The translations under genes were made by a program, and so were the position numbers. 64,000 nucleotides of DNA from Streptomyces sp. NBC_00285 (lineage in GTDB: Bacteria > Actinomycetota > Actinomycetes > Streptomycetales > Streptomycetaceae), in NCBI RefSeq assembly GCF_036174265.1, contig NZ_CP108055.1, positions 2,542,001 to 2,606,000 on the forward strand, in the 5' to 3' direction. Position 1 is the stretch's first letter. The number at the start of each line of letters is the position of its first letter. The notes beneath the pieces are model-generated. The model did not search any database, was not told the origin of the DNA, and was given only the letters and a program-made list of their open reading frames with translations. Below are positions 1-64,000 of this stretch, piece after piece.

Positions 1-339
1 TCCGCGCTCTCCTGAACCTCGGTGAACTCCGCGGTGGTGGGGAGTTTGTGCTGCTCTTTCGAGGGGGGCGGTGCGTCGGTGGACACGATCTCTCCTCGCG
101 TTGCGGGTGCGGTGGTGACGGGGATCGGGGGCGAGTGTCCTCGCGTTCCCTGTTCAAGGTCACGGCGCCGCGCTGGGCCCGGTTCAACTCACTTTGCTTC
201 TTTCCTAACTCACCTTGGGGAAGTCATTGCTGGCCAGCGACTTCGGGAGATAGCTTCGGCCTGAACCAACCGTCATGTACCTGCCCGAACACCACCTGTG
301 GCTCGGGCAGGTTTCGTTTCCGGATGATGTGGAGACCCC
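1..339. other. Left-edge intergenic region
   Basis: No convincing gene lies here. The open frames in this stretch lack a ribosome binding site and have no recognisable protein features. The right half is the leader of the first S8 peptidase. It holds the 11-mer GTTCAACTCAC (182-192) with a second AACTCACC at 207-214, and a hairpin at 281-310 described separately. The end of a neighbouring gene could lie just outside the window. Confidence 0.6.
281..310 (+). other. Hairpin in the leader of the first S8 peptidase
   Basis: CTGCCCGA (281-288) pairs perfectly with TCGGGCAG (303-310), and the 14-nt loop contains a further CCA/TGG pairing. The hairpin ends 30 nt before the ATG and has no T-run after it. 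It could be a 5' UTR stabiliser, an attenuator or a regulator site; the sequence does not decide. Confidence 0.4.
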
Positions 340-1887
340 ATGTCCCAGCCGCGTTCCAGACGTTCGGCACGTTCAGGATCCGGCCTCGCGCTCGCCGTGC
401 CCGTCGTGCTGTCCCTCACGGCCTCGCTCGGCTTCCTGCCCTCGGCGGCCTCGGCGGCTCCCGCCGCGCAGTCCACCGCACGGGCCGCGGACGCGACGAA
501 TCTGTCGTACGTCGTCAACACCAAGGTGGACCACCGCACGATCGCGTCGGTGCGGCGGGCGATCCCGAAGGCCGGCGGCACCGTCGTGATCACGTACGAG
601 AAGATCGGCGTGATCGTGGTCCACTCGTCCGACGCGGACTTCGCCCAGCGGATCCGCACGGTGCGCGGAGTGCAGTCGGCCGGTGCCACCCGCACCTCGC
701 CGCTGACCCCGGCGGGCACGACGGACGAGGGCGCGGTCCAGGTCCTGTCGGACGCGCAGGCCGCGAAGGTCGCGAAGTCCTCGGCCGCCACGCCGGACAG
801 TGAGCCTCTCGAGGCCGACCAGTGGGACCTGCGTGCGATAGGCGCCGACAAGGCGGCCAAGATCAACCCGGGTAGCCGCAAGGTGACCGTCGCCGTGATC
901 GACACCGGTGTCGACGACACCCACCCCGACATCGCGCCGAACTTCTCCGCCTCCCAGTCGGCCAACTGCGACGGTGGTGTCCCGGACACCACCGCGGGCG
1001 CCTGGCGGCCGTACACCGCGGACGACTACCACGGCACGCACGTGGCCGGTGAGATAGCCGCGGCCCGTAACGGCATCGGTGTGGCCGGGGTCGCCCCCGG
1101 CGTGAAGGTGTCGGCCATCAACGTGACCGACCGGAGCAACGGCCTCTTCTACCCGGAGAGCGTCGTGTGCGCGTTCGTGTTCGCCGCCGACCACGGCGTC
1201 GAGATCACGAACAACAGCTACTACGTTGATCCATGGCTGTACAACTGCATGGACGATCCCGATCAGCGGGCCATTGTTGACTCGGTCAACAGGGCGCAGT
1301 TGTACGCCCAGAAGAAGGGCACGCTCAACCTGGCGTCGGCGGGCAACTCCAACCACGACCTGGACTCCGACGCGATCGTCGACGCGTCGAGCCCCGACGA
1401 CTCGACACCGGTGAACCGGACCGTCGACCCGCACGAGTGCTTCGACGTGCCGACACAGCTGCCGGGTGTCGTCACGGTCAGCGCGACCGGCGTCAAGAAC
1501 CTCAAGTCGTACTACTCCTCGTACGGCAAGGGTGTCATCGACATCGCGGCGCCCGGTGGCGACCGGCTCTACCAGATCCCGGACACGCCCTCGCAGAACG
1601 GCCGCATCCTGTCCACCCTGCCGAACGGCGGGTACGGCTTCCTTCAGGGCACCTCGATGGCCTCGCCGCACGCCGCGGGCGTCGCCGCGCTGCTGAAGTC
1701 GACGCACCCGAAGGCGAACCCGGCCCAGCTGCAGGCGCTGCTCAAGGCACAGGCGAACGCCACGAGCTGCCCGGCGTCGTACGACCAGAACGGTGACGGG
1801 ACGCAGGACGCGGTGTGCGAGGGCGGCACCCGGGCCAACGGCTTCTACGGCTTCGGCATCGTCAACGCGCTGCGCGCGGTCAAGTGA
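340..1887 (+). CDS. Secreted S8 (subtilisin-like) serine peptidase
   Basis: This 515-residue protein is an exported serine endopeptidase. An Arg-rich N-terminus, a hydrophobic stretch and Ala-rich AxA sites near residues 35-42 form a signal peptide. Residues about 50-115 look like an I9-type propeptide. The catalytic triad is visible as Asp188 (VIDTGVDDTHPD), His234 (HGTHVAGE) and Ser439 (GTSMASPHAAG). Near the C-terminus DQNGDGTQDAVC resembles a calcium-binding DxNxDGxxD loop. GGAG about 6 nt before ATG 340 supports the start. It lies 73 bp upstream of a clear paralogue, so the pair looks like a tandem duplication. Substrate is unknown. Confidence 0.93.
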   Translation: MSQPRSRRSARSGSGLALAVPVVLSLTASLGFLPSAASAAPAAQSTARAADATNLSYVVNTKVDHRTIASVRRAIPKAGGTVVITYEKIGVIVVHSSDADFAQRIRTVRGVQSAGATRTSPLTPAGTTDEGAVQVLSDAQAAKVAKSSAATPDSEPLEADQWDLRAIGADKAAKINPGSRKVTVAVIDTGVDDTHPDIAPNFSASQSANCDGGVPDTTAGAWRPYTADDYHGTHVAGEIAAARNGIGVAGVAPGVKVSAINVTDRSNGLFYPESVVCAFVFAADHGVEITNNSYYVDPWLYNCMDDPDQRAIVDSVNRAQLYAQKKGTLNLASAGNSNHDLDSDAIVDASSPDDSTPVNRTVDPHECFDVPTQLPGVVTVSATGVKNLKSYYSSYGKGVIDIAAPGGDRLYQIPDTPSQNGRILSTLPNGGYGFLQGTSMASPHAAGVAALLKSTHPKANPAQLQALLKAQANATSCPASYDQNGDGTQDAVCEGGTRANGFYGFGIVNALRAVK

Positions 1888-1960
1888 CCCGCCGGTCGGC
1901 AGCCACGGAACCACCCGCACGGACCGCTTGTACCGAGAACGAACTGGAGAGATCTTCATC

Positions 1961-3526
1961 ATGACAGGGCCCCACTCGCGCTATCGGCGCGCGATCGCGA
2001 TCCCGCTCGGCATGACGATGGCGACAGCCATGGCCTTCCTGCCGGGCGCCACGGCGTCCGCGGCCGACGTTCCCGGCACCGTGGCCGGTGTCACCGGCGC
2101 CGTGAACGACATCCTCGCCTCCGCCGACGCGGACGGGACGGCGCTCAGCTATGTCGTCAACGTCCGTTCCGGGCATGCTCCTTCCGCTCAGGTGAAGAAG
2201 GCCATCGGCCAGGCCGGCGGCACGATCGTGACGTCGTACGACCGGATCGGCGTGATCGTCGTCCACTCGTCGAACCCCGACTTCGCCAAGACGATCCGCA
2301 AGGTCCGCGGCGTCGAGTCGGCGGGCAACACGCGCAACGCGCCGCTGCCCGCGCAGTCGACGGACGACCTGGGGACGCCGAGGACGCTGAGCGCGACGGA
2401 GGTCGCCGCGGCGAAGACGGCCGCCACCGCCGGTCAGGACCCGCTGGAGTCGTTGCAGTGGGACCTGCCCGCCATCAAGGCGGACAAGGCCCACGAGAAG
2501 TCGCTCGGCAGCAGCAAGGTGACCGTCGCCGTGATCGACACCGGTGTGGACGACACCCACCCGGACCTCGCGCCGAACTTCGACCGGGCCGCGTCGGTCA
2601 ACTGTGTGACGGGCAAGCCGGACACCACCGACGGGGCGTGGCGGCCGAGCGCCGCGGAGAGCCCGCACGGCACACATGTGGCCGGTGAGATCGCGGCCGC
2701 CAAGAACGGCGTCGGCATGACGGGCGTGGCGCCGGGCGTGAAGGTGGCGGGCATCAAGGTCTCGACCACCGCCGGCTACTTCTACACGGAGGCCGTGGTC
2801 TGCGGCTTCATGTGGGCGGCCACCCATGGTGTCGACGTCACCAACAACAGCTATTACACGGACCCCTGGTACTTCAACTGCACCGACGACCCGGACCAGA
2901 AGGCGCTCGTGGACGCCATCACCCGGGCCTCGCGGTACGCGGAGAAGAAGGGCGTGGTCAATGTGGCCGCGGCCGGCAACGAGAACTACGACCTCGCGGC
3001 CGACGAGATCACCGACCCTGTCTCGCCCAACGACGGCACCCCCTCGGACCGGGTCATCGACCCCTCCGAGTGCTTCGACATACCGACCCAGCTGCCGGGT
3101 GTCGTGACGGTCGCGGCGACGGGCGCGAAGGGCATCAAGTCGTCCTTCTCCAACTACGGCCTGGGCGTCATCGACGTCGCCGCACCGGGCGGCGACTCGA
3201 CGGCCTACCAGACGCCCAAGCCGCCCGCGACCAGCGGTCTGATCCTGGGCACGCTGCCCGGCGGCAAGTGGGGCTACATGGCCGGTACGTCGATGGCCTC
3301 GCCGCACGTCGCGGCCGTGGCCGCCCTGATCAAGTCGACACACCCCTACGCCCCGCCGGCCCTGGTGAAGGCTCTGCTGTACGCGGAGGCGGACGCCACA
3401 CCGTGCACGGACCCGTACGACATCAACGGCGACGGCAAGGTCGACGCGGTGTGCGAGGGGTCGAAGAACCGCAACGGCTTCTACGGCTGGGGCACTGTGG
3501 ACGCTCTGGACGCGGTGACGAAGTAG
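1961..3526 (+). CDS. Secreted S8 (subtilisin-like) serine peptidase, tandem paralogue
   Basis: This 521-residue paralogue of the upstream gene shares its whole plan: signal peptide ending near ATASA, I9-like propeptide (residues about 50-120), a triad of Asp193, His239 and Ser444 (GTSMASPH), and a C-terminal DINGDGKVDAVC calcium-loop-like segment. The frame is open further upstream, but ATG 1961 is preferred because GGAGAG lies about 10 nt before it and a signal peptide follows directly. It is probably co-transcribed with the first peptidase; no terminator is seen in the 73-bp gap. Confidence 0.92.
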   Translation: MTGPHSRYRRAIAIPLGMTMATAMAFLPGATASAADVPGTVAGVTGAVNDILASADADGTALSYVVNVRSGHAPSAQVKKAIGQAGGTIVTSYDRIGVIVVHSSNPDFAKTIRKVRGVESAGNTRNAPLPAQSTDDLGTPRTLSATEVAAAKTAATAGQDPLESLQWDLPAIKADKAHEKSLGSSKVTVAVIDTGVDDTHPDLAPNFDRAASVNCVTGKPDTTDGAWRPSAAESPHGTHVAGEIAAAKNGVGMTGVAPGVKVAGIKVSTTAGYFYTEAVVCGFMWAATHGVDVTNNSYYTDPWYFNCTDDPDQKALVDAITRASRYAEKKGVVNVAAAGNENYDLAADEITDPVSPNDGTPSDRVIDPSECFDIPTQLPGVVTVAATGAKGIKSSFSNYGLGVIDVAAPGGDSTAYQTPKPPATSGLILGTLPGGKWGYMAGTSMASPHVAAVAALIKSTHPYAPPALVKALLYAEADATPCTDPYDINGDGKVDAVCEGSKNRNGFYGWGTVDALDAVTK

Positions 3527-3556
3527 CCGGACGGGGCGATCAGCACTCGTCAATAT

Positions 3557-3599
3557 ATTGATTCAGTCAATACTGTGATCAATGCTGCATAGTGCAGTC
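3557..3599 (+). promoter_or_regulatory. AT-rich inverted repeats before the CoA-transferase gene
   Basis: This patch is unusually AT-rich for the window. ATTGA (3557-3561) and TCAAT (3567-3571) form one inverted repeat. CTGCA (3585-3589) and TGCAG (3593-3597) form another that ends 2 nt before ATG 3600. No Shine-Dalgarno sequence is visible, so the mRNA may be leaderless and the second palindrome may be an operator overlapping the promoter. No regulator gene is adjacent. Confidence 0.35.
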
Positions 3600-4958
3600 A
3601 TGACTGATATCAAGCTGGTGATGCGGGAGGGCGCTCTTCAGGGGCGCCTTCCCGTGCAGGAGCTCGCGCGTGCCTGTGTGGCCGAGTGCGCGTCGGCCGC
3701 CGCCGAACTGGGGGCGCGCAGGGCCGGGCTCGCCGAGGTGCCGACGGTGCGGGTGGACGACGGGGCGGTCGCCACGGCTTTCCTGAGCGAGCGTCATCTA
3801 CTGATCAACGGTCGCGCGCCCGTCGCCTTCGCACCCCTTTCACGGTTCTGGCGGACGGCGGACGGGTGGGTGCGGACCCACGCGAACTACCCGCACCATC
3901 GTGCGCGTCTGCTCGACGTGCTGAGGGTGCCGGAGGACGTGGCGGCCGTCGAGGCGGCGCTAGCCGAGCGGTCGGCCCTCGACGTCGAGGAAGCCGTGTA
4001 CGCGGCCGGCGGTCTCGCCGTGGCACTGCGTTCTCCCGAGGAGTGGGCCGCGCACCCGCAGGCGGCCGAGGTGGCGAAGCGGCCCCTGGTCGAACAGGGA
4101 CGGCTGGACGCGGCACGCGTACGTACGCTCACGCCGATCGACGCCGCCGCCCTGCTTCCGGCGGCCGGACTGCGGGTTCTGGATCTGACGCGGGTCCTCG
4201 CGGGCCCGGTCGCTACGCGCACCCTCGCCCTGCTCGGCGCGGACGTACTGCGCCTGGACGCGCCCCGGCTCCCCGAACTGCCGGACCAGCACGCCGACAC
4301 GGGCTTCGGGAAACGGTCGGCGGCCCTCGACCTGGCCGCCGACCGGCAGACCTTCGAGGAGCTCCTCGCGGCGGCGGACGTGGTCGTCACCGGGTACCGG
4401 CCGGGTGCGCTGGACCGGTTCGGGCTGTCCCCCGAGGCACTGGCGGAGCGACGGCCCGGGGTGGTCGTGGCGCAGTTGTCGGCGTGGGGTGCGTACGGGC
4501 CGTGGTGTGAACGGCGGGGCTTCGACAGCCTCGTGCAGGCGGCCACCGGGATCGCCGTACTGGAGGGGTCGGCGCAACGGCCGGGCGCGCTGCCCGCGCA
4601 GGCCCTCGACCACGGGACGGGCTACCTTCTGGCGGCCGCCGTGCTGCGGGCACTGACCGAGCAGTCGCAGGAAGGCGGGAGCCGGTTCGTGCGGCTGGCC
4701 CTGACACGGACGGCCCAGTGGCTGACGGACGGCATGAACGGCGTGGACGGCGTGGACGGCATGGACGGCGTGGACGGCATGGACACGAGGGACGCCGGGC
4801 ACGACTCGTACGACGGCCCAAAGGCGTGGTTGTCGGAGGCGGACAGTGCGCTCGGGCGACTGCGGTACGCGCTGTCGCCGGTCTCCTTCGAAGGCGGCCC
4901 GGAAAACTGGGCCCGGCCACCGGCGCCATGGGGCACTGAGGCCGCGCGCTGGGCGTGA
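3600..4958 (+). CDS. CaiB/BaiF family CoA-transferase
   Basis: This is a family III CoA-transferase-like protein of about 452 residues. The family moves CoA between carboxylic acids. The recognisable stretch is LDLTRVLAGPVATRTLALLGADVLRLDAP followed by GKRSAALDL and a VVTGYRPGALDRFG segment, all in the middle third, preceded by about 190 residues that vary in the family. A low-complexity block at 4731-4784 encodes six Gly-(Met/Val)-(Asp/Asn) triplets. ATG 3600 is chosen over ATG 3582; neither has a good ribosome site. Substrate is unknown and no pathway neighbours help. Confidence 0.8.
   Translation: MTDIKLVMREGALQGRLPVQELARACVAECASAAAELGARRAGLAEVPTVRVDDGAVATAFLSERHLLINGRAPVAFAPLSRFWRTADGWVRTHANYPHHRARLLDVLRVPEDVAAVEAALAERSALDVEEAVYAAGGLAVALRSPEEWAAHPQAAEVAKRPLVEQGRLDAARVRTLTPIDAAALLPAAGLRVLDLTRVLAGPVATRTLALLGADVLRLDAPRLPELPDQHADTGFGKRSAALDLAADRQTFEELLAAADVVVTGYRPGALDRFGLSPEALAERRPGVVVAQLSAWGAYGPWCERRGFDSLVQAATGIAVLEGSAQRPGALPAQALDHGTGYLLAAAVLRALTEQSQEGGSRFVRLALTRTAQWLTDGMNGVDGVDGMDGVDGMDTRDAGHDSYDGPKAWLSEADSALGRLRYALSPVSFEGGPENWARPPAPWGTEAARWA
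4731..4784 (+). repeat. 9-bp coding minisatellite in the CoA-transferase gene
   Basis: Six consecutive 9-bp units of the form GGC(A/G)TG(G/A)AC encode GMN/GVD/GMD triplets. The array sits in a probable surface loop near the C-terminus and is a natural site for slippage. The units remain in frame. Confidence 0.85.
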
Positions 4959-5058
4959 GCGACGGCCGGAGCGGGAGCGTATTCGTGCACGGAATGTCAT
5001 ATCGACACCCGATTCCCTGCAGTTGCCCGGTTCCGTCCGTTCTGGTCAAGATCGTGAG

Positions 5059-6114
5059 ATGACCTTGATAAGACCCACAGACGAGGTGACCGACCCACAC
5101 GGACCCGCGCGGCGGCCCGGCCCCGGCCGGGCGATCGCCGTCCTCGTCCTGGTGGTCCTGGCCGTACTGATACCCCTGTTCGGCCCATCAGCCGCACTGC
5201 ACGGCACCGGGGAGGCCGCAGCGCCCGGTGCGGGTGGCGTGGCCCTGCTGCGGACGGTGCTGTTCGCGGCGCTGTGTGTGCCCCTGGGCGAGCTGTTCGC
5301 GGCCCGGCTGGCCCGCTCGGTGCCCGGCGCTCCCCCGTACGCGCCACGCTCCTGGGCTCCCTACGCGGTTGCCGCCGGTCTCGTCGCCGCACTCGGTCTC
5401 GCCTCGGTCGTGGCGACCGGCAATCTGGTGCCGCACAGCCTCTCCGAGATCGACGTCGGCGGCCTGTACCAGTCGCGGGACGGCAAGTTGGCCCTGCTGG
5501 AGGTCAACGCGTTCCTCGTGGCCGCTCTGTGCGCCCGCTCGGCCCGACCGGCCCTCCAGGTGTGGCCCCTGGCCGCCGTGATCATGGCGGAGGCCCTGCG
5601 CGCCCATCCCCCGGCCGAGCACAGTCCGCTGATCGGCTCCGGGCTGACGCTGGTCCATCTGACCTGCGCGGCGCTGTGGGCGGGCGGACTGCTGCATGTG
5701 CTGCGGACATTGCGCCACTGGGGTGCCGCGGAGTCGGGCCCCGCCGGTCCCGGGGGCTTCTCGGAGTCGGGCTCCGCCGTGTGGGGCGCGGCGCTGATCG
5801 GGCTCTACGCGCGCTTGGCGGCCGTTCTGCTCGCCGCCATCACCGCGACAGGCGTCTGGAGTTCGCTGCGCCGGATGCCTCCGGGCACGATCCTGGAACA
5901 GCTGACGGACACGGCCTATGGGCGCGTCCTGCTCGCCAAGATGCTCCTCGTGGCGGTCGTCGCCGCGCTCGCCCTGTGGGCCCGGACCCGGCTGCGCCGC
6001 GCCCCCGACCCGCTGACCGTCTGTGTCCCCGCGCGGCTGGAGGTCGTCGCGCTGGCGCTGGTGGTCGTGATCTCGGGGTTGCTGACGGCCCTGCCGCATC
6101 CGATCCGCTGGTGA
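5059..6114 (+). CDS. CopD-like multi-pass membrane protein
   Basis: This 351-residue integral membrane protein has about eight to nine hydrophobic helices. Its C-terminal half matches the CopD domain pattern: an LVHLTCAALWAGGLLHVLRTL helix, LARLAAVLLAAITATGVWSSL, then YGRVLLAKMLLVAVVAALALWARTRL. CopD-family proteins are linked to copper uptake or handling, but no CopC domain or copper genes are adjacent, so the metal is inferred from family only. ATG 5059 is chosen because hydrophobic sequence begins soon after; the open frame extends further upstream without features. Confidence 0.75.
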   Translation: MTLIRPTDEVTDPHGPARRPGPGRAIAVLVLVVLAVLIPLFGPSAALHGTGEAAAPGAGGVALLRTVLFAALCVPLGELFAARLARSVPGAPPYAPRSWAPYAVAAGLVAALGLASVVATGNLVPHSLSEIDVGGLYQSRDGKLALLEVNAFLVAALCARSARPALQVWPLAAVIMAEALRAHPPAEHSPLIGSGLTLVHLTCAALWAGGLLHVLRTLRHWGAAESGPAGPGGFSESGSAVWGAALIGLYARLAAVLLAAITATGVWSSLRRMPPGTILEQLTDTAYGRVLLAKMLLVAVVAALALWARTRLRRAPDPLTVCVPARLEVVALALVVVISGLLTALPHPIRW

Positions 6115-6180
6115 TGTCGCGGCGTCTCCGGTCGGCCACGAGCATCTTGAGGGCACGCGTTCATCCATCGCCGCCCTGCC

Positions 6181-6204
6181 GCATAGCCGCATAGCCGCAT
6201 AGCC
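6181..6204. repeat. Three tandem 8-bp GCATAGCC units
   Basis: Three perfect copies of GCATAGCC lie in the 147-bp gap between the convergent CopD-like and YhhN-like genes. No function is evident; it is probably a slippage-prone microsatellite. Confidence 0.9.
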
Positions 6205-6261
6205 GGCGGTGCCGTACAGCCCGTCGGGCAGCGGCTCGGGGATGTCGCTACGGACTGGCGC

Positions 6262-6954
6262 TCAGGGTGTGGTCGAGCGCACCTCGCCGTATGTCGCCCT
6301 CGGCCGCGAACGCGCTTCGAGGGTACGCAGGACGCCGGTGACCAGCAGGAACTGCCCGGCGATGTACGTGAGCATGATCCAGAGATCGGGACGCGGCAGC
6401 TGGGGCCAGTCGGCGACGCCGGTCGCGATGAGGGTGTCCGAGAGCAGGAAGAGCGAGCCGCCGAGCCCGGCGACGAGTCCGAACCGCACGGCCGACGCGC
6501 ACGCCATCGCCGTCAGCAGCACGCTGTAGCCCGCGACGGGCACGCGGAGTTCGGCGGGCAGGTCCGGCCACAGTGCTACGACGGTGACGACCAGGGCGAC
6601 GGCGTAGGCGGGTGCGAGGACGGCCACGCGCGCGTGTGGGCTGCCGTACCCCTTGAAGAGCGCGAGGTAGCAGACGTGGCCGGCCGCGAAGCAGGTCATG
6701 CCCGCGAGGAAGGCGGGGTCGGCGTCGGACAACAGCAGGACGTCACCGCCCCAGCCGCACAGCAGCGCGGCGGCGAGGAGCCGGGGTGCGCCGGACGCAA
6801 GGGCGTATGCGGTCAGGAGCGGCATCAGCAGGGGCTTGGCGACGGTGTGCCCGGGGTCGAGGCCCACGGCCAGGGAGACGAGGTCGACGGCGGTGGCGAG
6901 GGCGAAGGCCGCGAGGAGTGCGGAGCGGGTGCGGTGGGTGCTCGCCGGGCTCAC
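6262..6954 (-). CDS. YhhN/TMEM86 family membrane protein (lysoplasmalogenase-like)
   Basis: This protein of about 230 residues has seven to eight hydrophobic helices and YhhN-family hallmarks: KPLLMPLL near residue 35, WGGDVLLL around residue 60, FAAGHVCYLALF, and GSLFLLSDTLIA. The conserved Asp residues in GGD and LSD are the proposed active-site acids. Family members hydrolyse vinyl-ether lysophospholipids; in this host the activity is only inferred. The GTG start at 6954 overlaps the TGA of the upstream fatty-acid hydroxylase (GTGA), so the two are translationally coupled and may act together on ether or hydroxylated lipids. Confidence 0.85.
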   Translation of the reverse strand: MSPASTHRTRSALLAAFALATAVDLVSLAVGLDPGHTVAKPLLMPLLTAYALASGAPRLLAAALLCGWGGDVLLLSDADPAFLAGMTCFAAGHVCYLALFKGYGSPHARVAVLAPAYAVALVVTVVALWPDLPAELRVPVAGYSVLLTAMACASAVRFGLVAGLGGSLFLLSDTLIATGVADWPQLPRPDLWIMLTYIAGQFLLVTGVLRTLEARSRPRATYGEVRSTTP

Positions 6955-7853
6955 GCGGACACGGTTTCCTCGGCCGTGTCCGGCGCCGGTGTCGGGGCCC
7001 AGCCCGGACCCCCGAAGATCCGGCCGGCGCGCTCCCGCCAACTGCTCGCCCTCTTGACGTCCTTGATGATCGCGACGTACTCGTGGGTGGCCACCTTGAT
7101 CGGGTTGAACGTGTTGATGTTCTTGGTCAACCCATAGACAGGCCGTTCGGTCTCGGCGACGAACGAACCGAAGAGCCGGTCCCAGATGATGAGGATCCCG
7201 CCGAAGTTGCGGTCCAGATAGCCTCCCTGGGAGGCGTGGTGGACGCGGTGGTGGGACGGGGTGTTGAACACGAACTCGAACCAACGGGGCATCTTGTCGA
7301 TGCGTTCGGTGTGGATCCAGAACTGGTAGACGAGGTTCGCGGAGGAGCAGAAGGCGAGCGCGGCCGGGTGGACACCGGCGGCGACGAGGGGGACGTAGAA
7401 CGGCCAGACGGTCAGGGTCGTCCAGGGCTGGCGCAGCGCGGTGGTGAGATTGAACTTCCGGCTGGAGTGGTGGACGACGTGACAGGCCCACAGGATGCGG
7501 ACGACGTGGTGGCCGCGGTGGGACCAGTAGTAGAAGAAGTCCTGCGCGAGCAGCATCAGGGGGACCGTCCACCACAGGACCGGTACACGGAGCGGGGTGA
7601 ACTCGTAGAGGGCCGTGTAGAGCGCGACGATCGGGATCTTCCACAGGAAGTCGAAGACGAGGCTGCCGAGGCCCATGCCGATGCTGGTGGCGGCGTCCTT
7701 CGTCTCGTAACCGGCCGCGGCACCTTCGGCGTCGGGATGGAGCCGGACGCTGATCATCTCGATCACGGTGAGCAGTACGAAGGCCGGTATGGACCAGACC
7801 ACGACGTCGGGGAGGTTGGGCATGCGTGCACCGTAGAACCGCCGGTCGGGCAC
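6951..7853 (-). CDS. Sterol desaturase / fatty acid hydroxylase family protein
   Basis: This is a membrane di-iron oxygenase of about 300 residues (290 if it starts at ATG 7823). The diagnostic histidine clusters are SHRGHH, HVVHHSS and SHHRVHHAS, between hydrophobic helices that anchor the enzyme in the membrane. The family hydroxylates or desaturates lipids. GTG 7853 and ATG 7823 are both possible starts and neither has a strong ribosome site; the ATG is favoured by the start of conserved sequence (MPNLPDVVVW). It is coupled to the YhhN-like gene. An upstream palindrome at 7867-7878 may be its operator. Confidence 0.88.
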   Translation of the reverse strand: MPDRRFYGARMPNLPDVVVWSIPAFVLLTVIEMISVRLHPDAEGAAAGYETKDAATSIGMGLGSLVFDFLWKIPIVALYTALYEFTPLRVPVLWWTVPLMLLAQDFFYYWSHRGHHVVRILWACHVVHHSSRKFNLTTALRQPWTTLTVWPFYVPLVAAGVHPAALAFCSSANLVYQFWIHTERIDKMPRWFEFVFNTPSHHRVHHASQGGYLDRNFGGILIIWDRLFGSFVAETERPVYGLTKNINTFNPIKVATHEYVAIIKDVKRASSWRERAGRIFGGPGWAPTPAPDTAEETVSA

Positions 7854-7866
7854 GGCTAGACGTTGT

Positions 7867-7878
7867 TACTTACAAGTA
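7867..7878. promoter_or_regulatory. Palindromic operator candidate before the fatty acid hydroxylase
   Basis: TACTTACAAGTA has perfect 5-bp arms (TACTT/AAGTA) around a 2-bp centre. It stands in an AT-rich patch 14 bp upstream of the GTG start of the hydroxylase on the minus strand. The size and position suit a TetR- or GntR-type operator. No regulator gene is adjacent. The rest of the 7854-8065 gap shows nothing else convincing. Confidence 0.4.
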
Positions 7879-8065
7879 TTGACGGTGGCACGCGCTTGCT
7901 TCTTGGTGATCTCCGCCAAGGGAGGCCGCGACCGTCTGCGGGGCCGGCCCCGAATCCGGTGCGGTCGCTGCCGGAGCCGACGGATCAACCACGGTGCCCG
8001 GTGGCCGACTTGGACTCGGCCCGCGCGCGCCGCCGCCGGCCTCCTCCCGCAGGACCGCCACTTCG

Positions 8066-8794
8066 TCAACCGACCCCCGCCGCCCCCAACAGCGCCCCCA
8101 CCCCGTACGTGACCCCCATCGCCAGCGCCCCGCCCACGACATTGCGCAGCACCGCCCGCCCCGGAGCCGCCGCCCCCAACCGTGCGCTGCTCCACCCGGT
8201 GAGCACCAACGCCCCCAGTACGGACACCACGGTCACCGGCACCCGCCACCCCGCTTCCGGCAGCACGATCGCGAGCAGTGGCAGTACCGCTCCCGCCGTG
8301 AACGCCAGGAAGCTCGCCCAGGCCGCATGCCAGGGATTCGTCAGGTCGTCCGGATCGATGCCGAGCTCCACACGCGCGTGGGCGCGCAGCGCGTCCCGTT
8401 CCGTCAGCTGCCGAGCCGCCTCGAGGGCCACGTCACGCGACAGGCCCCGTTCCTCCAGAAGCTCCGTCAGCTCCTCCAGCTCCGCCTCCGGCTGTTCCCT
8501 CAACTCCCGCTTCTCCACGGCCAACGCGGCCTGCTCGGAGTCACGCTGGGTCGAGACGGACACGTACTCCCCCGCCGCCATGGACATGGACCCGGCCAGC
8601 AACCCTGCCAGGCCCGCCGTCAGCAACGCCTCCCGGTCGCTCGTGGCGCCCGCCACACCCACCACCAGCCCCGCCGTGGAGACGATGCCGTCGTTCGCCC
8701 CCAGGACGGCCGCCCGCAGCCAGTTGAGGCGGGCGCCGAGCGCTCCGCCGTGCGCCTCGCCGTGCGCCGGTCCACTCACACCCTCGTCGGTCAC
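8066..8794 (-). CDS. VIT1/CCC1 family iron/manganese transporter
   Basis: This 242-residue membrane protein matches the VIT/CCC1 family, which exports or sequesters Fe2+/Mn2+. NWLRAAVLGANDGIVSTAGLVVGV near residues 24-47 is the family signature. GLLAGSMSMAAGEYVSVSTQRDSE marks helix 2. A charged Glu-rich cytosolic loop (about residues 85-140) resembles the metal-binding domain of plant VIT1. Three hydrophobic segments follow. GTG 8794 is the listed start; GGAGG sits unusually close to it, so GTG 8779 is an alternative. Confidence 0.88.
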   Translation of the reverse strand: MTDEGVSGPAHGEAHGGALGARLNWLRAAVLGANDGIVSTAGLVVGVAGATSDREALLTAGLAGLLAGSMSMAAGEYVSVSTQRDSEQAALAVEKRELREQPEAELEELTELLEERGLSRDVALEAARQLTERDALRAHARVELGIDPDDLTNPWHAAWASFLAFTAGAVLPLLAIVLPEAGWRVPVTVVSVLGALVLTGWSSARLGAAAPGRAVLRNVVGGALAMGVTYGVGALLGAAGVG

Positions 8795-8882
8795 CTCCGG
8801 AGGATCGCACCCCCGCCGCCGCGGGCCCGGTACCGACGCCGCCGTGAGGGACTGTCAGTCGCGGCCCGTATCCTCAGGGACC

Positions 8883-9866
8883 ATGCTCGAAGACCACACG
8901 ACCGCAGCGTCCTCCCCCACGGCGTGGCCGACCGCATATCCCCAGGGGTACGCGGTCGTTGACGTGGAGACCACCGGCCTTGCCCGGGACGACCGGATAA
9001 TCTCCGCGGCCGTGTACCGGCTGGACTCCCGCGGCGAGGTCGAGGACCACTGGTACACGCTGGTCAACCCGGAGCGCGACCCGGGACCTGTGTGGATCCA
9101 CGGTCTGACGAGCGACACCCTGCGCGACGCGCCCCTCTTCCAGGACATCGCCGAGGAGTTCTCGACCCGCCTGGAGAACCGGGTGCTGGTCGCGCACAAC
9201 GCCGTCTTCGACTGGCAGATGATCGCCCGGGAGTACGCGCGCGCCAAGCGTGAGGCGCCGGTACGTCAACGGCTGTGCACCATCGTCCTGTCCAAGGAGC
9301 TCGGGCTTCCGTTGCCCAACCACAAGCTGGAGTCGCTCGCGGCCCACTTCGGCGTCGTCCAACAGCGGGCGCACCACGCCCTCGACGACGCGCGCGTGCT
9401 CGCGGAGGCGTTCCGGCCGAGCCTGCACGCCGCGGCCGCCCGCAGCGTGCGGCTGCCGCTGCACGAGTGCCGGCCGCTGACCGAGTGGACCGACCATGCG
9501 GTGCCCCGGCAGCAGGCGGGCTACGGCAGCTACCGGCCGACCAGTTGGCGGCCCGCCCGCAAGCGGCCCGCCTGCCCGTATCCGAACCCCGGGCGGTACG
9601 AGGACAGCAAGCCTCTCAAACAGGGCATGCGGATCGCGTTCTCCGGGGACACCTCGACCGAGCGCGAGCTGCTGGAGGACCGGGCGGTCGAGGCAGGCCT
9701 GCATGTCGCCGGCAGCATTTCCCGGCTGACCAGCCTCCTCGTCACCAACGACCCGGACTCGGGCACCTCCAAGGTCGTCAAGGCACGGCAGTTCGGGACC
9801 CCGGTCGTCGACGAGGCGGCCTTCGGACAGCTCCTCAGGGACGTGGAGCCGGCGTCGGAGGGATGA
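8883..9866 (+). CDS. DEDDh 3'-5' exonuclease with C-terminal BRCT-like domain
   Basis: This 327-residue protein has a DnaQ-like exonuclease domain at about residues 20-185. The motifs are VVDVETTGL (Asp/Glu metal ligands), VLVAHNAVFDWQMI, and HHALDDARVLAEAF (His and Asp of DEDDh). After a Pro/Arg-rich linker, residues about 245-320 contain GMRIAFSGDTSTERELLEDRA, LTSLLVTND and a closing hydrophobic segment, as in BRCT domains of NAD-dependent ligase. It probably proofreads or processes DNA ends. ATG 8883 has AGGGA 4 nt upstream. It is monocistronic, with convergent neighbours downstream. Confidence 0.88.
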   Translation: MLEDHTTAASSPTAWPTAYPQGYAVVDVETTGLARDDRIISAAVYRLDSRGEVEDHWYTLVNPERDPGPVWIHGLTSDTLRDAPLFQDIAEEFSTRLENRVLVAHNAVFDWQMIAREYARAKREAPVRQRLCTIVLSKELGLPLPNHKLESLAAHFGVVQQRAHHALDDARVLAEAFRPSLHAAAARSVRLPLHECRPLTEWTDHAVPRQQAGYGSYRPTSWRPARKRPACPYPNPGRYEDSKPLKQGMRIAFSGDTSTERELLEDRAVEAGLHVAGSISRLTSLLVTNDPDSGTSKVVKARQFGTPVVDEAAFGQLLRDVEPASEG

Positions 9867-9912
9867 CCGTAAGGAAGGGATGACCGGACGGGAGGGGTGA
9901 CCGGACGGCAAG
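9861..9912 (+). repeat. Three tandem 17-bp repeats after the exonuclease gene
   Basis: GGATGACCG-type units begin at 9861, 9878 and 9896. They share GGNTGACCGNANGGNAG, and the first copy contains the stop codon of the exonuclease gene. The rest of the gap to 10109 shows nothing else recognisable. Confidence 0.75.
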
Positions 9913-10109
9913 GGTGCTCGCTCGCCGAGGAGTGGCTGCCGACGGGCGGGTGGTTGCCGTACGACTCGCCCGGTGCCCTCTCGCCCGCGCCGTGACCACG
10001 GCGCACCGACGGCCGTAGGAGGCGCCCCAGGCGTCCTCTCGGCGGACGCGATTCCGAGCCCATTCCTCATCCACCCGGACCCGACCCATATGCAAAGACC
10101 CCCGTCGGC

Positions 10110-10358
10110 CTACACGGCAGAGCCGACCTTGTCCACGATGCCGGCCTTGCCCTCCGCACGGGCACAGTGCGCGCCGCAGAACCAGTGGCCGTCCACCTCG
10201 ACACCTTGGCCGATGATCTGGACCCGGCAGTGCTCACAGATGGGGGCCATGCGATGGATCGCGCAGGCGAACGAATCGAAGACGTGGCGTGCCCCGTCCC
10301 GGGTCTCCACGGTGAACGCCAGCTCGTAGTCGTTCCCGCACACTTCGCAACGTGTCAT
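10110..10358 (-). CDS. Small Cys/His-rich putative zinc-binding protein
   Basis: This 82-residue soluble protein has CEVCGNDY at its N-terminus, then FACAIHRMAPICEHCRVQIIG and HWFCGAHCARAEG. The spaced CxxC, CxxH-like and CxxxC pairs fit two zinc ribbon or treble-clef knuckles. Similar short proteins are common in Streptomyces without assigned function. ATG 10358 is chosen because the conserved MTRCEVCG begins there; ATG 10367 would add three residues. No Shine-Dalgarno sequence is evident, so a leaderless mRNA is possible. Confidence 0.75.
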   Translation of the reverse strand: MTRCEVCGNDYELAFTVETRDGARHVFDSFACAIHRMAPICEHCRVQIIGQGVEVDGHWFCGAHCARAEGKAGIVDKVGSAV

Positions 10359-10522
10359 AAACCGCATCGTCAAGGGCGTATCGGGCACTCGCAAGTCGAC
10401 AGCGCCGGCCGCACCGTCGGGCAGGCCCTGGGTCCCGCGCAGGACGGGGGACCGGCGTCGGCCACCACGTCCTTCCACACCCCTGTGCGAGCACCGCAAG
10501 GTCCGAGTTGTACGGTCGTGGG

Positions 10523-11320
10523 GTGTACCGCTTCCTGTTGTCCCGGCAGTGGGTGATCCTCACACTGGTCGCCCTCCTTCTCATCCCCACGATGATCAGG
10601 CTGGGTATCTGGCAGATGCACCGCTACGAGGAGCGCACCGCCCGCAACCAGCTGGTCTCGGACGCGCTGTCCGCGAAGGCGGTGCCCGTGGAGCGGATGA
10701 CCTCGCCCGGACACACGGTCACCACGCACGACCGGTATCGCCGCGTGACCGCGAAGGGACACTTCGACACCCGGGACGAGGTCGTCGTCCGGCGTCGCAC
10801 CAACTCCGACGACGAGGTCGGCTACCACGTACTGACTCCGTTCGTCCTCGACGACGGCAAGGTGCTGCTGGTCAACCGGGGGTGGATCCCTTCGGACGGC
10901 CCGAGCCAGACCGCGTTCCCCAAGATCCCGGCGCCGCCCGCGGGGCAGATCACCGTCACCGGGCGGTTGATGCCCGACGAGACGACCGCGGCGAGCGGTA
11001 TCAAGAACCTCAAGGGGCTGCCGGACCGGCAGGTCATGCTGATCAACAGCGAGCAGGAGGCGGAGCGGCTGGGCGTCACGGTGCTCGGCGGCTACATCGC
11101 CCAGACCGCGCCCGAGCCGAAGGGCGACATCCCGGAGCTGATGGGCAGCAACCCCGGCATGGAGGACGCCGCGCTGAACTACGCGTACGCCATCCAGTGG
11201 TGGCTGTTCTCCGTGGGCGTGCCGATCGGCTGGGTGATCCTCGTGCGTCGTGAGCTCCGCGAGCGCCGGGAGAAGGCGGATCAGGACAGCCCTACGGCGG
11301 CGGAACCGGCCGTGGTGTAA
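10523..11320 (+). CDS. SURF1 family cytochrome oxidase assembly protein
   Basis: This 265-residue membrane protein follows the SURF1 plan: an N-terminal helix (ILTLVALLLIPTMIRLGIWQMHRYEER), a periplasmic middle part with GHFDTRDEVVVRRR, GYHVLTPFVLDDGKVLLVNRGWIP and a C-terminal helix preceded by NYAYAIQWWLFSVGVPIGWV. SURF1 helps heme insertion into aa3-type oxidase. GTG 10523 gives VYRFLLSRQW, the usual start of Streptomyces homologues; TTG 10508 would add five residues. Confidence 0.9.
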   Translation: MYRFLLSRQWVILTLVALLLIPTMIRLGIWQMHRYEERTARNQLVSDALSAKAVPVERMTSPGHTVTTHDRYRRVTAKGHFDTRDEVVVRRRTNSDDEVGYHVLTPFVLDDGKVLLVNRGWIPSDGPSQTAFPKIPAPPAGQITVTGRLMPDETTAASGIKNLKGLPDRQVMLINSEQEAERLGVTVLGGYIAQTAPEPKGDIPELMGSNPGMEDAALNYAYAIQWWLFSVGVPIGWVILVRRELRERREKADQDSPTAAEPAVV

Positions 11321-11463
11321 CCCTCACCGTCGCGGACGAGCCCCTCGGCAGCGCTCACTTTCCCGGACGGTCCCGCCAGTGGACGAACGTGCGTTCCGGC
11401 TCGGGCAGCAGCTCCCACGGATACCGGGTCATGTGCCCGCCCCGCGCTCCCTGGTGGACGGCG

Positions 11464-11763
11464 TCAGCAGCAGCGGCCCTGCGGGTGGGCCTCCTGGTGC
11501 CGCGTGCGCAGCACCTGGTACTCGCGCCGGGTCGGCACCGGCGCGATCGGGTGGTGGCGCAGATGCCGCTCGCAGTAGCGGTCGTACTCCGCCTCCCCGG
11601 TCAGCTCCCGCAGATACCACCGGACGGCCCGGGCCGATCGCCGGACGGCCGGCCCGAAGGACACGGCAACCCGCGACCGCCACCCCGCGCACCAAGCCCC
11701 CGACCGAACGGCCCGGGTGCCCCGAACTCCCCACCCCCCGGACACCCTCCGTCGGCCCCTCAC
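11464..11763 (-). CDS. YbdD/YjiX family short protein next to cstA
   Basis: This protein is up to 99 residues long. Its last 65 residues match the YbdD/YjiX family: RAVRWYLRELTGEAEYDRYCERHLRHHP, then PVPTRREYQVLRTRHQEAHPQGRCC. The family is normally encoded directly after CstA and is thought to assist peptide or pyruvate uptake. The GTG at 11763 overlaps the cstA stop (GTGA), but the first 33 residues are low-complexity Arg/Gly/Trp, so GTG 11664 is a plausible shorter start. Confidence 0.75.
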   Translation of the reverse strand: MRGRRRVSGGWGVRGTRAVRSGAWCAGWRSRVAVSFGPAVRRSARAVRWYLRELTGEAEYDRYCERHLRHHPIAPVPTRREYQVLRTRHQEAHPQGRCC

Positions 11764-13913
11764 GGACGCGTCCCCGCCATGGCCTCATGGCTCGGTTCGG
11801 CGGGCACGGCGAGCTGTGACTCGACGTACGGTGCCTCGGTGGTCGGCAGCGCTCCCGGGGTGCGGATCGCCCGTGCGCACACCGTCCCCGCGTTGACGAG
11901 CACGACCGCGACCAGCAGCAGGAACACCGCGATCAGCACCCCGTCGACCGTGGAGTTGGTGACCACCGTGTGCATGTCGCCGAGGGTCTTGGCGGGCGCG
12001 AGCACCTGGCCCGCGTCGATGCCGTCCGCGTACTTGGCCCGCTGGGCGAAGAAGCCGACCCGCGGGTCGTCGGAGAAGATCTTCTGCCAGCCCGCGGTGA
12101 AGGTGATCGCGACCACCCAGGCCAGCGGGACCCCGGTCACCCACGCCCAGCGCAGCTTCCCGGACTTGACGAGGACGGTGGTGGACACGGCCAGTGCGAT
12201 CGCGGCGAGGAGCTGGTTGGCGATACCGAAGAGCGGGAAGAGCTGGTTGATTCCGCCGAGCGGGTCGGTGGCGCCGGTGTAGAGGAAGTAGCCCCAGGCC
12301 GCCACGACCAGGCCGCTGCACAGCCAGATACCGGGCTTCCAGTTGACCCGGCCGACCGGCTTCCAGACGTTGCCGAGCATGTCCTGGAGCATGAAGCGTC
12401 CGACCCGGGTGCCCGCGTCGACCGTCGTGAGGATGAACAGTGCCTCGAACATGATCGCGAAGTGGTACCAGAAGGCCTTCATGGCGGTACCGCCGAACAC
12501 CCCGGAGAAGATCTCCGACATGCCGACCGCGAGGGTCGGGGCGCCTCCGGACCGGGCGATCAGGGACTGTTCCTCGACCGCCTTGGCGGCCTGGGTCAGC
12601 TGGTCGGGTGTGATGATGAAACCGAGGCCCGCCACCGCGTGCGAGGCCGACTGGGCCGTCGTACCCAGCAGCCCCGCGGGGGCGTTCATCGCGTAGTACA
12701 GGCCGGGCTCCAGGGTCGCCGCCGCGATCAGCGCCATGATCGCGACGAACGACTCCATCAGCATGGCGCCGTAGCCGATGAGACGGACCTGCGACTCCTT
12801 CTGGATCAGCTTCGGCGTCGTGCCGGAGGAGACCAGCGCGTGGAAGCCGGACAGGGCGCCGCAGGCGATCGTGATGAACAGGAAGGGGAACAGGGACCCC
12901 GCGAACACCGGCCCCGCCCCCGACGAGGCGAAGTCGCTCACCGCGTCCGCGCGCAGGACCGGGGCCGCGACCACGACGCCGACCGCGAGCAGCGCGATCG
13001 TGCCGATCTTCATGAAGGTGGAGAGGTAGTCGCGGGGGGCGAGGAGCATCCACACCGGGAGTACGGACGCCACGAAGCCGTAGCCGATCAGGCAGAAGAC
13101 CAGGGTCGTCGGACTGAGGGTGAAGGCGGAGGCCAGCGACGACTCCTGGACCCAGCTGCCGCCGACGATGGCGAGCAGCAGCAGGGCGACGCCGATGAGG
13201 CTGGTCTCCACGACCCGGCCGGGGCGGATGCGGTGCATCCAGAAGCCCATGAACAGGGCGATGGGGACGGTCATCGCGACGGAGAAGGTGCCCCACGGGG
13301 AGTGGGCGAGGGCGTTCACGACGACCAGGGCCAGCACCCCCAGCAGGATGATCATGATGGCGAAGACCGCTATCAGGGCCGCCGCCCCGCCGGCCCGGCC
13401 GATCTCGGCCCGAGCCATCTGCCCGAGCGACGTGCCGTCCCGGCGCATGGACAGGAACAGCACGACCATGTCCTGCACCGCGCCCGCGAAGATCACTCCG
13501 GCGACGATCCACAGGGTGCCGGGCAGGTAGCCCATCTGTGCCGCGAGGACGGGGCCGACCAGCGGTCCCGCACCGGCGATCGCCGCGAAGTGGTGGCCGA
13601 GGAGCACCCGGCGGTCGGTGGGATGGAAGTCGACGCCGTCCTCGAGGCGTTCGGCCGGGGTGGCGCGGCGGTCGTCCGGTCGCAGGACGCGGCGGACGAT
13701 GAAGCGGGAGTAGAAGCGGTAGGCGATCGCGTACGAACCGAGCGCGGCGACGACCAGCCAGACCGCGGAGATCCTCTCGCCGCGGGCCAGTGCGAGGACG
13801 CCCCAGGCGACCGCGCCGAGCAGCGCGACAACGGCCCACAAAAGGATCGAACGAGGCGACATACGTGACTTTTCAGGCGCCTCAAGGGCAGGCTGAAGGA
13901 CGGTTTCGGGCAT
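11760..13913 (-). CDS. cstA: Carbon starvation CstA family transporter
   Basis: This 717-residue polytopic membrane protein has about 16 to 18 helices. Signature segments are HFAAIAGAGPLVGPVLAAQ near residues 105-125, GVIFAGAVQDMVVLFLSMRRDG, GALSGFHALVSSGTTPK and FILTTVDAGTRVGRFMLQD. CstA proteins import peptides or pyruvate under carbon limitation. It is followed with overlap by the YbdD-like gene and preceded by a DUF3311 gene 85 bp upstream on the same strand. Confidence 0.93.
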   Translation of the reverse strand: MPETVLQPALEAPEKSRMSPRSILLWAVVALLGAVAWGVLALARGERISAVWLVVAALGSYAIAYRFYSRFIVRRVLRPDDRRATPAERLEDGVDFHPTDRRVLLGHHFAAIAGAGPLVGPVLAAQMGYLPGTLWIVAGVIFAGAVQDMVVLFLSMRRDGTSLGQMARAEIGRAGGAAALIAVFAIMIILLGVLALVVVNALAHSPWGTFSVAMTVPIALFMGFWMHRIRPGRVVETSLIGVALLLLAIVGGSWVQESSLASAFTLSPTTLVFCLIGYGFVASVLPVWMLLAPRDYLSTFMKIGTIALLAVGVVVAAPVLRADAVSDFASSGAGPVFAGSLFPFLFITIACGALSGFHALVSSGTTPKLIQKESQVRLIGYGAMLMESFVAIMALIAAATLEPGLYYAMNAPAGLLGTTAQSASHAVAGLGFIITPDQLTQAAKAVEEQSLIARSGGAPTLAVGMSEIFSGVFGGTAMKAFWYHFAIMFEALFILTTVDAGTRVGRFMLQDMLGNVWKPVGRVNWKPGIWLCSGLVVAAWGYFLYTGATDPLGGINQLFPLFGIANQLLAAIALAVSTTVLVKSGKLRWAWVTGVPLAWVVAITFTAGWQKIFSDDPRVGFFAQRAKYADGIDAGQVLAPAKTLGDMHTVVTNSTVDGVLIAVFLLLVAVVLVNAGTVCARAIRTPGALPTTEAPYVESQLAVPAEPSHEAMAGTRP

Positions 13914-13998
13914 GGCGGCTCCTCACCGGAAACGGTGGAACAAGAGGCAGGAATCGAGACGGAGGTCGAGACGGAGAACGGGAGCGGAAACAGCGGAC

Positions 13999-14214
13999 TC
14001 AGCGGCGATGTCGGTCCGACAGCGCATACGCGGCGAGCAGGCACAGACCGCACCCCGGCACCCAGGCGAGCTGGTACCAGTAGAAGAACGGCGTGCCCGC
14101 CAGGCGCGGCTCCGCACCGGCGTACATCGGAACCCACAGCAGTCCCGCGGCGGGCGCGAGAAGCAGTACGGCGATCGCGACGCGCCGTAGCCGGTGATGA
14201 CCGGTTTGTGCCAT
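13999..14214 (-). CDS. DUF3311 small membrane protein
   Basis: This 71-residue protein has two hydrophobic helices: about residues 9-30, and about residues 40-64 with FFYWYQLAWVPGCGLCLL, the DUF3311 signature. Such proteins usually accompany sodium:solute symporters, as a possible small subunit. Here it lies upstream of cstA on the minus strand and diverges from a symporter gene 166 bp away. GGAG about 10 nt before ATG 14214 supports the start. Confidence 0.85.
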   Translation of the reverse strand: MAQTGHHRLRRVAIAVLLLAPAAGLLWVPMYAGAEPRLAGTPFFYWYQLAWVPGCGLCLLAAYALSDRHRR

Positions 14215-14277
14215 GCCCCGCACTCCTCTCCCCGTCGCTGTCGGTCTGTGCAAGAGTTGCCCACCTCCCGCAGACGG

Positions 14278-14306
14278 TTGACAGCGAATTCCGGGAAGAT
14301 TTCCCG
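14278..14306 (+). promoter_or_regulatory. TTGACA element and inverted repeat in the divergent gap
   Basis: A consensus -35 hexamer TTGACA (14278-14283) is followed by the perfect inverted repeat CGGGAA-GAT-TTCCCG (14292-14306) where the spacer and -10 would lie. No good -10 hexamer is seen, so the promoter is tentative. The palindrome could be an operator for the symporter operon. Confidence 0.3.
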
Positions 14307-14380
14307 CCGATGTCCGTCATCCGAACCGGCGGTCCGCGCAACTTAAGCGCGAGGGCACAGACACACCAAGGACGGTGACC

Positions 14381-15913
14381 ATGGCCGACAGCGCCATGAC
14401 CGCGACGTTCCTCGCCGTGATCGGCGGAGCGTCGCTGCTCGCCGTGACCGCGCGCCGGCTTCGCCCCAGCGACCGGCTGCCGTCCCTGGAGGGCTGGGCG
14501 CTCGCCGACCGCAGTCTCGGCCCGGTGTGGACCTGGCTGCTGCTCGGCGGCACGATCTTCACCGCGTACACCTTCACGGCCGTGCCGGGTCTCGCGTACG
14601 GCAACGGCGCCGCCGCCTTCTTCGCGGTGCCGTACACGGTGATCGTCTGTCCGATCGCCTTCGTGCTGCTCAGCCGTCTGGGCGAGGTGGCCCGCCGGCA
14701 CGGTTACATCACCGCCGCCGACTTCGTGCGCGGCCGCTACGGTTCGCCGCCGCTGGCCCTGGTGGTCGCGCTGACCGGGATCCTGGCGACCATGCCGTAT
14801 CTGGCGCTCCAACTGCTCGGGATACGGGCGGTGTTGACCGCCGGGGGCGTCTACCCGCGGGGCGCGACCGGTGACCTGGTGATGGTGGCGTTGTTCGCGG
14901 GGCTGGCGGTGGCCACCTACCGGCACGGGCTGCGGGCACCCACCGTGATCTCGGCGCTCAAGGCGGTCGCCGTCTTCGTCTCGCTCACCGCCGTCACCTG
15001 GCTGGTCCTGGCACGGCTCGGCGGACCGGGCAAGGTGTTCGACGGGGCGGCCGAACGCCTCGGCGGGCCGGCACTCCTGCTCTCCCCCGAGCAGCAGCCC
15101 GCCTACGCCACCCTCGCCCTCGGTTCCGCCCTCGCCCTCCTGATGTACCCGCACGTCCTGACCGCCGGTTTCGCCGCCGACGGGCCCCGCACCCTGCGCA
15201 AGGTCGCGGTGGCCCTGCCCGCCTGGACGGGGCTGCTCGCGCTCTTCGGGTTTCTCGGGATCGCGGCGCTCGCGGCGGGGGTCCGGGCGCCTGCGGGCGG
15301 CGCCGAGACCGCCGTACCGATGCTGGTGGACCGGCTGATGCCGGGGCCGCTGGCCGGGCTGGTGTTCGGCGCGATCACCGTGGGGGCGCTGGTGCCGGCC
15401 GCGGTGATGTCGATCGCGGCGGCCACCAGCTTCGTCCGCAACGTGTACGTCGAGTACGTGCACCCCACCGCCACGCCCAAGCGGCAGGTGCGGATCGCCA
15501 AGGCGGTGTCACTGACGGCGAAGGTGGGCGCGGTGGCGTTCGTGTTCGGGCTGCGCGACCAGGACGCCGTCAACCTCCAACTCCTCGGCGGGGTCTGGAT
15601 CCTGCAGATCTTCCCGGCCGTCGCCGTGGGCCTGTTCACCGGCCGGCTGCATCCGCGGGCCCTGCTCGCCGGATGGGGCGCGGGCATGCTGGCCGGCACC
15701 TTCCTGGTCGTACGCGAGGGGTTCTCGTCGATCGGTGCCGGTCCGTTCCAGATCTACGCCGGGCTCGTCGCCCTCCTGCTGAACCTGGCCGTCGCCCTCG
15801 CCGGGACGACCGTCCTCGAACGTCTCGGCGTCCCGCGCGGCGCCGACCTCACCGACCTACCGTCGCGCCTGACCGTCAGGCGGCGCCCCGAGACGGGAGC
15901 GAACCACCCGTGA
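14381..15913 (+). CDS. Sodium:solute symporter (SSS family)
   Basis: This 510-residue membrane transporter has about 13 helices. SSS features are the LEGWALADRSLGP leader, GTIFTAYTFTAVPGLAYG in helix 2, YITAADFVRGRYGS, and AAVMSIAAATSFVRNVYVEY near residues 335-365. Family members import monocarboxylates, pantothenate or similar solutes with Na+; the substrate is not fixed by sequence. ATG 14381 has AAGGA 8 nt upstream, better placed than GTG 14375. Its stop overlaps the next start (GTGA), coupling it to an ECF sigma factor. Confidence 0.9.
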   Translation: MADSAMTATFLAVIGGASLLAVTARRLRPSDRLPSLEGWALADRSLGPVWTWLLLGGTIFTAYTFTAVPGLAYGNGAAAFFAVPYTVIVCPIAFVLLSRLGEVARRHGYITAADFVRGRYGSPPLALVVALTGILATMPYLALQLLGIRAVLTAGGVYPRGATGDLVMVALFAGLAVATYRHGLRAPTVISALKAVAVFVSLTAVTWLVLARLGGPGKVFDGAAERLGGPALLLSPEQQPAYATLALGSALALLMYPHVLTAGFAADGPRTLRKVAVALPAWTGLLALFGFLGIAALAAGVRAPAGGAETAVPMLVDRLMPGPLAGLVFGAITVGALVPAAVMSIAAATSFVRNVYVEYVHPTATPKRQVRIAKAVSLTAKVGAVAFVFGLRDQDAVNLQLLGGVWILQIFPAVAVGLFTGRLHPRALLAGWGAGMLAGTFLVVREGFSSIGAGPFQIYAGLVALLLNLAVALAGTTVLERLGVPRGADLTDLPSRLTVRRRPETGANHP

Positions 15914-16479
15914 GACAGCATCTGAGACACGGCACCCCGCCACCGGTGCCGCTCGCCCCCGCCGCGGCGGACCCTGCCGAGCTGGAGCGCGAGGCCGGTG
16001 TGGCCCGGTTGTTCGAGCTGCACTACGCCTCGATGCTCCGCCTCGCCGTGCTGCTCGGCGCCGACGACCCGGAGAACGTGGTCGCCGAGGCCTACTACCA
16101 GATCTACCGGAAGTGGCGGCGCCTGAGGGACACCGAGGCCGCGGAGGCCTATCTGCGTTCCACGGTCTGCAATCTGACCCGGATGCGGATACGGCACCTC
16201 CAGGTCGCCCGCAGACACGTGGAGAACCCGCCGACGTCGGTGGGCGAGCTCGTCGCGTCCGCCGAGAGCACCGCGCTCCTCCACGACGACCAGCGCGTCC
16301 TCATCGACGCGCTCCAGCATCTGCCCGCCCGGCAGCGCGAGGCGCTGGTGCTGCGGCACTGGCTCGGACTGAAGGAGAGCGAGATCGCCTCCGCGATGGG
16401 CATCTCCTGCGGCTCCGTCAAGACCCACACGGCACGCGGCCTCGCCGCCCTGACCCAGGCGATGGAGGCCCGGCGATGA
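15910..16479 (+). CDS. ECF sigma factor (SigE-like sigma-70 family)
   Basis: This 189-residue protein has sigma region 2 (FELHYASMLRLAVLLGADDPENVVAEAYYQIYRKWRRL, about residues 36-75) and region 4 (LQHLPARQREALVLRHWLGLKESEIASAMGISCGSVKTHTARGL, about residues 135-180). It should direct RNA polymerase to a small regulon. The GTG start overlaps the symporter stop and its own stop overlaps the next start (ATGA). Its position between a transporter and a small membrane protein suggests signalling linked to transport or the membrane. Confidence 0.9.
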   Translation: MRQHLRHGTPPPVPLAPAAADPAELEREAGVARLFELHYASMLRLAVLLGADDPENVVAEAYYQIYRKWRRLRDTEAAEAYLRSTVCNLTRMRIRHLQVARRHVENPPTSVGELVASAESTALLHDDQRVLIDALQHLPARQREALVLRHWLGLKESEIASAMGISCGSVKTHTARGLAALTQAMEARR

Positions 16480-16775
16480 CGCATCGAGACGCGACCCCGT
16501 CGCATGACACCAGCCCGGACCGAACCGAGCAGGAGCTCCAGGAGGCCCTCGCCGCGCTGGCGGGCGGGGTGCACGCGGCCCCCGACGCCTATCGCACGGC
16601 ACGCGGCGAGTGGCTGCGCCGCGAGCGCCGCCGCCGGCTCGTCCTCACCGTCCTCATCGCCGTCGTGTTCGCGCTGGCGACACTGATCGGCCTGTGGGTG
16701 CTGAACCAGACTCCGGCGCACCCGGGGGTGATCTTCTCCGGCACCACGGCGTCACTCCCCCGGCCGCACCCCTGA
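16476..16775 (+). CDS. Small single-pass membrane protein coupled to the sigma factor
   Basis: This 99-residue protein has a charged cytosolic N-terminus (TEQELQEALAALAGGV, RGEWLRRERRRRL), one transmembrane helix (about residues 54-76, LVLTVLIAVVFALATLIGLWVL), and a short extracytoplasmic tail. The ATGA overlap with the sigma gene suggests a matched pair, and the topology is that of a compact anti-sigma or sensor. No ZAS zinc motif is present. The anti-sigma role is inference only. Confidence 0.75.
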   Translation: MTHRDATPSHDTSPDRTEQELQEALAALAGGVHAAPDAYRTARGEWLRRERRRRLVLTVLIAVVFALATLIGLWVLNQTPAHPGVIFSGTTASLPRPHP

Positions 16776-16808
16776 TTGCCCCCGCGACCAGCCGGGAACC
16801 CGCACTTC

Positions 16809-18593
16809 GTGCACCCCCGTATCGAGGACTACGCCCTCATCGGCGACGAACAGACCGCGGCCCTGGTCGGCATGGACGGTTCCGTGGACTGGCTGTGCCT
16901 GCCCCGCTTCGACTCGGCGGCCTGCTTCGCCAGGCTGCTCGGCGACGAGGAGAACGGCCACTGGCGGATCGCCCCGAAGGGGGCGGACCGTTGTACGAGG
17001 CGCGGCTACCGCCCCGACACTCTCGTGCTGGACACCGAGTGGGAGACCGACGAGGGCGCGGTGCGGGTCACCGACCTGATGCCGCAGCGCGACGGTGCCC
17101 CCGACCTCGTACGCGTCGTCGAGGGGCTCCGCGGGACGGTGACCGTCCGCAGCACCCTCAGGATCCGCTTCGACCACGGTTCGGTCATGCCGTGGGTCCG
17201 CCGCTCCGACGGTCACCGGGTGGCGATCGCGGGGCCCGACTCGGTGTGGCTGCGCAGCGAACCCGCGGTGCACACCTGGGGCGAGGACTTCGGCACGCAC
17301 TCGGAGTTCACGGTGGAGGCGGGCGAGAAGGTCGCCTTCGTCCTCACCTGGCACCCCTCGCACGAACCGCGCCCGCCGCTGATCGAGCCGTACGAGACCC
17401 TTCAGGCCAGCGTCGCCGACTGGCGGGCCTGGGCTGCCCGGTGCCGTTACGACGGCCCCCACCGGGATGCCGTCGTCCGCTCCCTGATCACCCTCAAGGC
17501 CCTCACCTACGCCCCCACCGGCGGCATCGTCGCCGCCCCCACCACCTCACTGCCCGAGGAGCTCGGCGGGGTCCGCAACTGGGACTACCGCTACTGCTGG
17601 CTGCGCGACTCGACCCTCACCCTGGGCGCCCTGCTGTCCTGCGGCTACCAGGAGGAGGCCGGGGCCTGGCGCGACTGGCTGCTGCGCGCGGTCGCCGGCG
17701 ACCCGGCGGACCTGCAGATCATGTACGGCCTCGCGGGCGAGCGCCGGCTGCCCGAGTCCGAACTGCCGTGGCTGGCCGGTTTCGGCGGCTCGAAGCCCGT
17801 ACGCATCGGGAACGAGGCCGTCGACCAGCTCCAACTGGACGTGTACGGCGAGGTCATGGACTCCCTGTCGCTGGCCCGGCGCTCGGGCCTGCCCGCCAAG
17901 CCGCACATGTGGTCCCTGCAGTGCGCGCTCCTGGAGTTCCTGCGCGAGGTGTGGCGGCAGCCCGACGAGGGGCTGTGGGAGGTGCGCGGCGGCCGGCAGC
18001 AGTTCGTCCACTCGAAGGTGATGGTCTGGGTCGCCGCCGACCGGGCCGTACGCACGCTGGAGGAAAACCCCGAGCTGCGCGGCGACCTGGACGGCTGGCG
18101 CGCGATGCGCGACGAGGTGCACCGCGAGGTGTGCGAGAAGGGCTACGACCCCGAACGCAACACCTTCACCCAGTACTACGGCTCGCGCGAACTCGACGCG
18201 TCCCTGCTGCTGATCCCCCGCGTCGGCTTCCTGCCGCCCGACGACCCACGCGTCGTCGGCACCATCGACGCGGTCCGCGCGGAGCTGGACCACGGCGGGT
18301 TCGTACGGCGGTACAGCGCCGAGGAGACGCCCGTGGACGGGCTGCCGGGAGGCGAGGGCACGTTCCTCGTGTGCTCGTTCTGGCTCGCCGACACCCTGCA
18401 CATGACGGGCCGTACGAAGGAGGCGCGGGACCTGTTCGAACGGCTGCTTGGTCTGGCCAACGACGTGGGCCTGCTGTCCGAGGAGTACGACCCGGTGGCC
18501 GGCGTCCAGCTCGGCAACTTCCCGCAGGCGTTCAGCCACATCGGGCTGGTGAACACCGCCCTCACCCTGTACGGGGACGAGGAGGCAGGATAG
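16809..18593 (+). CDS. Glycoside hydrolase family 15 protein (glucoamylase/trehalase-like)
   Basis: This cytosolic protein of about 594 residues has the two-part GH15 structure: an N-terminal beta-sandwich (IEDYALIGDEQTAALVGMDGSVDWLCLPRFDS) and an (alpha/alpha)6 barrel starting at GGVRNWDYRYCWLRDSTLTLGALL. Actinobacterial members include trehalases and glucoamylases; the substrate is not decided here. GTG 16809 gives VHPRIEDYALIGD, the usual start; TTG 16776, immediately after the preceding stop, is an alternative. It is probably in the same operon as the sigma pair. Confidence 0.88.
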   Translation: MHPRIEDYALIGDEQTAALVGMDGSVDWLCLPRFDSAACFARLLGDEENGHWRIAPKGADRCTRRGYRPDTLVLDTEWETDEGAVRVTDLMPQRDGAPDLVRVVEGLRGTVTVRSTLRIRFDHGSVMPWVRRSDGHRVAIAGPDSVWLRSEPAVHTWGEDFGTHSEFTVEAGEKVAFVLTWHPSHEPRPPLIEPYETLQASVADWRAWAARCRYDGPHRDAVVRSLITLKALTYAPTGGIVAAPTTSLPEELGGVRNWDYRYCWLRDSTLTLGALLSCGYQEEAGAWRDWLLRAVAGDPADLQIMYGLAGERRLPESELPWLAGFGGSKPVRIGNEAVDQLQLDVYGEVMDSLSLARRSGLPAKPHMWSLQCALLEFLREVWRQPDEGLWEVRGGRQQFVHSKVMVWVAADRAVRTLEENPELRGDLDGWRAMRDEVHREVCEKGYDPERNTFTQYYGSRELDASLLLIPRVGFLPPDDPRVVGTIDAVRAELDHGGFVRRYSAEETPVDGLPGGEGTFLVCSFWLADTLHMTGRTKEARDLFERLLGLANDVGLLSEEYDPVAGVQLGNFPQAFSHIGLVNTALTLYGDEEAG

Positions 18594-18598
18594 AAGCC

Positions 18599-19354
18599 AT
18601 GGATCTTGGACTGAAGGACCGTGTGTACATCGTCACCGGAGCGACCCGCGGGCTCGGCAACGCGGCCGCGCGCGAGCTGGTCGCCGACGGGGCGAAGGTC
18701 GTACTGACCGGCCGGGAGGAGAAGCGGGCGGTGGCCGCGGCGGCCGAGCTGGGGCCGAACGCCGTCGGGGTGGCCGTCGACAACGCCGATCCCTCCGCGC
18801 CGGAACAGCTGATCGCCGCGGCGCGGGAGCACTTCGGGCGGTTCGACGGGGTGCTGATCAGCGTCGGCGGGCCCGCGCCCGGTTTCGTCGCGGACAACAC
18901 CGACGAGCAGTGGCAGGCCGCGTTCGAGTCCGTGTTCCTCGGAGCGGTCCGGCTGGCCCGGGCGGCCGCGGCGGAACTCGACGCCGGGGGCGTCATCGGG
19001 TTCGTGCTGTCGGCGTCGGTGCACGAGCCGATTCCCGGGCTGACCATTTCGAACGGGCTGCGGCCCGGTCTCGCCGGGTTCGCCAAGTCCCTCTCCGACG
19101 AACTGGGGCCGCGGGGCATCCGGGTGGTGGGGCTGCTGCCGTCCCGGATCGACACGGATCGCGTGCGCGAGCTGGACGGGCTGTCCGCGGATCCGGAGGC
19201 CACCCGGGCTGCGAACGAGTCGCGGATTCCGTTGCGGCGGTACGGGACGCCGGAGGAGTTCGGCCGGGCGGCGGCGTTCTTGCTGTCTCCGGCTGCTTCC
19301 TATCTGACGGGGGTCATGCTGCCGGTCGACGGGGGCATGCGGCACGGGTTCTAG
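18599..19354 (+). CDS. Short-chain dehydrogenase/reductase family protein with altered active site
   Basis: This 251-residue Rossmann protein has an intact TGATRGLG dinucleotide loop (T13-G20) and SVGG in place of the usual NNAG. Where SDR enzymes carry Ser...Tyr-xxx-Lys, the sequence runs SASVHEPIPGLTISNGLRPGLAGFAK, so the catalytic Tyr and Lys are missing. The C-terminal YLTGVMLPVDGGM is normal. It may be a non-reductase paralogue or use other residues. It starts 5 bp after the GH15 gene, so it is probably co-transcribed. Confidence 0.85.
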   Translation: MDLGLKDRVYIVTGATRGLGNAAARELVADGAKVVLTGREEKRAVAAAAELGPNAVGVAVDNADPSAPEQLIAAAREHFGRFDGVLISVGGPAPGFVADNTDEQWQAAFESVFLGAVRLARAAAAELDAGGVIGFVLSASVHEPIPGLTISNGLRPGLAGFAKSLSDELGPRGIRVVGLLPSRIDTDRVRELDGLSADPEATRAANESRIPLRRYGTPEEFGRAAAFLLSPAASYLTGVMLPVDGGMRHGF

Positions 19355-19372
19355 CTGCGGCCCGGTGGAGGA

Positions 19373-19398
19373 CGAGGGCGCAGTTCACCGCGCCCTCG
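19373..19398. terminator. Bidirectional terminator hairpin between convergent genes
   Basis: CGAGGGCGC (19373-19381) and GCGCCCTCG (19390-19398) form a perfect 9-bp stem with an 8-nt loop. It sits in the 50-bp gap between the SDR gene (+) and the AmaP-like gene (-). No strong T-run is present, as is common in Streptomyces. Confidence 0.75.
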
Positions 19399-19404
19399 GA
19401 AGCC

Positions 19405-19983
19405 TCAACCGACCCTTTCCGCCTTGTGCTTGACGCCGGTCATGCGGACCTCCGCCGGAAGTGACTCCAGCCCCGCCGAATCGCGGGCGTGGGCCAGGGC
19501 CTGAGTCGTCAGGTGGTGCAGGGCCGCCCCCGGGTCCACATGCGGTTCCAGCAGGAGGCGTACGTGGGTCTCCGGGGCGTCCGGGCGGCCGGTCAGGCCC
19601 ACCTGGGCTCGCTGGACGCCGTCCAACTGCCCTGCGTCGCCCGCCAGTACGGCTTCCAGGGCGCGGCCCCTCAGGAGCGCGCCCTCGCCGTCGCCGGTGT
19701 TGACGCGCACCTCGGTGAGCCGGCGCCGGCGGAGCACCGCCGTGAGCCACCACAGGGTCAGGAGCACCACGAGAGCCAGTGCGGCGATGACCGTCGGCCA
19801 CCACCAGCCGTCGCCGTTCCAGCGGGTGCGCTGCGCGTCGCTCAGCAGTACGTCGTGCCTGCCGTCGTGGATCCACCGGGACGGCGGGTCCAGACCGAGG
19901 CCCACGGCGAGCACCGAGCCGCCGCCGACGAGCAGTACCAGGCCCACCAGGGCGATCAGTACGCGGTTGACGGTCCTCAGCAT
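19405..19983 (-). CDS. amaP: AmaP-like alkaline shock response membrane anchor protein
   Basis: This 192-residue protein has an N-terminal membrane helix (VNRVLIALVGLVLLVGGGSVLAVGLGL), a second helix near residues 62-85 (WWWPTVIAALALVVLLTLWWLTAVL), and a cytosolic C-terminal domain. AmaP anchors Asp23-type proteins at the membrane in Gram-positive bacteria. It is the last gene of a four-to-five gene minus-strand set encoding two Asp23/Gls24 proteins. The assignment rests on topology plus context. Confidence 0.75.
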   Translation of the reverse strand: MLRTVNRVLIALVGLVLLVGGGSVLAVGLGLDPPSRWIHDGRHDVLLSDAQRTRWNGDGWWWPTVIAALALVVLLTLWWLTAVLRRRRLTEVRVNTGDGEGALLRGRALEAVLAGDAGQLDGVQRAQVGLTGRPDAPETHVRLLLEPHVDPGAALHHLTTQALAHARDSAGLESLPAEVRMTGVKHKAERVG

Positions 19984-19988
19984 CGGCC

Positions 19989-20660
19989 TCAGCCCTTCCT
20001 CGTCGTCCGTGCCACGTGCACCGAGAGGGCCGGGGGCCGGGCCAGGCCCAGTGCCCTGATCGCCTCGGTGAGCGACAGGTCCAAGTCGGCCTGTACGTCG
20101 TCCAGTTCGCGGAAGTGGGAAACCGCGCGGACGTCGGCCTTCGTCCTGCTCATCCGCACCTGGGCGGACTGGACCCCGGAGACCTCCATGGCGCGGTCGC
20201 GCAGCACCATGGCGGCCGCGTCCCGGTGCAGGCCGGCGCGGACGTCGGAGTGGGTGCGGTGCATCGGCAGGACGGCTCGCAGGCCGGGTGTGACGGCCAG
20301 CAGGATCAGCCACAGGCCCAGAGCCGCGGCGACACCCGCGCCGACCAGGACCCAGGGGTCGTCCAGGGGGCGCTCGGCGAGCTGCCGGGAGAGTTCGTGG
20401 CGCCAGTGCATCGCGGGGCGATGGGCCCGGACGGCCGCGATGTCGTACAGGAAGAGACCCGCGACGAGCAGGACCAGCAGGGCGACGATGCCCGCCGGAA
20501 CCCTGCGCGCCGACCAGAAGCGGCGTTCGCCGCCCGCCCCGCCCTCCGGTGGTCCGTACGCGGCGGCCGACGCGGACCGGTCTCGCCCGTCCCCTTCCGC
20601 CGCCCGCTCGATGACCGGCAGTCGTTGTGTGGTGCCCTCGGAGCCCTGGGGCTCGCTCAT
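19989..20660 (-). CDS. DUF6286-type membrane protein in the Asp23 cluster
   Basis: This 223-residue protein has a hydrophilic N-terminus (about 50 residues), two transmembrane helices (about 57-75, VPAGIVALLVLLVAGLFLYDI, and about 107-128, LVGAGVAAALGLWLILLAV) and a C-terminal cytosolic domain (MVLRDRAMEVSGVQSAQVRMSR). The last part resembles the AmaP C-terminal domain, so it may be a second anchor. Its ATG overlaps the stop of the upstream Asp23 gene (ATGA). Confidence 0.75.
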   Translation of the reverse strand: MSEPQGSEGTTQRLPVIERAAEGDGRDRSASAAAYGPPEGGAGGERRFWSARRVPAGIVALLVLLVAGLFLYDIAAVRAHRPAMHWRHELSRQLAERPLDDPWVLVGAGVAAALGLWLILLAVTPGLRAVLPMHRTHSDVRAGLHRDAAAMVLRDRAMEVSGVQSAQVRMSRTKADVRAVSHFRELDDVQADLDLSLTEAIRALGLARPPALSVHVARTTRKG

Positions 20661-21055
20661 CGCGCCCTCCCCTGTGCCGCGCCGTACGCCTGTGCCGGAT
20701 GCAGCCGCTCCACCTGGACGGTCACCTCCGACACCTCCATGTCCACCAACGCGACTACCCGCTCGACCACTTGCTGACGCACCGCGCGGCAAAGCGCGCC
20801 GATGTCGCACGGGTAGGCCAGTTCGAGGTGCATGCGGATGCGGGCGGTTCCGTGGTGGACCATGACGGTGGTGTAAGGGGGCGCGGCCCCGGCCGGGAGT
20901 TCTCCGAGCGCCTCGCGGGCCGCCTGTGCAGCCACCTTCGAGACCACGCGGTCGGCGATGTTCGTCGCGCCGCGCTCGCCGGGCGGGACGGCGGTGGCGG
21001 TCCGGGGTCTGCGGAGTTCACCCGTCTCGTCGGCCGCGCCGCTCACGGACGTCAT
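20657..21055 (-). CDS. Asp23/Gls24 family envelope stress protein
   Basis: This 132-residue protein belongs to the Asp23/Gls24 family: NIADRVVSKVAAQAAREALGE, then VHHGTARIRMHLELAYPCDIGALCRAVRQQVVERVVALVDMEVSEVTVQVERL. Family members coat the inner membrane face and respond to alkaline or envelope stress. It overlaps genes on both sides by ATGA junctions, indicating tight co-expression. Confidence 0.85.
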   Translation of the reverse strand: MTSVSGAADETGELRRPRTATAVPPGERGATNIADRVVSKVAAQAAREALGELPAGAAPPYTTVMVHHGTARIRMHLELAYPCDIGALCRAVRQQVVERVVALVDMEVSEVTVQVERLHPAQAYGAAQGRAR

Positions 21056-21246
21056 CGCCGCCGGTCACGCCGGTCGTCACGGCTGCGGAAGAGGTCGCCG
21101 ACCTCCAGGTCCCCCTCCAGGAACCGGCCGACGACGAAGCCGATGGCGCCCAGCGCCGCCACCAGCAGGAAGGCGCCGAACCCGCCGAAATACCCGGCGA
21201 ATCCCAGCGCCATGCCGGCGATCATGCCGACCACGGCCATGCTCAT
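21052..21246 (-). CDS. Small DUF2273-like membrane protein
   Basis: This 64-residue protein has two adjacent hydrophobic helices (residues 3-43, rich in Gly and Ala), followed by an acidic then basic tail (EGDLEVGDLFRSRDDRRDRRR). Proteins of this size and topology (DUF2273) are regular partners of Asp23. It overlaps the downstream Asp23 gene (ATGA). Confidence 0.75.
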   Translation of the reverse strand: MSMAVVGMIAGMALGFAGYFGGFGAFLLVAALGAIGFVVGRFLEGDLEVGDLFRSRDDRRDRRR

Positions 21247-21284
21247 CGTGCGCTCCCTAACGATCCCTCGGGGTGTGGTCCGTG

Positions 21285-21749
21285 CTACTGGATGCGGGGC
21301 TCGGGCTCCTCGTCCTCCTCGTCGGGCAGCTTCACGTCGCTCACCGCGATGTTGACCTCGACGACCTCCAGGCCGGTCATCCGCTCCACCGCCGCGACCA
21401 CGTTCTCCCGCACCGCCCGGGCCACGTCGGCGATGGAGACGCCGTACTCGACGACGATCTCCAGGTCGAGCGCGGTCTGCACCTCGCCGACCTCGGCCTT
21501 GACTCCGCGGGACACGGACTTGGACCCGCCGGGCACCCGGTCCCGTACGGCCGAGAAGGTGCGGCTCAGCCCGCTGCCCATCGCGTGCACGCCGAGGACA
21601 TCGCGTGCCGCGAGCCCGGCGATCTTCTCCACGACGCCGTCGGCGATGGTGGTCCGCCCACGGGTCGCCGGGTCGCCGCCGCCGCGTTTGATCGCCTTGC
21701 GGGGCTGCGCAGACGTCTCCACCTCGGGGCTCTGCGTCATGTCGGTCAT
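21285..21749 (-). CDS. Asp23/Gls24 family envelope stress protein (first in operon)
   Basis: This 154-residue Asp23/Gls24 protein contains TTIADGVVEKIAGLAARDVLGVHAMG, DLEIVVEYGVSIADVARAVRENVVAAVERMTGLEVVEVNIAVSDV and a Glu/Asp-rich tail. It is the promoter-proximal gene of the minus-strand set and differs from the second copy by the acidic tail and a DRVPGGSKSVSRGV insert. ATG 21749 is chosen; the frame is open upstream without features. Confidence 0.88.
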   Translation of the reverse strand: MTDMTQSPEVETSAQPRKAIKRGGGDPATRGRTTIADGVVEKIAGLAARDVLGVHAMGSGLSRTFSAVRDRVPGGSKSVSRGVKAEVGEVQTALDLEIVVEYGVSIADVARAVRENVVAAVERMTGLEVVEVNIAVSDVKLPDEEDEEPEPRIQ

Positions 21750-21836
21750 CGCCGTACATCCCTTCCGGTCGTCGTCCTTCGACCACCGTAAGTGCCGTTG
21801 CGCGATCGCGCCCCGGAGATGCGGCAGGCTAGAGCA

Positions 21837-22553
21837 ATGACTGCGGATCAGTGGACGCGGGCGGTACGGCACCACCTCGGGCCGGGGCGGCTGCTGCCCC
21901 TGGGAGGGCCGCGCGAGGGGGCCTGGATCTCGGAGGAGGCGGCTCACGCGGTGTTGCGGTCCGCCGCGGCGGACCTGCGGGACGTACGGCTGGGAGCGCT
22001 GCGGACCGGCCTCGCCGACCCTGAGGACACGTACGAGCCCGTCGTACCGGCGCCGCCCGGCGCGCTGCCGCCCGGCCCGCTGCGGCTGACCGCGGAGTTC
22101 GGGGCGACGCCCGCCGAGCCGCTGCCGGTGACGTCGGAGCTCCTGCGCACGGCGCTCGCGCGGGCGGCGGCCGAGCTGCTGGGGCTGGAGCTCGGCGCGG
22201 TGGACCTGCGGGTGACGGCCCTGCTGGACGTGGACGCCGAACCGTCTCCCGTACGACGGTCCGAGCCGCCGCGACCTGCGGAGGCGGGCCCGGGTGATGA
22301 GGCCCTCGCTGCCGCGGCCGCGCTGGCAGTCCCCGGTGCGGTCCGGCTGACCGGGCTGCTGGGGCGCCCGGTGCACATCGGGGAGCGGGAGAGCGGGGAC
22401 GGCTCCCTCGGGCGCCGCCATGTCCGTGTGGAACTGGCGACGGGCGCGGACCGCCGGGCCCTGGACGTGGCCCGGGACGTCCGCGCCGCCGTGGCTGAGG
22501 TGCTGCCGGATCGTCCGACGGTGGCGGTGCTGGTGACGGCCGTGGAGGTCTGA
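21837..22553 (+). CDS. Asp23-cluster associated protein of unknown function
   Basis: This 238-residue soluble protein is divergent from the Asp23 operon (87-bp gap). It contains two internal stretches, LLRTALARAAAELLGLELGAVDLRVTALLD and DVARDVRAAVAEVLPDRPTVAVLVTAVEV, that echo the helix-strand rhythm of Asp23 domains. A role with the Asp23 proteins is inferred from position and this resemblance. ATG 21837 is chosen; no strong ribosome site is present. It ends 4 bp from a convergent gene. Confidence 0.65.
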   Translation: MTADQWTRAVRHHLGPGRLLPLGGPREGAWISEEAAHAVLRSAAADLRDVRLGALRTGLADPEDTYEPVVPAPPGALPPGPLRLTAEFGATPAEPLPVTSELLRTALARAAAELLGLELGAVDLRVTALLDVDAEPSPVRRSEPPRPAEAGPGDEALAAAAALAVPGAVRLTGLLGRPVHIGERESGDGSLGRRHVRVELATGADRRALDVARDVRAAVAEVLPDRPTVAVLVTAVEV

Positions 22554-22557
22554 GGAC

Positions 22558-23370
22558 CTACTCGCCGACGCCGGCCAGGTCCCGCAGCCGGCGCGTCTGA
22601 GCCGCTCGCTCGGCGCCGCGCTGCTCGTCGTAGGTGCGGTCCTGGGCGCCCCGCAGCAGCGCCTTGGTCTCGATGACGGCGTCGCGGGGGGCGGACAGGA
22701 GCGCGGCCGTCAGGTCCCGTACGGCGCCGTCGAGCCGGTCCAGGGGGACGGCGATGTTGGCGAGGCCGGTGCTCACCGCCTCCTCGGCCGTGACGAAGCG
22801 CCCGGTGGCGCAGATCTCCAGCGCCCGGGCGTAACCGACGAGGCCCACCAGGGGGTGGGTGCCGGTGAGGTCGGGGACCAGGCCGAGGCTGGTCTCGCGC
22901 ATGGCGAACTGCACGTCGTCGGCGACGACGCGCAGGTCACAGGCGAGGGCGAGCTGGAAGCCCGCCCCGATGGCATACCCCTGTACTGCGGCGATGGACA
23001 CGACGTCACTGCGCCGCCACCAGGTGAAGCCTTCCTGGAACTCCGCGATGGCGGCGTCGATCTCGGCGTCACCACTGCGGGCGAGCTCGATGAACGACGG
23101 CTCGCCCTCGATCCCCTCCGGCGTGAACATCTGCCGGTCGAGCCCCGCGGAGAAGGACTTGCCTTCACCGCGCAGCACCACCACACGGACGGAGCCCGGC
23201 ACGAGCCGACCCGCCTCGGCGAGCGCTCGCCACAGAGCGGGGCTCTGCGCGTTGCGCTTGGCCGGGTTGGTCAGCGTCACCGTGGCGAGGGAGTCCTCGA
23301 CGGTGAGCCTCACGCCGTCCTTGTCGAGCAGGGGAACGAGTTCCTGGCCATCCTGAGTGGACGTAGCCAT
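22558..23370 (-). CDS. Enoyl-CoA hydratase/isomerase family protein
   Basis: This 270-residue crotonase-fold protein has the family elements SLATVTLTNPAKRNAQS (residues about 28-44), VVVLRGEGKSFSAGLDRQMF (oxyanion-hole strand), and VQGYAIGAGFQLALACDLRVVADD near residues 130-153. Crotonases hydrate or isomerise acyl-CoA double bonds. The Glu of the AGxxGxGxE-type site is unclear, so the exact reaction is open. It is monocistronic with a convergent partner 4 bp away. Confidence 0.88.
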   Translation of the reverse strand: MATSTQDGQELVPLLDKDGVRLTVEDSLATVTLTNPAKRNAQSPALWRALAEAGRLVPGSVRVVVLRGEGKSFSAGLDRQMFTPEGIEGEPSFIELARSGDAEIDAAIAEFQEGFTWWRRSDVVSIAAVQGYAIGAGFQLALACDLRVVADDVQFAMRETSLGLVPDLTGTHPLVGLVGYARALEICATGRFVTAEEAVSTGLANIAVPLDRLDGAVRDLTAALLSAPRDAVIETKALLRGAQDRTYDEQRGAERAAQTRRLRDLAGVGE

Positions 23371-23424
23371 GGGGTGCCTCCGATGCGTGCGGTCAGCAGA
23401 GCGCTGCTAAGTGACTGCACAGTA

Positions 23425-23458
23425 ACCACCCGGCCGGTCGGTCGACCGACCGGGTGGT
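23425..23458. terminator. Long inverted repeat between gbn and the enoyl-CoA hydratase gene
   Basis: ACCACCCGG (23425-23433) pairs with CCGGGTGGT (23450-23458), and inside it TCGGTCGACCGA (23438-23449) is a perfect 12-bp palindrome; only CCGG (23434-23437) is unpaired. It lies after gbn and 55 bp before the enoyl-CoA hydratase start, both on the minus strand. It may terminate gbn transcription, act as a TetR-type operator for the hydratase, or both. Confidence 0.55.
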
Positions 23459-23486
23459 CACCATCGAAGCCGATGGGCCGTCCGGT

Positions 23487-23708
23487 TCAGGACGATGCGG
23501 CCTTCTTGCCCCGCGTCGCTCCGCCACGCCCACGAAGCGTGACGCCCGATTCGCTGAGCATCCGATGCACGAAGCCATACGAGCGGCCGGTTTCTTCGGC
23601 CAGCGCCCGAATGCTCGCACCGGAGTCGTACTTCTTCTTCAGGTCTGCCGCGAGCTTGTCACGCGCGGCGCCGGTTACCCGGCTGCCCTTCTTCAGAGTC
23701 TCGGCCAC
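23487..23708 (-). CDS. gbn: Gbn-like GATC-binding nucleoid-associated protein
   Basis: This 73-residue basic protein has a helix-turn-helix at about residues 30-55 (SIRALAEETGRSYGFVHRMLSESG) flanked by Lys/Arg-rich ends. Length, sequence and synteny match S. coelicolor Gbn (SCO1839, recalled from memory), a nucleoid-associated protein that binds GATC motifs and affects development. GTG 23708 is chosen because GAGGAGG lies about 5 nt upstream; starting at 23753 would add 15 unlikely residues. The upstream region carries inverted repeats and a dense GATC cluster, listed separately. Confidence 0.85.
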   Translation of the reverse strand: MAETLKKGSRVTGAARDKLAADLKKKYDSGASIRALAEETGRSYGFVHRMLSESGVTLRGRGGATRGKKAASS

Positions 23709-23832
23709 CCGTGCCTCCTCATAGGAAGTGCGCTCTGGTCCCCTCATGATCACCCCTCCAGGCGTTCATGGCCACCCATTCGGCAAGGTCCGTAAGACCT
23801 GGTTTTGACGACAGGAGCGAGTCCCCACATAC

Positions 23833-23874
23833 GGAATCTGTGATTCCACACAGCCGCGTTCGTACCCCCGAACG
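23833..23874. promoter_or_regulatory. Two adjacent inverted repeats upstream of gbn
   Basis: GGAATC-TGT-GATTCC (23833-23847) and CGTTCG-TACCCC-CGAACG (23857-23874) are perfect inverted repeats 9 bp apart, about 125-165 bp upstream of the gbn start. Their position suits regulator binding. The second is not an SOS box: LexA boxes have CGAAC on the left and GTTCG on the right. Confidence 0.4.
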
Positions 23875-23910
23875 GGTTATATCGTGAAGTCCCAGGTCAG
23901 AGACGTGCGA

Positions 23911-23943
23911 CGGCCGGGCCCTTGTCGATAAAGGGCCCGGCCG
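23911..23943 (-). terminator. Terminator of the ABC-F gene
   Basis: CGGCCGGGCCCTT (23911-23923) and AAGGGCCCGGCCG (23931-23943) form a perfect 13-bp stem with a 7-nt loop, 113 bp after the ABC-F stop on the minus strand. The AA/TT at the loop end is typical of Streptomyces terminators, and a U-run is lacking. Confidence 0.85.
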
Positions 23944-23977
23944 CGAAATGGATGTAGGACACACCTCGGTACGAGGA

Positions 23978-24057
23978 GATCTCACACAGATGATGGATCA
24001 CGGATCGGCCGAATGATCCATACGCCGTGGATCACCCCGTGGATCACGCTTTCGATC
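23978..24057. promoter_or_regulatory. Cluster of seven GATC sites upstream of gbn
   Basis: GATC occurs at 23978, 23996, 24003, 24015, 24030, 24042 and 24054, with the unit GTGGATCAC repeated at 24028-24036 and 24040-24048. The last site overlaps the ABC-F stop region. Since Gbn binds GATC, this looks like a high-affinity site that could serve autoregulation. Binding is inferred, not shown. Confidence 0.5.
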
Positions 24058-25654
24058 AGGCCAGGGCGACCAGATCCGCGTAGTCGGCACCCCACAGGTC
24101 CTCGACGCCGTCGGGGAGCAGGATGATCCGCTCCGGCTGGAGCGCCTCGACGGCGCCCTCGTCGTGGGTCACCAGGACGACCGCGCCCTTGTAGGTGCGC
24201 AGCGCGCCGAGGATCTCCTCGCGGCTGGCCGGGTCGAGGTTGTTGGTGGGCTCGTCGAGGAGCAGGACGTTCGCCGAGGAGACGACCAGGGTGGCGAGCG
24301 CCAGCCGGGTCTTCTCGCCGCCGGAGAGGACACCGGCCGGCTTGTCGACGTCGTCGCCGGAGAACAGGAACGAGCCGAGCGTCTTGCGCACCTCGACGAG
24401 GTCGAGGTCGGGGGCCGCCGACCGCATGTTCTCCAGGACCGTGCGCTCGGGGTCGAGGGTCTCGTGCTCCTGGGCGTAGTAGCCGAGCTTGAGACCGTGG
24501 CCGGGGACGACGGCGCCCGTGTCCGGCTGCTCGGTCCCGGCGAGCAGGCGCAGCAGGGTCGTCTTGCCCGCGCCGTTGAGACCCAGGATGACCACGCGCG
24601 AGCCCTTGTCGATCGCCAGGTCGACGTCGGTGAAGATCTCCAGCGAGCCGTACGACTTCGACAGGCCCTCCGCCATCAGCGGGGTCTTCCCGCAGGGGGC
24701 GGGCTCGGGGAAGCGCAGCTTGGCCACCTTGTCCTGCTGGCGCACCGCGTCGAGGCCCGCGAGCAGCCGGTCGGCGCGCTTGGCCATGTTCTGCGCGGCG
24801 ACGGTCTTGGTGGCCTTGGCGCGCATCTTGTCGGCCTGCGAGTGCAGGGCGGCGGCCTTCTTCTCGGCGTTCTGCCGCTCGCGCTTGCGGCGCTTCTCGT
24901 CCGCCTCGCGCTGCTGCTGGTAGAGCTTCCAGCCCATGTTGTAGACGTCGATCTGGGCCCGGTTGGCGTCCAGGTAGAAGACCTTGTTGACGACCGTCTC
25001 GACCAGGTCGACGTCGTGGGAGATCACGATGAAACCGCCGCGGTACGTCTTGAGGTAGTCGCGCAGCCAGATGATCGAGTCGGCGTCGAGGTGGTTGGTC
25101 GGCTCGTCGAGGAGCAGCGTGTCGGCGTCGGAGAAGAGGATCCGGGCCAGTTCGATACGGCGGCGCTGACCACCGGAGAGGGTGTGCAGGGGCTGGCCCA
25201 GCACCCGGTCGGGGAGGTTCAGCGCGGCGGCGATGGTGGAGGCCTCGGCCTCGGCGGAGTATCCGCCCTTGGTGAGGAACTCCGTCTCCTGGCGCTCGTA
25301 CTGCCGCAGCGCCTTCTCCTGGGTGGCACCGCTGCCGTTGGCGATGCGCTGCTCGTTGTCGCGCATCTTCTTCAGCAGTACGTCGAGTCCGCGCGCGGAG
25401 AGGATGCGGTCCCGGGCGAGTACGTCGAGGTCGCCGGTGCGGGGGTCCTGGGGAAGGTAACCGACCTCGCCGGACCGGGTGATCTGGCCCGCGGCGGGGA
25501 TGCCCTGGCCTGCGAGGCACTTGGTCAGGGTGGTCTTCCCCGCGCCGTTGCGGCCGACCAGGCCGATGCGGTCGCCCTTGGCGACCCGGAAGGTGGCGGA
25601 CTCGATGAGGACTCGGGCGCCGGCGCGCAGCTCGATACCGGTGGCGGAGATCAC
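24056..25654 (-). CDS. ABC-F family ATPase (ribosome-associated)
   Basis: This 532-residue soluble protein has two nucleotide-binding domains and no membrane helices. Domain 1 has GLVGRNGAGKTTLTK, LSGGQRRRIELAR and LLLDEPTNHLD. Domain 2 has VILGLNGAGKTTLLRLL, LSGGEKTRLALATL and LLLDEPTNNLD. The linker (about residues 235-310) is long, basic and helical, as in translation factors of the EttA/Uup/resistance types. These act at the ribosomal E site, and some confer antibiotic resistance. The ATG has GGAG about 10 nt upstream. A leader ORF and hairpin precede it. Confidence 0.92.
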   Translation of the reverse strand: MISATGIELRAGARVLIESATFRVAKGDRIGLVGRNGAGKTTLTKCLAGQGIPAAGQITRSGEVGYLPQDPRTGDLDVLARDRILSARGLDVLLKKMRDNEQRIANGSGATQEKALRQYERQETEFLTKGGYSAEAEASTIAAALNLPDRVLGQPLHTLSGGQRRRIELARILFSDADTLLLDEPTNHLDADSIIWLRDYLKTYRGGFIVISHDVDLVETVVNKVFYLDANRAQIDVYNMGWKLYQQQREADEKRRKRERQNAEKKAAALHSQADKMRAKATKTVAAQNMAKRADRLLAGLDAVRQQDKVAKLRFPEPAPCGKTPLMAEGLSKSYGSLEIFTDVDLAIDKGSRVVILGLNGAGKTTLLRLLAGTEQPDTGAVVPGHGLKLGYYAQEHETLDPERTVLENMRSAAPDLDLVEVRKTLGSFLFSGDDVDKPAGVLSGGEKTRLALATLVVSSANVLLLDEPTNNLDPASREEILGALRTYKGAVVLVTHDEGAVEALQPERIILLPDGVEDLWGADYADLVALA

Positions 25655-25678
25655 GGACAGACTCCAGGGCGGGTTGGT

Positions 25679-25709
25679 GGCGGGAAGGGCGGCTGAGGAC
25701 GTTCCCGCC
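25679..25709 (-). promoter_or_regulatory. Hairpin between leader ORF and ABC-F gene
   Basis: GGCGGGAA (25679-25686) and TTCCCGCC (25702-25709) are a perfect 8-bp inverted repeat with a 15-nt loop, located between the stop of a tiny leader ORF and the ABC-F start. The arrangement resembles attenuators of ABC-F resistance genes. No U-run follows, so termination is not certain. Confidence 0.45.
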
Positions 25710-25711
25710 GT

Positions 25712-25735
25712 CTAATGCGCGAGGAGAATGGCCAT
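25712..25735 (-). CDS. Candidate leader peptide MAILLAH before the ABC-F gene
   Basis: The minus strand reads ATG to TAG over eight codons encoding MAILLAH. A TAGACT hexamer (25742-25747), which fits TANNNT, lies 6 nt upstream, so transcription may start at the ATG and the ORF could be leaderless. No convincing -35 is seen. Its stop is 57 nt before the ABC-F start with a hairpin between. Translation is not shown. Confidence 0.35.
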   Translation of the reverse strand: MAILLAH

Positions 25736-25919
25736 GGGCCAAGTCTAACGGGGCCGTGCAAGCACTTCTTCTGCGTTCGGGTGTTCGGTTGGTCTCCCTT
25801 CGGGCATCCGATCGGTCCGGGTTGTCGTCCCTCGTCCGGGTGTATCTCCGAGGCCGGGGACGGGTGGCCGGGCAAAGATGCCCTGCAAGGGGCCGGTGCG
25901 CGCAGAGGGCGGAGTCCGC

Positions 25920-26810
25920 ATGCAGTTCGACGACGATGCCAGGCTGGACACCTCCGAGGTGCAGGACGTGCGGGGCAGCCGCATCCCGGGCGGCCGGGCG
26001 ACCGTCGGCGGCGGTGTCGTCGGACTGATCGCGCTGGTGCTGGGGCTGTTCCTCGGGGTCGGGCCGGACCAGCTCGGCCTCACCGACGGCAGTTCCCAGC
26101 CCGCGGGCACCGCGTCCAGCCTTGCCGAGGTCCAGCGGAGCTGCCACACCGGGCAGGACGCGAACACACGGGACGACTGCCGGATCGTGGCGGTGGTCAA
26201 CAGCGTGCAGGACTACTGGGACCAGGAGTTCGAGCGCCGCCGCGCCACCTACACGGCCTCCCCCACGGTCTTCTTCAGTCAGCAGGTCGGTACCGCGTGC
26301 GGGTCGGCGACCTCGGCGGTGGGGCCCTTCTACTGCCCCGGTGACCGGAAGGTCTATCTGGACCTGGAGTTCTTCGACGAACTGCGGTCGAAGTTCGGGG
26401 CGAGCGGAGGAGCCTTCGCCCAGGCCTATGTCGTCGCGCACGAGTACGGCCATCACGTGCAGGACCTGACGGGCACGCTGAGCCGGTCGCAGGACGGACG
26501 TGCGGGCGCGGACAGCAACTCGGTGAAGGTGGAGCTGCAGGCGGACTGCTATGCCGGGGTGTGGGCCCATCACGCGACCACGACGAAGGACGAGTCGACC
26601 GGGCGGCCGCTGATCACGAGCCTGACCGAGGCCGACATCACCGACGGTCTGGACGCGGCGGCGGCCGTGGGCGACGACCGGATCCAGGAACGGTTCCAGG
26701 GGCGGGTGACGCCGGAGACGTGGACGCACGGGTCTGCGCAGCAGCGCCAGCAGTGGTTCCGGGAGGGCTACCGGACCGGGGACATGGCACGGTGCGACAC
26801 CTTCCGCTGA
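25920..26810 (+). CDS. YpfJ-family neutral zinc metallopeptidase
   Basis: This 296-residue protein has one N-terminal membrane helix (about residues 32-52, VVGLIALVLGLFLGVG) and an outward catalytic domain. The zinc site is visible as H174-E-Y-G-H178 in VVAHEYGHHVQDLTG, and the downstream ELQADCYAGVWAHH supplies the third ligand region. Other family elements are FYCPGDRKVYLDLEFFDEL and QRQQWFREGY near the C-terminus. GGAG before ATG 25920 supports the start. Substrate is unknown. Confidence 0.92.
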   Translation: MQFDDDARLDTSEVQDVRGSRIPGGRATVGGGVVGLIALVLGLFLGVGPDQLGLTDGSSQPAGTASSLAEVQRSCHTGQDANTRDDCRIVAVVNSVQDYWDQEFERRRATYTASPTVFFSQQVGTACGSATSAVGPFYCPGDRKVYLDLEFFDELRSKFGASGGAFAQAYVVAHEYGHHVQDLTGTLSRSQDGRAGADSNSVKVELQADCYAGVWAHHATTTKDESTGRPLITSLTEADITDGLDAAAAVGDDRIQERFQGRVTPETWTHGSAQQRQQWFREGYRTGDMARCDTFR

Positions 26811-26943
26811 GCCGTCCGCCCTGCCCAGAGGCTGTTGTCAGTGGTCGCTGCCAGACTGGTCGACGGATTGACTCTCCGGTTTCCGGTCCCGGCTTCCAGG
26901 TCTGTTTCCTGGTCCACGTTTCTGGTCACAAAGGAGTGATCGC

Positions 26944-27357
26944 ATGGCAGGTTCGAGCAGCGGGCGGCCCAGCATCTACCCGACACTGCGGTACGCGGAC
27001 GCCCGGGCGGCGATCAGGCAGCTCACGGAAGCCTTCGGGTTCACCGAACTCGCGGTGTACGAGGGCGAGGACGGCCTGGTGGCACACGCCGAGCTGGTGC
27101 AGGGCAACGGGGCTGTGATGCTCGGTTCGAAGGGGACCAGCAGCGCCTACGACAAGGTGATGAAGGACGCGGGTCCGTCCGGGGTGTACGTCGTCGTGGA
27201 CGACGTCGACGCACATCATCGCCGTGCCGTGGAGCACGGCGCGGAGATTCTGATGCCCCCGACGGATCAAGACTACGGCTCCCGGGACTACATGGCCCGG
27301 GACGCCGAGGGCAATGTGTGGAGCTTCGGGACGTACGCCCCCGACATGGAGGCCTGA
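26944..27357 (+). CDS. VOC family (glyoxalase/bleomycin resistance-like) protein
   Basis: This 137-residue protein has the paired beta-alpha-beta-beta-beta plan of VOC proteins: IYPTLRYADARAAIRQLTEAFGFTEL opens the first module, VYVVVDDVDAHHRRAVEHGAEILMPP the second, ending in YMARDAEGNVWSFGTY. The family binds metals and small molecules and includes glyoxalases and drug-binding proteins; the ligand is unknown. AAGGAG lies 8 nt before ATG 26944. Confidence 0.88.
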   Translation: MAGSSSGRPSIYPTLRYADARAAIRQLTEAFGFTELAVYEGEDGLVAHAELVQGNGAVMLGSKGTSSAYDKVMKDAGPSGVYVVVDDVDAHHRRAVEHGAEILMPPTDQDYGSRDYMARDAEGNVWSFGTYAPDMEA

Positions 27358-27550
27358 GCGCCCGCCGGTGCCGCGACCGGCAGCGTCTGCCCGTCGAGGA
27401 GCGGCGTCCGAGCATTCTCTCGGTGTGCCGGCCGGAGTCCCTCGTACTGGACGTGGGTGAGCCCTCGGCCGGCGCGGCGAGTGGGGGTGCCCCCTCCAGG
27501 GAGCGTGCCGGACACCGCGACGGGGCGGCCGTCGACGGACGCGGCGGGCC

Positions 27551-28954
27551 CTAGCTGCCGCCGGTGTGCACCTGGAAGGCGGCGCGGCGGACGGCCTTGG
27601 CGAGGGCCGGGTCGGGGTGGGCTGCGGCGAGGGCGACCAGGACCTGCACGGTGCGCGGGTGACCCACGGCCCTGACCTCGTTCAGGAGGGCGTGGACGGT
27701 GGGCTGGAGCGCGGACTCCAGGTGCCGGACCAGCATCGGGGCCTCGCCGTGGTCGGCGACGGCGGCCGCGGTGTCGACCCACAGCCAGGTGGCCTCTTCG
27801 CGGGTGAGGACCTCGTGGGCGTCCTCCGGGTCGATGCCGTCGTGCTCCGCCAGCCACAGCAGGGCGTACGGCCGCAGGGTGGGCTCGTCGGCCACGGAGC
27901 GGACGTCGGGCTCGGCGGGGGCGCCGACCACACGCAGGGCCTCGAAGGCGAGGCCGCGCAGCAGGGCGTCGTCGCCGCGGGCCGCGCCGAGCAGTTCGGT
28001 GACGGCGCTGCCGACGGTGCGGGCGGCGAGCCAGGCCCGGTACTCGGCGCGGGCCGCGTTGGGGCGCAGTTGGGCGCAGCCGCGGAGCATCTCGTCGGCG
28101 GCGACCTCGATGTTGCCGGCGGGGCTCTGCGCGGCGACGCAGATCTGCTCCAGCTTGACCCACACCGCCCAGCTGCCGAGCGGGGTGAGAGTGGCCTGCC
28201 CGTCGCCGTAGGTCAGGGCGCCGACGGAGGCGAGGGCGCGCAGGGCCCAGTCGAGAAGGGGGGCCAGCAGGGCGTCCTGCGGGGCGGCCGCCTCGGTCTC
28301 CGGTTCCGGCTGGGGGCCGTAGGGGATCTCGCAGCGCGCGGTGCGCAGTTCGGTGACGCGCTGCTCCAGCAGGTCCAGGAGCTGCTCCACGGGGACGGGC
28401 CCGGCGGACAGCTGAAGAAAGGAGAGCACCTGGGGCATGGACGAGACGACTTCGGCGACGGCAGCGGGCTCGCGGTCCGTGGGTTCGGGGAACGCGAGCG
28501 ACCAGGCGTCGAAGAGGGCGACCCAGCCGCGCAGTACGGCGCTGTCGTCACGGTCCCAGGCGCGCAGCCGCCAGCCTGGGCGTGCGGTGTCGCCGTGCAC
28601 CTCGACGAGTCCGGCGAGGCGGGCGGTGTCCCAGGCGGCGCGGATCCGGGTCGCGGTCAGGCCGAGGGCCGCGGCCGCGCGCGCGGCTGTCTCGTCGGAG
28701 AGGGTGCCCTTGCCGTCGGAGCCGGTGCCGTCCCCGCCGGGGCGGAGGGCGTCGTCGGCCCAGTGGGCGACGCGGGCCGCGTCGGCCAGACCGGAGCGCG
28801 CCATTCTGGCCAGTACCGCGGGCGCCGGGGTGCCTTCCGGCGGGCGCGGCGCGGGGCGGCGTGGGCGCCGCTGGTTCACAGCTGAGGGGGCGGCGGCCAG
28901 GGGTCGCGGGCGGACGAGTCGAAGCCTGGAGTCGCGCGGGATACGGGACGTCAC
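27551..28954 (-). CDS. Conserved hypothetical protein with helical repeats
   Basis: This 467-residue soluble protein is not assigned to a family with confidence. The N-terminal third contains a winged-helix-like stretch (RAAAALGLTATRIRAAWDTARLAGLVEVHG). The C-terminal half is helical, with a HEAT-like repeat near its end (ALLNEVRAVGHPRTVQVLVALAAAHPDPALAKAVRRAAFQVH). GTG 28954 is chosen because GGAAG lies about 8 nt upstream; GTG 29002 would add 16 residues. Similar proteins are frequent in Streptomyces without function. Confidence 0.75.
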   Translation of the reverse strand: MTSRIPRDSRLRLVRPRPLAAAPSAVNQRRPRRPAPRPPEGTPAPAVLARMARSGLADAARVAHWADDALRPGGDGTGSDGKGTLSDETAARAAAALGLTATRIRAAWDTARLAGLVEVHGDTARPGWRLRAWDRDDSAVLRGWVALFDAWSLAFPEPTDREPAAVAEVVSSMPQVLSFLQLSAGPVPVEQLLDLLEQRVTELRTARCEIPYGPQPEPETEAAAPQDALLAPLLDWALRALASVGALTYGDGQATLTPLGSWAVWVKLEQICVAAQSPAGNIEVAADEMLRGCAQLRPNAARAEYRAWLAARTVGSAVTELLGAARGDDALLRGLAFEALRVVGAPAEPDVRSVADEPTLRPYALLWLAEHDGIDPEDAHEVLTREEATWLWVDTAAAVADHGEAPMLVRHLESALQPTVHALLNEVRAVGHPRTVQVLVALAAAHPDPALAKAVRRAAFQVHTGGS

Positions 28955-29144
28955 GGGTGCAGTCTTCCGGTTGACGGTCCGAAAACCCAAACGGAATGTC
29001 ACCGCGGGCTACGGGCAGGGCCAACGCCGGGGCCGCGCGGAGGGGCATACGCCGGGATCAGGCCAGTAGTACGCGCTTAAACGGAACCTGCGGAACCGGG
29101 TGGGGCCGGGATGCCGGGCGGGGTTCTGCGGGGGTGCCGGGATG

Positions 29145-30344
29145 TCACATCAAGGGCGTGAGGAAGCGGCGAAGTGCCTCCTCATAGGCGCCGGGGTCGG
29201 CATTCCACATCGCCGCGTGCGGGGCCTGACGGACCGTGTGGAGGGTGATCCGGTCGGCGTGGGTGGCGGCGAGACGGCGGGACAGGTCCCAGGGGGCGAC
29301 CGTGTCGTCCGGGCCGTGGAAGACCAGTGTCGGGGGCGTGCGCCTGGCGTGGCCCGGGCCGACGTCGGTCCGGTCGGTGTCGGTGTCGGTGTCGGTCGTG
29401 CGGTCGGTGTACGGGCCGCCGCGGCTCGTGTACAGACCCGAGTCGTCGCTGGGCAGGCCGGCGCGACCCTGTGCCGCGCGTACCGCGAGCGGGAGGAGGA
29501 CGCCGGGGGTGTGGCGGGCGGCGGCGAGGGCACGCAGGGTCCGCTCCCAGCTGAGGACCGGGGAGTCCAGGACGAGCCCCTTGACGCGGTCGCGCAGGCC
29601 GGAGCGGGCGGCGGCCCGCAGGGCCATCGTGGCGCCGGTGGACCAGCCGTGCAGCACGAGTTGGCGGGCGCCGTGGCTGACGGCGTAGCGCATCGCCGCG
29701 TCCAGGTCGCGCCACTCGGTCTCGCCGAAGTGGTTCAGGCCGTCGGGCGGGCGGGGGGCGCCTTCGTCGCCGCGGTAGGCGGGGACGAGTACCGGGAAGC
29801 GGTGGCGGTGCAGGAACTCCAGGATGTTCAGGGCGTGTTCGCGGGTCGAGCCGAGGCCGTGGACGGCGATGACCCAGGTGTCCCGTACGCCGGGGACGAA
29901 CCAGGCAGGCAGCGAGCCGAGTTCACCGGGGACGTCGATGTCGGTGTGGTCGATGCCGAGGGCGGACTTCGGGTCGCCGACGTATGCGTTCGGGGTGAGC
30001 CAGACCTTGTCGCCGGGTTTCAGGGTGCCGTGGGTGACGCGCTCCAGGCGCCGGACGACCGTGTCGGCGGAGTGGTGCTCCTCCGCGAGGACGGGGCCGA
30101 CGGTCGCGTGCGAGGCGTCGCCCAGGAGGCCGTAGGTGCCGGGGCGCAGGGCGGCGAGGTCGCGGGTGAGGGCGATGCGGCCGGCGGCCGTGGCGTGCAC
30201 GGTGAGCCGGGGTTCGCCGGGCAGCGGCCGGCCCGGTGGCGCCTTCAGTCCGGCGTCGCCGGCGATCCTCCCGGCGACGATTCCGGCCGCGCCGGCTGCC
30301 AGGGCTGCGGTGACGGCGGCGGCCGTCGCTTTGACACTGCGCAC
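29145..30344 (-). CDS. Alpha/beta hydrolase with N-terminal membrane segment
   Basis: This 399-residue protein has an Ala-rich signal or anchor helix (about residues 4-28). The hydrolase domain shows IAVHGLGSTREHALN (oxyanion region), LHGWSTGATMALRAA (nucleophile Ser in GWSTG), LVFHGPDDTVAP (acid) and HAAMWNADPGAYEEAL (catalytic His). GTG 30344 has AAAGG 3-7 nt upstream. A TD-dipeptide repeat lies between the nucleophile and acid segments. The chemical substrate cannot be named. Confidence 0.85.
   Translation of the reverse strand: MRSVKATAAAVTAALAAGAAGIVAGRIAGDAGLKAPPGRPLPGEPRLTVHATAAGRIALTRDLAALRPGTYGLLGDASHATVGPVLAEEHHSADTVVRRLERVTHGTLKPGDKVWLTPNAYVGDPKSALGIDHTDIDVPGELGSLPAWFVPGVRDTWVIAVHGLGSTREHALNILEFLHRHRFPVLVPAYRGDEGAPRPPDGLNHFGETEWRDLDAAMRYAVSHGARQLVLHGWSTGATMALRAAARSGLRDRVKGLVLDSPVLSWERTLRALAAARHTPGVLLPLAVRAAQGRAGLPSDDSGLYTSRGGPYTDRTTDTDTDTDRTDVGPGHARRTPPTLVFHGPDDTVAPWDLSRRLAATHADRITLHTVRQAPHAAMWNADPGAYEEALRRFLTPLM
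29367..29401 (-). repeat. Thr-Asp coding repeat in the hydrolase
   Basis: A run of about five GTCGGT/GTCGGTC 6-bp units (plus-strand reading) encodes TDTDTDTD on the minus strand in a cap-domain loop. It stays in frame and is likely variable in length. Confidence 0.75.
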
Positions 30345-30433
30345 GCCTTTCAGTGTCGCGGTGGGGGCGGGGATGGGCCAGTGGGCGGGTGCGGGTGCCT
30401 GCGGCGGCCTGTGCGGGTTCGGTGGGGGCGGGC

Positions 30434-30464
30434 GTTTTTTGCGCAGTTCCCCGCGCCCCTTTGC
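30434..30464. repeat. Streptomyces-type dispersed repeat
   Basis: TTTTTTGCGCAGTTCCCCGC followed by GCCCCTTTGC matches, from memory, a short sequence scattered in very many copies through Streptomyces intergenic regions. Here it lies in the 185-bp gap between the aldolase and hydrolase genes, both on the minus strand. GCGC and GGGG blocks allow pairing. Its function is not established. Confidence 0.6.
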
Positions 30465-30529
30465 GCCGTCGGCGGCCGCGGGTGCGTTGGGGGCTGACCC
30501 ACCGAACGGCGCCCGGGTGACGGGACCGT

Positions 30530-31261
30530 TCACCCCCGCTGCCCGTACCCCCGCAACCGTTCCCCGGCCTCCGCCACCTGTTGCTCCGTCAGGAGGTTGG
30601 GGGTCAGGTCCGGGAGGGAGCGGGCCGTCAGCCACAGGTGGCACATCCACTCCAGTTGGGCCGTGCGGTCGTAGGCCTGGGCGAGGGTGGTGCCGTAGGC
30701 GATCGTGCCGTGGTTCTGGAGGAGGCAGGCGGAGCGGTCGGCGAGGGCGTGGAGCATGTTCTCGGCCAACTCGTCGGTGCCGTAGGTGGCGTACGGGGCG
30801 ACACGGACGGGCCCGCCGAGCGCGCCGGCCATGTAGTGGATCGCCGGGAGTTCGGGGACCAGGGTGGAGACGGCCGTGGCGTGCACGGCGTGGGTGTGGA
30901 CGACCGCGCCGGCGTCGGTGCTGCGGTAGACGGCGAGATGCATGGGGAGTTCGCTCGTGGGGACCAGGCTGCCGAGGACCTGGGTGCCGTCGAGGTCGAC
31001 GCCCGTCACGTCGTCCGGCGTGAGGCGGTCGTAGGGCACACCCGACGGCGTGACCAGGACCGTGTCCCCGACGCGCACCGAGACGTTGCCGGAAGTGCCG
31101 ACGACCAGTCCGTCGGAGACGGTGCGGCGGGCCGTGGCGACCAGTTCCTCCCAGGCGTCGGCCTCCTCGGCGTGCACACCTCTCCCCCACGACTCGAACG
31201 CGTCCTGTGCGCCGGCTCCGACGCCTCGTACGTCCCGCGGATCCTGCTGCTCCTCAGCCAT
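30530..31261 (-). CDS. Class II aldolase/adducin family protein
   Basis: This 243-residue protein matches the zinc-dependent FucA/AraD family: LVVGTSGNVSVRVGDTVLVTPSGVPYDRL (phosphate-binding region), LPMHLAVYRSTDAGAVVHTHAVHATAVS (two zinc His in HTHAVH), and ACLLQNHGTIAYGTTLAQAYDRT (third His). The acidic catalytic residue expected before LPMHL is Glu in SELPMHL. Members act on fuculose-, ribulose- or methylthioribulose-phosphates. ATG 31261 is chosen; an open frame continues upstream without conserved sequence. Confidence 0.88.
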   Translation of the reverse strand: MAEEQQDPRDVRGVGAGAQDAFESWGRGVHAEEADAWEELVATARRTVSDGLVVGTSGNVSVRVGDTVLVTPSGVPYDRLTPDDVTGVDLDGTQVLGSLVPTSELPMHLAVYRSTDAGAVVHTHAVHATAVSTLVPELPAIHYMAGALGGPVRVAPYATYGTDELAENMLHALADRSACLLQNHGTIAYGTTLAQAYDRTAQLEWMCHLWLTARSLPDLTPNLLTEQQVAEAGERLRGYGQRG

Positions 31262-31455
31262 GCCGCGATCCTGCCAGCCCGCGGTGCCGGGCCGCCTCGG
31301 GCCGGGGCACTTCGGGTCGGAAGCCCGGTCTCCGGAAAGGCTCATGTCGGCATACACACCTTTCTTTTGTGGCGTGGCCTGAGATCGTCCGTAATGCATT
31401 ACCTTTCCCGTACTCTCTGGGCTTTGTCCTGCACGACGCCATTCCCGGGGGATTC

Positions 31456-32187
31456 ATGGCCTTTCACCGAACCCGCGCCCTGGCCGTGTCCGTGGCCGCG
31501 CTCACCGTGGGCGGCATGGCGCTCGCCGGGGCGCCGGTCTCGGCGGCGGGGCTGCCCAGGGGGCACGACGTCTCGTCGCACCAGAAGAACGTCGACTGGC
31601 CGAAGGCCAGGGCCGGGGGCGCCGAGTTCGTCTACGTGAAGGCGACCGAGTCGACCGACTACCGCAATCCGCACTTCGGGGAGCAGTACGACGGTGCGCG
31701 CGGCGCGGGCATCATCCGCGGCGCTTATCACTTCGCGCTGCCGGACAAGTCGTCGGGCAGGGCACAGGCCGCGTACTTCGTGCGCAACGGCGGCGCCTGG
31801 TCCGCGGACGGCTGGACGCTGCCGCCCGCGCTCGACGTCGAATACAACCCGTACGACAGGAAACACAAGTGCTACGGCCTGAGCCCGGCGGGCATGGTCG
31901 ACTGGATCAGGTCGTTCAGCGCCGAGGTGAAGCGGCTCACCGGACGCCGTCCGGTGATCTACACGACCGCCCACTGGTGGAACACCTGCACGGGCGGCAG
32001 CGGCGCCTTCGCCTCGAACCACGCGCTGTGGGTGGCCCGCTACCACTCGGCGGACGCGGGTGCCCTGCCTGCCGGATGGTCGAACTGGACGATCTGGCAG
32101 TACGACAACAGCGGCGGCCTGCCGGGTGATCAGAATCTCTTCAACGGGTCCGCGAGCCGGCTGAAGAAGTTCGCCCGGGGGTCGTAG
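31456..32187 (+). CDS. Secreted GH25 lysozyme-like muramidase
   Basis: This 243-residue protein has a signal peptide (residues 1-31, ending in PVSAAG) and a GH25 domain. Hallmarks are GHDVSSHQKNVDWP (catalytic Asp of the DVSxxQ motif), FVYVKATESTDYRNPHF, GAYHFALP and PPALDVEYNPY with the DxE acids, then IWQYDNSGGLPG. It cleaves peptidoglycan outside the cell. GGGGGA about 4 nt before ATG 31456 supports the start. Confidence 0.92.
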   Translation: MAFHRTRALAVSVAALTVGGMALAGAPVSAAGLPRGHDVSSHQKNVDWPKARAGGAEFVYVKATESTDYRNPHFGEQYDGARGAGIIRGAYHFALPDKSSGRAQAAYFVRNGGAWSADGWTLPPALDVEYNPYDRKHKCYGLSPAGMVDWIRSFSAEVKRLTGRRPVIYTTAHWWNTCTGGSGAFASNHALWVARYHSADAGALPAGWSNWTIWQYDNSGGLPGDQNLFNGSASRLKKFARGS

Positions 32188-32271
32188 CCCTGAGGCACCT
32201 GGGCCGTGCGGGGTCAGGAAGGTACGACATACCGAAGGACGCTCACTCCGGTCACCGTGCGGCCCTGCTCA

Positions 32272-32313
32272 GTTCATCTTCCGTTCACCCAGGTTACCTA
32301 CGTTCAACTCACC
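32272..32313 (+). promoter_or_regulatory. PHO-box-like direct repeats before the Pit gene
   Basis: GTTCATC (32272), GTTCACC (32283), GTTACCT (32293) and GTTCAAC (32302) occur at about 10-11 bp intervals, the pattern of Streptomyces PhoP direct-repeat units (consensus GTTCACC). They end 27 bp before the start of the Pit transporter gene. In S. coelicolor the syntenic pitH2 (SCO1845) is reported as phosphate-controlled. PhoP binding here is inferred. Confidence 0.65.
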
Positions 32314-32340
32314 AATGACTTCGAACGATTGCCTGGGTAA

Positions 32341-33582
<1,242 letters not shown>

Positions 33583-33612
33583 GCCCGCACCCCGCGCTAA
33601 GGAAGCCTCACC

Positions 33613-33834
33613 ATGAAGATCGACTGGGAAGCGCTCGGCTCCGTCTTCGGCGTCAGCCTCGTGGTCACCGTGGGCCTCGTGGCCCTGTTCACCCTCGGCA
33701 TCATGGGCCTCTCCCGTCAGGAGAGGGCCACGGCCCAGGGTGACTCGGCGGCCCTCGCGGTCACCGGCGCGTACGCCTGCTTCGCAGCCTGCGCGGCGGC
33801 GGTGGCGTACGGGATCTATCTGATCGTGGCCTGA
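33613..33834 (+). CDS. Small membrane protein downstream of Pit
   Basis: This 73-residue protein has two hydrophobic helices (about residues 10-32 and 48-72) separated by a charged loop (SRQERATAQGDS). AAGGAAG lies 9 nt upstream of ATG 33613. It is co-directional with the Pit gene and shares its terminator, so a role with the transporter is inferred; no family function is known to me. Confidence 0.8.
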   Translation: MKIDWEALGSVFGVSLVVTVGLVALFTLGIMGLSRQERATAQGDSAALAVTGAYACFAACAAAVAYGIYLIVA

Positions 33835-33850
33835 CGGCACCGATCGCCCG

Positions 33851-33897
33851 ACGGCCGGGCGGGTACGGAACTTCTGGTTCCGTACCCGCCCGGCCGT
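33851..33897 (+). terminator. Very strong terminator hairpin after the pit operon
   Basis: A perfect 20-bp stem (33851-33870 with 33878-33897) and 7-nt loop CTTCTGG follow the small Pit partner gene by 16 bp. The palindrome also isolates the cobalamin operon from read-through. Confidence 0.93.
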
Positions 33898-33974
33898 CCG
33901 TGTGCGGCGGGTCCGCCGTCCCCCGGACCGGCGGTGTGGGGTTCTGCACACTCTCCCGCCGCAGGTCAACAGCA

Positions 33975-34115
33975 AGTTGACTGCCGTTCGGGTGCGTGGT
34001 GGACTGCCGGAGCCATGTACGACGGCAGCAGAGGAAGCCGGTGCAAGTCCGGCGCGGTCCCGCCACTGTGACCGGGGTAGGTAGCCCCGGGAGCCAGGAA
34101 CTCTCGCCGTCGGTC
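33975..34115 (+). ncRNA. Cobalamin (AdoCbl) riboswitch
   Basis: The conserved core is read at 34030-34071: AGAGGAAGCCGGTGCAAGTC, then CGGTCCCGCCACTGTGA, followed by the paired GAGCCAGGAACTC (34091-34103). CTGCCGT (33981-33987) pairs with ACGGCAG (34022-34028) as an early stem. These match the B12 riboswitch consensus. It controls the cobalamin operon: high AdoCbl should lower expression. A short hairpin, CAGGG (34125-34129) with CCCTG (34138-34142), just before a Shine-Dalgarno sequence suggests translational control. Confidence 0.93.
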
Positions 34116-34159
34116 TCGTCGAACCAGGGCGTGGACACCCTGAGTGAGGACATATCGCG

Positions 34160-34219
34160 ATGCCCGCCTGCCCTTCGAGGTACAGCACCAGCAAGCTGCC
34201 CGACCCCACGGCGGGCTGA
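34160..34219 (+). CDS. Candidate 19-codon leader ORF between riboswitch and cbiB
   Basis: ATG 34160 begins a 19-residue ORF (MPACPSRYSTSKLPDPTAG) with GAGGA (34146-34150) at ideal spacing. It ends at TGA 34217-34219, only 4 nt before the cbiB GTG, which has no good ribosome site of its own. The ORF may therefore receive riboswitch control and pass ribosomes to cbiB by coupling. Neither translation nor conservation is shown here. Confidence 0.45.
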   Translation: MPACPSRYSTSKLPDPTAG

Positions 34220-34223
34220 CCCC

Positions 34224-35165
34224 GTGCGTGCCGATCGCGTCTTCGCGTACGGCGCCGCCGCCGGACTTCTCGGGGACCTGCTGCTCGGCGATCCGCGCCG
34301 GGGACATCCGGTCGCCGTGTTCGGGCGGGCGGCCGGGGCCGTGGAGCGGGCGTTGTGGCGGGACCACCGGGGGTGGGGCGCGCTGCACACCGCCGTGTGT
34401 GTGGGTGGCGCGGTGGCGCTGGGCGCCGTCGCGGAGCATGTCGTACGTCCGTCCCGCACCGCTTCCGTCGTGCTCACCGGAGCTGCCACCTGGGCCGTCG
34501 TGGGCGGGACTTCGCTCGTGCGGGAGGCCCGGGTCATCGGACGGGCGCTGGAGGCCGGGGACGTCGAGGCGGCCCGGGACCGGCTGCCTCATCTGTGCGG
34601 GCGCGACCCTCAGGCACTCGACGCCGACGGGATCGCCCGGGCGGTGGTCGAGTCCGTGGCCGAGAACACCTCCGACGCCGTCGTGGGCGCCCTCGTGTGG
34701 GGCGCCGTCGGCGGGGTGCCGGGGCTGCTCGGGTTCCGGGCCGTGAACACGCTGGACGCCATGGTGGGGCACAAGTCGCCCCGGTACAGGCGGTTCGGGT
34801 GGGCCTCCGCCCGGTGCGACGACCTCGCCGGGTGGCCGGGGGCGCGGCTGACCGCCGTACTCGCCGCTGCCGCGGGGGACAGTCCTCGGGGTGCGGTGCG
34901 GGCCTGGCAGGAGGATGCCGGCAGGCATCCGAGTCCCAACGCCGGTCCTGTCGAGGCCTCGTTCGCCGGCGCCCTGGGTGTCCGGCTCGGGGGGACGCTG
35001 TCGTACGCGGGGCGGGTCGAGCACCGGCCCGTGCTGAATCAAGGAGGGCGCGCTGTCGCCGCCGCCGACATCGAGCGCGCCGCACGGCTCTCGCGGCGTG
35101 TGGGGCTGCTCGCGCTCGGCGTCGGTGCCGTCGCGCGGATCGTCGTGAAGGGACGTGGGGCATGA
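34224..35165 (+). CDS. cobD: Adenosylcobinamide-phosphate synthase CbiB/CobD
   Basis: This 313-residue membrane protein attaches the aminopropanol (phosphate) arm to cobyric acid. Visible features are the opening VFAYGAAAGLLGDLLLGDPRRGHPV, ENTSDAVVGALVWGAVGG, and GHKSPRYRRFGWASARCDDLAGWPGARLTA, all diagnostic. GTG 34224 is chosen by conserved sequence; it lacks its own ribosome site. It is the first large gene of the B12 operon and overlaps cobQ by ATGA. Confidence 0.93.
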   Translation: MRADRVFAYGAAAGLLGDLLLGDPRRGHPVAVFGRAAGAVERALWRDHRGWGALHTAVCVGGAVALGAVAEHVVRPSRTASVVLTGAATWAVVGGTSLVREARVIGRALEAGDVEAARDRLPHLCGRDPQALDADGIARAVVESVAENTSDAVVGALVWGAVGGVPGLLGFRAVNTLDAMVGHKSPRYRRFGWASARCDDLAGWPGARLTAVLAAAAGDSPRGAVRAWQEDAGRHPSPNAGPVEASFAGALGVRLGGTLSYAGRVEHRPVLNQGGRAVAAADIERAARLSRRVGLLALGVGAVARIVVKGRGA

Positions 35166-36673
35166 GCGGTGGGGGGCTTCTCGTCGCCGGTACCACCTCC
35201 GACGCCGGCAAGAGTGTCGTCACCGCCGGGATCTGCCGGTGGCTGGTGCGGCAGGGAGTGAAGGTCGCGCCCTTCAAGGCGCAGAACATGTCACTCAATT
35301 CGTTCGTCACGCGCGAGGGCGCCGAGATCGGGCGGGCCCAGGCCATGCAGGCGCAGGCCTGCCGGGTGGAGCCGACCGCGCTCATGAATCCCGTGCTGCT
35401 CAAGCCCGGTGGCGAGCAGAGCAGTCAGGTCGTGCTGCTCGGCAAGCCCGTGGGCGAGTTGAGTGCCCGGGGGTATCACGGGGGGCGGCAGCAGCAGCTT
35501 CTGGGGACCGTGCTCGACTGTCTCGCCGAGTTGCGGGGCACGTATGACGCGGTGATCTGTGAGGGTGCCGGGAGTCCGGCCGAGATCAATCTGCGGCGCA
35601 CCGACATCGTCAACATGGGGATCGCCCGCAATGCCGGGCTGCCCGTGCTGGTCGTCGGGGACATCGACCGGGGCGGGGTGTTCGCCTCCTTCTTCGGCAC
35701 CGTCGCGCTGCTCTCCCCCGAGGACCAGGCGCTCGTCGCCGGGTTCCTCGTCAACAAGTTCCGGGGGGACGTCTCGCTGCTCGAACCCGGGCTCGACATG
35801 CTCCACGGGCTCACCGGGCGGCGCACCTACGGGGTGCTGCCGTTCCGGCACGGGCTCGGGATCGACGAGGAGGACGGGCTGCGGGTCTCGCTGCGCGGGA
35901 CGGTCCGGGAGTCCAACACCGCTCCGCCCGTCGGCCAGGACGTGCTGCGCGTCGCCGTCTGCGCCGTTCCCCTGATGTCCAACTTCACCGACGTGGACGC
36001 CCTGGCCGCCGAACCCGGCGTCGTGGTGCGGTTCGTGGACCGGGCGGAGGAGTTGGCGGACGCCGATCTCGTCGTCGTCCCGGGGACCCGGGGGACCGTC
36101 CGCGCGCTGGAGTGGCTGCGGGAGCGGGGGTTGGCGGACGCCCTTGTCAGAAGGGCCGCGGAGCAGCGGCCCGTCCTCGGCATCTGCGGCGGGTTCCAGA
36201 TCCTCGGTGAGCACATCGAGGACGAGGTCGAGAGCCGTCAGGGGCATGTCGAGGGGCTCGGAGTCCTGCCCGTGCGGGTGCGGTTCGCACGGGAGAAGAC
36301 CCTCACACGCCCCGTCGGCGAAGCCCTCGGCGAGCACGTCGAGGGGTACGAGATCCATCACGGGGTCGCCACCATCGGCGGGGGCGAGCCGTTCTTGGAC
36401 GGCGTCCGCGTCGGCCAGACCTGGGGCACGCACTGGCACGGTTCGCTGGAGTCGGACGGGTTCCGGCGGGCGTTCCTGCGGGAGGTGGCCGCCGCCGCGG
36501 GCCGCCGGTTCGTGCCGGCCCCCGACACCTCGTTCGCCGCGCTGCGCGAGGAGCAGCTCGACCGGCTCGGCGACCTGATCGAACAGCACGCGGACACGGA
36601 CGCGCTGTGGCGGCTCATCGAGTCCGGCGCGCCGCAAGGACTGCCTTTCATTCCACCGGGAGCGCCCGCATGA
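35162..36673 (+). CDS. cobQ: Cobyric acid synthase
   Basis: This 503-residue enzyme amidates adenosylcobyrinate a,c-diamide at four carboxylates with glutamine and ATP. The N-terminal part has the P-loop-like GTTSDAGKSVVTAGICRW and FKAQNMSLNSFVTREGAEIGRAQ. The C-terminal glutaminase has PVLGICGGFQILGE (nucleophile Cys) and GYEIHHG. ATG 35162 overlaps the cobD stop, and its own stop overlaps cobN, all by ATGA. Confidence 0.95.
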   Translation: MSGGGLLVAGTTSDAGKSVVTAGICRWLVRQGVKVAPFKAQNMSLNSFVTREGAEIGRAQAMQAQACRVEPTALMNPVLLKPGGEQSSQVVLLGKPVGELSARGYHGGRQQQLLGTVLDCLAELRGTYDAVICEGAGSPAEINLRRTDIVNMGIARNAGLPVLVVGDIDRGGVFASFFGTVALLSPEDQALVAGFLVNKFRGDVSLLEPGLDMLHGLTGRRTYGVLPFRHGLGIDEEDGLRVSLRGTVRESNTAPPVGQDVLRVAVCAVPLMSNFTDVDALAAEPGVVVRFVDRAEELADADLVVVPGTRGTVRALEWLRERGLADALVRRAAEQRPVLGICGGFQILGEHIEDEVESRQGHVEGLGVLPVRVRFAREKTLTRPVGEALGEHVEGYEIHHGVATIGGGEPFLDGVRVGQTWGTHWHGSLESDGFRRAFLREVAAAAGRRFVPAPDTSFAALREEQLDRLGDLIEQHADTDALWRLIESGAPQGLPFIPPGAPA

Positions 36674-39600
36674 GCACAGTGTTGTTGTTGTCGACCGCCG
36701 ACACGGATCTGCTGGCGGCCCGGGCCGCCTCGGATGCCGGGTACCGGATCGGCAACCCGACGCGCGTCGACGTCATGGACGAACTGCCCGCACTCCTCGA
36801 CGGCGCGGACATCGCCGTCGTACGGCTGCTCGGCGGCAAACGGGCCTGGGAGGACGGGCTGGCCGCACTGAAGGCCTCGGGCATCCCGACCGTGCTGCTG
36901 GGCGGGGAGGCCGTCCCGGACGCCGAGTTGATGGCCGACTCGTCGGTGCCGGCCGGTGTCGTGGCCGAGGCGCTGAAATACCTCGTCGAGGGCGGCCCTG
37001 ACAACCTCACCGAGCTCGCCCGGTTCCTCTCCGACACGGTGCTGCTGACCGGCGAGGGGTTCGTCGAGCCGCAGAAGATGCCGGAGTACGGCGTCCACGG
37101 CTCGTACGCCTTCGAGGAGGGCCGTCCGACCATCGGCGTGCTCTTCTACCGGGCCCATGAACTGAGCGGCAACACCGCCTTCGTGGACACCCTGTGCGAC
37201 GCGGTCGAAGCGAGGGGCGCCAACGCCCTTCCCGTGTACTGCGGTTCGCTGCGCGGGGCCGACGCGGAGTTCTACGAGCTCCTGGCCAAGGCCGACTGCC
37301 TCGTCGCCACCGTCCTCGCCGCCGGCGGCACCCACGCCTCGCAGGCCTCGGCCGGCGGTGACGAGGAGGCCTGGGACATCGGTGCGCTGGCCGACCTCGA
37401 CGTGCCGGTGCTGCAGGGACTGTGCCTGACGTCGTCGAAGGCCCAGTGGGCCGGTTCCGATGCCGCCCTGTCCCCCATGGACGCGGCGATGCAGGTCGCC
37501 ATCCCGGAGTTCGACGGGCGGCTGATCACCGTGCCGTTCTCCTTCAAGGAGCAGGGGCCCGACGACGTCCCGGTGTACGTGGCCGACCCGGAGAGGGCCG
37601 CGCGGGTCGCCGGGATCGCCGTACGGCACGCCAGGTTGAGGCACAAGCCGAACGCGGAGAAGAAGCTCGCGCTGGTCTTCACCGCGTATCCGACCAAGCA
37701 CTCGCGGGTGGGCAACGCGGTGGGTCTCGACACTCCCGCCTCGGCGGTGCGGGTGCTCGACTCGCTCCGGGACGCCGGGTACTCGCTCACCGAATACCCC
37801 TCCGGCGGCGACGAGTTGATCCACCGGCTCATCGCGGCCGGCGGTCACGATGTCGAGTGGCTGACCGAGGACCAGCTGGCGTCGGCGCCCGCGCGGGTGC
37901 CGCTCGCCGACTACCGGGCGTGGTTCGACACGCTCGACCCGAAGCTGCGGGACGCGATGCTGGAGGCGTGGGGTGAGCCGCCGGGATCGCTGTACGTCGA
38001 CGGGGACGACATCGTGCTGGCCTCGCTGCAGTTCGGGAACGTCGTCGTGATGATCCAGCCGCCGCGCGGCTTCGGGGAGAACCCGATCGCGATCTACCAC
38101 GACCCGGACATGCCGCCGTCGCACCACTACATGGCCGCCTACCGATGGCTCGAGAACTCTTTCGGCGCCGACGCGGTCGTCCACATGGGCAAGCACGGCA
38201 CGATGGAGTGGCTGCCGGGCAAGGGACTTGGGCTCAGCGGCGGGTGCGCGCCGGACGCCGTACTCGGTGAACTCCCGCTGATCTACCCGTTCATCGTCAA
38301 CGACCCCGGTGAGGGCACCCAGGCCAAACGGCGCGGACACGCCACCGTCGTCGACCACCTGGTGCCGCCGATGGCGCGTGCCGACACCTACGGCGACCTG
38401 GCCAAGCTGGAGCAGCTGCTGGACGAGTACGCCCTCGTCTCCGACCTGGACCCGGCCAAGGCTCCGGCCGTCCGGGCGCAGATCTGGACGCTGGTGAAGG
38501 CGGCCGAGCTCCACCACGACCTGCATGTCGACGAGCAGCCGGACGACACGGCGTTCGACGAGTTCGTCATGCACATCGACGGCTATCTGTGCGAGATCAA
38601 GGACGTGCAGATCCGTGACGGGCTGCACATCCTCGGCGGTGGTCCGGTGGGTGAGCCGCGGGTCAACCTCGTGCTCGCCGTGCTGCGGGCCTCGCAGGTG
38701 TGGGGCGGTCAGGCCAACGCCCTGCCGGGGCTCAGGGCGTGCCTCGCGGCCCATTACGGGCTCGTCGAGAAGGAGTTGCTCGCCGAGCCGGGCGCCCCGG
38801 TGAAGGTCCCGGTCGAGCTGTCCGACCTCGTCGAGGGCCCGTCCCGTACGGCCTCCGACGCGATCGACCTGCTGGAGCAGCTGTGCCGGCGCATGGCGGA
38901 GCGGATGGAGGACCTGTCCTGGGACACGACGGCGGCCGCGTCCCTCGTCCGTGACGTCCTCGGCACCGAACTCCCCGACGCGGTGGCGGTGTTGGAGTTC
39001 GCCTGCGCCGAGGTCGTGCCCCGGCTCGCCCGCACGACGGACGAGATCGACCACATCCTGAAGGCTCTGAACGGCGGTTACGTCCCGGCGGGTCCGTCGG
39101 GCTCCCCCACCCGCGGACTCGTCAACGTCCTGCCGACCGGCCGGAACTTCTACTCCGTCGACCCCAAGGCCATTCCCTCCCGGCTGAGTTGGGAGGTCGG
39201 GCAGGCGCTCGCCGACTCCCTCGTGCAGCGGTACCTCCAGGACACCGGCGACTACCCGAAGTCCGTCGGCCTGACGGTCTGGGGCACGTCCGCGATGCGC
39301 ACCCAGGGCGACGACATCGCCGAGATCCTGGCGCTCCTTGGCTGCCGTCCGGTGTGGGACGAGGCCTCGCGGCGGGTCACCGGCTTCGAGGTGATCGGCC
39401 TCGCGGAGCTCGGGCGGCCCCGCATCGACGTCACCGTCCGGATCTCGGGCTTCTTCCGGGACGCCTTCCCGCACGTGGTCGGGCTGATCGACGACGCCGT
39501 GCGCCAGGTCGCCGAGCTGGACGAGCCCGCCGAGCAGAACTTCGTGAAGGCGCACGCCGACGAGGACACCGCCGAGCACGGTGACCGGCGGCGGGCCACG

Positions 39601-40326
39601 GCCCGTGTCTTCGGGTCCAAGCCGGGGGCGTACGGGGCGGGGCTGCTGCCCCTGATCGACGCCCGCAACTGGCGTTCGGACGCCGACCTCGCCGAGGTGT
39701 ACGCGGTGTGGGGCGGCTACGCCTACGGGCGCGGGCTCGACGGGCGGGCGGCGCGCGGCGACATGGAGACCGCGTTCAAGCGGATCAACGTCGCCGCGAA
39801 GAACGTCGACACCCGTGAGCACGACCTCGTCGACGCCGACGACTACTTCCAGTACCACGGCGGCATGGTCGCGATGGTGCGCCACCTGACGGGCACCAAC
39901 CCCGAGGCGTACGTGGGTGATTCGGCCACTCCCGACCAGGTGAAGACGCGGACGCTCGGCGAGGAGACCCACCGGGTGTTCCGGGCGCGGGTGGTCAACC
40001 CACGCTGGATGGCGGCGATGCGGCGGCACGGCTACAAGGGCGCCTTCGAGATGGCGGCGACCGTCGACTACCTCTTCGGCTACGACGCCACGGCCGGCGT
40101 CGTCGACGACTGGATGTACGAGAAGCTCAGCGCGGAGTACGTCTTCGACCCGGAGAACCGGGACTTCATGAAGAAGTCCAACCCCTGGGCTCTGCGCGGC
40201 ATCACGGAGCGGCTCCTTGAGGCCGCCGAGCGCGGTCTGTGGGCCGAGCCGGACGCGGACACCCTGGAGCGGCTGCGGGCCACCTACCTGGAGCTTGAAG
40301 GCGACTTGGAAGGTGACGAGAAGTGA
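36670..40326 (+). CDS. cobN: Cobaltochelatase large subunit CobN
   Basis: This 1218-residue protein is the large, ATP-dependent cobalt-inserting subunit (CobN/BchH/ChlH family) for hydrogenobyrinate a,c-diamide. Family segments include AVVHMGKHGTMEWLPGKGLGLS, FIVNDPGEGTQAKRRGHATVVDHL and DLVDADDYFQYHGGMVAMVRHLTG. Length suits the family. It overlaps cobQ (ATGA) and the next chelatase gene (GTGA), placing both chelatase parts under one translational chain. Confidence 0.95.
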   Translation: MSTVLLLSTADTDLLAARAASDAGYRIGNPTRVDVMDELPALLDGADIAVVRLLGGKRAWEDGLAALKASGIPTVLLGGEAVPDAELMADSSVPAGVVAEALKYLVEGGPDNLTELARFLSDTVLLTGEGFVEPQKMPEYGVHGSYAFEEGRPTIGVLFYRAHELSGNTAFVDTLCDAVEARGANALPVYCGSLRGADAEFYELLAKADCLVATVLAAGGTHASQASAGGDEEAWDIGALADLDVPVLQGLCLTSSKAQWAGSDAALSPMDAAMQVAIPEFDGRLITVPFSFKEQGPDDVPVYVADPERAARVAGIAVRHARLRHKPNAEKKLALVFTAYPTKHSRVGNAVGLDTPASAVRVLDSLRDAGYSLTEYPSGGDELIHRLIAAGGHDVEWLTEDQLASAPARVPLADYRAWFDTLDPKLRDAMLEAWGEPPGSLYVDGDDIVLASLQFGNVVVMIQPPRGFGENPIAIYHDPDMPPSHHYMAAYRWLENSFGADAVVHMGKHGTMEWLPGKGLGLSGGCAPDAVLGELPLIYPFIVNDPGEGTQAKRRGHATVVDHLVPPMARADTYGDLAKLEQLLDEYALVSDLDPAKAPAVRAQIWTLVKAAELHHDLHVDEQPDDTAFDEFVMHIDGYLCEIKDVQIRDGLHILGGGPVGEPRVNLVLAVLRASQVWGGQANALPGLRACLAAHYGLVEKELLAEPGAPVKVPVELSDLVEGPSRTASDAIDLLEQLCRRMAERMEDLSWDTTAAASLVRDVLGTELPDAVAVLEFACAEVVPRLARTTDEIDHILKALNGGYVPAGPSGSPTRGLVNVLPTGRNFYSVDPKAIPSRLSWEVGQALADSLVQRYLQDTGDYPKSVGLTVWGTSAMRTQGDDIAEILALLGCRPVWDEASRRVTGFEVIGLAELGRPRIDVTVRISGFFRDAFPHVVGLIDDAVRQVAELDEPAEQNFVKAHADEDTAEHGDRRRATARVFGSKPGAYGAGLLPLIDARNWRSDADLAEVYAVWGGYAYGRGLDGRAARGDMETAFKRINVAAKNVDTREHDLVDADDYFQYHGGMVAMVRHLTGTNPEAYVGDSATPDQVKTRTLGEETHRVFRARVVNPRWMAAMRRHGYKGAFEMAATVDYLFGYDATAGVVDDWMYEKLSAEYVFDPENRDFMKKSNPWALRGITERLLEAAERGLWAEPDADTLERLRATYLELEGDLEGDEK

Positions 40327-42326
40327 GTACCCCGTTTCCGTTCACGGCCGTCGTAGGCCAGGACGACCTGCGGCTCGCGCTGCTGCTGAACGCCGTGTCA
40401 CCGGCGGTCGGCGGTGTGCTGGTGCGCGGCGAGAAGGGCACGGCCAAGTCGACGGCGGTGCGCGCCCTTTCGGCGCTGCTGCCCGAGGTCGCGGTCGTCG
40501 CCGGCTGCCGTTTCTCCTGCGACCCGTCCGCGCCCGACCCCTCGTGCCCGGACGGCCCGCACGAGAGCGGGAACGGCGTCGCGCGTCCTTCCCGCATGGT
40601 CGAACTCCCCGTCGGCGCCTCCGAGGACCGGCTGGTCGGCGCCCTCGACATCGAGCGGGCGCTGGCGGAGGGCGTGAAGGCCTTCGAACCTGGGCTGTTG
40701 GCGGACGCGCACCGCGGGATCCTCTACGTCGACGAGGTCAACCTCCTGCACGACCACCTCGTCGACCTGCTGCTCGACGCCGCCGCGATGGGGGCGTCGT
40801 ACGTGGAGCGGGAGGGTGTCTCCGTGCGGCACGCCTCGAAGTTCCTGCTCGTGGGCACCATGAACCCCGAAGAGGGCGAGCTGCGGCCGCAGTTGCTCGA
40901 CCGGTTCGGACTGACCGTCGAGGTCGCGGCGTCCCGGGAGCCCGACCAGCGGGTGGAGGTCGTACGGCGACGGCTCGCGTACGACGACGATCCGGCCGGT
41001 TTCACGGCCCGTTGGGCGGACGAGGAGACGGCCGTACGGCAACGGGTCGTCGCCGCGCGGGAGTTGCTGCCGTCGGTCCGGCTGAGTGACGGGGCGCTGC
41101 GGCAGATCGCGGCGACCTGTGCCGCGTTCGAGGTGGACGGCATGCGGGCCGACATCGTGATGGCGCGCACGGCGACCGCGCTCGCGGCATGGGCCGGACG
41201 GACGGACGTGCTCGCGGAGGACGTACGGCAGGCCGCGCTGCTCGCGCTGCCGCACCGCAGGCGGCGCAATCCCTTCGACGCGCCGGGACTCGACGAGGAC
41301 AGGCTGGACGAGACGCTGGAGGAGTTCAGCGGCTCCGAGGACGACGACGAGCCGGATCCGGACGGGCCCGGTGACGGTGGTGGAGACGGCGGGCAGCCGC
41401 CGCCGTCCGACGGGCCGGAGGCCGACGGTGATTCCGGTGCGCAGCCGGAGGCCGGCGAGGGCGGTGAGCCGCAGGCCTCGGGCGCGGGTTCGGGTGAGCA
41501 GTCCGCCGCGCGGGCTTCCGAGCCGTTCCGCACGAAGGTGCTCAGCGTGCCCGGTCTCGGTGAGGGTGCCGCCGGGCGGCGGTCGCGGGCCCGGACCGAG
41601 CACGGGCGGACGACCGGCGCGCGGCGGCCCCGCGGTGCCCTGACCAAGCTGCACCTGGCGGCCACCGTGCAGGCCGCGGCTCCGCATCAGCGGGCCCGGG
41701 GGCGGTCCGGGCGCGGTCTCGTGGTCCGGCGTGACGATCTGCGGCAGGCGACGCGCGAGGGGCGCGAGGGCAACCTCGTGCTGTTCGTCGTCGACGCCTC
41801 GGGGTCGATGGCGGCGCGGCAGCGGATGAGCGCCGTGAAGGGGGCCGTGCTGTCGCTGCTCCTCGACGCGTACCAGCGGCGGGACAAGGTGGGTCTGGTG
41901 ACCTTCCGGGGGTCGGCCGCGGAGGTCGCGCTGCCGCCGACGTCGTCCGTGGACGCGGCGGCGGCCCGGCTGGAGACGCTGCCGACGGGTGGCCGTACGC
42001 CGCTGGCGGCCGGGCTGCTGCGGGCGCACGAGGTGCTGCGGGTGGAGCGGTTGCGGGATCCCGCCCGGCGGGCGCTGGTCGTCGTGGTGACGGACGGGCG
42101 GGCCACCGGAGGGCCCGAGCCGGTCGCCCTGGCGGGGCGGGCGGCCCGGCTGTTCGCCGCCGGCGGGGTCGCCTCCGTCGTCGTCGACTGCGAGTCCGGG
42201 CCCGTGCGGCTGGGGCTGGCCGGGCAGCTCGCCGGTGAACTGGGCGGTACCGCGGTGACGTTGGACGAGTTGCGGGCCGACTCGATCGCCGGTCTGGTGA
42301 AGGACGTACAGAGGAGGGCCGCGTAA
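40323..42326 (+). CDS. ChlI/ChlD-like chelatase subunit (AAA+ plus VWA)
   Basis: This 667-residue protein combines an AAA+ motor (Walker A GEKGTAKSTAVRAL near residues 36-50, Walker B ILYVDEVNLLHDH, TMNPEEGELRPQLLDRFG sensor) with a long acidic Gly/Pro-rich linker (about residues 335-410) and a VWA domain with MIDAS motif DASGSMAA (about residue 485). It replaces the separate CobS and CobT partners of CobN. It starts with GTG overlapping cobN and ends with TAATG shared with cobO. Confidence 0.93.
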   Translation: MSTPFPFTAVVGQDDLRLALLLNAVSPAVGGVLVRGEKGTAKSTAVRALSALLPEVAVVAGCRFSCDPSAPDPSCPDGPHESGNGVARPSRMVELPVGASEDRLVGALDIERALAEGVKAFEPGLLADAHRGILYVDEVNLLHDHLVDLLLDAAAMGASYVEREGVSVRHASKFLLVGTMNPEEGELRPQLLDRFGLTVEVAASREPDQRVEVVRRRLAYDDDPAGFTARWADEETAVRQRVVAARELLPSVRLSDGALRQIAATCAAFEVDGMRADIVMARTATALAAWAGRTDVLAEDVRQAALLALPHRRRRNPFDAPGLDEDRLDETLEEFSGSEDDDEPDPDGPGDGGGDGGQPPPSDGPEADGDSGAQPEAGEGGEPQASGAGSGEQSAARASEPFRTKVLSVPGLGEGAAGRRSRARTEHGRTTGARRPRGALTKLHLAATVQAAAPHQRARGRSGRGLVVRRDDLRQATREGREGNLVLFVVDASGSMAARQRMSAVKGAVLSLLLDAYQRRDKVGLVTFRGSAAEVALPPTSSVDAAAARLETLPTGGRTPLAAGLLRAHEVLRVERLRDPARRALVVVVTDGRATGGPEPVALAGRAARLFAAGGVASVVVDCESGPVRLGLAGQLAGELGGTAVTLDELRADSIAGLVKDVQRRAA

Positions 42327-42925
42327 TGCCTCAGGGACAGCCGAGTGTGGTGCCGGAGGACGGACTGACGACCCGTCAGCGTCGTAACCGGCCGTTGGTG
42401 GTCGTGCACACGGGCATCGGGAAGGGGAAGTCCACCGCCGCGTTCGGGCTCGCGCTGCGGGCCTGGAACCAGGGGTGGCCGATCGGGGTGTTCCAGTTCG
42501 TCAAGTCGGCGAAGTGGAAGGTCGGCGAGGAGAACGCGCTGCGGGTGCTCGGTGCCAGCGGCGAGGGCGGGTCCGTCGACTGGCACAAGATGGGCGAGGG
42601 CTGGTCCTGGGTCCAGCGCGACGCTCAGATGGACAACGAGGAGAAGGCCCGGGAGGGCTGGGAGCAGGTCAAGCGGGATCTGGCAGCCGAGACGTACAAG
42701 CTGTATGTGCTCGACGAGTTCGCCTATCCGATGCACTGGGGGTGGGTCGACACCGATGAGGTGCTCGACGTGCTGCGGGAGCGGCCCGGGACCCAGCACG
42801 TGGTCATCACCGGGCGGAACGCGCCCGACAAGCTCGTCGAATTCGCCGACCTCGTGACCGACATGTCCAAGGTGAAGCACCCCATGGACACCGGGCAGAA
42901 GGGGCAGAGGGGCATCGAGTGGTGA
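42326..42925 (+). CDS. cobO: Cob(I)yrinic acid a,c-diamide adenosyltransferase
   Basis: This 199-residue enzyme transfers the adenosyl group of ATP to Co(I) corrinoid. It has the CobA/CobO P-loop variant HTGIGKGKSTAAFGLALR (about residues 31-48), VLDEFAYPMHWGWVD and HVVITGRNAPDKLVEFADLVTDM. ATG 42326 shares a base with the preceding TAA. Its end overlaps the cobB start. Confidence 0.94.
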   Translation: MPQGQPSVVPEDGLTTRQRRNRPLVVVHTGIGKGKSTAAFGLALRAWNQGWPIGVFQFVKSAKWKVGEENALRVLGASGEGGSVDWHKMGEGWSWVQRDAQMDNEEKAREGWEQVKRDLAAETYKLYVLDEFAYPMHWGWVDTDEVLDVLRERPGTQHVVITGRNAPDKLVEFADLVTDMSKVKHPMDTGQKGQRGIEW

Positions 42926-44373
42926 CGTCCTCCGTCCCCCGGCTGGTCATCGCCGCGCCCTCCTCGGGGAGCGGCAAGACCACCGTCGCCACGGGGCTGA
43001 TGGCCGCGTTCGCCGCGCGGGGGCTCGCCGTGTCCCCGCACAAGGTGGGCCCGGACTACATCGATCCCGGGTATCACGCGCTCGCGAGCGGACGGACGGG
43101 ACGGAATCTCGACGCTTACCTGTGCGGGCCGGAGCTGGTGGCTCCGCTGTTCCTGCACGGGGCGCGGGGGTGTGACATCGCCGTCGTCGAGGGCGTGATG
43201 GGCATGTTCGACGGGGCCGCGGGGGAAGGAGAGCTGGCCTCCACCGCGCATGTGGCGAAGCTGCTGCGGGCGCCGGTGGTGCTGGTGGTCGACGCCTCCT
43301 CGCAGTCCCGGTCGGTCGCCGCGCTGGTGCACGGGTTCGCGTCCTGGGATCCGGAGGTGCGGGTCGGGGGCGTGATCCTCAACAAGGTCGCCTCCGATCG
43401 GCATGAGGCGTTGTTGCGGGAGGCGTTGGAGTCGGCCGGCGTGCCTGTGTTCGGGGTGTTGCGGCGGGTGGCCCAGGTGGACACGCCGTCCCGGCATCTG
43501 GGGCTGGTGCCGGTCGCCGAGCGGCGGGCGGATGCGGTGGACGCGGTCGCGGCGATGGCGGAACAGGTTGCTCAAGGGTGCGATCTGGAGGCGTTGGTCG
43601 GGCTGGCGCGGGGTGCGGGGGCATTGCCGTGTGCGGCCTGGGACGCGGCTGAGGTGTTGGGTTTCTCGCCCCCGCCGCCCCTTCCCGTCCCGTCCCCAGG
43701 GGCTGCCGCCCCTTCGACCCCGCTCCCAGGGGGCTCCGCCCCCTGGACCCCGGCTCCTCAAACGCCGGAGGGGCTGGTCGTCGCCGTCGCCGGGGGGCCC
43801 GCCTTCACCTTTTCCTACGCGGAGCACAGCGAACTGCTCACCGCCGCCGGAGCCGAGGTGGTCGTCTTCGACCCCCTGCACGACGAGCAACTGCCCGACG
43901 GGACCGCCGGGTTGGTCATCGGGGGCGGGTTCCCCGAGGTGTACGCCGCTGAACTGTCCGCCAACGAGCCGCTGCGCACAGCCGTTTCCGCGCTCGCGGA
44001 GAGCGGCGCTCCCGTCGCCGCCGAGTGCGCCGGGCTGCTCTACCTGTGCCGCGAACTCGACGGGCAGCCCATGTGCGGGGTGCTCGACGCCTCCGCGCGG
44101 ATGGAGGAGACACTCACCCTCGGCTACCGGGACGCCGTCGCCGTCAGTGACAGTTCGCTCGCCGTCGCCGGGACCCGGATGCGGGGGCACGAGTTCCACC
44201 GGACGGTCGTGGAGCCGGGGGCGGGGGACGCGGCCGCCTGGGGGGTACGGGTGCCCCGGCGGCGGTTGGAAGGTTTCGTACAGCGTGGTGTGCACGCGAG
44301 CTATCTGCACACGCACTGGGCCTCGGAGCCCGGTGTCGCCCGTAGGTTCGTGGAGAGGTGCCGGACGTCATGA
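42922..44373 (+). CDS. cobB: Cobyrinate a,c-diamide synthase with repeat-derived linker
   Basis: This 483-residue enzyme amidates side chains a and c using glutamine and ATP. It has P-loop SSGSGKTTVATGLMAAF, VEGVMGMFDG, and a glutaminase with VAAECAGLLYLCRE (nucleophile Cys) and HASYLHTHWAS. GTG 42922 overlaps the cobO stop; GTG 42919 is an alternative. Residues about 250-285 are a Pro-rich linker encoded by a palindromic Streptomyces-type repeat (43667-43775) read in frame between the two domains. The domains flanking it look intact. Confidence 0.93.
   Translation: MTSSVPRLVIAAPSSGSGKTTVATGLMAAFAARGLAVSPHKVGPDYIDPGYHALASGRTGRNLDAYLCGPELVAPLFLHGARGCDIAVVEGVMGMFDGAAGEGELASTAHVAKLLRAPVVLVVDASSQSRSVAALVHGFASWDPEVRVGGVILNKVASDRHEALLREALESAGVPVFGVLRRVAQVDTPSRHLGLVPVAERRADAVDAVAAMAEQVAQGCDLEALVGLARGAGALPCAAWDAAEVLGFSPPPPLPVPSPGAAAPSTPLPGGSAPWTPAPQTPEGLVVAVAGGPAFTFSYAEHSELLTAAGAEVVVFDPLHDEQLPDGTAGLVIGGGFPEVYAAELSANEPLRTAVSALAESGAPVAAECAGLLYLCRELDGQPMCGVLDASARMEETLTLGYRDAVAVSDSSLAVAGTRMRGHEFHRTVVEPGAGDAAAWGVRVPRRRLEGFVQRGVHASYLHTHWASEPGVARRFVERCRTS
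43667..43775 (+). repeat. Palindromic Streptomyces-type repeat inside cobB
   Basis: The block includes CCAGGGGGC-TCC-GCCCCCTGG (43726-43746, perfect 9-bp arms), AGGGGC/GCCCCT (43698-43713) and CTCCTCAAACGCCGGAGG. From memory this is the pattern of a dispersed repeat very common between Streptomyces genes. Here it lies within an ORF and encodes a Pro/Ala-rich linker with no stop or frameshift. Confidence 0.7.
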
Positions 44374-45104
44374 GCAGCAGCAGGTTGATCGGGGTCGGGG
44401 TCGGGCCCGGGGATCCGGAGCTGGTGACCGTCAAGGGTGTCAACGCCCTGCGCGCCGCCGACGTGGTCGTCGTGCCGGTCATGGACAGCGGGGAGCGGGG
44501 GCGGGCCGAGGCGACCGTTCTGCACTACGTGTCCCAGGAGAAGATCGTCCGGGTCGTCTTCGCTCTCAACGAGCGCAGTGACCACGCCCGGCGCGAGGCC
44601 GCCTGGGACGCGGCCGGTGAGCGGGTCGCCCAGCTACTGGCCGCGCACGCGTCCGTCGCCTTCGCGACCATCGGCGACCCCAACGTCTACTCCACCTTCA
44701 CCTATCTCGCGCAGACCATCCGCGAGCTCGTGCCGGACGTCGTCGTCGAGACCGTCCCCGGGATCACCGCCATGCAGGATCTCGCGGCGCGTTCCGGGGC
44801 GGTACTGACCGAGGGCACCGAACCGCTCACGCTCGTGCCCGTCACCGCCGGTTCCGCCGTGCTCAAGGACGCGCTCAACGGGCCCGGGACCGTCGTCGCG
44901 TACAAGTTCGGGCGGCAGGCCGGTGAGGTGGCCGAGGCGCTCAGGGAGACCGGGCGGATCGAGGACGCCGTATGGGGATCGGCGCTCGGGCTGGAGTCCG
45001 AGTCCATCCGTCCCGCCGGCGAGCTCGACGGGGCTCCCCTGCCGTACCTCTCCACCCTGATCGCACCCGCGCGACGGGACGGCACACGGGGCGGCAAGCT
45101 GTGA
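44370..45104 (+). CDS. cobI: Precorrin-2 C20-methyltransferase
   Basis: This 244-residue enzyme methylates C20 of precorrin-2 (or the cobalt form) with SAM. It begins LIGVGVGPGDPELVTVKGVNALRAADVVVVPV (SAM loop), has VAFATIGDPNVYSTFTYL, VETVPGITAMQDLAARSG and a closing PYLSTLIAP. ATG 44370 overlaps the cobB stop. It is the last plus-strand gene before the antisense ZIP gene. Confidence 0.92.
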   Translation: MSSSRLIGVGVGPGDPELVTVKGVNALRAADVVVVPVMDSGERGRAEATVLHYVSQEKIVRVVFALNERSDHARREAAWDAAGERVAQLLAAHASVAFATIGDPNVYSTFTYLAQTIRELVPDVVVETVPGITAMQDLAARSGAVLTEGTEPLTLVPVTAGSAVLKDALNGPGTVVAYKFGRQAGEVAEALRETGRIEDAVWGSALGLESESIRPAGELDGAPLPYLSTLIAPARRDGTRGGKL

Positions 45105-45205
45105 ACCCCGGCCCCGGCCGCAGACCCGGACCCGTCCTTGGGCTGAAACCCGCCCTCGGGCTCGGACCCATACCCGGACGCAGTCCCGCCCCCCGCCCCC
45201 GCGGA

Positions 45206-45943
45206 TCAGCCGGCCAGGCCCACGACCAGCCAGATGAAGCCCACGCCCGCGACCGTGCACAGCAGGGTCGAGCGGGCGGGGTGTTCGTGGTGGGCCTCGG
45301 GGAGGATCTCGGCTGCCGCGAGGTAGAGGAGTGCGCCGGCGAAGAGGCCGAGATAGCCGCCGAGCAGGCCCTCCGGGATGGTCACGAACGCCGTCGAGGC
45401 GGCGCCCACGACCGGGGCCACCGCGTCCGCGACCAGCATGGTCAGGGCTTTGCGGCGGGCGTTCCCGTACAGGCTCGTGAGCGTGTACGTGTTGAAGCCG
45501 TCCGCGAAGTCGTGGGCGACCACGGCCAGCGCGACCGCCGTGCCCATGCCGCCGCCCACCTGGAAGGCCGCGCCGATCGCCACGCCGTCCATGACGCTGT
45601 GGCCGACCATCGCGCCGGCGGCCGTCAGGCCCACCTCGGGCACCCGCCCGCCGTGCTCCTCCCGTTCCTCGCCGCCGTGCGCCGCCTGGCGGGCGGCCAG
45701 CAGGCGTTCCACCAGATGGGCCAGCAGAAAGCCGGCCACGAAGAGGAGCAGGGCCGCCGGTACGCCGAAGACTTCGCCTCCGGCCGCGTGCAGCGCCTCC
45801 GGCAGCAGGTCCAGTCCGACCACGCCGAGCATCAGGCCGCCGGCCAGTCCCAGGACCAGATGACGGCGGTCGGTCACGCGCTGTGCCGTCCAACCGCCGG
45901 CCAGCGTCATCAGGAACGCGCCGAGCGCGACGAAGACCGCCAT
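45206..45943 (-). CDS. ZIP family metal transporter within the cobalamin cluster
   Basis: This 245-residue protein has about eight helices and ZIP architecture. The usual HNxPEG metal motifs of helices 4 and 5 appear as GHSVMDGVAIGAAF and VAHDFADGFNTYTL, so Glu is replaced by Asp at both sites. A His/Glu-rich loop (about residues 90-105, AAHGGEEREEHGG) separates helices 3 and 4. It is antisense between cobI and cobM. Cobalt uptake is inferred from location; zinc is the family default. ATG 45943 has AAGG upstream. Confidence 0.85.
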   Translation of the reverse strand: MAVFVALGAFLMTLAGGWTAQRVTDRRHLVLGLAGGLMLGVVGLDLLPEALHAAGGEVFGVPAALLLFVAGFLLAHLVERLLAARQAAHGGEEREEHGGRVPEVGLTAAGAMVGHSVMDGVAIGAAFQVGGGMGTAVALAVVAHDFADGFNTYTLTSLYGNARRKALTMLVADAVAPVVGAASTAFVTIPEGLLGGYLGLFAGALLYLAAAEILPEAHHEHPARSTLLCTVAGVGFIWLVVGLAG

Positions 45944-46038
45944 AGGGCCTTGGTATCCGATCAACCCCCGTTCGCGCACATCCTGCCGTCGCCCCGGCGA
46001 CATCCTTGACACCTTTTGCAACGAGAGGACCGATTCCC

Positions 46039-46857
46039 ATGGCCGATGCCCCCACCGGCAAGGTGACCTTCGTCGGTGCCGGCCCCGGCGCCGCCGATCT
46101 GCTGACGTTCCGTGCCGCGCGCGCCATCGCCGAGGCCGACGTCGTGATCTGGGCCGCGAGCCTGGTGCAGGCGGAGGTCCTCGAACACGCACGCGCGGAG
46201 GCGGAGATCCTCGACTCGGCGGCCATGTCGCTGGAGGACGTGGTCGCGGTGTACGAGCGGGCACGCGAGGAGGGTCTCAAGGTCGCCCGGATCCACTCCG
46301 GCGACCCCGCCCTGTGGGGCGGCACGCAGGAGCAGCTGGACCGGTGCTCGCGGATCGGCATCGGGACCGAGGTCGTGCCCGGTGTCTCCGCGTTCTCGGC
46401 CGTCGCCGCGCTCGTCCAGCGGGAGCTGACCATCCCCGAGGTCGCGCAGTCCGTCGTGCTCACCCGGCTCGGCGGCGGCAAGACGCCGATGCCGCCCGGG
46501 GAGGAGGTGCGGGAGTTCGCCAAGCACGGCACCACCATGGCGCTCTTCCTGTCCGCGGCACGCAGCGGGCAGCTGGTGCGGGAGCTGCTGGAGGGCGGCT
46601 ATCCGACGTCCACCCCGGTCGTCGTCGCCTATCAGGCGACCTGGCCGGAGGAACTGGTCGTGCGGTGCACGATCGAGACGCTGGAGGAGACCGTCAAGGA
46701 GCACAAGCTCTGGAAGCACACGCTGTTCCTGGTCGGCCCGGCCCTGGACGCCGAGGGCACCCGGTCGCACCTGTACCACCCCGGTCACTTCCACGGGTAC
46801 CGCAAGGCGGACCCGGAGGCCCGGCGGGAGCTGCGGGCGCGGGGTGCGAGCACGTGA
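46039..46857 (+). CDS. cobM: Precorrin-4 C11-methyltransferase
   Basis: This 272-residue SAM enzyme methylates C11. Features are KVTFVGAGPGAADLLTFRAARAIAEADVVIWA at the start, VARIHSGDPALWGGTQEQLDRC, EVVPGVSAFSAVAALVQRELTIPE and LVGPAL. GAGAGGA 9 nt before ATG 46039 gives a strong start. It begins a second overlapping run (cobM to cobC). With the antisense ZIP gene upstream, it may have its own promoter in the 95-bp gap, but I see none that is convincing. Confidence 0.93.
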   Translation: MADAPTGKVTFVGAGPGAADLLTFRAARAIAEADVVIWAASLVQAEVLEHARAEAEILDSAAMSLEDVVAVYERAREEGLKVARIHSGDPALWGGTQEQLDRCSRIGIGTEVVPGVSAFSAVAALVQRELTIPEVAQSVVLTRLGGGKTPMPPGEEVREFAKHGTTMALFLSAARSGQLVRELLEGGYPTSTPVVVAYQATWPEELVVRCTIETLEETVKEHKLWKHTLFLVGPALDAEGTRSHLYHPGHFHGYRKADPEARRELRARGAST

Positions 46858-48107
46858 GTGGCCTGATCACGGTCGTCGGTACGGGGACGGGGGCGCCGCC
46901 CGCGGCCCGGGAGCTGGCCGGTGCCCGGCTCGTGGTGGGAGGGCGCCGGCATCTGGCCGCCGCGCCCGTTCCCGCCGACGCCGAGCAGGTCGTCCTCGGT
47001 CCGCTCGCTCCGGCGCTGGACGTCGTCGAACGGCACCTGGAGAAGGACAGCCGCGTCGTGGTGCTGGCCTCCGGTGACCCCGGGTTCTTCGGGATCGTGC
47101 GGGTGCTGGCCGAGCGGTTCGGTGCGGGGCGGCTCGATGTCCGGCCCGGGGTGTCGTCCGTCGCCGCCGCCTTCGCGCGGGTCGGACTGCCCTGGGACGA
47201 CGCCGTGGTGGTCAGCGCGCACGGGCGTGATCTGCGGACGGCCGTCAACGTGTGCCGGGCACGGCCGAAAGTGGCGGTGCTGACGGGGCCGGGAGCCGGT
47301 CCCGCCGAGCTGGGAGCCGCGCTCACCGCCGACGCCCGGGTCCTGGTCGTCGCCTCCGCGATCGGCACCGGCGACGAGCGCGTGGAGCGGGTCACCCCTG
47401 TGGAGGCCGCCGCCCGGGACTGGGGTTCTGCGGTGAGTGTCGTGCTGTGCCTCGACGAGTCGCGGGCGCTCGGTGCCGTGCGCACGGTCGCCGGGCCCGC
47501 CGCCGCGCCCGGCCGATGGGCCCTGGAGGAGGGCGAGTTCACTCACCGGGACTCGATGATCACCAAGTTCGAGGTGCGGGCGCTGGCGCTGGCCCGGCTC
47601 GGGCCCCGGCTCGGCGATCTGGTGTGGGACGTCGGCGCGGGCTCCGGTTCCGTGGCCGTCGAGTGCGCGCGGCTCGGTGCCGCTGTCGTCGCGGTCGAGA
47701 AGACCCCCGACGGTGTCGGGCGGATCCGCGCCAACGCGGCCGCACACGAGGTCGACGTACGGGTGGTGCACGGGTCCGCGCCGGACGCGCTGGCCGGACT
47801 CGACGACCCGGACGCCGTGTTCGTCGGCGGGGGCGGGCGGGAGCTGGCGGACATCGTCGCCGTCTGCGCGCGGCGGGCCCGGCGGAGCGTCGTCGTCGCC
47901 ATGGCCGCGCTCGACCGGGTACCGGCCGTGCGTGCGGCCCTCACCGGTGCCGGGTTCGGCTGCGACGGCGTACTGCTGCAGTCGTCCCGGCTCGCGCCGC
48001 TGCCCGGGGACGTGACCCGGCTCGCGGCGACCAACCCGGTCTTTCTGCTGTGGGGGGCCCGGCACGGCGCCGGAAGCCCCGTCTCTCGTGAAGGAGTTGC
48101 TCTGTGA
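46854..48107 (+). CDS. cobL: Precorrin-6B methyltransferase/decarboxylase CbiET-type CobL
   Basis: This 417-residue fusion methylates C5 and C15 and decarboxylates C12 acetate. The N-terminal CbiE domain (to about residue 205) has VVLASGDPGFFGIVRVLAERFG and VRPGVSSVAAAFARVGLPW. The CbiT domain has a Rossmann-type SAM site, LVWDVGAGSGSVAVECARLG. GTG 46854 overlaps the cobM stop and TGA overlaps cbiG-cobJ. Confidence 0.93.
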   Translation: MSGLITVVGTGTGAPPAARELAGARLVVGGRRHLAAAPVPADAEQVVLGPLAPALDVVERHLEKDSRVVVLASGDPGFFGIVRVLAERFGAGRLDVRPGVSSVAAAFARVGLPWDDAVVVSAHGRDLRTAVNVCRARPKVAVLTGPGAGPAELGAALTADARVLVVASAIGTGDERVERVTPVEAAARDWGSAVSVVLCLDESRALGAVRTVAGPAAAPGRWALEEGEFTHRDSMITKFEVRALALARLGPRLGDLVWDVGAGSGSVAVECARLGAAVVAVEKTPDGVGRIRANAAAHEVDVRVVHGSAPDALAGLDDPDAVFVGGGGRELADIVAVCARRARRSVVVAMAALDRVPAVRAALTGAGFGCDGVLLQSSRLAPLPGDVTRLAATNPVFLLWGARHGAGSPVSREGVAL

Positions 48108-49786
48108 TCGGCCTCATTTCCGCCACCGCGGCGGGGGCGGCGGCGCGCGACCGGCTGGCCGCGGCATGGCCGGACCGCACGCGCGTGTACGACGGGCCCG
48201 CGGGGGACGCCGTACGGCGGGCGTTCGCGGAGTGCGAGCAGCTCGTGTGTTTCCTGGCGACGGGAGCAGTCGTACGGCTGATCGCGCCGCTGCTCGACGC
48301 CAAGGCGTCCGACCCGGGTGTGGTGTGTGTCGACGAGGGCGGGCGGTTCGCCGTGTCCCTGGTGGGCGGGCACGGTGGCGGTGCCAACGAACTCGCCCAC
48401 CAGGTCGGGGAGTTGCTGGGCGCCGAGCCCGTGGTGACGACGGCGACCGACGCGGTGGGGCTGCCGGGGCTGGACACCCTCGGCCTGCCGGTGGAGGGTG
48501 CGGTGGCGGCCGTTTCGCGGGCGCTCCTGGACGGCGAACCCGTCGCCCTGCACAACGAGTCGGCCTGGCCGCTGCCCCCGCTGCCGGTGGCCGCGGAGGG
48601 GGCGTACGGCATCCGGGTGACGGACCGTCTCGTCGAACCCTCCGAGCGGGAGGTCGTCCTGCGTCCGCCCACCCTCGTCGTCGGTGTCGGGGCCTCCAGG
48701 GGCGCACCGGTCGAGGAGGTACTGGAGCTGATCGAGAGCTCGTTGGTCGAGGCCGGGTTGTCCGTGAGGTCGGTCGCCGGGCTCGCCACCGTGGACGCCA
48801 AGGCCGAGGAGCCCGGGATCGTGGCCGCCGCAGAGCGGCTCGGCGTGCCCCTGGTCACCCACTCCGCCGAGGAGTTGGCCGCCGTCGAGGTGCCCAACCC
48901 CTCGGACGCGCCCCTGGCCGCCGTCGGGACCCCTTCCGTCGCCGAAGCGGCCGCGCTGCTGAACGGCGGTGAACTCCTCGTCCCCAAGCGGAAGTCGGCC
49001 GCGCAGCCCGCCATGGCGACCTGTGCCGTCGTACGGCGTCCCGCGCGCGGCCGGCTCGCGGTGGTCGGGCTCGGTCCGGGTGCCCGGGACCTGTTGACGC
49101 CCCGCGCGAAGGCGGAGCTCGGGCGTGCTTCGGTGCTGGTCGGGCTCGACCAGTACGTCGACCAGATCCGTGATCTGCTGCGGCCCGGCACCCGGGTCCT
49201 GGAGTCGGGGCTGGGCGCCGAGGAGGAGCGGGCCCGGACCGCGGTGGCCGAGGCGCGGAAGGGACAGGCGGTCGCGCTCATCGGCAGCGGGGACGCCGGT
49301 GTGTACGCCATGGCCTCCCCCGCGCTCGCCGAGGCCTCCGACGACATCGACGTGGTCGGCGTCCCGGGCGTGACGGCCGCTCTCGCGGCGGCCGCGATCC
49401 TGGGCGCCCCGCTGGGCCACGACCACGTGTCGATCAGCCTCTCGGATCTGCACACGCCGTGGGAGGTCATCGAGCGGCGGGTGCGTGCGGCGGCCGAGGC
49501 GGACATCGTGGTCACCTTCTACAACCCCCGTTCCCGGGGCCGGGACTGGCAGTTGCCGAAGGCGCTGGCGATCCTCGCGGAGCACCGGGAGGAGGCGACG
49601 CCGGTCGGTGTCGTACGCAACGCGTCGCGGCCCGACGAGTCCGGCCGGCTGACCACCCTGGCCGCCCTCGACCCGGCGACGGTCGACATGATGACGGTCG
49701 TGACCGTCGGCAACACGGCGACCCGGAATATCGCGGGGCGCATGGTGACACCGCGCGGCTACCGCTGGCAGGAGGGTGCCGAGTGA
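48104..49786 (+). CDS. cobJ: CbiG-CobJ fusion: cobalt-precorrin-5A hydrolase/precorrin-3B C17-methyltransferase
   Basis: This 560-residue fusion joins CbiG (residues 1 to about 305) to the SAM enzyme CobJ/CbiH (about 315-560). CbiG has LVCFLATGAVVRLIAPLL, VSLVGGHGGGANELAHQVGELLGAEPVVTTATD and LVVGVGASRGAPVEEV. CobJ has LAVVGLGPGARDLLTPRAKAELGRASVLVGLDQYVD, ALIGSGDAGVYAMA and VTFYNPRSRGRDWQL. Together they carry out C17 methylation with ring contraction and opening of the C20 lactone. CbiG is an anaerobic-route enzyme, beside an aerobic-type chelatase. Confidence 0.93.
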   Translation: MIGLISATAAGAAARDRLAAAWPDRTRVYDGPAGDAVRRAFAECEQLVCFLATGAVVRLIAPLLDAKASDPGVVCVDEGGRFAVSLVGGHGGGANELAHQVGELLGAEPVVTTATDAVGLPGLDTLGLPVEGAVAAVSRALLDGEPVALHNESAWPLPPLPVAAEGAYGIRVTDRLVEPSEREVVLRPPTLVVGVGASRGAPVEEVLELIESSLVEAGLSVRSVAGLATVDAKAEEPGIVAAAERLGVPLVTHSAEELAAVEVPNPSDAPLAAVGTPSVAEAAALLNGGELLVPKRKSAAQPAMATCAVVRRPARGRLAVVGLGPGARDLLTPRAKAELGRASVLVGLDQYVDQIRDLLRPGTRVLESGLGAEEERARTAVAEARKGQAVALIGSGDAGVYAMASPALAEASDDIDVVGVPGVTAALAAAAILGAPLGHDHVSISLSDLHTPWEVIERRVRAAAEADIVVTFYNPRSRGRDWQLPKALAILAEHREEATPVGVVRNASRPDESGRLTTLAALDPATVDMMTVVTVGNTATRNIAGRMVTPRGYRWQEGAE

Positions 49787-50406
49787 ACCGTGTCGTCCAC
49801 CCGATCGAGGTGGAGTCCTACCGGCGGATGCGGGCCCGCCTGGACACTTCGCACCTCCCGCCGTTGACCCGGGCGGTGGTGGAGAGGGTCGTGCACTCCG
49901 CCGCCGATCTGGAGTACGCCGGCGATCTCGTCATGGACGAGGGCGAGTTGGAGAAGGCGCACGCCGCGCTGCACTCCGGCGCGCCCGTCGTCACCGATGT
50001 GGAGATGGTCGCGGCGGGCATCACCCGGCGGGAGACCGTCTGCCGGCTGAGGGACGCCGAGTCCGGTCCGGGGCTGACCCGTTCGGCCCACGCGATCCGT
50101 CTCGCCCACGAGCAGGTCGGCCCGGGGGCGATCTGGGTGATCGGCAACGCCCCCACCGCGCTGGAGGAGTTGCTGACCCTGGACGCGGCCCCGGCCCTGG
50201 TCATCGGGCTGCCCGTCGGCTTCGTCGGTGCGGTCGAGTCCAAGGCCGCGTTGCGCGGCAGCGGACTGCCCGCCGTGAGCAACGTGTCCGAGAAGGGCGG
50301 TTCGGCGGTCGCCTCCGCCGCGCTCAACGCCCTGCTGTACCACCCCTTTACCCAGCAGCCCCTTGCCCGGAAGACCCCTTCCCAGAAGACCGAGGAGACA
50401 TCGTGA
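49783..50406 (+). CDS. cobH: Precorrin-8X methylmutase
   Basis: This 207-residue enzyme moves the methyl group from C11 to C12 to give hydrogenobyrinate or its cobalt form. The catalytic His is His38 in RVVHSAADLEYAGDL, and the family also shows VVTDVEMVAAGI, GAIWVIGNAPTALEEL and GLPVGFVGAVESK. GTG 49783 overlaps the cobJ stop and its end overlaps cbiX. Confidence 0.94.
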   Translation: MNRVVHPIEVESYRRMRARLDTSHLPPLTRAVVERVVHSAADLEYAGDLVMDEGELEKAHAALHSGAPVVTDVEMVAAGITRRETVCRLRDAESGPGLTRSAHAIRLAHEQVGPGAIWVIGNAPTALEELLTLDAAPALVIGLPVGFVGAVESKAALRGSGLPAVSNVSEKGGSAVASAALNALLYHPFTQQPLARKTPSQKTEETS

Positions 50407-51326
50407 CCACCCCCCAGCCCGCCCTGCTCATCGCCGGTCATGGCACCCGGGACGAGGCCGGCGCCGAGGCGTTCCGTGACTTCGTCCGGGAGCTGGGGGC
50501 CCGCCACCCCGAACTGCCCGTCGCGGGCGGCTTCATCGAACTGTCCCCGCCGCCGCTGGCCGACGCGGTGGCCGAGCTGGTGGAGCGGGGCGTCCGCCGG
50601 TTCGCCGCCGTACCGCTGATGCTGGTGTCCGCCGGACACGCCAAGGGTGACATCCCGGCCGCGCTGGCCCGGGAGAAGGAGCGGCACGCGGGGATCTCGT
50701 ACACCTACGGTCGTCCGCTGGGCCCGCATCCGGCGCTGCTGACCGTGCTGGAGCGACGGCTCGACGAGGCGCTGGGCGCCGTCGGGGGCCGCGCTCCCCT
50801 GGACCGGGCGGACGTGACCGTGCTGCTCGTCGGCCGGGGCTCCACGGACCCCGACGCCAACGCCGAGGTGTACAAGGCGGCCCGGCTGCTGTGGGAGGGG
50901 CGCGGCTACGCGGGCGTGGAGACGGCGTTCGTGTCGCTGGCGGCGCCGGACGTGCCGAGCGGACTCGACCGGTGTGTGGCGTTGGGCGCGAAGAGGGTCG
51001 TCGTGCTCCCCTACTTCCTGTTCACCGGGATCCTGCCGGACCGGGTGAAGCAGCAGACCGAGGGCTGGGCGGCGGCGCACCCCGAGGTCGAGGTGCGTTC
51101 CGCGGAGGTCATCGGTCCGGAGCCGGAGCTGCTCGACCTGGTGATGGAGCGGTACCGGGAGGCCGTCGCGGGCGATCTGCGGATGAACTGCGACTCGTGC
51201 GTGTACCGCATCGCGCTGCCCGGCTTCGAGGACAAGGTGGGTCTGCCGCAGCAGCCGCACTTCCATCCGGACGACGACGGCCACCACCACGGGCATCACC
51301 ATGGCGCCCACTCCCATGCACACTGA
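50403..51326 (+). CDS. cbiX: CbiX-like sirohydrochlorin cobaltochelatase with His-rich tail
   Basis: This 307-residue protein has two CbiX-type halves. The first holds LLIAGHGTRDEAG (metal His) and PLMLVSAGHAKGDIP. The second holds VTVLLVGRGSTDPDAN and VVVLPYFLFTGILPDR. CbiX inserts cobalt early into sirohydrochlorin. After a conserved CDSCVYR segment the C-terminus carries 11 His in about 22 residues, a likely cobalt store or delivery tail. The His tail overlaps the first codons of cobC in another frame. Confidence 0.9.
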   Translation: MTTPQPALLIAGHGTRDEAGAEAFRDFVRELGARHPELPVAGGFIELSPPPLADAVAELVERGVRRFAAVPLMLVSAGHAKGDIPAALAREKERHAGISYTYGRPLGPHPALLTVLERRLDEALGAVGGRAPLDRADVTVLLVGRGSTDPDANAEVYKAARLLWEGRGYAGVETAFVSLAAPDVPSGLDRCVALGAKRVVVLPYFLFTGILPDRVKQQTEGWAAAHPEVEVRSAEVIGPEPELLDLVMERYREAVAGDLRMNCDSCVYRIALPGFEDKVGLPQQPHFHPDDDGHHHGHHHGAHSHAH

Positions 51327-52386
51327 CAGCTCCGGCGGCCACGACCTGCGCCACCACGGCGACGCCGAGGTGCGGGACGACGGGGCACGGCTCACCGACC
51401 TCGCCGTGAACGTCCGCGCGGACACTCCCCCGGCGTGGCTGCGGGAACGGATCGCGGAGTCGCTGACCGGGCTGGCCGCCTATCCCGACGGGCGCGGGAC
51501 GCGGGCGGCGGTGGCGGCCCGGCACGAGGTGCCCGTGGAACGGGTGCTGCTGACCGCGGGCGCCGCCGAGGCCTTCGTGCTGCTCGCCCGCGCGCTGACG
51601 GTTCGTCACCCGGTGGTGGTGCACCCGCAGTTCACCGAGCCGGAGGCGGCACTGCGGGACGCCGGACACGCGGTCGACCGGGTGCTGCTGCGGGCGCGGG
51701 ACGGCTTCCGGCTCACCCCGGGAGCCGTCCCCGAGGACGCCGACCTGGTCGTGATCGGCAACCCGACCAACCCCACGTCGGTCCTGCATCCGGCCGCCTC
51801 GATCACCGAACTGGCCCGACCTGGGCGGACGTTGGTGGTGGACGAGGCGTTCCTGGACGCGGTGCCGGGCGAGCGGGAGGCGCTCGCGGGCCGCACCGAC
51901 GTGCCCGGACTCGTCGTCCTGCGCAGCCTGACGAAGACATGGGGTCTGGCCGGGCTCCGGATCGGCTACGTCCTCGCCGCCCCGGAGACGATCGCCGCCC
52001 TGGAACGCGCCCAGCCCCTGTGGCCGGTCTCCACACCGGCCCTCGCCGCGGCCCGGGCCTGCATGGAGCCCCGGGCGCTGGCGGAGGCCGCCCACGCGGC
52101 GCACCGCATCGCCACGGACCGGGCCCATCTCGTCGCCGGGCTACGGGAGTTCGCCCCGGACGGACTCCGGGTGGTCGAACCGGCGCAGGGCCCCTTCGTC
52201 CTCGTACGACTGCCGAAGGCCGCCGCCGTCCGACGGCATCTGCGCGACCTCGGTTTCGCGGTGCGGCGCGGGGACACGTTCCCGGGGCTCGGCGAGGAGT
52301 GGCTTCGGCTCGCGGTGCGGGACCGGGTGACGGTGAACCGGTTGCTGCAGGCGCTCGATCAGGCGGTGACGCTGGCGAAGGGCTGA
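51301..52386 (+). CDS. cobC: CobC-like L-threonine-O-3-phosphate decarboxylase
   Basis: This 361-residue PLP enzyme supplies (R)-1-amino-2-propanol phosphate for the corrin side chain. It has fold-type I aminotransferase features: LLTAGAAEAFVLLARAL, VVIGNPTNPTSVLHP, LVVDEAFLD, and the PLP-lysine motif RSLTKTWGLAGLRIGYVL. ATG 51301 lies inside the His-tail codons of cbiX (26-nt overlap); ATG 51316 is an alternative with an 11-nt overlap. It is the last gene of the cob run. Confidence 0.9.
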   Translation: MAPTPMHTDSSGGHDLRHHGDAEVRDDGARLTDLAVNVRADTPPAWLRERIAESLTGLAAYPDGRGTRAAVAARHEVPVERVLLTAGAAEAFVLLARALTVRHPVVVHPQFTEPEAALRDAGHAVDRVLLRARDGFRLTPGAVPEDADLVVIGNPTNPTSVLHPAASITELARPGRTLVVDEAFLDAVPGEREALAGRTDVPGLVVLRSLTKTWGLAGLRIGYVLAAPETIAALERAQPLWPVSTPALAAARACMEPRALAEAAHAAHRIATDRAHLVAGLREFAPDGLRVVEPAQGPFVLVRLPKAAAVRRHLRDLGFAVRRGDTFPGLGEEWLRLAVRDRVTVNRLLQALDQAVTLAKG

Positions 52387-52415
52387 CGACCCCGCGCGGA
52401 GAATGACACCCTCCG

Positions 52416-54260
52416 CTACGGGTCCACCCGCTCCCTGACCCCGTCCGGGAACCGCACCTCCACACCCCCCGCGCCGTCGACCCGCGCACTCGCCCCGGCG
52501 TACGGGCCGGTGCCGAGCGTCACGAGGGTGACCAGAAGCGGCCCGGTGCCTTCGAGGACGGGGGTGGCCGAGTACCGGCCGTACGCGTTGACACCCTCGG
52601 CTGCCACAACCGTCCCGGCGCCCTCGCCCCAGCCGTACAGCCCCACGACGGCACTGGTCAGACCGTCGGTGCGGCGGGCCCGTGCCCAGCCGGGCCCGGA
52701 CTCGGCGACGGGCGGCGCGGTGTCGTCGGCGAGGGCCCAACCTCCTTCTCTGACCCGGCCGTTGTGCGTCTCGTCGACGCGGTGCACGCGGATCTCCCAC
52801 GGCCCGTGCACCACGCTCACCGTCTCGACGTGATGGCCGTACGCCTCGTGCCAGGAGGCGGCTGTACGGCCTTCGCAGCCCAGCGGGTGGATGCGGCCGC
52901 GTGGGGAGGGGGTGCCGTCCGGGGCGATCAGCGCGAGGTGGTTGTCGGGGCCGAGGGGGGTGTCGGGGGCGGTCGCGGTGGAGTACGCGAGCTTGGCGTA
53001 GTGCGGGCTGTCGGCGTCCGTCGCGGGCGGGGGCGGGAGGCGGTCGGTGCCGTGGTTGACGAGGCGGACGATCCCGTCGGACGTGGTCGAGTGGATCAGC
53101 CAGCCGGGGGCGGTCAGCGCGAGGACGGAGTCGGTGGTGTCGACGGGGCCGGGTTCCTCGGGGGCCGTCCACACCGGGTGGTCCTCCGGCAGCAGCAGCC
53201 CGAGGAAGGCCTTGCTGGCCCAGTACGGGGAGGCGGGGCCGGAGTAGCGTTGGAGGACCCCCGGGAACGGCCGGTACCAGCCGAGGGTGAGCAGCCCGTG
53301 TTCGTCGGGGACACCGCGCTCGGTGAAGTGCTTCAGCGTGCCCGAGGCGAGGCGGCGGGTGCGGCCGGGCGGCAGCGGAGTGGCGTCGGCGAGGGCGCCG
53401 GCCCAGAGCGGGGCGGCGGCCGCGAAGCGGTAGGTGAGGGAGCGGCCGTGGTGGACGGGGGCGCCGTCGGAGCCGAGGAAGAGCTGGTGGACACCGAGGA
53501 ACTCCCGCAGCCTGGCGCGGTGCCGGGCCACGGTGCCCGGGTCGGCGCGCGGTCCCGCGATCCGCGACCACAGCACCGGGTACAGGTGCAGCGCCCAGCC
53601 GTTGTAGTAGTCGAACTTCTTGCCGTCACCGTCGGTGTACCAGCCGCCGCCCCGGTACCAGTCGTCCAGCCGGGCGAGTCCGGCGTCGATCTCCGCCCGG
53701 CTGTGCCGGGCGCCCACGGACGCGAGGAACTCCTCCGTGATCACCTGGAACAGCCTCCAGTTGGAGTCGTTGACCCTCGCCCCGACGAACCGGCCGAGCC
53801 ACTCGACCACCCGGCCACGCACACCGTCGTCGAGCCGGTCCCACAGCCAGGGCCGGGACTCGTGCAGCGCGAGGGCGACCGAGGCCGCCTCGACCATCGG
53901 CTGGCTGCGGTCGGCGATCGGCGGCCAGTGCTCGGGGTGCTGCGGATCGGTGCCCGCGGCCAGCCCGGCGGCATACCGTTCGATGAGTTCGGGACCGACC
54001 CGCCCCTTCGATCCGGCGATCCGGAAGGCCGCCAGCAGAAAGGACCGGGCGAACCCCTCCAGCCCGTCGGACCAGGCCCCGGAGTGGCTGGGCGGCCCGG
54101 GCAGCCGGTACTGGGCGAAGCCCGGGGTGGCGTAGGGCAGGAGCCCGTCGAGGAGCCGGTCGGCGAGGGCCTCCCAGTGGGCGCGGGTCCAGCCGGTGAC
54201 CGGGGAGAGCGCGAGGTCGTCCGGGGGCAGGGCGGGCAGCGACACGTACGGCGCGGTCAT
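52416..54260 (-). CDS. DUF2264 (GH154-like) glycoside hydrolase
   Basis: This 614-residue protein lacks a signal peptide and matches DUF2264, now classed with GH154 (a family with beta-glucuronidase activity in Bacteroides). Landmarks are RLPGPPSHSGAWSDGLEGFARSFLLAAFRI, NWRLFQVITEEFLASVG, GDGKKFDYYNGWALHLYPVLW and GWYRPFPGVLQRYSGPASPYWASKAFLGLLLP. It probably cleaves imported uronic-acid-containing oligosaccharides. ATG 54260 overlaps the stop of the LacI regulator (ATGA); an apparently longer frame upstream is regulator sequence read in another frame. Confidence 0.85.
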   Translation of the reverse strand: MTAPYVSLPALPPDDLALSPVTGWTRAHWEALADRLLDGLLPYATPGFAQYRLPGPPSHSGAWSDGLEGFARSFLLAAFRIAGSKGRVGPELIERYAAGLAAGTDPQHPEHWPPIADRSQPMVEAASVALALHESRPWLWDRLDDGVRGRVVEWLGRFVGARVNDSNWRLFQVITEEFLASVGARHSRAEIDAGLARLDDWYRGGGWYTDGDGKKFDYYNGWALHLYPVLWSRIAGPRADPGTVARHRARLREFLGVHQLFLGSDGAPVHHGRSLTYRFAAAAPLWAGALADATPLPPGRTRRLASGTLKHFTERGVPDEHGLLTLGWYRPFPGVLQRYSGPASPYWASKAFLGLLLPEDHPVWTAPEEPGPVDTTDSVLALTAPGWLIHSTTSDGIVRLVNHGTDRLPPPPATDADSPHYAKLAYSTATAPDTPLGPDNHLALIAPDGTPSPRGRIHPLGCEGRTAASWHEAYGHHVETVSVVHGPWEIRVHRVDETHNGRVREGGWALADDTAPPVAESGPGWARARRTDGLTSAVVGLYGWGEGAGTVVAAEGVNAYGRYSATPVLEGTGPLLVTLVTLGTGPYAGASARVDGAGGVEVRFPDGVRERVDP

Positions 54261-55321
54261 ACGGGGGTGATTCCTCCGTCGGCAGGGGGTGGGGCGACGC
54301 TTCGGCGTACGACGATGTGGGTGCCCAGCAGATGGTGGCTGCCGGCGGCGTGCTCGGGGTCGCGCAGTGCGATGCGCACGGCGGCCCGGCCCAGTTCCTC
54401 GGCGGGTGTACGGACCGTGGTCAAGGGCGGGTTGAAGTCCTCGGCCAGGGGGATGTCGTTGTAGCCGACGACGGAGATGTCGTCGGGAACACCGAGCCCG
54501 GCGTCGGCGATGGCGCGCAGCGCGCCTGCGGCGACCATGTCGTCCCCGGCGACGACAGCCGTGAACTCCCTTGTTTCCTTGAGGAGTTCGGCCATCGCCC
54601 GCAGACCGGCGGTCCGGCCGAGCCCGCAGTCGACGACCCGTGCGGCCGCCGCGGGCACCCCGTGCTCGGCGAGCGCGGCCCGGTATCCCGCCACCCGGGC
54701 GTCCAGCGCGGTGTTGCCCGGCAGCCCCCCGAGGAAGACGATCCGCCGGTGCCCCGCCGACAGCAGATGCCCGGTGATCGCCCGGGCCCCCGCCTCGTTG
54801 TCGAACTCGACGACCAGCGCCGGGGTCTCGGGGTCGGGGGCGGGACGGCCGCACAGGACGAGCCGGGCCCCCGAGGAGTCGAGGGCCTGCGCGTAGTGGG
54901 CCACCCGCTCCCGGTACGCGTCGTCCTCGACGACCCCGCCGACGAGGATCACCAGCCGGGCCCCCTCCTCCCGCATCAGCTGCACGAACTCCATCTCCCG
55001 CTGCGGATCCCCGCCGGTCGCCCCGACGACGCACAGCCATCCGCGGTCGGCGGCCTCCGCCTCCACGCCCTCGGCGACCTGGGCGTAGAAGGGGCTGGTG
55101 ACCTGCCGGACGACGACGGCGGCCATCTTGCGGCCGCCGCCGACCAGGGCCCGGGCGTGCGCGTTGGCGACGTAGTCGAGGTCGCGGGCGGCGCGCAGGA
55201 CACGGGCCCGGGTCGCGGCCGGCACCGGATGGTTGCCGCTCAGCGCGCGCGAGGCCGTCGCCATCGACACTCCCGCCCGCTCGGCGACCTCGCGGATCGT
55301 GACCCGTCCCTTGCCCGTCAT
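54257..55321 (-). CDS. LacI family transcriptional regulator
   Basis: This 354-residue repressor has an N-terminal helix-turn-helix plus hinge (VTIREVAERAGVSMATASRALSGNHPVPAATRARVLRAARDLDYVANAHARAL) and a periplasmic-binding-protein-like sensor domain (TSPFYAQVAEGVEAEA to DISVVGYNDIPLAEDFNPPLTTV). It should control the sugar ABC operon that it sits in; matching operators lie at 58956-58969 and 59045-59058. ATG 55321 has GGAGA 5 nt upstream; ATG 55333 is an alternative. Confidence 0.92.
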   Translation of the reverse strand: MTGKGRVTIREVAERAGVSMATASRALSGNHPVPAATRARVLRAARDLDYVANAHARALVGGGRKMAAVVVRQVTSPFYAQVAEGVEAEAADRGWLCVVGATGGDPQREMEFVQLMREEGARLVILVGGVVEDDAYRERVAHYAQALDSSGARLVLCGRPAPDPETPALVVEFDNEAGARAITGHLLSAGHRRIVFLGGLPGNTALDARVAGYRAALAEHGVPAAAARVVDCGLGRTAGLRAMAELLKETREFTAVVAGDDMVAAGALRAIADAGLGVPDDISVVGYNDIPLAEDFNPPLTTVRTPAEELGRAAVRIALRDPEHAAGSHHLLGTHIVVRRSVAPPPADGGITPV

Positions 55322-55364
55322 CCCGTTCTCCATCCCCCGCGCCCTGTGTTCCACCGGCGGCGCC

Positions 55365-57002
55365 TCACGTGTTGGCCGCGAAGTCCTTCGCGAGCTCCGC
55401 CGCCATTCTGTCGCCGCCCTGAGCACGCCACTTCCTGACCACCCCGTCCCACTCCGACAGGGGCAGCCGCCCCGCGACGATCCCGGTGACGGCGTCGTCG
55501 AGCATCGCCTTGAGCGTGGTGCCCTGGGCGTTCCTGGTCCGGGACTGCAGCCCGAAGGAGGCGTCGCGGATGGCAATCGGCACCACCTTCTGCTGCCAGG
55601 CGTGCAGGGCCCGTACGGCATCGGGCATGCCCGGCACGAACAGCACCTGGGGGCCTTCGGCGAGGTACTTCAACGGCAGGTTGGTGTTGTTCTCCACCTC
55701 GCCGAGCTCGGTGGGCTCGGGGGAGCCGTCGTCGCCGCGGGTGAAGTGGGTGCCCTCGACGCCGTAGTGGACGAGTTCCCACTCCTGGCTGCCGAAGGGG
55801 GCGGCGAGGTGGTCGAGGATGCGCAGGAGCAGCTCGACGCGTTCCTTCTTCGCCTTCTTCAGGACCGTGTAGCCGAAGGAGCGGCGGGCGGCGACGATCC
55901 CGCCGGGCTCGCCACCGACGCTGTACGGCAGGGCGGCCGCCGGGGTCAACTTGCCCTTCGTCTCACGGTACTTGGGCAGGTAGGCGCCGAAGCCGTCCTG
56001 CATGGAGCCGACGGTGCCGTTGTAGAAGAGGGTCGTGAGGTCGATCTGGGAGACGGAGGTGGCGTCGGGGTAGTAGGAGCCGTTCTTGCGGAGCCGGGCC
56101 TGGAAGGCGATGGCGGCTTTGTAGCGGTCGTCGGCGCAGCCCGGCTGGAACGTGCCGTCCTTGGTGACCGCCCAGTTCTGGGGCGCGTTGTGGGCGGCGG
56201 AATGCACGGCGTTGCCGAACAGGGAGCCCTGGGCCGCACCGAGCGCGTAGGTACGGCCGCTCGTCGCCCGCCCCGCCACGGCGGCGAAGTCCTCGGAGGT
56301 CCAGCCCTGCTTCATGCCGGCGTCGGTGAACAGGCCCTGGTTGGTCCAGAGGGTGGAGCCGGGCAGGGGGCGTTCCAGCGGGATGCCGAAGATGCGGCCC
56401 CCGATGCGGCCCATGTCCTTCCAGGCGTGGGTGGGGATGCCCGCGAGGTTGGGGTAGTCGGCGACGGCCTCGCCGGAGAGGTACGGCGTGAGGTCCTCGG
56501 CGCGGCGCTGCACGAACTCGGCCTCACGGGGCAGGACGAAGCCGGAGAACATGTTGATGATGTCGGGCAGGGCGTCGGCGTCGCCCGCCATGACCGTGGC
56601 CATCTTCTTCTGGTAGTCGGCCTGGGAGATGATCGTGTACTCGATCTTCACGCCCAGCGCCTTCTCGACGGCCGCCCAGAACCGGTTGGCCGAGGCCGGC
56701 TTGGGCGGGGTGCCGAAGGACACCGACATGACCTTGACGGTGGAGCCGTCGCCGGGGGTGCGGGCGACGGACCTGACGAGGTCGGTGGGGTAGGCGGTGT
56801 ATCCGGCCTGGACGCCGGCCTCGGTGGCGGCGAGGTCCGGCTTGGGGCCGCTCGCGGGCCTGTACGCGGGCCAGGGGGCCAGCTTCTTGCCCGCGTTGGA
56901 GACGTCGCTGTCGCCGGATCCGGTGGAGCAGGCGGTCAGCACACCGGGGACGGAGACCGCCGCCGCGGACAGCAGCAGGGTGCGTCGGGACAGGCTGGGC
57001 AT
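55365..57002 (-). CDS. Lipoprotein extracellular sugar-binding protein
   Basis: This 545-residue protein has an N-terminal SRRTLLLSAAAVSVPGVLTAC with lipobox-type TAC (Cys25) and a twin-Arg, so it is a lipid-anchored, possibly Tat-exported solute-binding protein. The rest follows family 1/LplA-YtcQ-type binding proteins (VKIEYTIISQADYQKKMATVMAGDADALPDI). It should capture the sugar for the adjoining permeases. Its length of 545 suits the LplA-type class. Confidence 0.9.
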   Translation of the reverse strand: MPSLSRRTLLLSAAAVSVPGVLTACSTGSGDSDVSNAGKKLAPWPAYRPASGPKPDLAATEAGVQAGYTAYPTDLVRSVARTPGDGSTVKVMSVSFGTPPKPASANRFWAAVEKALGVKIEYTIISQADYQKKMATVMAGDADALPDIINMFSGFVLPREAEFVQRRAEDLTPYLSGEAVADYPNLAGIPTHAWKDMGRIGGRIFGIPLERPLPGSTLWTNQGLFTDAGMKQGWTSEDFAAVAGRATSGRTYALGAAQGSLFGNAVHSAAHNAPQNWAVTKDGTFQPGCADDRYKAAIAFQARLRKNGSYYPDATSVSQIDLTTLFYNGTVGSMQDGFGAYLPKYRETKGKLTPAAALPYSVGGEPGGIVAARRSFGYTVLKKAKKERVELLLRILDHLAAPFGSQEWELVHYGVEGTHFTRGDDGSPEPTELGEVENNTNLPLKYLAEGPQVLFVPGMPDAVRALHAWQQKVVPIAIRDASFGLQSRTRNAQGTTLKAMLDDAVTGIVAGRLPLSEWDGVVRKWRAQGGDRMAAELAKDFAANT

Positions 57003-57039
57003 GGGTGTTTCACCTCGTGTCTGCTTGGGACGGCTTGGG

Positions 57040-58014
57040 TCAACTCTTGATGGCGCCGGTGAGCACGCCCTTGGTGAAGTACTTCTGGAGGAAGGGGTAG
57101 ATCAGCAGGATCGGCACAGTGGCGATCACGAGGACCGCCATCTGCACGGTCTGCGGGGCGGTGACGGTGCCCTCCCCTGTGGTGGCGTCGGTGAGCCCCG
57201 AGCCGGCCACCACGTAGGTGCGCAGCACCTGTTGGAGGGGCCAGTGGTCGCTCTCCAGGTAGAGGGAGGCGTAGAACCAGGAGTTCCAGTAGGCCACCGC
57301 GTAGAAGAGCCCCACGACGGCCAACGCGGCCTTGGACAGGGGGAGTACGACGGAGACGAGCACCCTGAGGTCCCCCGCCCCGTCGAGTCGCGCGGCCTCG
57401 TACAGCTCGTCGGGGATGCCCTGGAAGAAGCCGCGCAGGACGACCAGGTTGAAGACGTTCACCAGGACGGGCAGCACCAGGGAGGCGTAACTGTCCAGCA
57501 GGCCCAGCTCCTTGACGAGCAGGAAGCTCGGGATCATGCCGGGCGGGAAGAGGAAGGTGAACAGGACCAGCAGCAGGACGGGCCGGCCGCCGAACACGCC
57601 GGGGCGGGCGAGGGCGTAGGCGAGGGTGACCGTGCACAGGAGGCTCAGCAGGGTTCCGACGACCGTGACACCGACGCTGACGCCGAGGGCGTGGGTGACG
57701 ATGCCGCCGTCGAGGATGTCGCGGTAGGCCTTCAGTGAGGGGTCCGTCGGCCACAGCACCCAGCCGCCGTTGGCCACGACCTCGTCGGTGGAGGCGAGTG
57801 AGGTCGACACGATGACGAGGAACGGCACGCACACCAGCAGGACGACCACGGCCAGGGCCACCGCCTTGGCGGCCTGGGTGAGGGGCCGCGGCCTCTCCAG
57901 CCAGCTGGGGCGGGTGGAGGGGCGACGGCCGGGCGGACGCCGGACGGGGCTGCGCCGCACCGGCTTCGACGGAGCGGGAGCAGGACGGGCGGAGGTGCGG
58001 GAACCAGCGCTCAC
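57040..58014 (-). CDS. Carbohydrate ABC transporter permease (YtcP-like)
   Basis: This 324-residue permease has a long Pro/Arg-rich N-terminus (about 45 residues) and six helices. The EAA loop is ELYEAARLDGAGDLRVLVSVVLPLSKAALAV. It belongs to the YtcP class, paired with a YteP/LplB permease. GTG 58014 overlaps the stop of the upstream permease. No ATP-binding gene is in the operon; Streptomyces usually uses the shared ATPase MsiK for such importers. Confidence 0.9.
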   Translation of the reverse strand: MSAGSRTSARPAPAPSKPVRRSPVRRPPGRRPSTRPSWLERPRPLTQAAKAVALAVVVLLVCVPFLVIVSTSLASTDEVVANGGWVLWPTDPSLKAYRDILDGGIVTHALGVSVGVTVVGTLLSLLCTVTLAYALARPGVFGGRPVLLLVLFTFLFPPGMIPSFLLVKELGLLDSYASLVLPVLVNVFNLVVLRGFFQGIPDELYEAARLDGAGDLRVLVSVVLPLSKAALAVVGLFYAVAYWNSWFYASLYLESDHWPLQQVLRTYVVAGSGLTDATTGEGTVTAPQTVQMAVLVIATVPILLIYPFLQKYFTKGVLTGAIKS

Positions 58015-58916
58015 TTGTAGACCCCCTGCTCGCCCAGGCGGTGGGCGACCTTGTTGGCGGCGTAGACGAGGAGGGCGCCGACGACGCCCTTGAACAGCCC
58101 TGCCGCGGCGGCGAATCCGTAGTCGCCGCCGACGATGCCCCGGTAGTAGACGAAGGTGTCGATGATCTCGGAGGCCTCGGGGCCGACCGCGTCGCGCTGG
58201 AGCAGCATCTGCTCGAAGCCGACGGAGAGGATGTCGCCGAGCCGCATGATCAGCAGCAGCACGATCACCGGGCGGACGGCGGGCAGGGTGACGTGCCAGA
58301 AGCGCCGCCAGGGTCCGGCGCCGTCGATCGCGGCGGCCTCGTACTGCTGCTCGTCGACCTGGGCGAGGGCCGCGAGGAAGATGATCGTGCCCCAGCCGGC
58401 GTCCTTCCAGATGACCTGCGCGACGACGAGCGGCTTGAAGGCGTCGGGGTTGCCGATGATGTCGACGGTGTGCAACCCCATGCCGTCGAGGCCGGAGTTG
58501 AGCAGTCCGGTGTCGCCGAGCAGCTGCTGGAAGAGGGCGACGACGATCACCCACGAGATGAAGTGCGGGAGATAGGCCACCGACTGCACGAACCGGCGGA
58601 CGCTGCTCCAGGTGAGGCTGTGCAGCAGCAGGGCGAGGCCGAGCGGGACCGGGAAGTAGAACACGAGCTGGAGGACGGCGATCCAGACCGTGTTGAGCAC
58701 CGAGTCCCAGAAGGCGGTGTCCTCGAACATCCGCTGGAAGTTGCCGCCTCCGGTCCAGGGGCTGCCCCACAGCCCGTCGAAGGGGACGTACTCCTTGAAC
58801 GCGATGACGTTGCCGACCAGCGCGCCGTAGTGGAAGAGCAGGAAGTAGGCGAGGCCGGGCAGCATCAGGAGCAGCAGAGCCCGGCTCTGGAAACCTTTTC
58901 GTCGGACAACTGCCAA
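58011..58916 (-). CDS. Carbohydrate ABC transporter permease (YteP/LplB-like)
   Basis: This 301-residue permease has six helices, the family opening LMLPGLAYFLLFHYGALVGNVIAFKEYVPFDGLWGSPWTG, and an EAA loop (EQQYEAAAIDGAGPWRRFWHVTLPAVRPV). The start is TTG 58916 with GGGAG about 5 nt upstream. It is the first gene of the operon and lies directly behind a promoter with an overlapping LacI-type operator. Confidence 0.9.
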   Translation of the reverse strand: MAVVRRKGFQSRALLLLMLPGLAYFLLFHYGALVGNVIAFKEYVPFDGLWGSPWTGGGNFQRMFEDTAFWDSVLNTVWIAVLQLVFYFPVPLGLALLLHSLTWSSVRRFVQSVAYLPHFISWVIVVALFQQLLGDTGLLNSGLDGMGLHTVDIIGNPDAFKPLVVAQVIWKDAGWGTIIFLAALAQVDEQQYEAAAIDGAGPWRRFWHVTLPAVRPVIVLLLIMRLGDILSVGFEQMLLQRDAVGPEASEIIDTFVYYRGIVGGDYGFAAAAGLFKGVVGALLVYAANKVAHRLGEQGVYK

Positions 58917-58952
58917 GGCGCTCCCTCTTCCCGGTCGGTCTGGGCGAAGAGG

Positions 58953-58981
58953 AAGTTAAAACGTTTTCATGCATGGGTCAA
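58953..58981 (-). promoter_or_regulatory. Promoter of the sugar ABC operon with LacI operator
   Basis: On the minus strand TTGACC (58976-58981) and TAACTT (58953-58958) are spaced by 17 bp, a good sigma-70 promoter. The spacer contains TGAAAACGTTTTAA (58956-58969), an almost perfect LacI-family palindrome centred on CG. A repressor there would block the promoter directly. Confidence 0.7.
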
Positions 58982-59044
58982 CAGTTCTGACAAAGATGGG
59001 GAGTTGACGCATGTCAGAGCGGTTCCTCATGAGGCAGGAACGGA

Positions 59045-59058
59045 TGAAAACGCTCTCA
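59045..59058. promoter_or_regulatory. Second LacI-type operator
   Basis: TGAAAACGCTCTCA (59045-59058) has the same TGA-N-A-N-C half-sites as the operator at 58956-58969. It overlaps the stop codon of the upstream membrane protein gene. The 89-bp spacing between the two sites would allow cooperative binding or looping. Confidence 0.6.
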
Positions 59059-59670
59059 GTCGACTGCGGGTCGGCGGGCCAGGAGGACGCTCGTGACGGC
59101 CACCCACACGCCCGCCAGCATGAAGGCGAAGAAGCCGACCCAGGGGATGAAGACCAGCACGCCGAGGACGACGGCGGACCAGCTCAGCCAGCGGGGCAGG
59201 GGCGAACCGGCGGCACGGACCGTGGCCAGGCCCGCGGCCAGCAGCATCAGCCCCATACCGGCGACGAACGGGATGAAGAAGTCCTCGTTGACGGCGTTCA
59301 GCGCCTGGAGCGCCGGACCGGCCGCCGACGACTCGTCCGCGAGGTCCAGCAGGGCCAGGGTGAGGGCGGATCCGACCAGGAAGCCCGCGGCGAGCAGCAC
59401 GCCGCCCGCGAGGACGACGCGGTGCAGCCAGCCGCCGCCGGCCGGGAGGACGTCCCGGACCACACGGGCCAGGTAGGCGGCGAAGAAGACGAACAGGACC
59501 GCGGCGACGGCCAGGAGATACAGGCTCACCCCGACCTGCGCCCGGTGGTCGTCGTAGAACGACCTGACCTCTCGGCCCGAGGCGCCGACCCCGGGGGTGT
59601 CGCCGAACAGGAGAAAGCCGACGACCGTGATCACCACGGCCACCAGACCGGTCAACGGTGCGACGCGCAT
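59056..59670 (-). CDS. Multi-pass membrane protein of unknown function
   Basis: This 204-residue protein has five hydrophobic helices (about residues 4-23, 45-68, 80-103, 130-152 and 162-197), with an outward loop between the first two (DTPGVGASGREVRSFYDDHRAQV). No family is recognised with confidence. It ends at the second LacI operator. Function is unknown. Confidence 0.75.
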   Translation of the reverse strand: MRVAPLTGLVAVVITVVGFLLFGDTPGVGASGREVRSFYDDHRAQVGVSLYLLAVAAVLFVFFAAYLARVVRDVLPAGGGWLHRVVLAGGVLLAAGFLVGSALTLALLDLADESSAAGPALQALNAVNEDFFIPFVAGMGLMLLAAGLATVRAAGSPLPRWLSWSAVVLGVLVFIPWVGFFAFMLAGVWVAVTSVLLARRPAVD

Positions 59671-59778
59671 GGGGACCTCCTACACCCCCCTGCGGTGCTG
59701 CCCCTCGTCCCACGGTCCCAGAGATACGGCCACTGCGCCATCCGGGTGAGTACCGGTGCCCCGGGCGAGGGCCCGCTG

Positions 59779-60672
59779 TCAGCGCCGGCGCCGTGCCAGC
59801 GCCAGCCCTCCCCCGCCGGCCACGAGCAGGGCGACCGCCCCGCCCGCGAGGTACGGCGCCAGGGAGCCGCCGCCCGTCTCGGCCAGGCCCGCCTCCTTGA
59901 CGGGACCGCCCTGCGGCTCGGTGTCGTCCGCGGGAGGCGTCGACGCGGGAGGCGCCGGTGCCTCGCAGGTCGCCTTCGCGAGGGTCACGGTGCCCTCGAC
60001 GTCGGCGACGTTGAGCTTCAACGGGTTGACGGACACCGTGAGTTCGAGCGCCGTGGCGGCGGCCGTGCGCGAGGTGGTCGCGCGCTTGGACAGGTCGAGG
60101 CGGACCTCGCCGATGCCGGGCACCTTGACGTCCGTGGGGCCGCCGGCGGTGACCGTGACCTTCCTGCCGAGGACCGTCACCGCGCCGAGCACGTTCGAGG
60201 TGGCGGTCGGGGTCCGGCCGGCCTCGCAGGTCGCTCTGGAGGTGACGCCCTCGATCTCGACGAGGGACAGCAGCGGCAGGCCCGGCACATGGAGCCTGGC
60301 GTGGGTGAGCTCGGTGGACGCCTCGGCCTTCGCGCCGGTGACCGTCGCCTTCGCGTCGGCGACCTCGGCGTCGAGCACACGGAACGGCTGTCCGCCGTCC
60401 ACCCCGTCCAACTCGGCCGTCAGCGCGGTCCGCCTGGCGCTCCGCGGTGCCTGGACCTCGTTGAGGGCGACCGCGAGCGGGACGTTCACGGTCTTGTCGA
60501 GCAGGGAGACGTCGAGCCCGGTGCGCAGGACGACGGCGCTCGCACGGCCCTGCCCGCCGGTCGCGTGCGCGGTGCCCGCACCGGTCAGTGCCACGGGACC
60601 GGCGGCCAGGGCGGTGGCCGTCGCGACGGTGACGAGACGGCGTGCGGGCATGCGGAAGTAGGTGCTGTTCAA
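59779..60672 (-). CDS. SCO1860-type LAETG-anchored surface protein
   Basis: This 297-residue secreted protein has a signal peptide ending near GTAHATG, a beta-rich middle with two Cys (RATCEAG, KATCEAP), a Pro/Thr linker, and a C-terminal sorting signal: LAETG, a hydrophobic helix, then ARRRR. LAETG is the class E sortase motif of Streptomyces. It lies downstream of the cobalamin cluster, as SCO1860 does in S. coelicolor. TTG 60672 is chosen over ATG 60651; neither has a strong ribosome site. Confidence 0.88.
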   Translation of the reverse strand: MNSTYFRMPARRLVTVATATALAAGPVALTGAGTAHATGGQGRASAVVLRTGLDVSLLDKTVNVPLAVALNEVQAPRSARRTALTAELDGVDGGQPFRVLDAEVADAKATVTGAKAEASTELTHARLHVPGLPLLSLVEIEGVTSRATCEAGRTPTATSNVLGAVTVLGRKVTVTAGGPTDVKVPGIGEVRLDLSKRATTSRTAAATALELTVSVNPLKLNVADVEGTVTLAKATCEAPAPPASTPPADDTEPQGGPVKEAGLAETGGGSLAPYLAGGAVALLVAGGGGLALARRRR

Positions 60673-60823
60673 GGTGGTGGGACCCCCAGAGAGAACGCGC
60701 TTGGGACCTCGAAAGGATGTCGCACCGTCCGCCGTTCGACAGCGGTCCCACGGGAGTTCACACGATCGTGGCGCATCCGGGCACGCTTTCGACTCCCCTT
60801 CCGCGAGCGGGAGTTGGCTCACA

Positions 60824-61912
60824 TCAGACGACGGCCCCGTTCAGCACCACCCGCAACGGGTCCGCGAGCACGCGTACGTCCGCGCGGGGGTCCTGCTCGT
60901 ACACCACCAGGTCGGCCGGCGCGCCCTCGTCCAGGCCGGGTCGCCCCAGCCATGTCCGGGCGTTCCACGTCGTCGCCGACAAAGCGTCCAGCGGGGGGAT
61001 GCCGGCCGTCACCAGTTCCGCGACCTCCGCCGCGACCAGGCCGTGCGGGAGGGTGCCGCCCGCGTCCGTGCCGACGTAGACCGGGATGCCGGCGTCGTAG
61101 GCGCCCCGGACGGTGTCGTAGCGGCGTTCGTGGAGGCGGCGCATGTGGGCGGACCAGCGGGGGAACCTGGACTCGCCGCCCTGCGCCAGCTTCGGGAAGG
61201 TCGCGATGTTGACGAGGGTCGGGACGATCGCGACGCCCCGCGCGGCGAAGAGCGGGATCAGGTCGTCCGTGAGACCCGTGGCGTGTTCGACACAGTCGAT
61301 GCCCGCCTCGACCAGGTCCCGCAGGGAGTTCTCGGCGAAGCAGTGCGCGGTGACCCGGGCGCCGAGCCGGTGGGCCTCCGCGATGGCCGCCTCGACGGCG
61401 TCCCGGGGCCAGCTGGGGGCCAGGTCGCCGGCCTCACGGTCGATCCAGTCGCCGACCAGCTTGACCCAGCCGTCACCCCGGCGGGCCTCCTGGGCGACAT
61501 ACGTGACGAGGTCCTCCGGCTCGATCTCCCAGGCGAAGTTCCTGATGTAGCGGCGGGTGCGGGCGATGTGGCGGCCCGCCCTGATGATCTTCGGGAGGTC
61601 TGCGCGGTCGTCGACCCAGCGGGTGTCGGAGGGCGATCCCGCGTCACGGATCAGCAGGGTGCCGGCCTCCCGGTCGGCCAGGGCCTGTTTCTCGGCCACG
61701 TCCTGGTCGACGGGGCCGTGAGCGCCCAGGCCCACATGGCAGTGCGCGTCCACCAGGCCGGGCAGCGCCCAGCCCGACACCGTGCGGATGTCGCGGGCGG
61801 TGGCGGGACGGTCGTAGGAGATCCGCCCTCCGACCACCCACAACTCGTCCCGGACATCCTCGGGACCGGCCAGGATCCGGCCCTTCACGTGCAGCACGGT
61901 GCGATCGCTCAT
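60824..61912 (-). CDS. Amidohydrolase family metal-dependent hydrolase
   Basis: This 362-residue TIM-barrel hydrolase has the metal motif GLVDAHCHVGLG near residues 49-60, TAHCFAENSLRDLVEAGIDCVEHATG in the middle, and YVGTDAGGTLPHGLVAAEVAELVTAGIPPLDALSATTWNARTWLG near the end. This is the imidazolonepropionase/prolidase-like group. The substrate is unknown. ATG 61912 gives the conserved start MSDRTVLHVKG. Confidence 0.88.
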   Translation of the reverse strand: MSDRTVLHVKGRILAGPEDVRDELWVVGGRISYDRPATARDIRTVSGWALPGLVDAHCHVGLGAHGPVDQDVAEKQALADREAGTLLIRDAGSPSDTRWVDDRADLPKIIRAGRHIARTRRYIRNFAWEIEPEDLVTYVAQEARRGDGWVKLVGDWIDREAGDLAPSWPRDAVEAAIAEAHRLGARVTAHCFAENSLRDLVEAGIDCVEHATGLTDDLIPLFAARGVAIVPTLVNIATFPKLAQGGESRFPRWSAHMRRLHERRYDTVRGAYDAGIPVYVGTDAGGTLPHGLVAAEVAELVTAGIPPLDALSATTWNARTWLGRPGLDEGAPADLVVYEQDPRADVRVLADPLRVVLNGAVV

Positions 61913-61937
61913 GCACCGCACACTAGCCAGCCCGGGG

Positions 61938-61976
61938 TCACTCCACCCACGGCGGCGGCCCCTCAAAGAGCAGCGG
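61938..61976 (-). repeat. Diverged tandem copy of the last 13 codons of the PIG-L gene
   Basis: This 39-bp block directly follows the PIG-L stop (61977-61979). In the same frame it reads PLLFEGPPPWVE-stop, against QLAFEGPPPWVE-stop in the gene. Of 13 codon pairs, several differ only at synonymous positions, so the copy was probably part of a coding sequence once. Confidence 0.85.
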
Positions 61977-62768
61977 TCACTCCACCCAGGGCGGTGGTCC
62001 CTCGAAGGCGAGCTGGTGCACGTCGAAGACGACGGCGGCCTCGACTCCGAGGGCCGCTCCGCCCAGCCGGGCCGCCCAGGTCAGGAAGGGACGCGGCTCG
62101 AAGGCTCCCGCTCCGAGGCCCTTGGTGTACTCGGCGTGCGCGGTCAGTGAGGCGATGCCCCGCTCCAGCGGTTCACCGGTGACGTCCACGCCGTGGGTGG
62201 GACGGTCGGTGCCGGCGACGGCCACGAACCGGACGCCACCCCAGGGTTCGAGCCCCTCGTCGGCGAGTTCGGGGAAGATCCACCGGTTGCCGGCGTCGCG
62301 TGCCGCGTCGAGCGCGGCCAGGCCCACCACCCGGTGGTCGGCCTGGTTGACCACGCCGGCGACCATCCGCACGGTGTACGCCCCCGTCACCACCACCTCC
62401 GGCCGGTGCCTGCGGATCGCCCGCACGATGTCGCGGCGCAGGGCCGAGCCCTCCTCGATCATCCCGTCGCGGTGGTCGAGGAACTCCACGTCGGTCACGC
62501 CCACTTCGCGCGCTCCGGCCCGCTCCTCGGCTTCCCTGAGCGGACCCGCCTCGTCCGGGTGCAGCCCGTCGATGCCCGCCTCGCCACGGGTGACCAGCAG
62601 ATAGGTGACGGTCTTGCCCTGGGTCGTCCAGCGGGCCACCGCGGACGCCGTCCCGTACTCGATGTCGTCGGGATGCGCCGCCACGGCCAGGCAGCGCTCC
62701 CAGTTCTCCGGCAGCGGGGGCAGGGTGCCGCCCGCTGCGGAATCGCCCGTGTTGTCGAGTGTCGTCAT
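61977..62768 (-). CDS. PIG-L/LmbE family deacetylase
   Basis: This 263-residue zinc deacetylase-like protein carries the signature AAHPDDIEYGTASAVARW near residues 31-48 (AHPDD metal and base residues), REAEERAGAREVGVTDVEFLDHRDGMI, and NQADHRVVGLAALDAARDAGNRWIFPEL with the third metal His region. Family members cut N-acyl groups from sugars, as MshB does for mycothiol precursors. The substrate here is unknown. Its terminal codons are duplicated just downstream. Confidence 0.9.
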   Translation of the reverse strand: MTTLDNTGDSAAGGTLPPLPENWERCLAVAAHPDDIEYGTASAVARWTTQGKTVTYLLVTRGEAGIDGLHPDEAGPLREAEERAGAREVGVTDVEFLDHRDGMIEEGSALRRDIVRAIRRHRPEVVVTGAYTVRMVAGVVNQADHRVVGLAALDAARDAGNRWIFPELADEGLEPWGGVRFVAVAGTDRPTHGVDVTGEPLERGIASLTAHAEYTKGLGAGAFEPRPFLTWAARLGGAALGVEAAVVFDVHQLAFEGPPPWVE

Positions 62769-62822
62769 GCCCGAATGATGACGGTTATCAGGCTGTGTGG
62801 ACCAGGGGAACGTATGTCCCTT

Positions 62823-63623
62823 TCAGGTGTCGTTCTCCTCCACGTCGGCCCTCGCGGGGTTCAGGAGGCGGGAGAGGAAGTGGCGGGTGCGCTCATGACT
62901 CGGGGCGCCGATGACCCGGTCCGGGGGGCCGTCCTCGACGATCGCTCCGTCGTCCATGAAGACGACCCGGTCGGCGACCTCGCGGGCGAAGCTCATCTCG
63001 TGGGTGACGACCATCATCGTCATGCCCTCCCGGGCGAGCATCCGCATGACCGCGAGCACATCGCCCACCAGCTCCGGGTCGAGGGCCGACGTGGGCTCGT
63101 CGAAGAGCATCACCTCGGGACCCATGGAGAGCGCGCGGGCGATCGCGACCCGTTGCTGCTGGCCGCCGGAGAGGGAGGAGGGGTAGGCGTCCGCCTTCTC
63201 GGCGAGACCCACGCGTTCCAGGTTCTCGGCGGCCACCTGTGCGGCCCGCGCCTTGCCCCGCCTGAGGACCCTGCGCTGCGGCAGCGTGAGGTTCTCGGTC
63301 ACCGTGAGGTGCGGGAAGAGGTTGAACTGCTGGAAGACCATGCCGATACGGCGGCGTACGGCGTCGATGTCGACGTCGGGGTCGGTGAGTTCGGTGCCGC
63401 CGACGAAGACCTGCCCCTTGGTCGGCTCCTCCAGGAGGTTCACGCACCGCAGCAGCGTCGACTTGCCCGAGCCCGACGGACCGATCACGCAGACGACCTC
63501 GCCCGGGCCGATCTCCAGGTCGATGCCCTTGAGGACCTCGTTGTCGCCGAACGACTTGTGCAGGCCGCGCACTTCGATCTCCGGACGCGCCGAAGGACGC
63601 GCCGAAGAGGACTCCTCGCTCAT
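62823..63623 (-). CDS. Polar amino-acid ABC transporter ATP-binding protein
   Basis: This 266-residue ATPase is of the GlnQ/HisP type: [27 protein letters not shown] (Walker A), [43 protein letters not shown] (signature and Walker B), [24 protein letters not shown] 63623 overlaps the stop of the upstream permease (ATGA). It powers uptake of an amino acid, probably Glu/Gln class. Confidence 0.92.
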
Positions 63624-64000
63624 TTCACGGCCTCCCCGGCCTTCGTCTCCATACGACGGACCACGAACCCGAGCGGGATCGTCACCAGCAGGTAGCACAG
63701 GCCGGCGACGAGGATGGGCGTGGAGTTGGCGGTCGTGCTGGCCAGGTCACGGCCGTACTTGGACAGTTCGCGCTCCTCCAGGGTGACGCCGAGGAACAGC
63801 ACCAGCGAGGAGTCCTTGAAGAGCAGCACGAGTTCGTTGGTCAGCGGCGGCAGGATGATCCTGAACGCCTGCGGGACGACGATCGAGATCATCGCCCGGG
63901 CCGGCGAGAAGCCCAGCGAACGGGCCGCCTCCAACTGCCCCTTGGGCACCGCCTGGATGCCCGCGCGGATCGTCTCCGCCATGTAGGCCGCCGCCACCAG
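63620..64000 (-). CDS. Polar amino-acid ABC transporter permease (partial)
   Basis: The last 126 codons of a permease of the HisM/GlnP class are present; the 5' part lies outside the window. Visible features are the EAA-type loop [47 protein letters not shown], and the final helix [19 protein letters not shown]. It overlaps the ATPase gene. Confidence 0.9.

Follow-up and report, generated by a model that had tools for sequence, protein, structure and literature searches.

Helically phased conserved elements upstream of gbn in Streptomyces point to a probable autoregulatory nucleoprotein complex with a GATC cluster as its distal part

Three conserved elements (E1, E2, and E3) upstream of gbn, the gene of the nucleoid protein Gbn, lie at distances that differ between genomes in steps of about 11 bp. 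We consider that a helically phased autoregulatory nucleoprotein complex controls gbn, with E1, the conserved core of a dense GATC cluster, as its distal element, and assign this reading a probability of about 55%. The complex would most likely be repressive, and a loop is a likely but unproven form of it. Coordinates are given in Table 1; the window is the whole 64-kb stretch of DNA that was analyzed.

Table 1. Features around gbn in the window and the basis on which each was assigned.
Feature	Position	Strand	Basis or remark
Crotonase-type gene	22558-23370	-	Same strand as ABC-F gene and gbn
gbn, 73-aa HTH_58 protein, GTG start	23487-23708	-	PF19575, E 3.6e-33; S. coelicolor SCO1839
E3, promoter-like block GGACCTTGCC-GAATGGGTGGCC-...-GGGGTGATCATGAG, proximal GATC 23748-23751	23743-23791	-	Conservation; putative promoter role
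AtrA-like palindrome GGAATCACAGATTCC	23833-23847	.	GGAA-N7-TTCC in 113/155 loci
E2, TCTGACCTGGGACTTC, element GACCWG	23885-23900	-	Conserved block; quantised distances to E1 and E3
14-bp hairpin, candidate ABC-F terminator	23910-23944	-	Folding, region z -3.65
GATC cluster	23978-24057	.	Seven GATCs counted in sequence
E1, 39-bp core GGATCATTCGGC-N5-G-N-TGATCC-N-TCATCTG-N-GTGAG, anchor GATC 24015-24018	23981-24019	-	Conservation, pattern scan
1.9 copies of 12-bp GATC unit, variable outer array	24025-24047	.	Repeat copies; copy number differs among species
ABC-F ATPase gene, stop codon overlapping last GATC	24056-25654	-	Upstream of gbn in 153/153 loci

According to Du et al. (2022; PMC9239103), the nucleoid protein Gbn binds GATC, with a preference for GATCWT. 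In S. coelicolor, ChIP enriched gbn itself 67.75- and 58.18-fold with the summit at -326/-324, and Gbn shifted a gbn fragment from -561 to -239 holding eight GATCs in EMSA (PMC9239103). Binding at the position of the cluster is therefore not new. The earlier note on this DNA took the cluster for a Gbn site beside the protein's own gene, which is supported and, for S. coelicolor, was already published (PMC9239103). The strings 'autoregul' and 'SCO1840' are absent from the main text of that article. Among the titles and opening parts of abstracts found in open-licence PMC articles for Gbn, SCO1839, autoregulation, and phasing in promoter evolution, none described the spacing of the elements. The conservation of E1, the promoter-proximal GATCAT, and the quantised spacing of E1, E2, and E3 are apparently new, as we did not find them in print.

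A gbn homologue was found in 120 of 121 Streptomyces genomes and in all 101 genomes drawn from the family. It is a short actinobacterial HTH_58 protein (PF19575) encoded next to an ABC-F gene; the gene order was scored in 151 family loci plus two from other families, with both genes on the same strand. The match of the adjacent gene to S. coelicolor Gbn, as the earlier note had it, was borne out by this domain assignment. A longer gbn ORF of 88 aa would start at 23753. Coding was rejected as the source of the conservation just upstream of gbn, and with it the 88-aa start, because one-base length differences between species break the frame upstream of codon 16. In the 400 bp before the match, 20 weaker HTH_58 loci (paralogues) carried between one and six GATCs, and a seven-site cluster was not found in these pieces. 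The Gbn ORF (23487-23753, minus strand) also matched NCBIfam NF040595 (Cbp1, CRISPR-repeat-binding) at 2e-08, far under the cut-off. Cbp1 is an archaeal protein, and the match perhaps reflects a shared HTH type.

The seven GATCs of the cluster start at 23978, 23996, 24003, 24015, 24030, 24042, and 24054, and GTGGATCAC is present twice, at the 24030 and 24042 sites. The count and the doubled sequence agree with what was first noticed, and the density is non-random. The expectation of about 0.2 GATCs per 80 bp given at that time was naive. With 365 GATCs, the window averages about 0.46 per 80 bp, and its dinucleotide shuffles, with 261, about 0.33; the enrichment itself stands. GATC is over-represented throughout the window, as none of 100 shuffles reached 365. 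Seven per 80 bp is the window maximum, the next separate cluster having five. The 151 orthologous loci gave 301 flanking pieces with a GATC; the highest counts per 80 bp among these were five, in a single piece, and four, in five pieces. GATC density in these loci was 15.0/kb in the intergenic regions vs 4.8/kb in the flanks. The cluster lies 270-349 nt upstream of the start of the 73-aa gbn. As its last GATC overlaps the ABC-F stop codon, it comprises the 3' end and 3' UTR of the ABC-F gene. All seven sites have the GATC core of a Gbn site; by inspection, one of them (24015, GATCAT on the minus strand) has the preferred form GATCWT, which the proximal site of E3 (GATCAT) also has.

The E1 anchor GATCATTC was kept in 148 of the 151 family loci collected first (140 from Streptomyces and 11 from other genera). 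It was absent from L102, where the match was the second GATC of the core, from L103, where the stretch was masked, and from L120. Only 5 of 20 additional loci of other genera had it. The total was 153 of 171 family loci, and 15 of the 18 loci without it belonged to these 20. Relative to the anchor as first matched in 149 loci (L102 included), a GATC followed after 19 bp in 139 and preceded it by 15 bp in 108; positions -27, +37, and +12 were occupied in 44, 53, and 20 of 149 loci, respectively. The conserved -325 GATC of many species lies at about the published ChIP summit, an assignment made by homology because S. coelicolor was absent from the named loci. Non-conservation of GATC positions between species had been named as an outcome that would speak against the suggested roles of the cluster, and the core positions proved to be conserved genus-wide.

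The full 39-bp core pattern occurred in at least 120 records among the matches listed (116 Streptomyces, 2 Streptantibioticus, 1 Actinacidiphila, and 1 unassigned). Of these listed matches, 112 lay in front of gbn and on its strand; the remaining eight came from stored pieces that end within about 250 bp of the pattern's start and do not include gbn. GATC spacing by itself was rejected as a unique signature: GATC triples with gaps of 3-33 bp occurred 2,297 times per strand in the source genome, the 15/19 spacing occurred three times, and GATCATTCGGC had three exact matches, so only the full core is diagnostic. Outside the core, the outer GATC sites shifted in steps near 12 bp between loci. L019 has an expanded outer array upstream of gbn, with six GATCs at 11-12 bp spacing from -396 to -337, beyond the core.

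On the gbn side, the proximal GATCAT (GGGTGATCATG) was found at about -43 in all 171 family loci. TGGCC lay 23 bp before it in 169 of them, and a GAATGGGTGGCC-like block lay 30 bp before the proximal GATC in all 149 loci where the block was found. A pair of blocks at a constant, promoter-size distance, of which the second borders on GATCAT, resembles a core promoter whose start is covered by a Gbn site. The GATCAT is conserved and its spacing is promoter-like, the promoter itself being predicted from the sequence; promoter and terminator consensus scans gave no match.

Outside the family, 163 genomes had a match, and 62 loci were drawn from the better-scoring ones among them. GATCWT was present between -100 and -15, counted from the codon that aligns with the gbn start, in 56 of the 62 loci, covering 25 of 26 families, compared with 7.6% of 1,860 control windows. 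The six loci without it were L172, L173, L197, L200, L204, and L206. The proximal site was sense-oriented in 51 outside loci, with a consensus near ATGRCT immediately before it, and T(A/G)GC(C/G) stood exactly 23 bp before the sense-oriented site in 29 of the 51 loci, representing 12 families; other offsets were found in at most six loci. The pattern TRGCS-N18-GATCATG was uninformative as a genome-wide probe, giving several matches per genome (147 genomes of the order). Some outside loci have GATC sets of their own before gbn: L153 and L161-L166 (family code f17; in L161-L166, sites 22 and 44 bp apart among others), most f18 loci (L191-L195 and L211; 44 and 12 bp apart), and f19 loci (L184-L187, L209, and L210; 38 bp apart). 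The multiples of 11 bp in the f17 and f18 sets are suggestive.

Between E1 and E3 lie E2, a palindrome, and a hairpin. In 111 of 155 loci, the palindrome precedes the proximal GATC by exactly 96 bp. It resembles published AtrA sites (PMC4457907), an AtrA site has been predicted in the S. coelicolor gbn promoter (PMC9239103), and the palindrome may carry a developmental input. The segment between E1 and E2 had a median folding z of -2.53 in 149 loci, with z < -2 in 89. The 14-bp hairpin has no T-rich tail after it; it is a more ordinary candidate for the ABC-F terminator than the cluster. An Rfam scan of the window gave one match only, away from the cluster, a cobalamin riboswitch at 33982-34123 (plus strand, 48.4 bits).

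The distances between the three elements fell into discrete classes. Two of 155 loci were excluded as false anchors, L102 (second core GATC) and L232 (inside the ABC-F gene), leaving 153 true ones. In these, the distance from anchor to proximal GATC was 264-269 bp in 97, 276-280 bp in 31, and 287-293 bp in 20. The odd distances were 219 (L144), 243 (two loci), 255, and 313 bp; L144, in which no GACCWG was found, is off the spacing classes. E2 divided the interval in 149 loci, that is, 155 minus four without GACCWG (including L102 and L232) and minus L228 and L236. In the latter two an earlier chance GACCWG occurred, and the next GACCWG gives 132/129 and 130/127 bp. The E1-E2 distance was 118-121 bp in 98 loci, 129-134 bp in 50, and 142 bp in 1, and the E2-E3 distance was 95-96 bp in 3, 116-119 bp in 128, 127-130 bp in 17, and 150 bp in 1; nothing fell between these classes. 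The class steps were 11.2 bp (E1-E2) and 10.9 bp (E2-E3). The total E1-E3 distance fits a period of about 12 bp best, and this was rejected as a true repeat: since the steps are about 11 bp after the split at E2, we read the 12 bp as two summed intervals, each with 1-2 bp scatter. With the exception of L144 and the odd distances, the elements are spaced by whole helical turns, as a phase-dependent loop would have them. Spacing confined to whole turns of roughly 11 bp is characteristic of proteins that need fixed DNA faces.

The classes were also found in a larger sample. Among 392 Streptomyces genomes, including 256 further ones, the E1-E3 distance was 264-294 bp in 355, with none at 270-275 bp and none at 281-286 bp; 37 genomes had no match within 264-294 bp. 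In a tree built with FastTree from ABC-F coding DNA, the class changed at least 11 times for E1-E2 and at least 4 times for E2-E3. All 18 reconstructed changes of at least 3 bp were within 9-13, 20-24, or 31-35 bp, vs 40 of 106 changes in the neighbouring interval between the ABC-F stop and E1 (Fisher p 2e-7). These size windows were chosen post hoc, the parsimony cost and the tree are simple, and the analysis lowers the influence of shared ancestry without eliminating it. In a stricter set restricted to exact GATCATTCGG (n = 144 with E2), 18 of 19 changes were phased, the other being one of 3 bp, vs 42 of 100 (p 1e-5). The two empty valleys in the 256 further genomes are a firmer test than the reconstructed changes.

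These data bear on whether the classes reflect shared ancestry only, a few clades having inherited a few lengths. The genomes are related and one class holds most loci, the commonest E1-E3 distance, 267 bp, accounting for 61 of 155. The repeated class changes on the tree, the adjoining interval that changes by all sizes on the same tree, and the intervening sequence, which is largely unlike between clades (27 loci by eye; low alignment column identity), all argue against it, and we regard this explanation as very improbable.

They bear equally on a role for the cluster at the ABC-F gene, where bound Gbn would block read-through or shape the 3' end of the mRNA. The cluster shares bases with the ABC-F stop codon and is followed by a strong hairpin, and silencing of ABC-F read-through was an early suggestion. 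The distance from ABC-F stop to E1, however, drifts freely (10-280 nt in 148 strict loci), whereas the gbn-side distances are quantised, and the separate hairpin is the likelier terminator. Silencing is unsupported because it leaves unexplained why the spacing to the gbn promoter block is locked in helical turns; we give such a role hardly any credence. A titration sink or high-density Gbn loading platform, in which only the number of sites counts, is improbable too. It would suit the variable outer sites (2 to 12 intergenic GATCs in the 151 family loci) and the binding of several Gbn molecules to multi-site DNA in vitro (PMC9239103), but fixed core-site offsets and a quantised promoter distance are not expected of a sink.

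We therefore return to the phased autoregulatory complex. Gbn would occupy E1, where binding has been published for S. coelicolor, and presumably E3. The GATCAT of E3 immediately follows a -10-like sequence and probably covers the transcription start, and Gbn bound there would hinder RNA polymerase. As E1, E2, and E3 are on fixed helix faces, their proteins most likely act as one complex. The approximately 270 bp between E1 and E3 would be folded or looped, probably with the aid of HU (HupA/HupS) and at least one E2-binding protein, and the outcome would be self-limited expression of gbn. In a hupA hupS double mutant, gbn RNA was raised (log2 fold change 1.75 and 1.31; PMC11472566), as expected if HU helps a repressive fold; the effect on gbn may be indirect. 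The earlier proposal that the cluster may be autoregulatory gains support from the conserved proximal GATCAT and the phased spacing.

Several observations count against phased autoregulation. In tethered particle motion, gbn-promoter DNA with Gbn alone showed slight stiffening and no shortening or looping (PMC9239103); as this speaks against a loop made by Gbn alone, we commit to the phased complex and keep the loop as its likely but still putative form. On the early suggestion that the cluster is a nucleation site, these data offer no more than the slight stiffening. In the gbn mutant, 9.5% of genes with strong promoter binding changed vs 6.9% overall, and Table 1 of the article lists no value for gbn itself (PMC9239103). 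The single GATCWT among seven sites, the 18 of 171 loci without E1, and L144 are to be added. A phase-locked three-element repression loop, with Gbn at the distal array and the start site and closed by HU and the E2 protein, is held tentatively, at clearly less than even odds. If that loop reading is true, a nucleoid protein would sense its own level, and perhaps supercoiling, via helical phase.

Because E2 contains no GATC, the phasing cannot be due to Gbn by itself, and another protein is needed. Other proteins (the E2 factor, AtrA, or RNA polymerase partners) might even build the phased complex, with Gbn barely affecting its own gene. This fits an E2 phased to both neighbours, a conserved core that reaches beyond the GATCs, an AtrA-like palindrome at a fixed place, and a mutant in which most Gbn targets are hardly altered (PMC9239103). 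On the other hand, no part of E1 or E3 is more constant than its GATC columns, and GATCWT is kept beside gbn even in families in which we saw no E1 core. We consider a complex nearly independent of Gbn rather unlikely.

Helical phasing is usually inferred from engineered spacers in a single strain. Here, hundreds of genomes provide a natural series, in which the sequence between the elements turns over while its length shifts by about 11 bp at a time. Natural variation thereby yields an estimate of the helical repeat of Streptomyces DNA in vivo, and the phased E2 points to a further regulator that binds there. The series also opens to direct testing how a small nucleoid protein with little effect on most of its targets might regulate its own abundance. 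We know of no comparable spacing series across a genus.

Fis and H-NS are self-regulated nucleoid proteins with several of their own sites upstream of their own genes. Gbn differs from them in protein family and motif. A close known case is S. coelicolor Gbn at its own promoter, with the same gene, the same place (summit -326/-324), and the GATC motif (PMC9239103); the conservation of the array, a proximal GATCAT at the putative start site, and phased spacing were not found in the passages of that study that were consulted. The E. coli lac loop is alike in that function depends on the helical phase between distant sites (PMC1762422). Unlike lac, the gbn loop is putative, Gbn is a small single-HTH protein, three elements are involved, and the phase is deduced from evolutionary variation instead of engineered spacers. 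Fits to lac repression in vivo gave 11.08 and 11.60 bp per helical turn (PMC1762422), close to the gbn steps of 10.9-11.2 bp.
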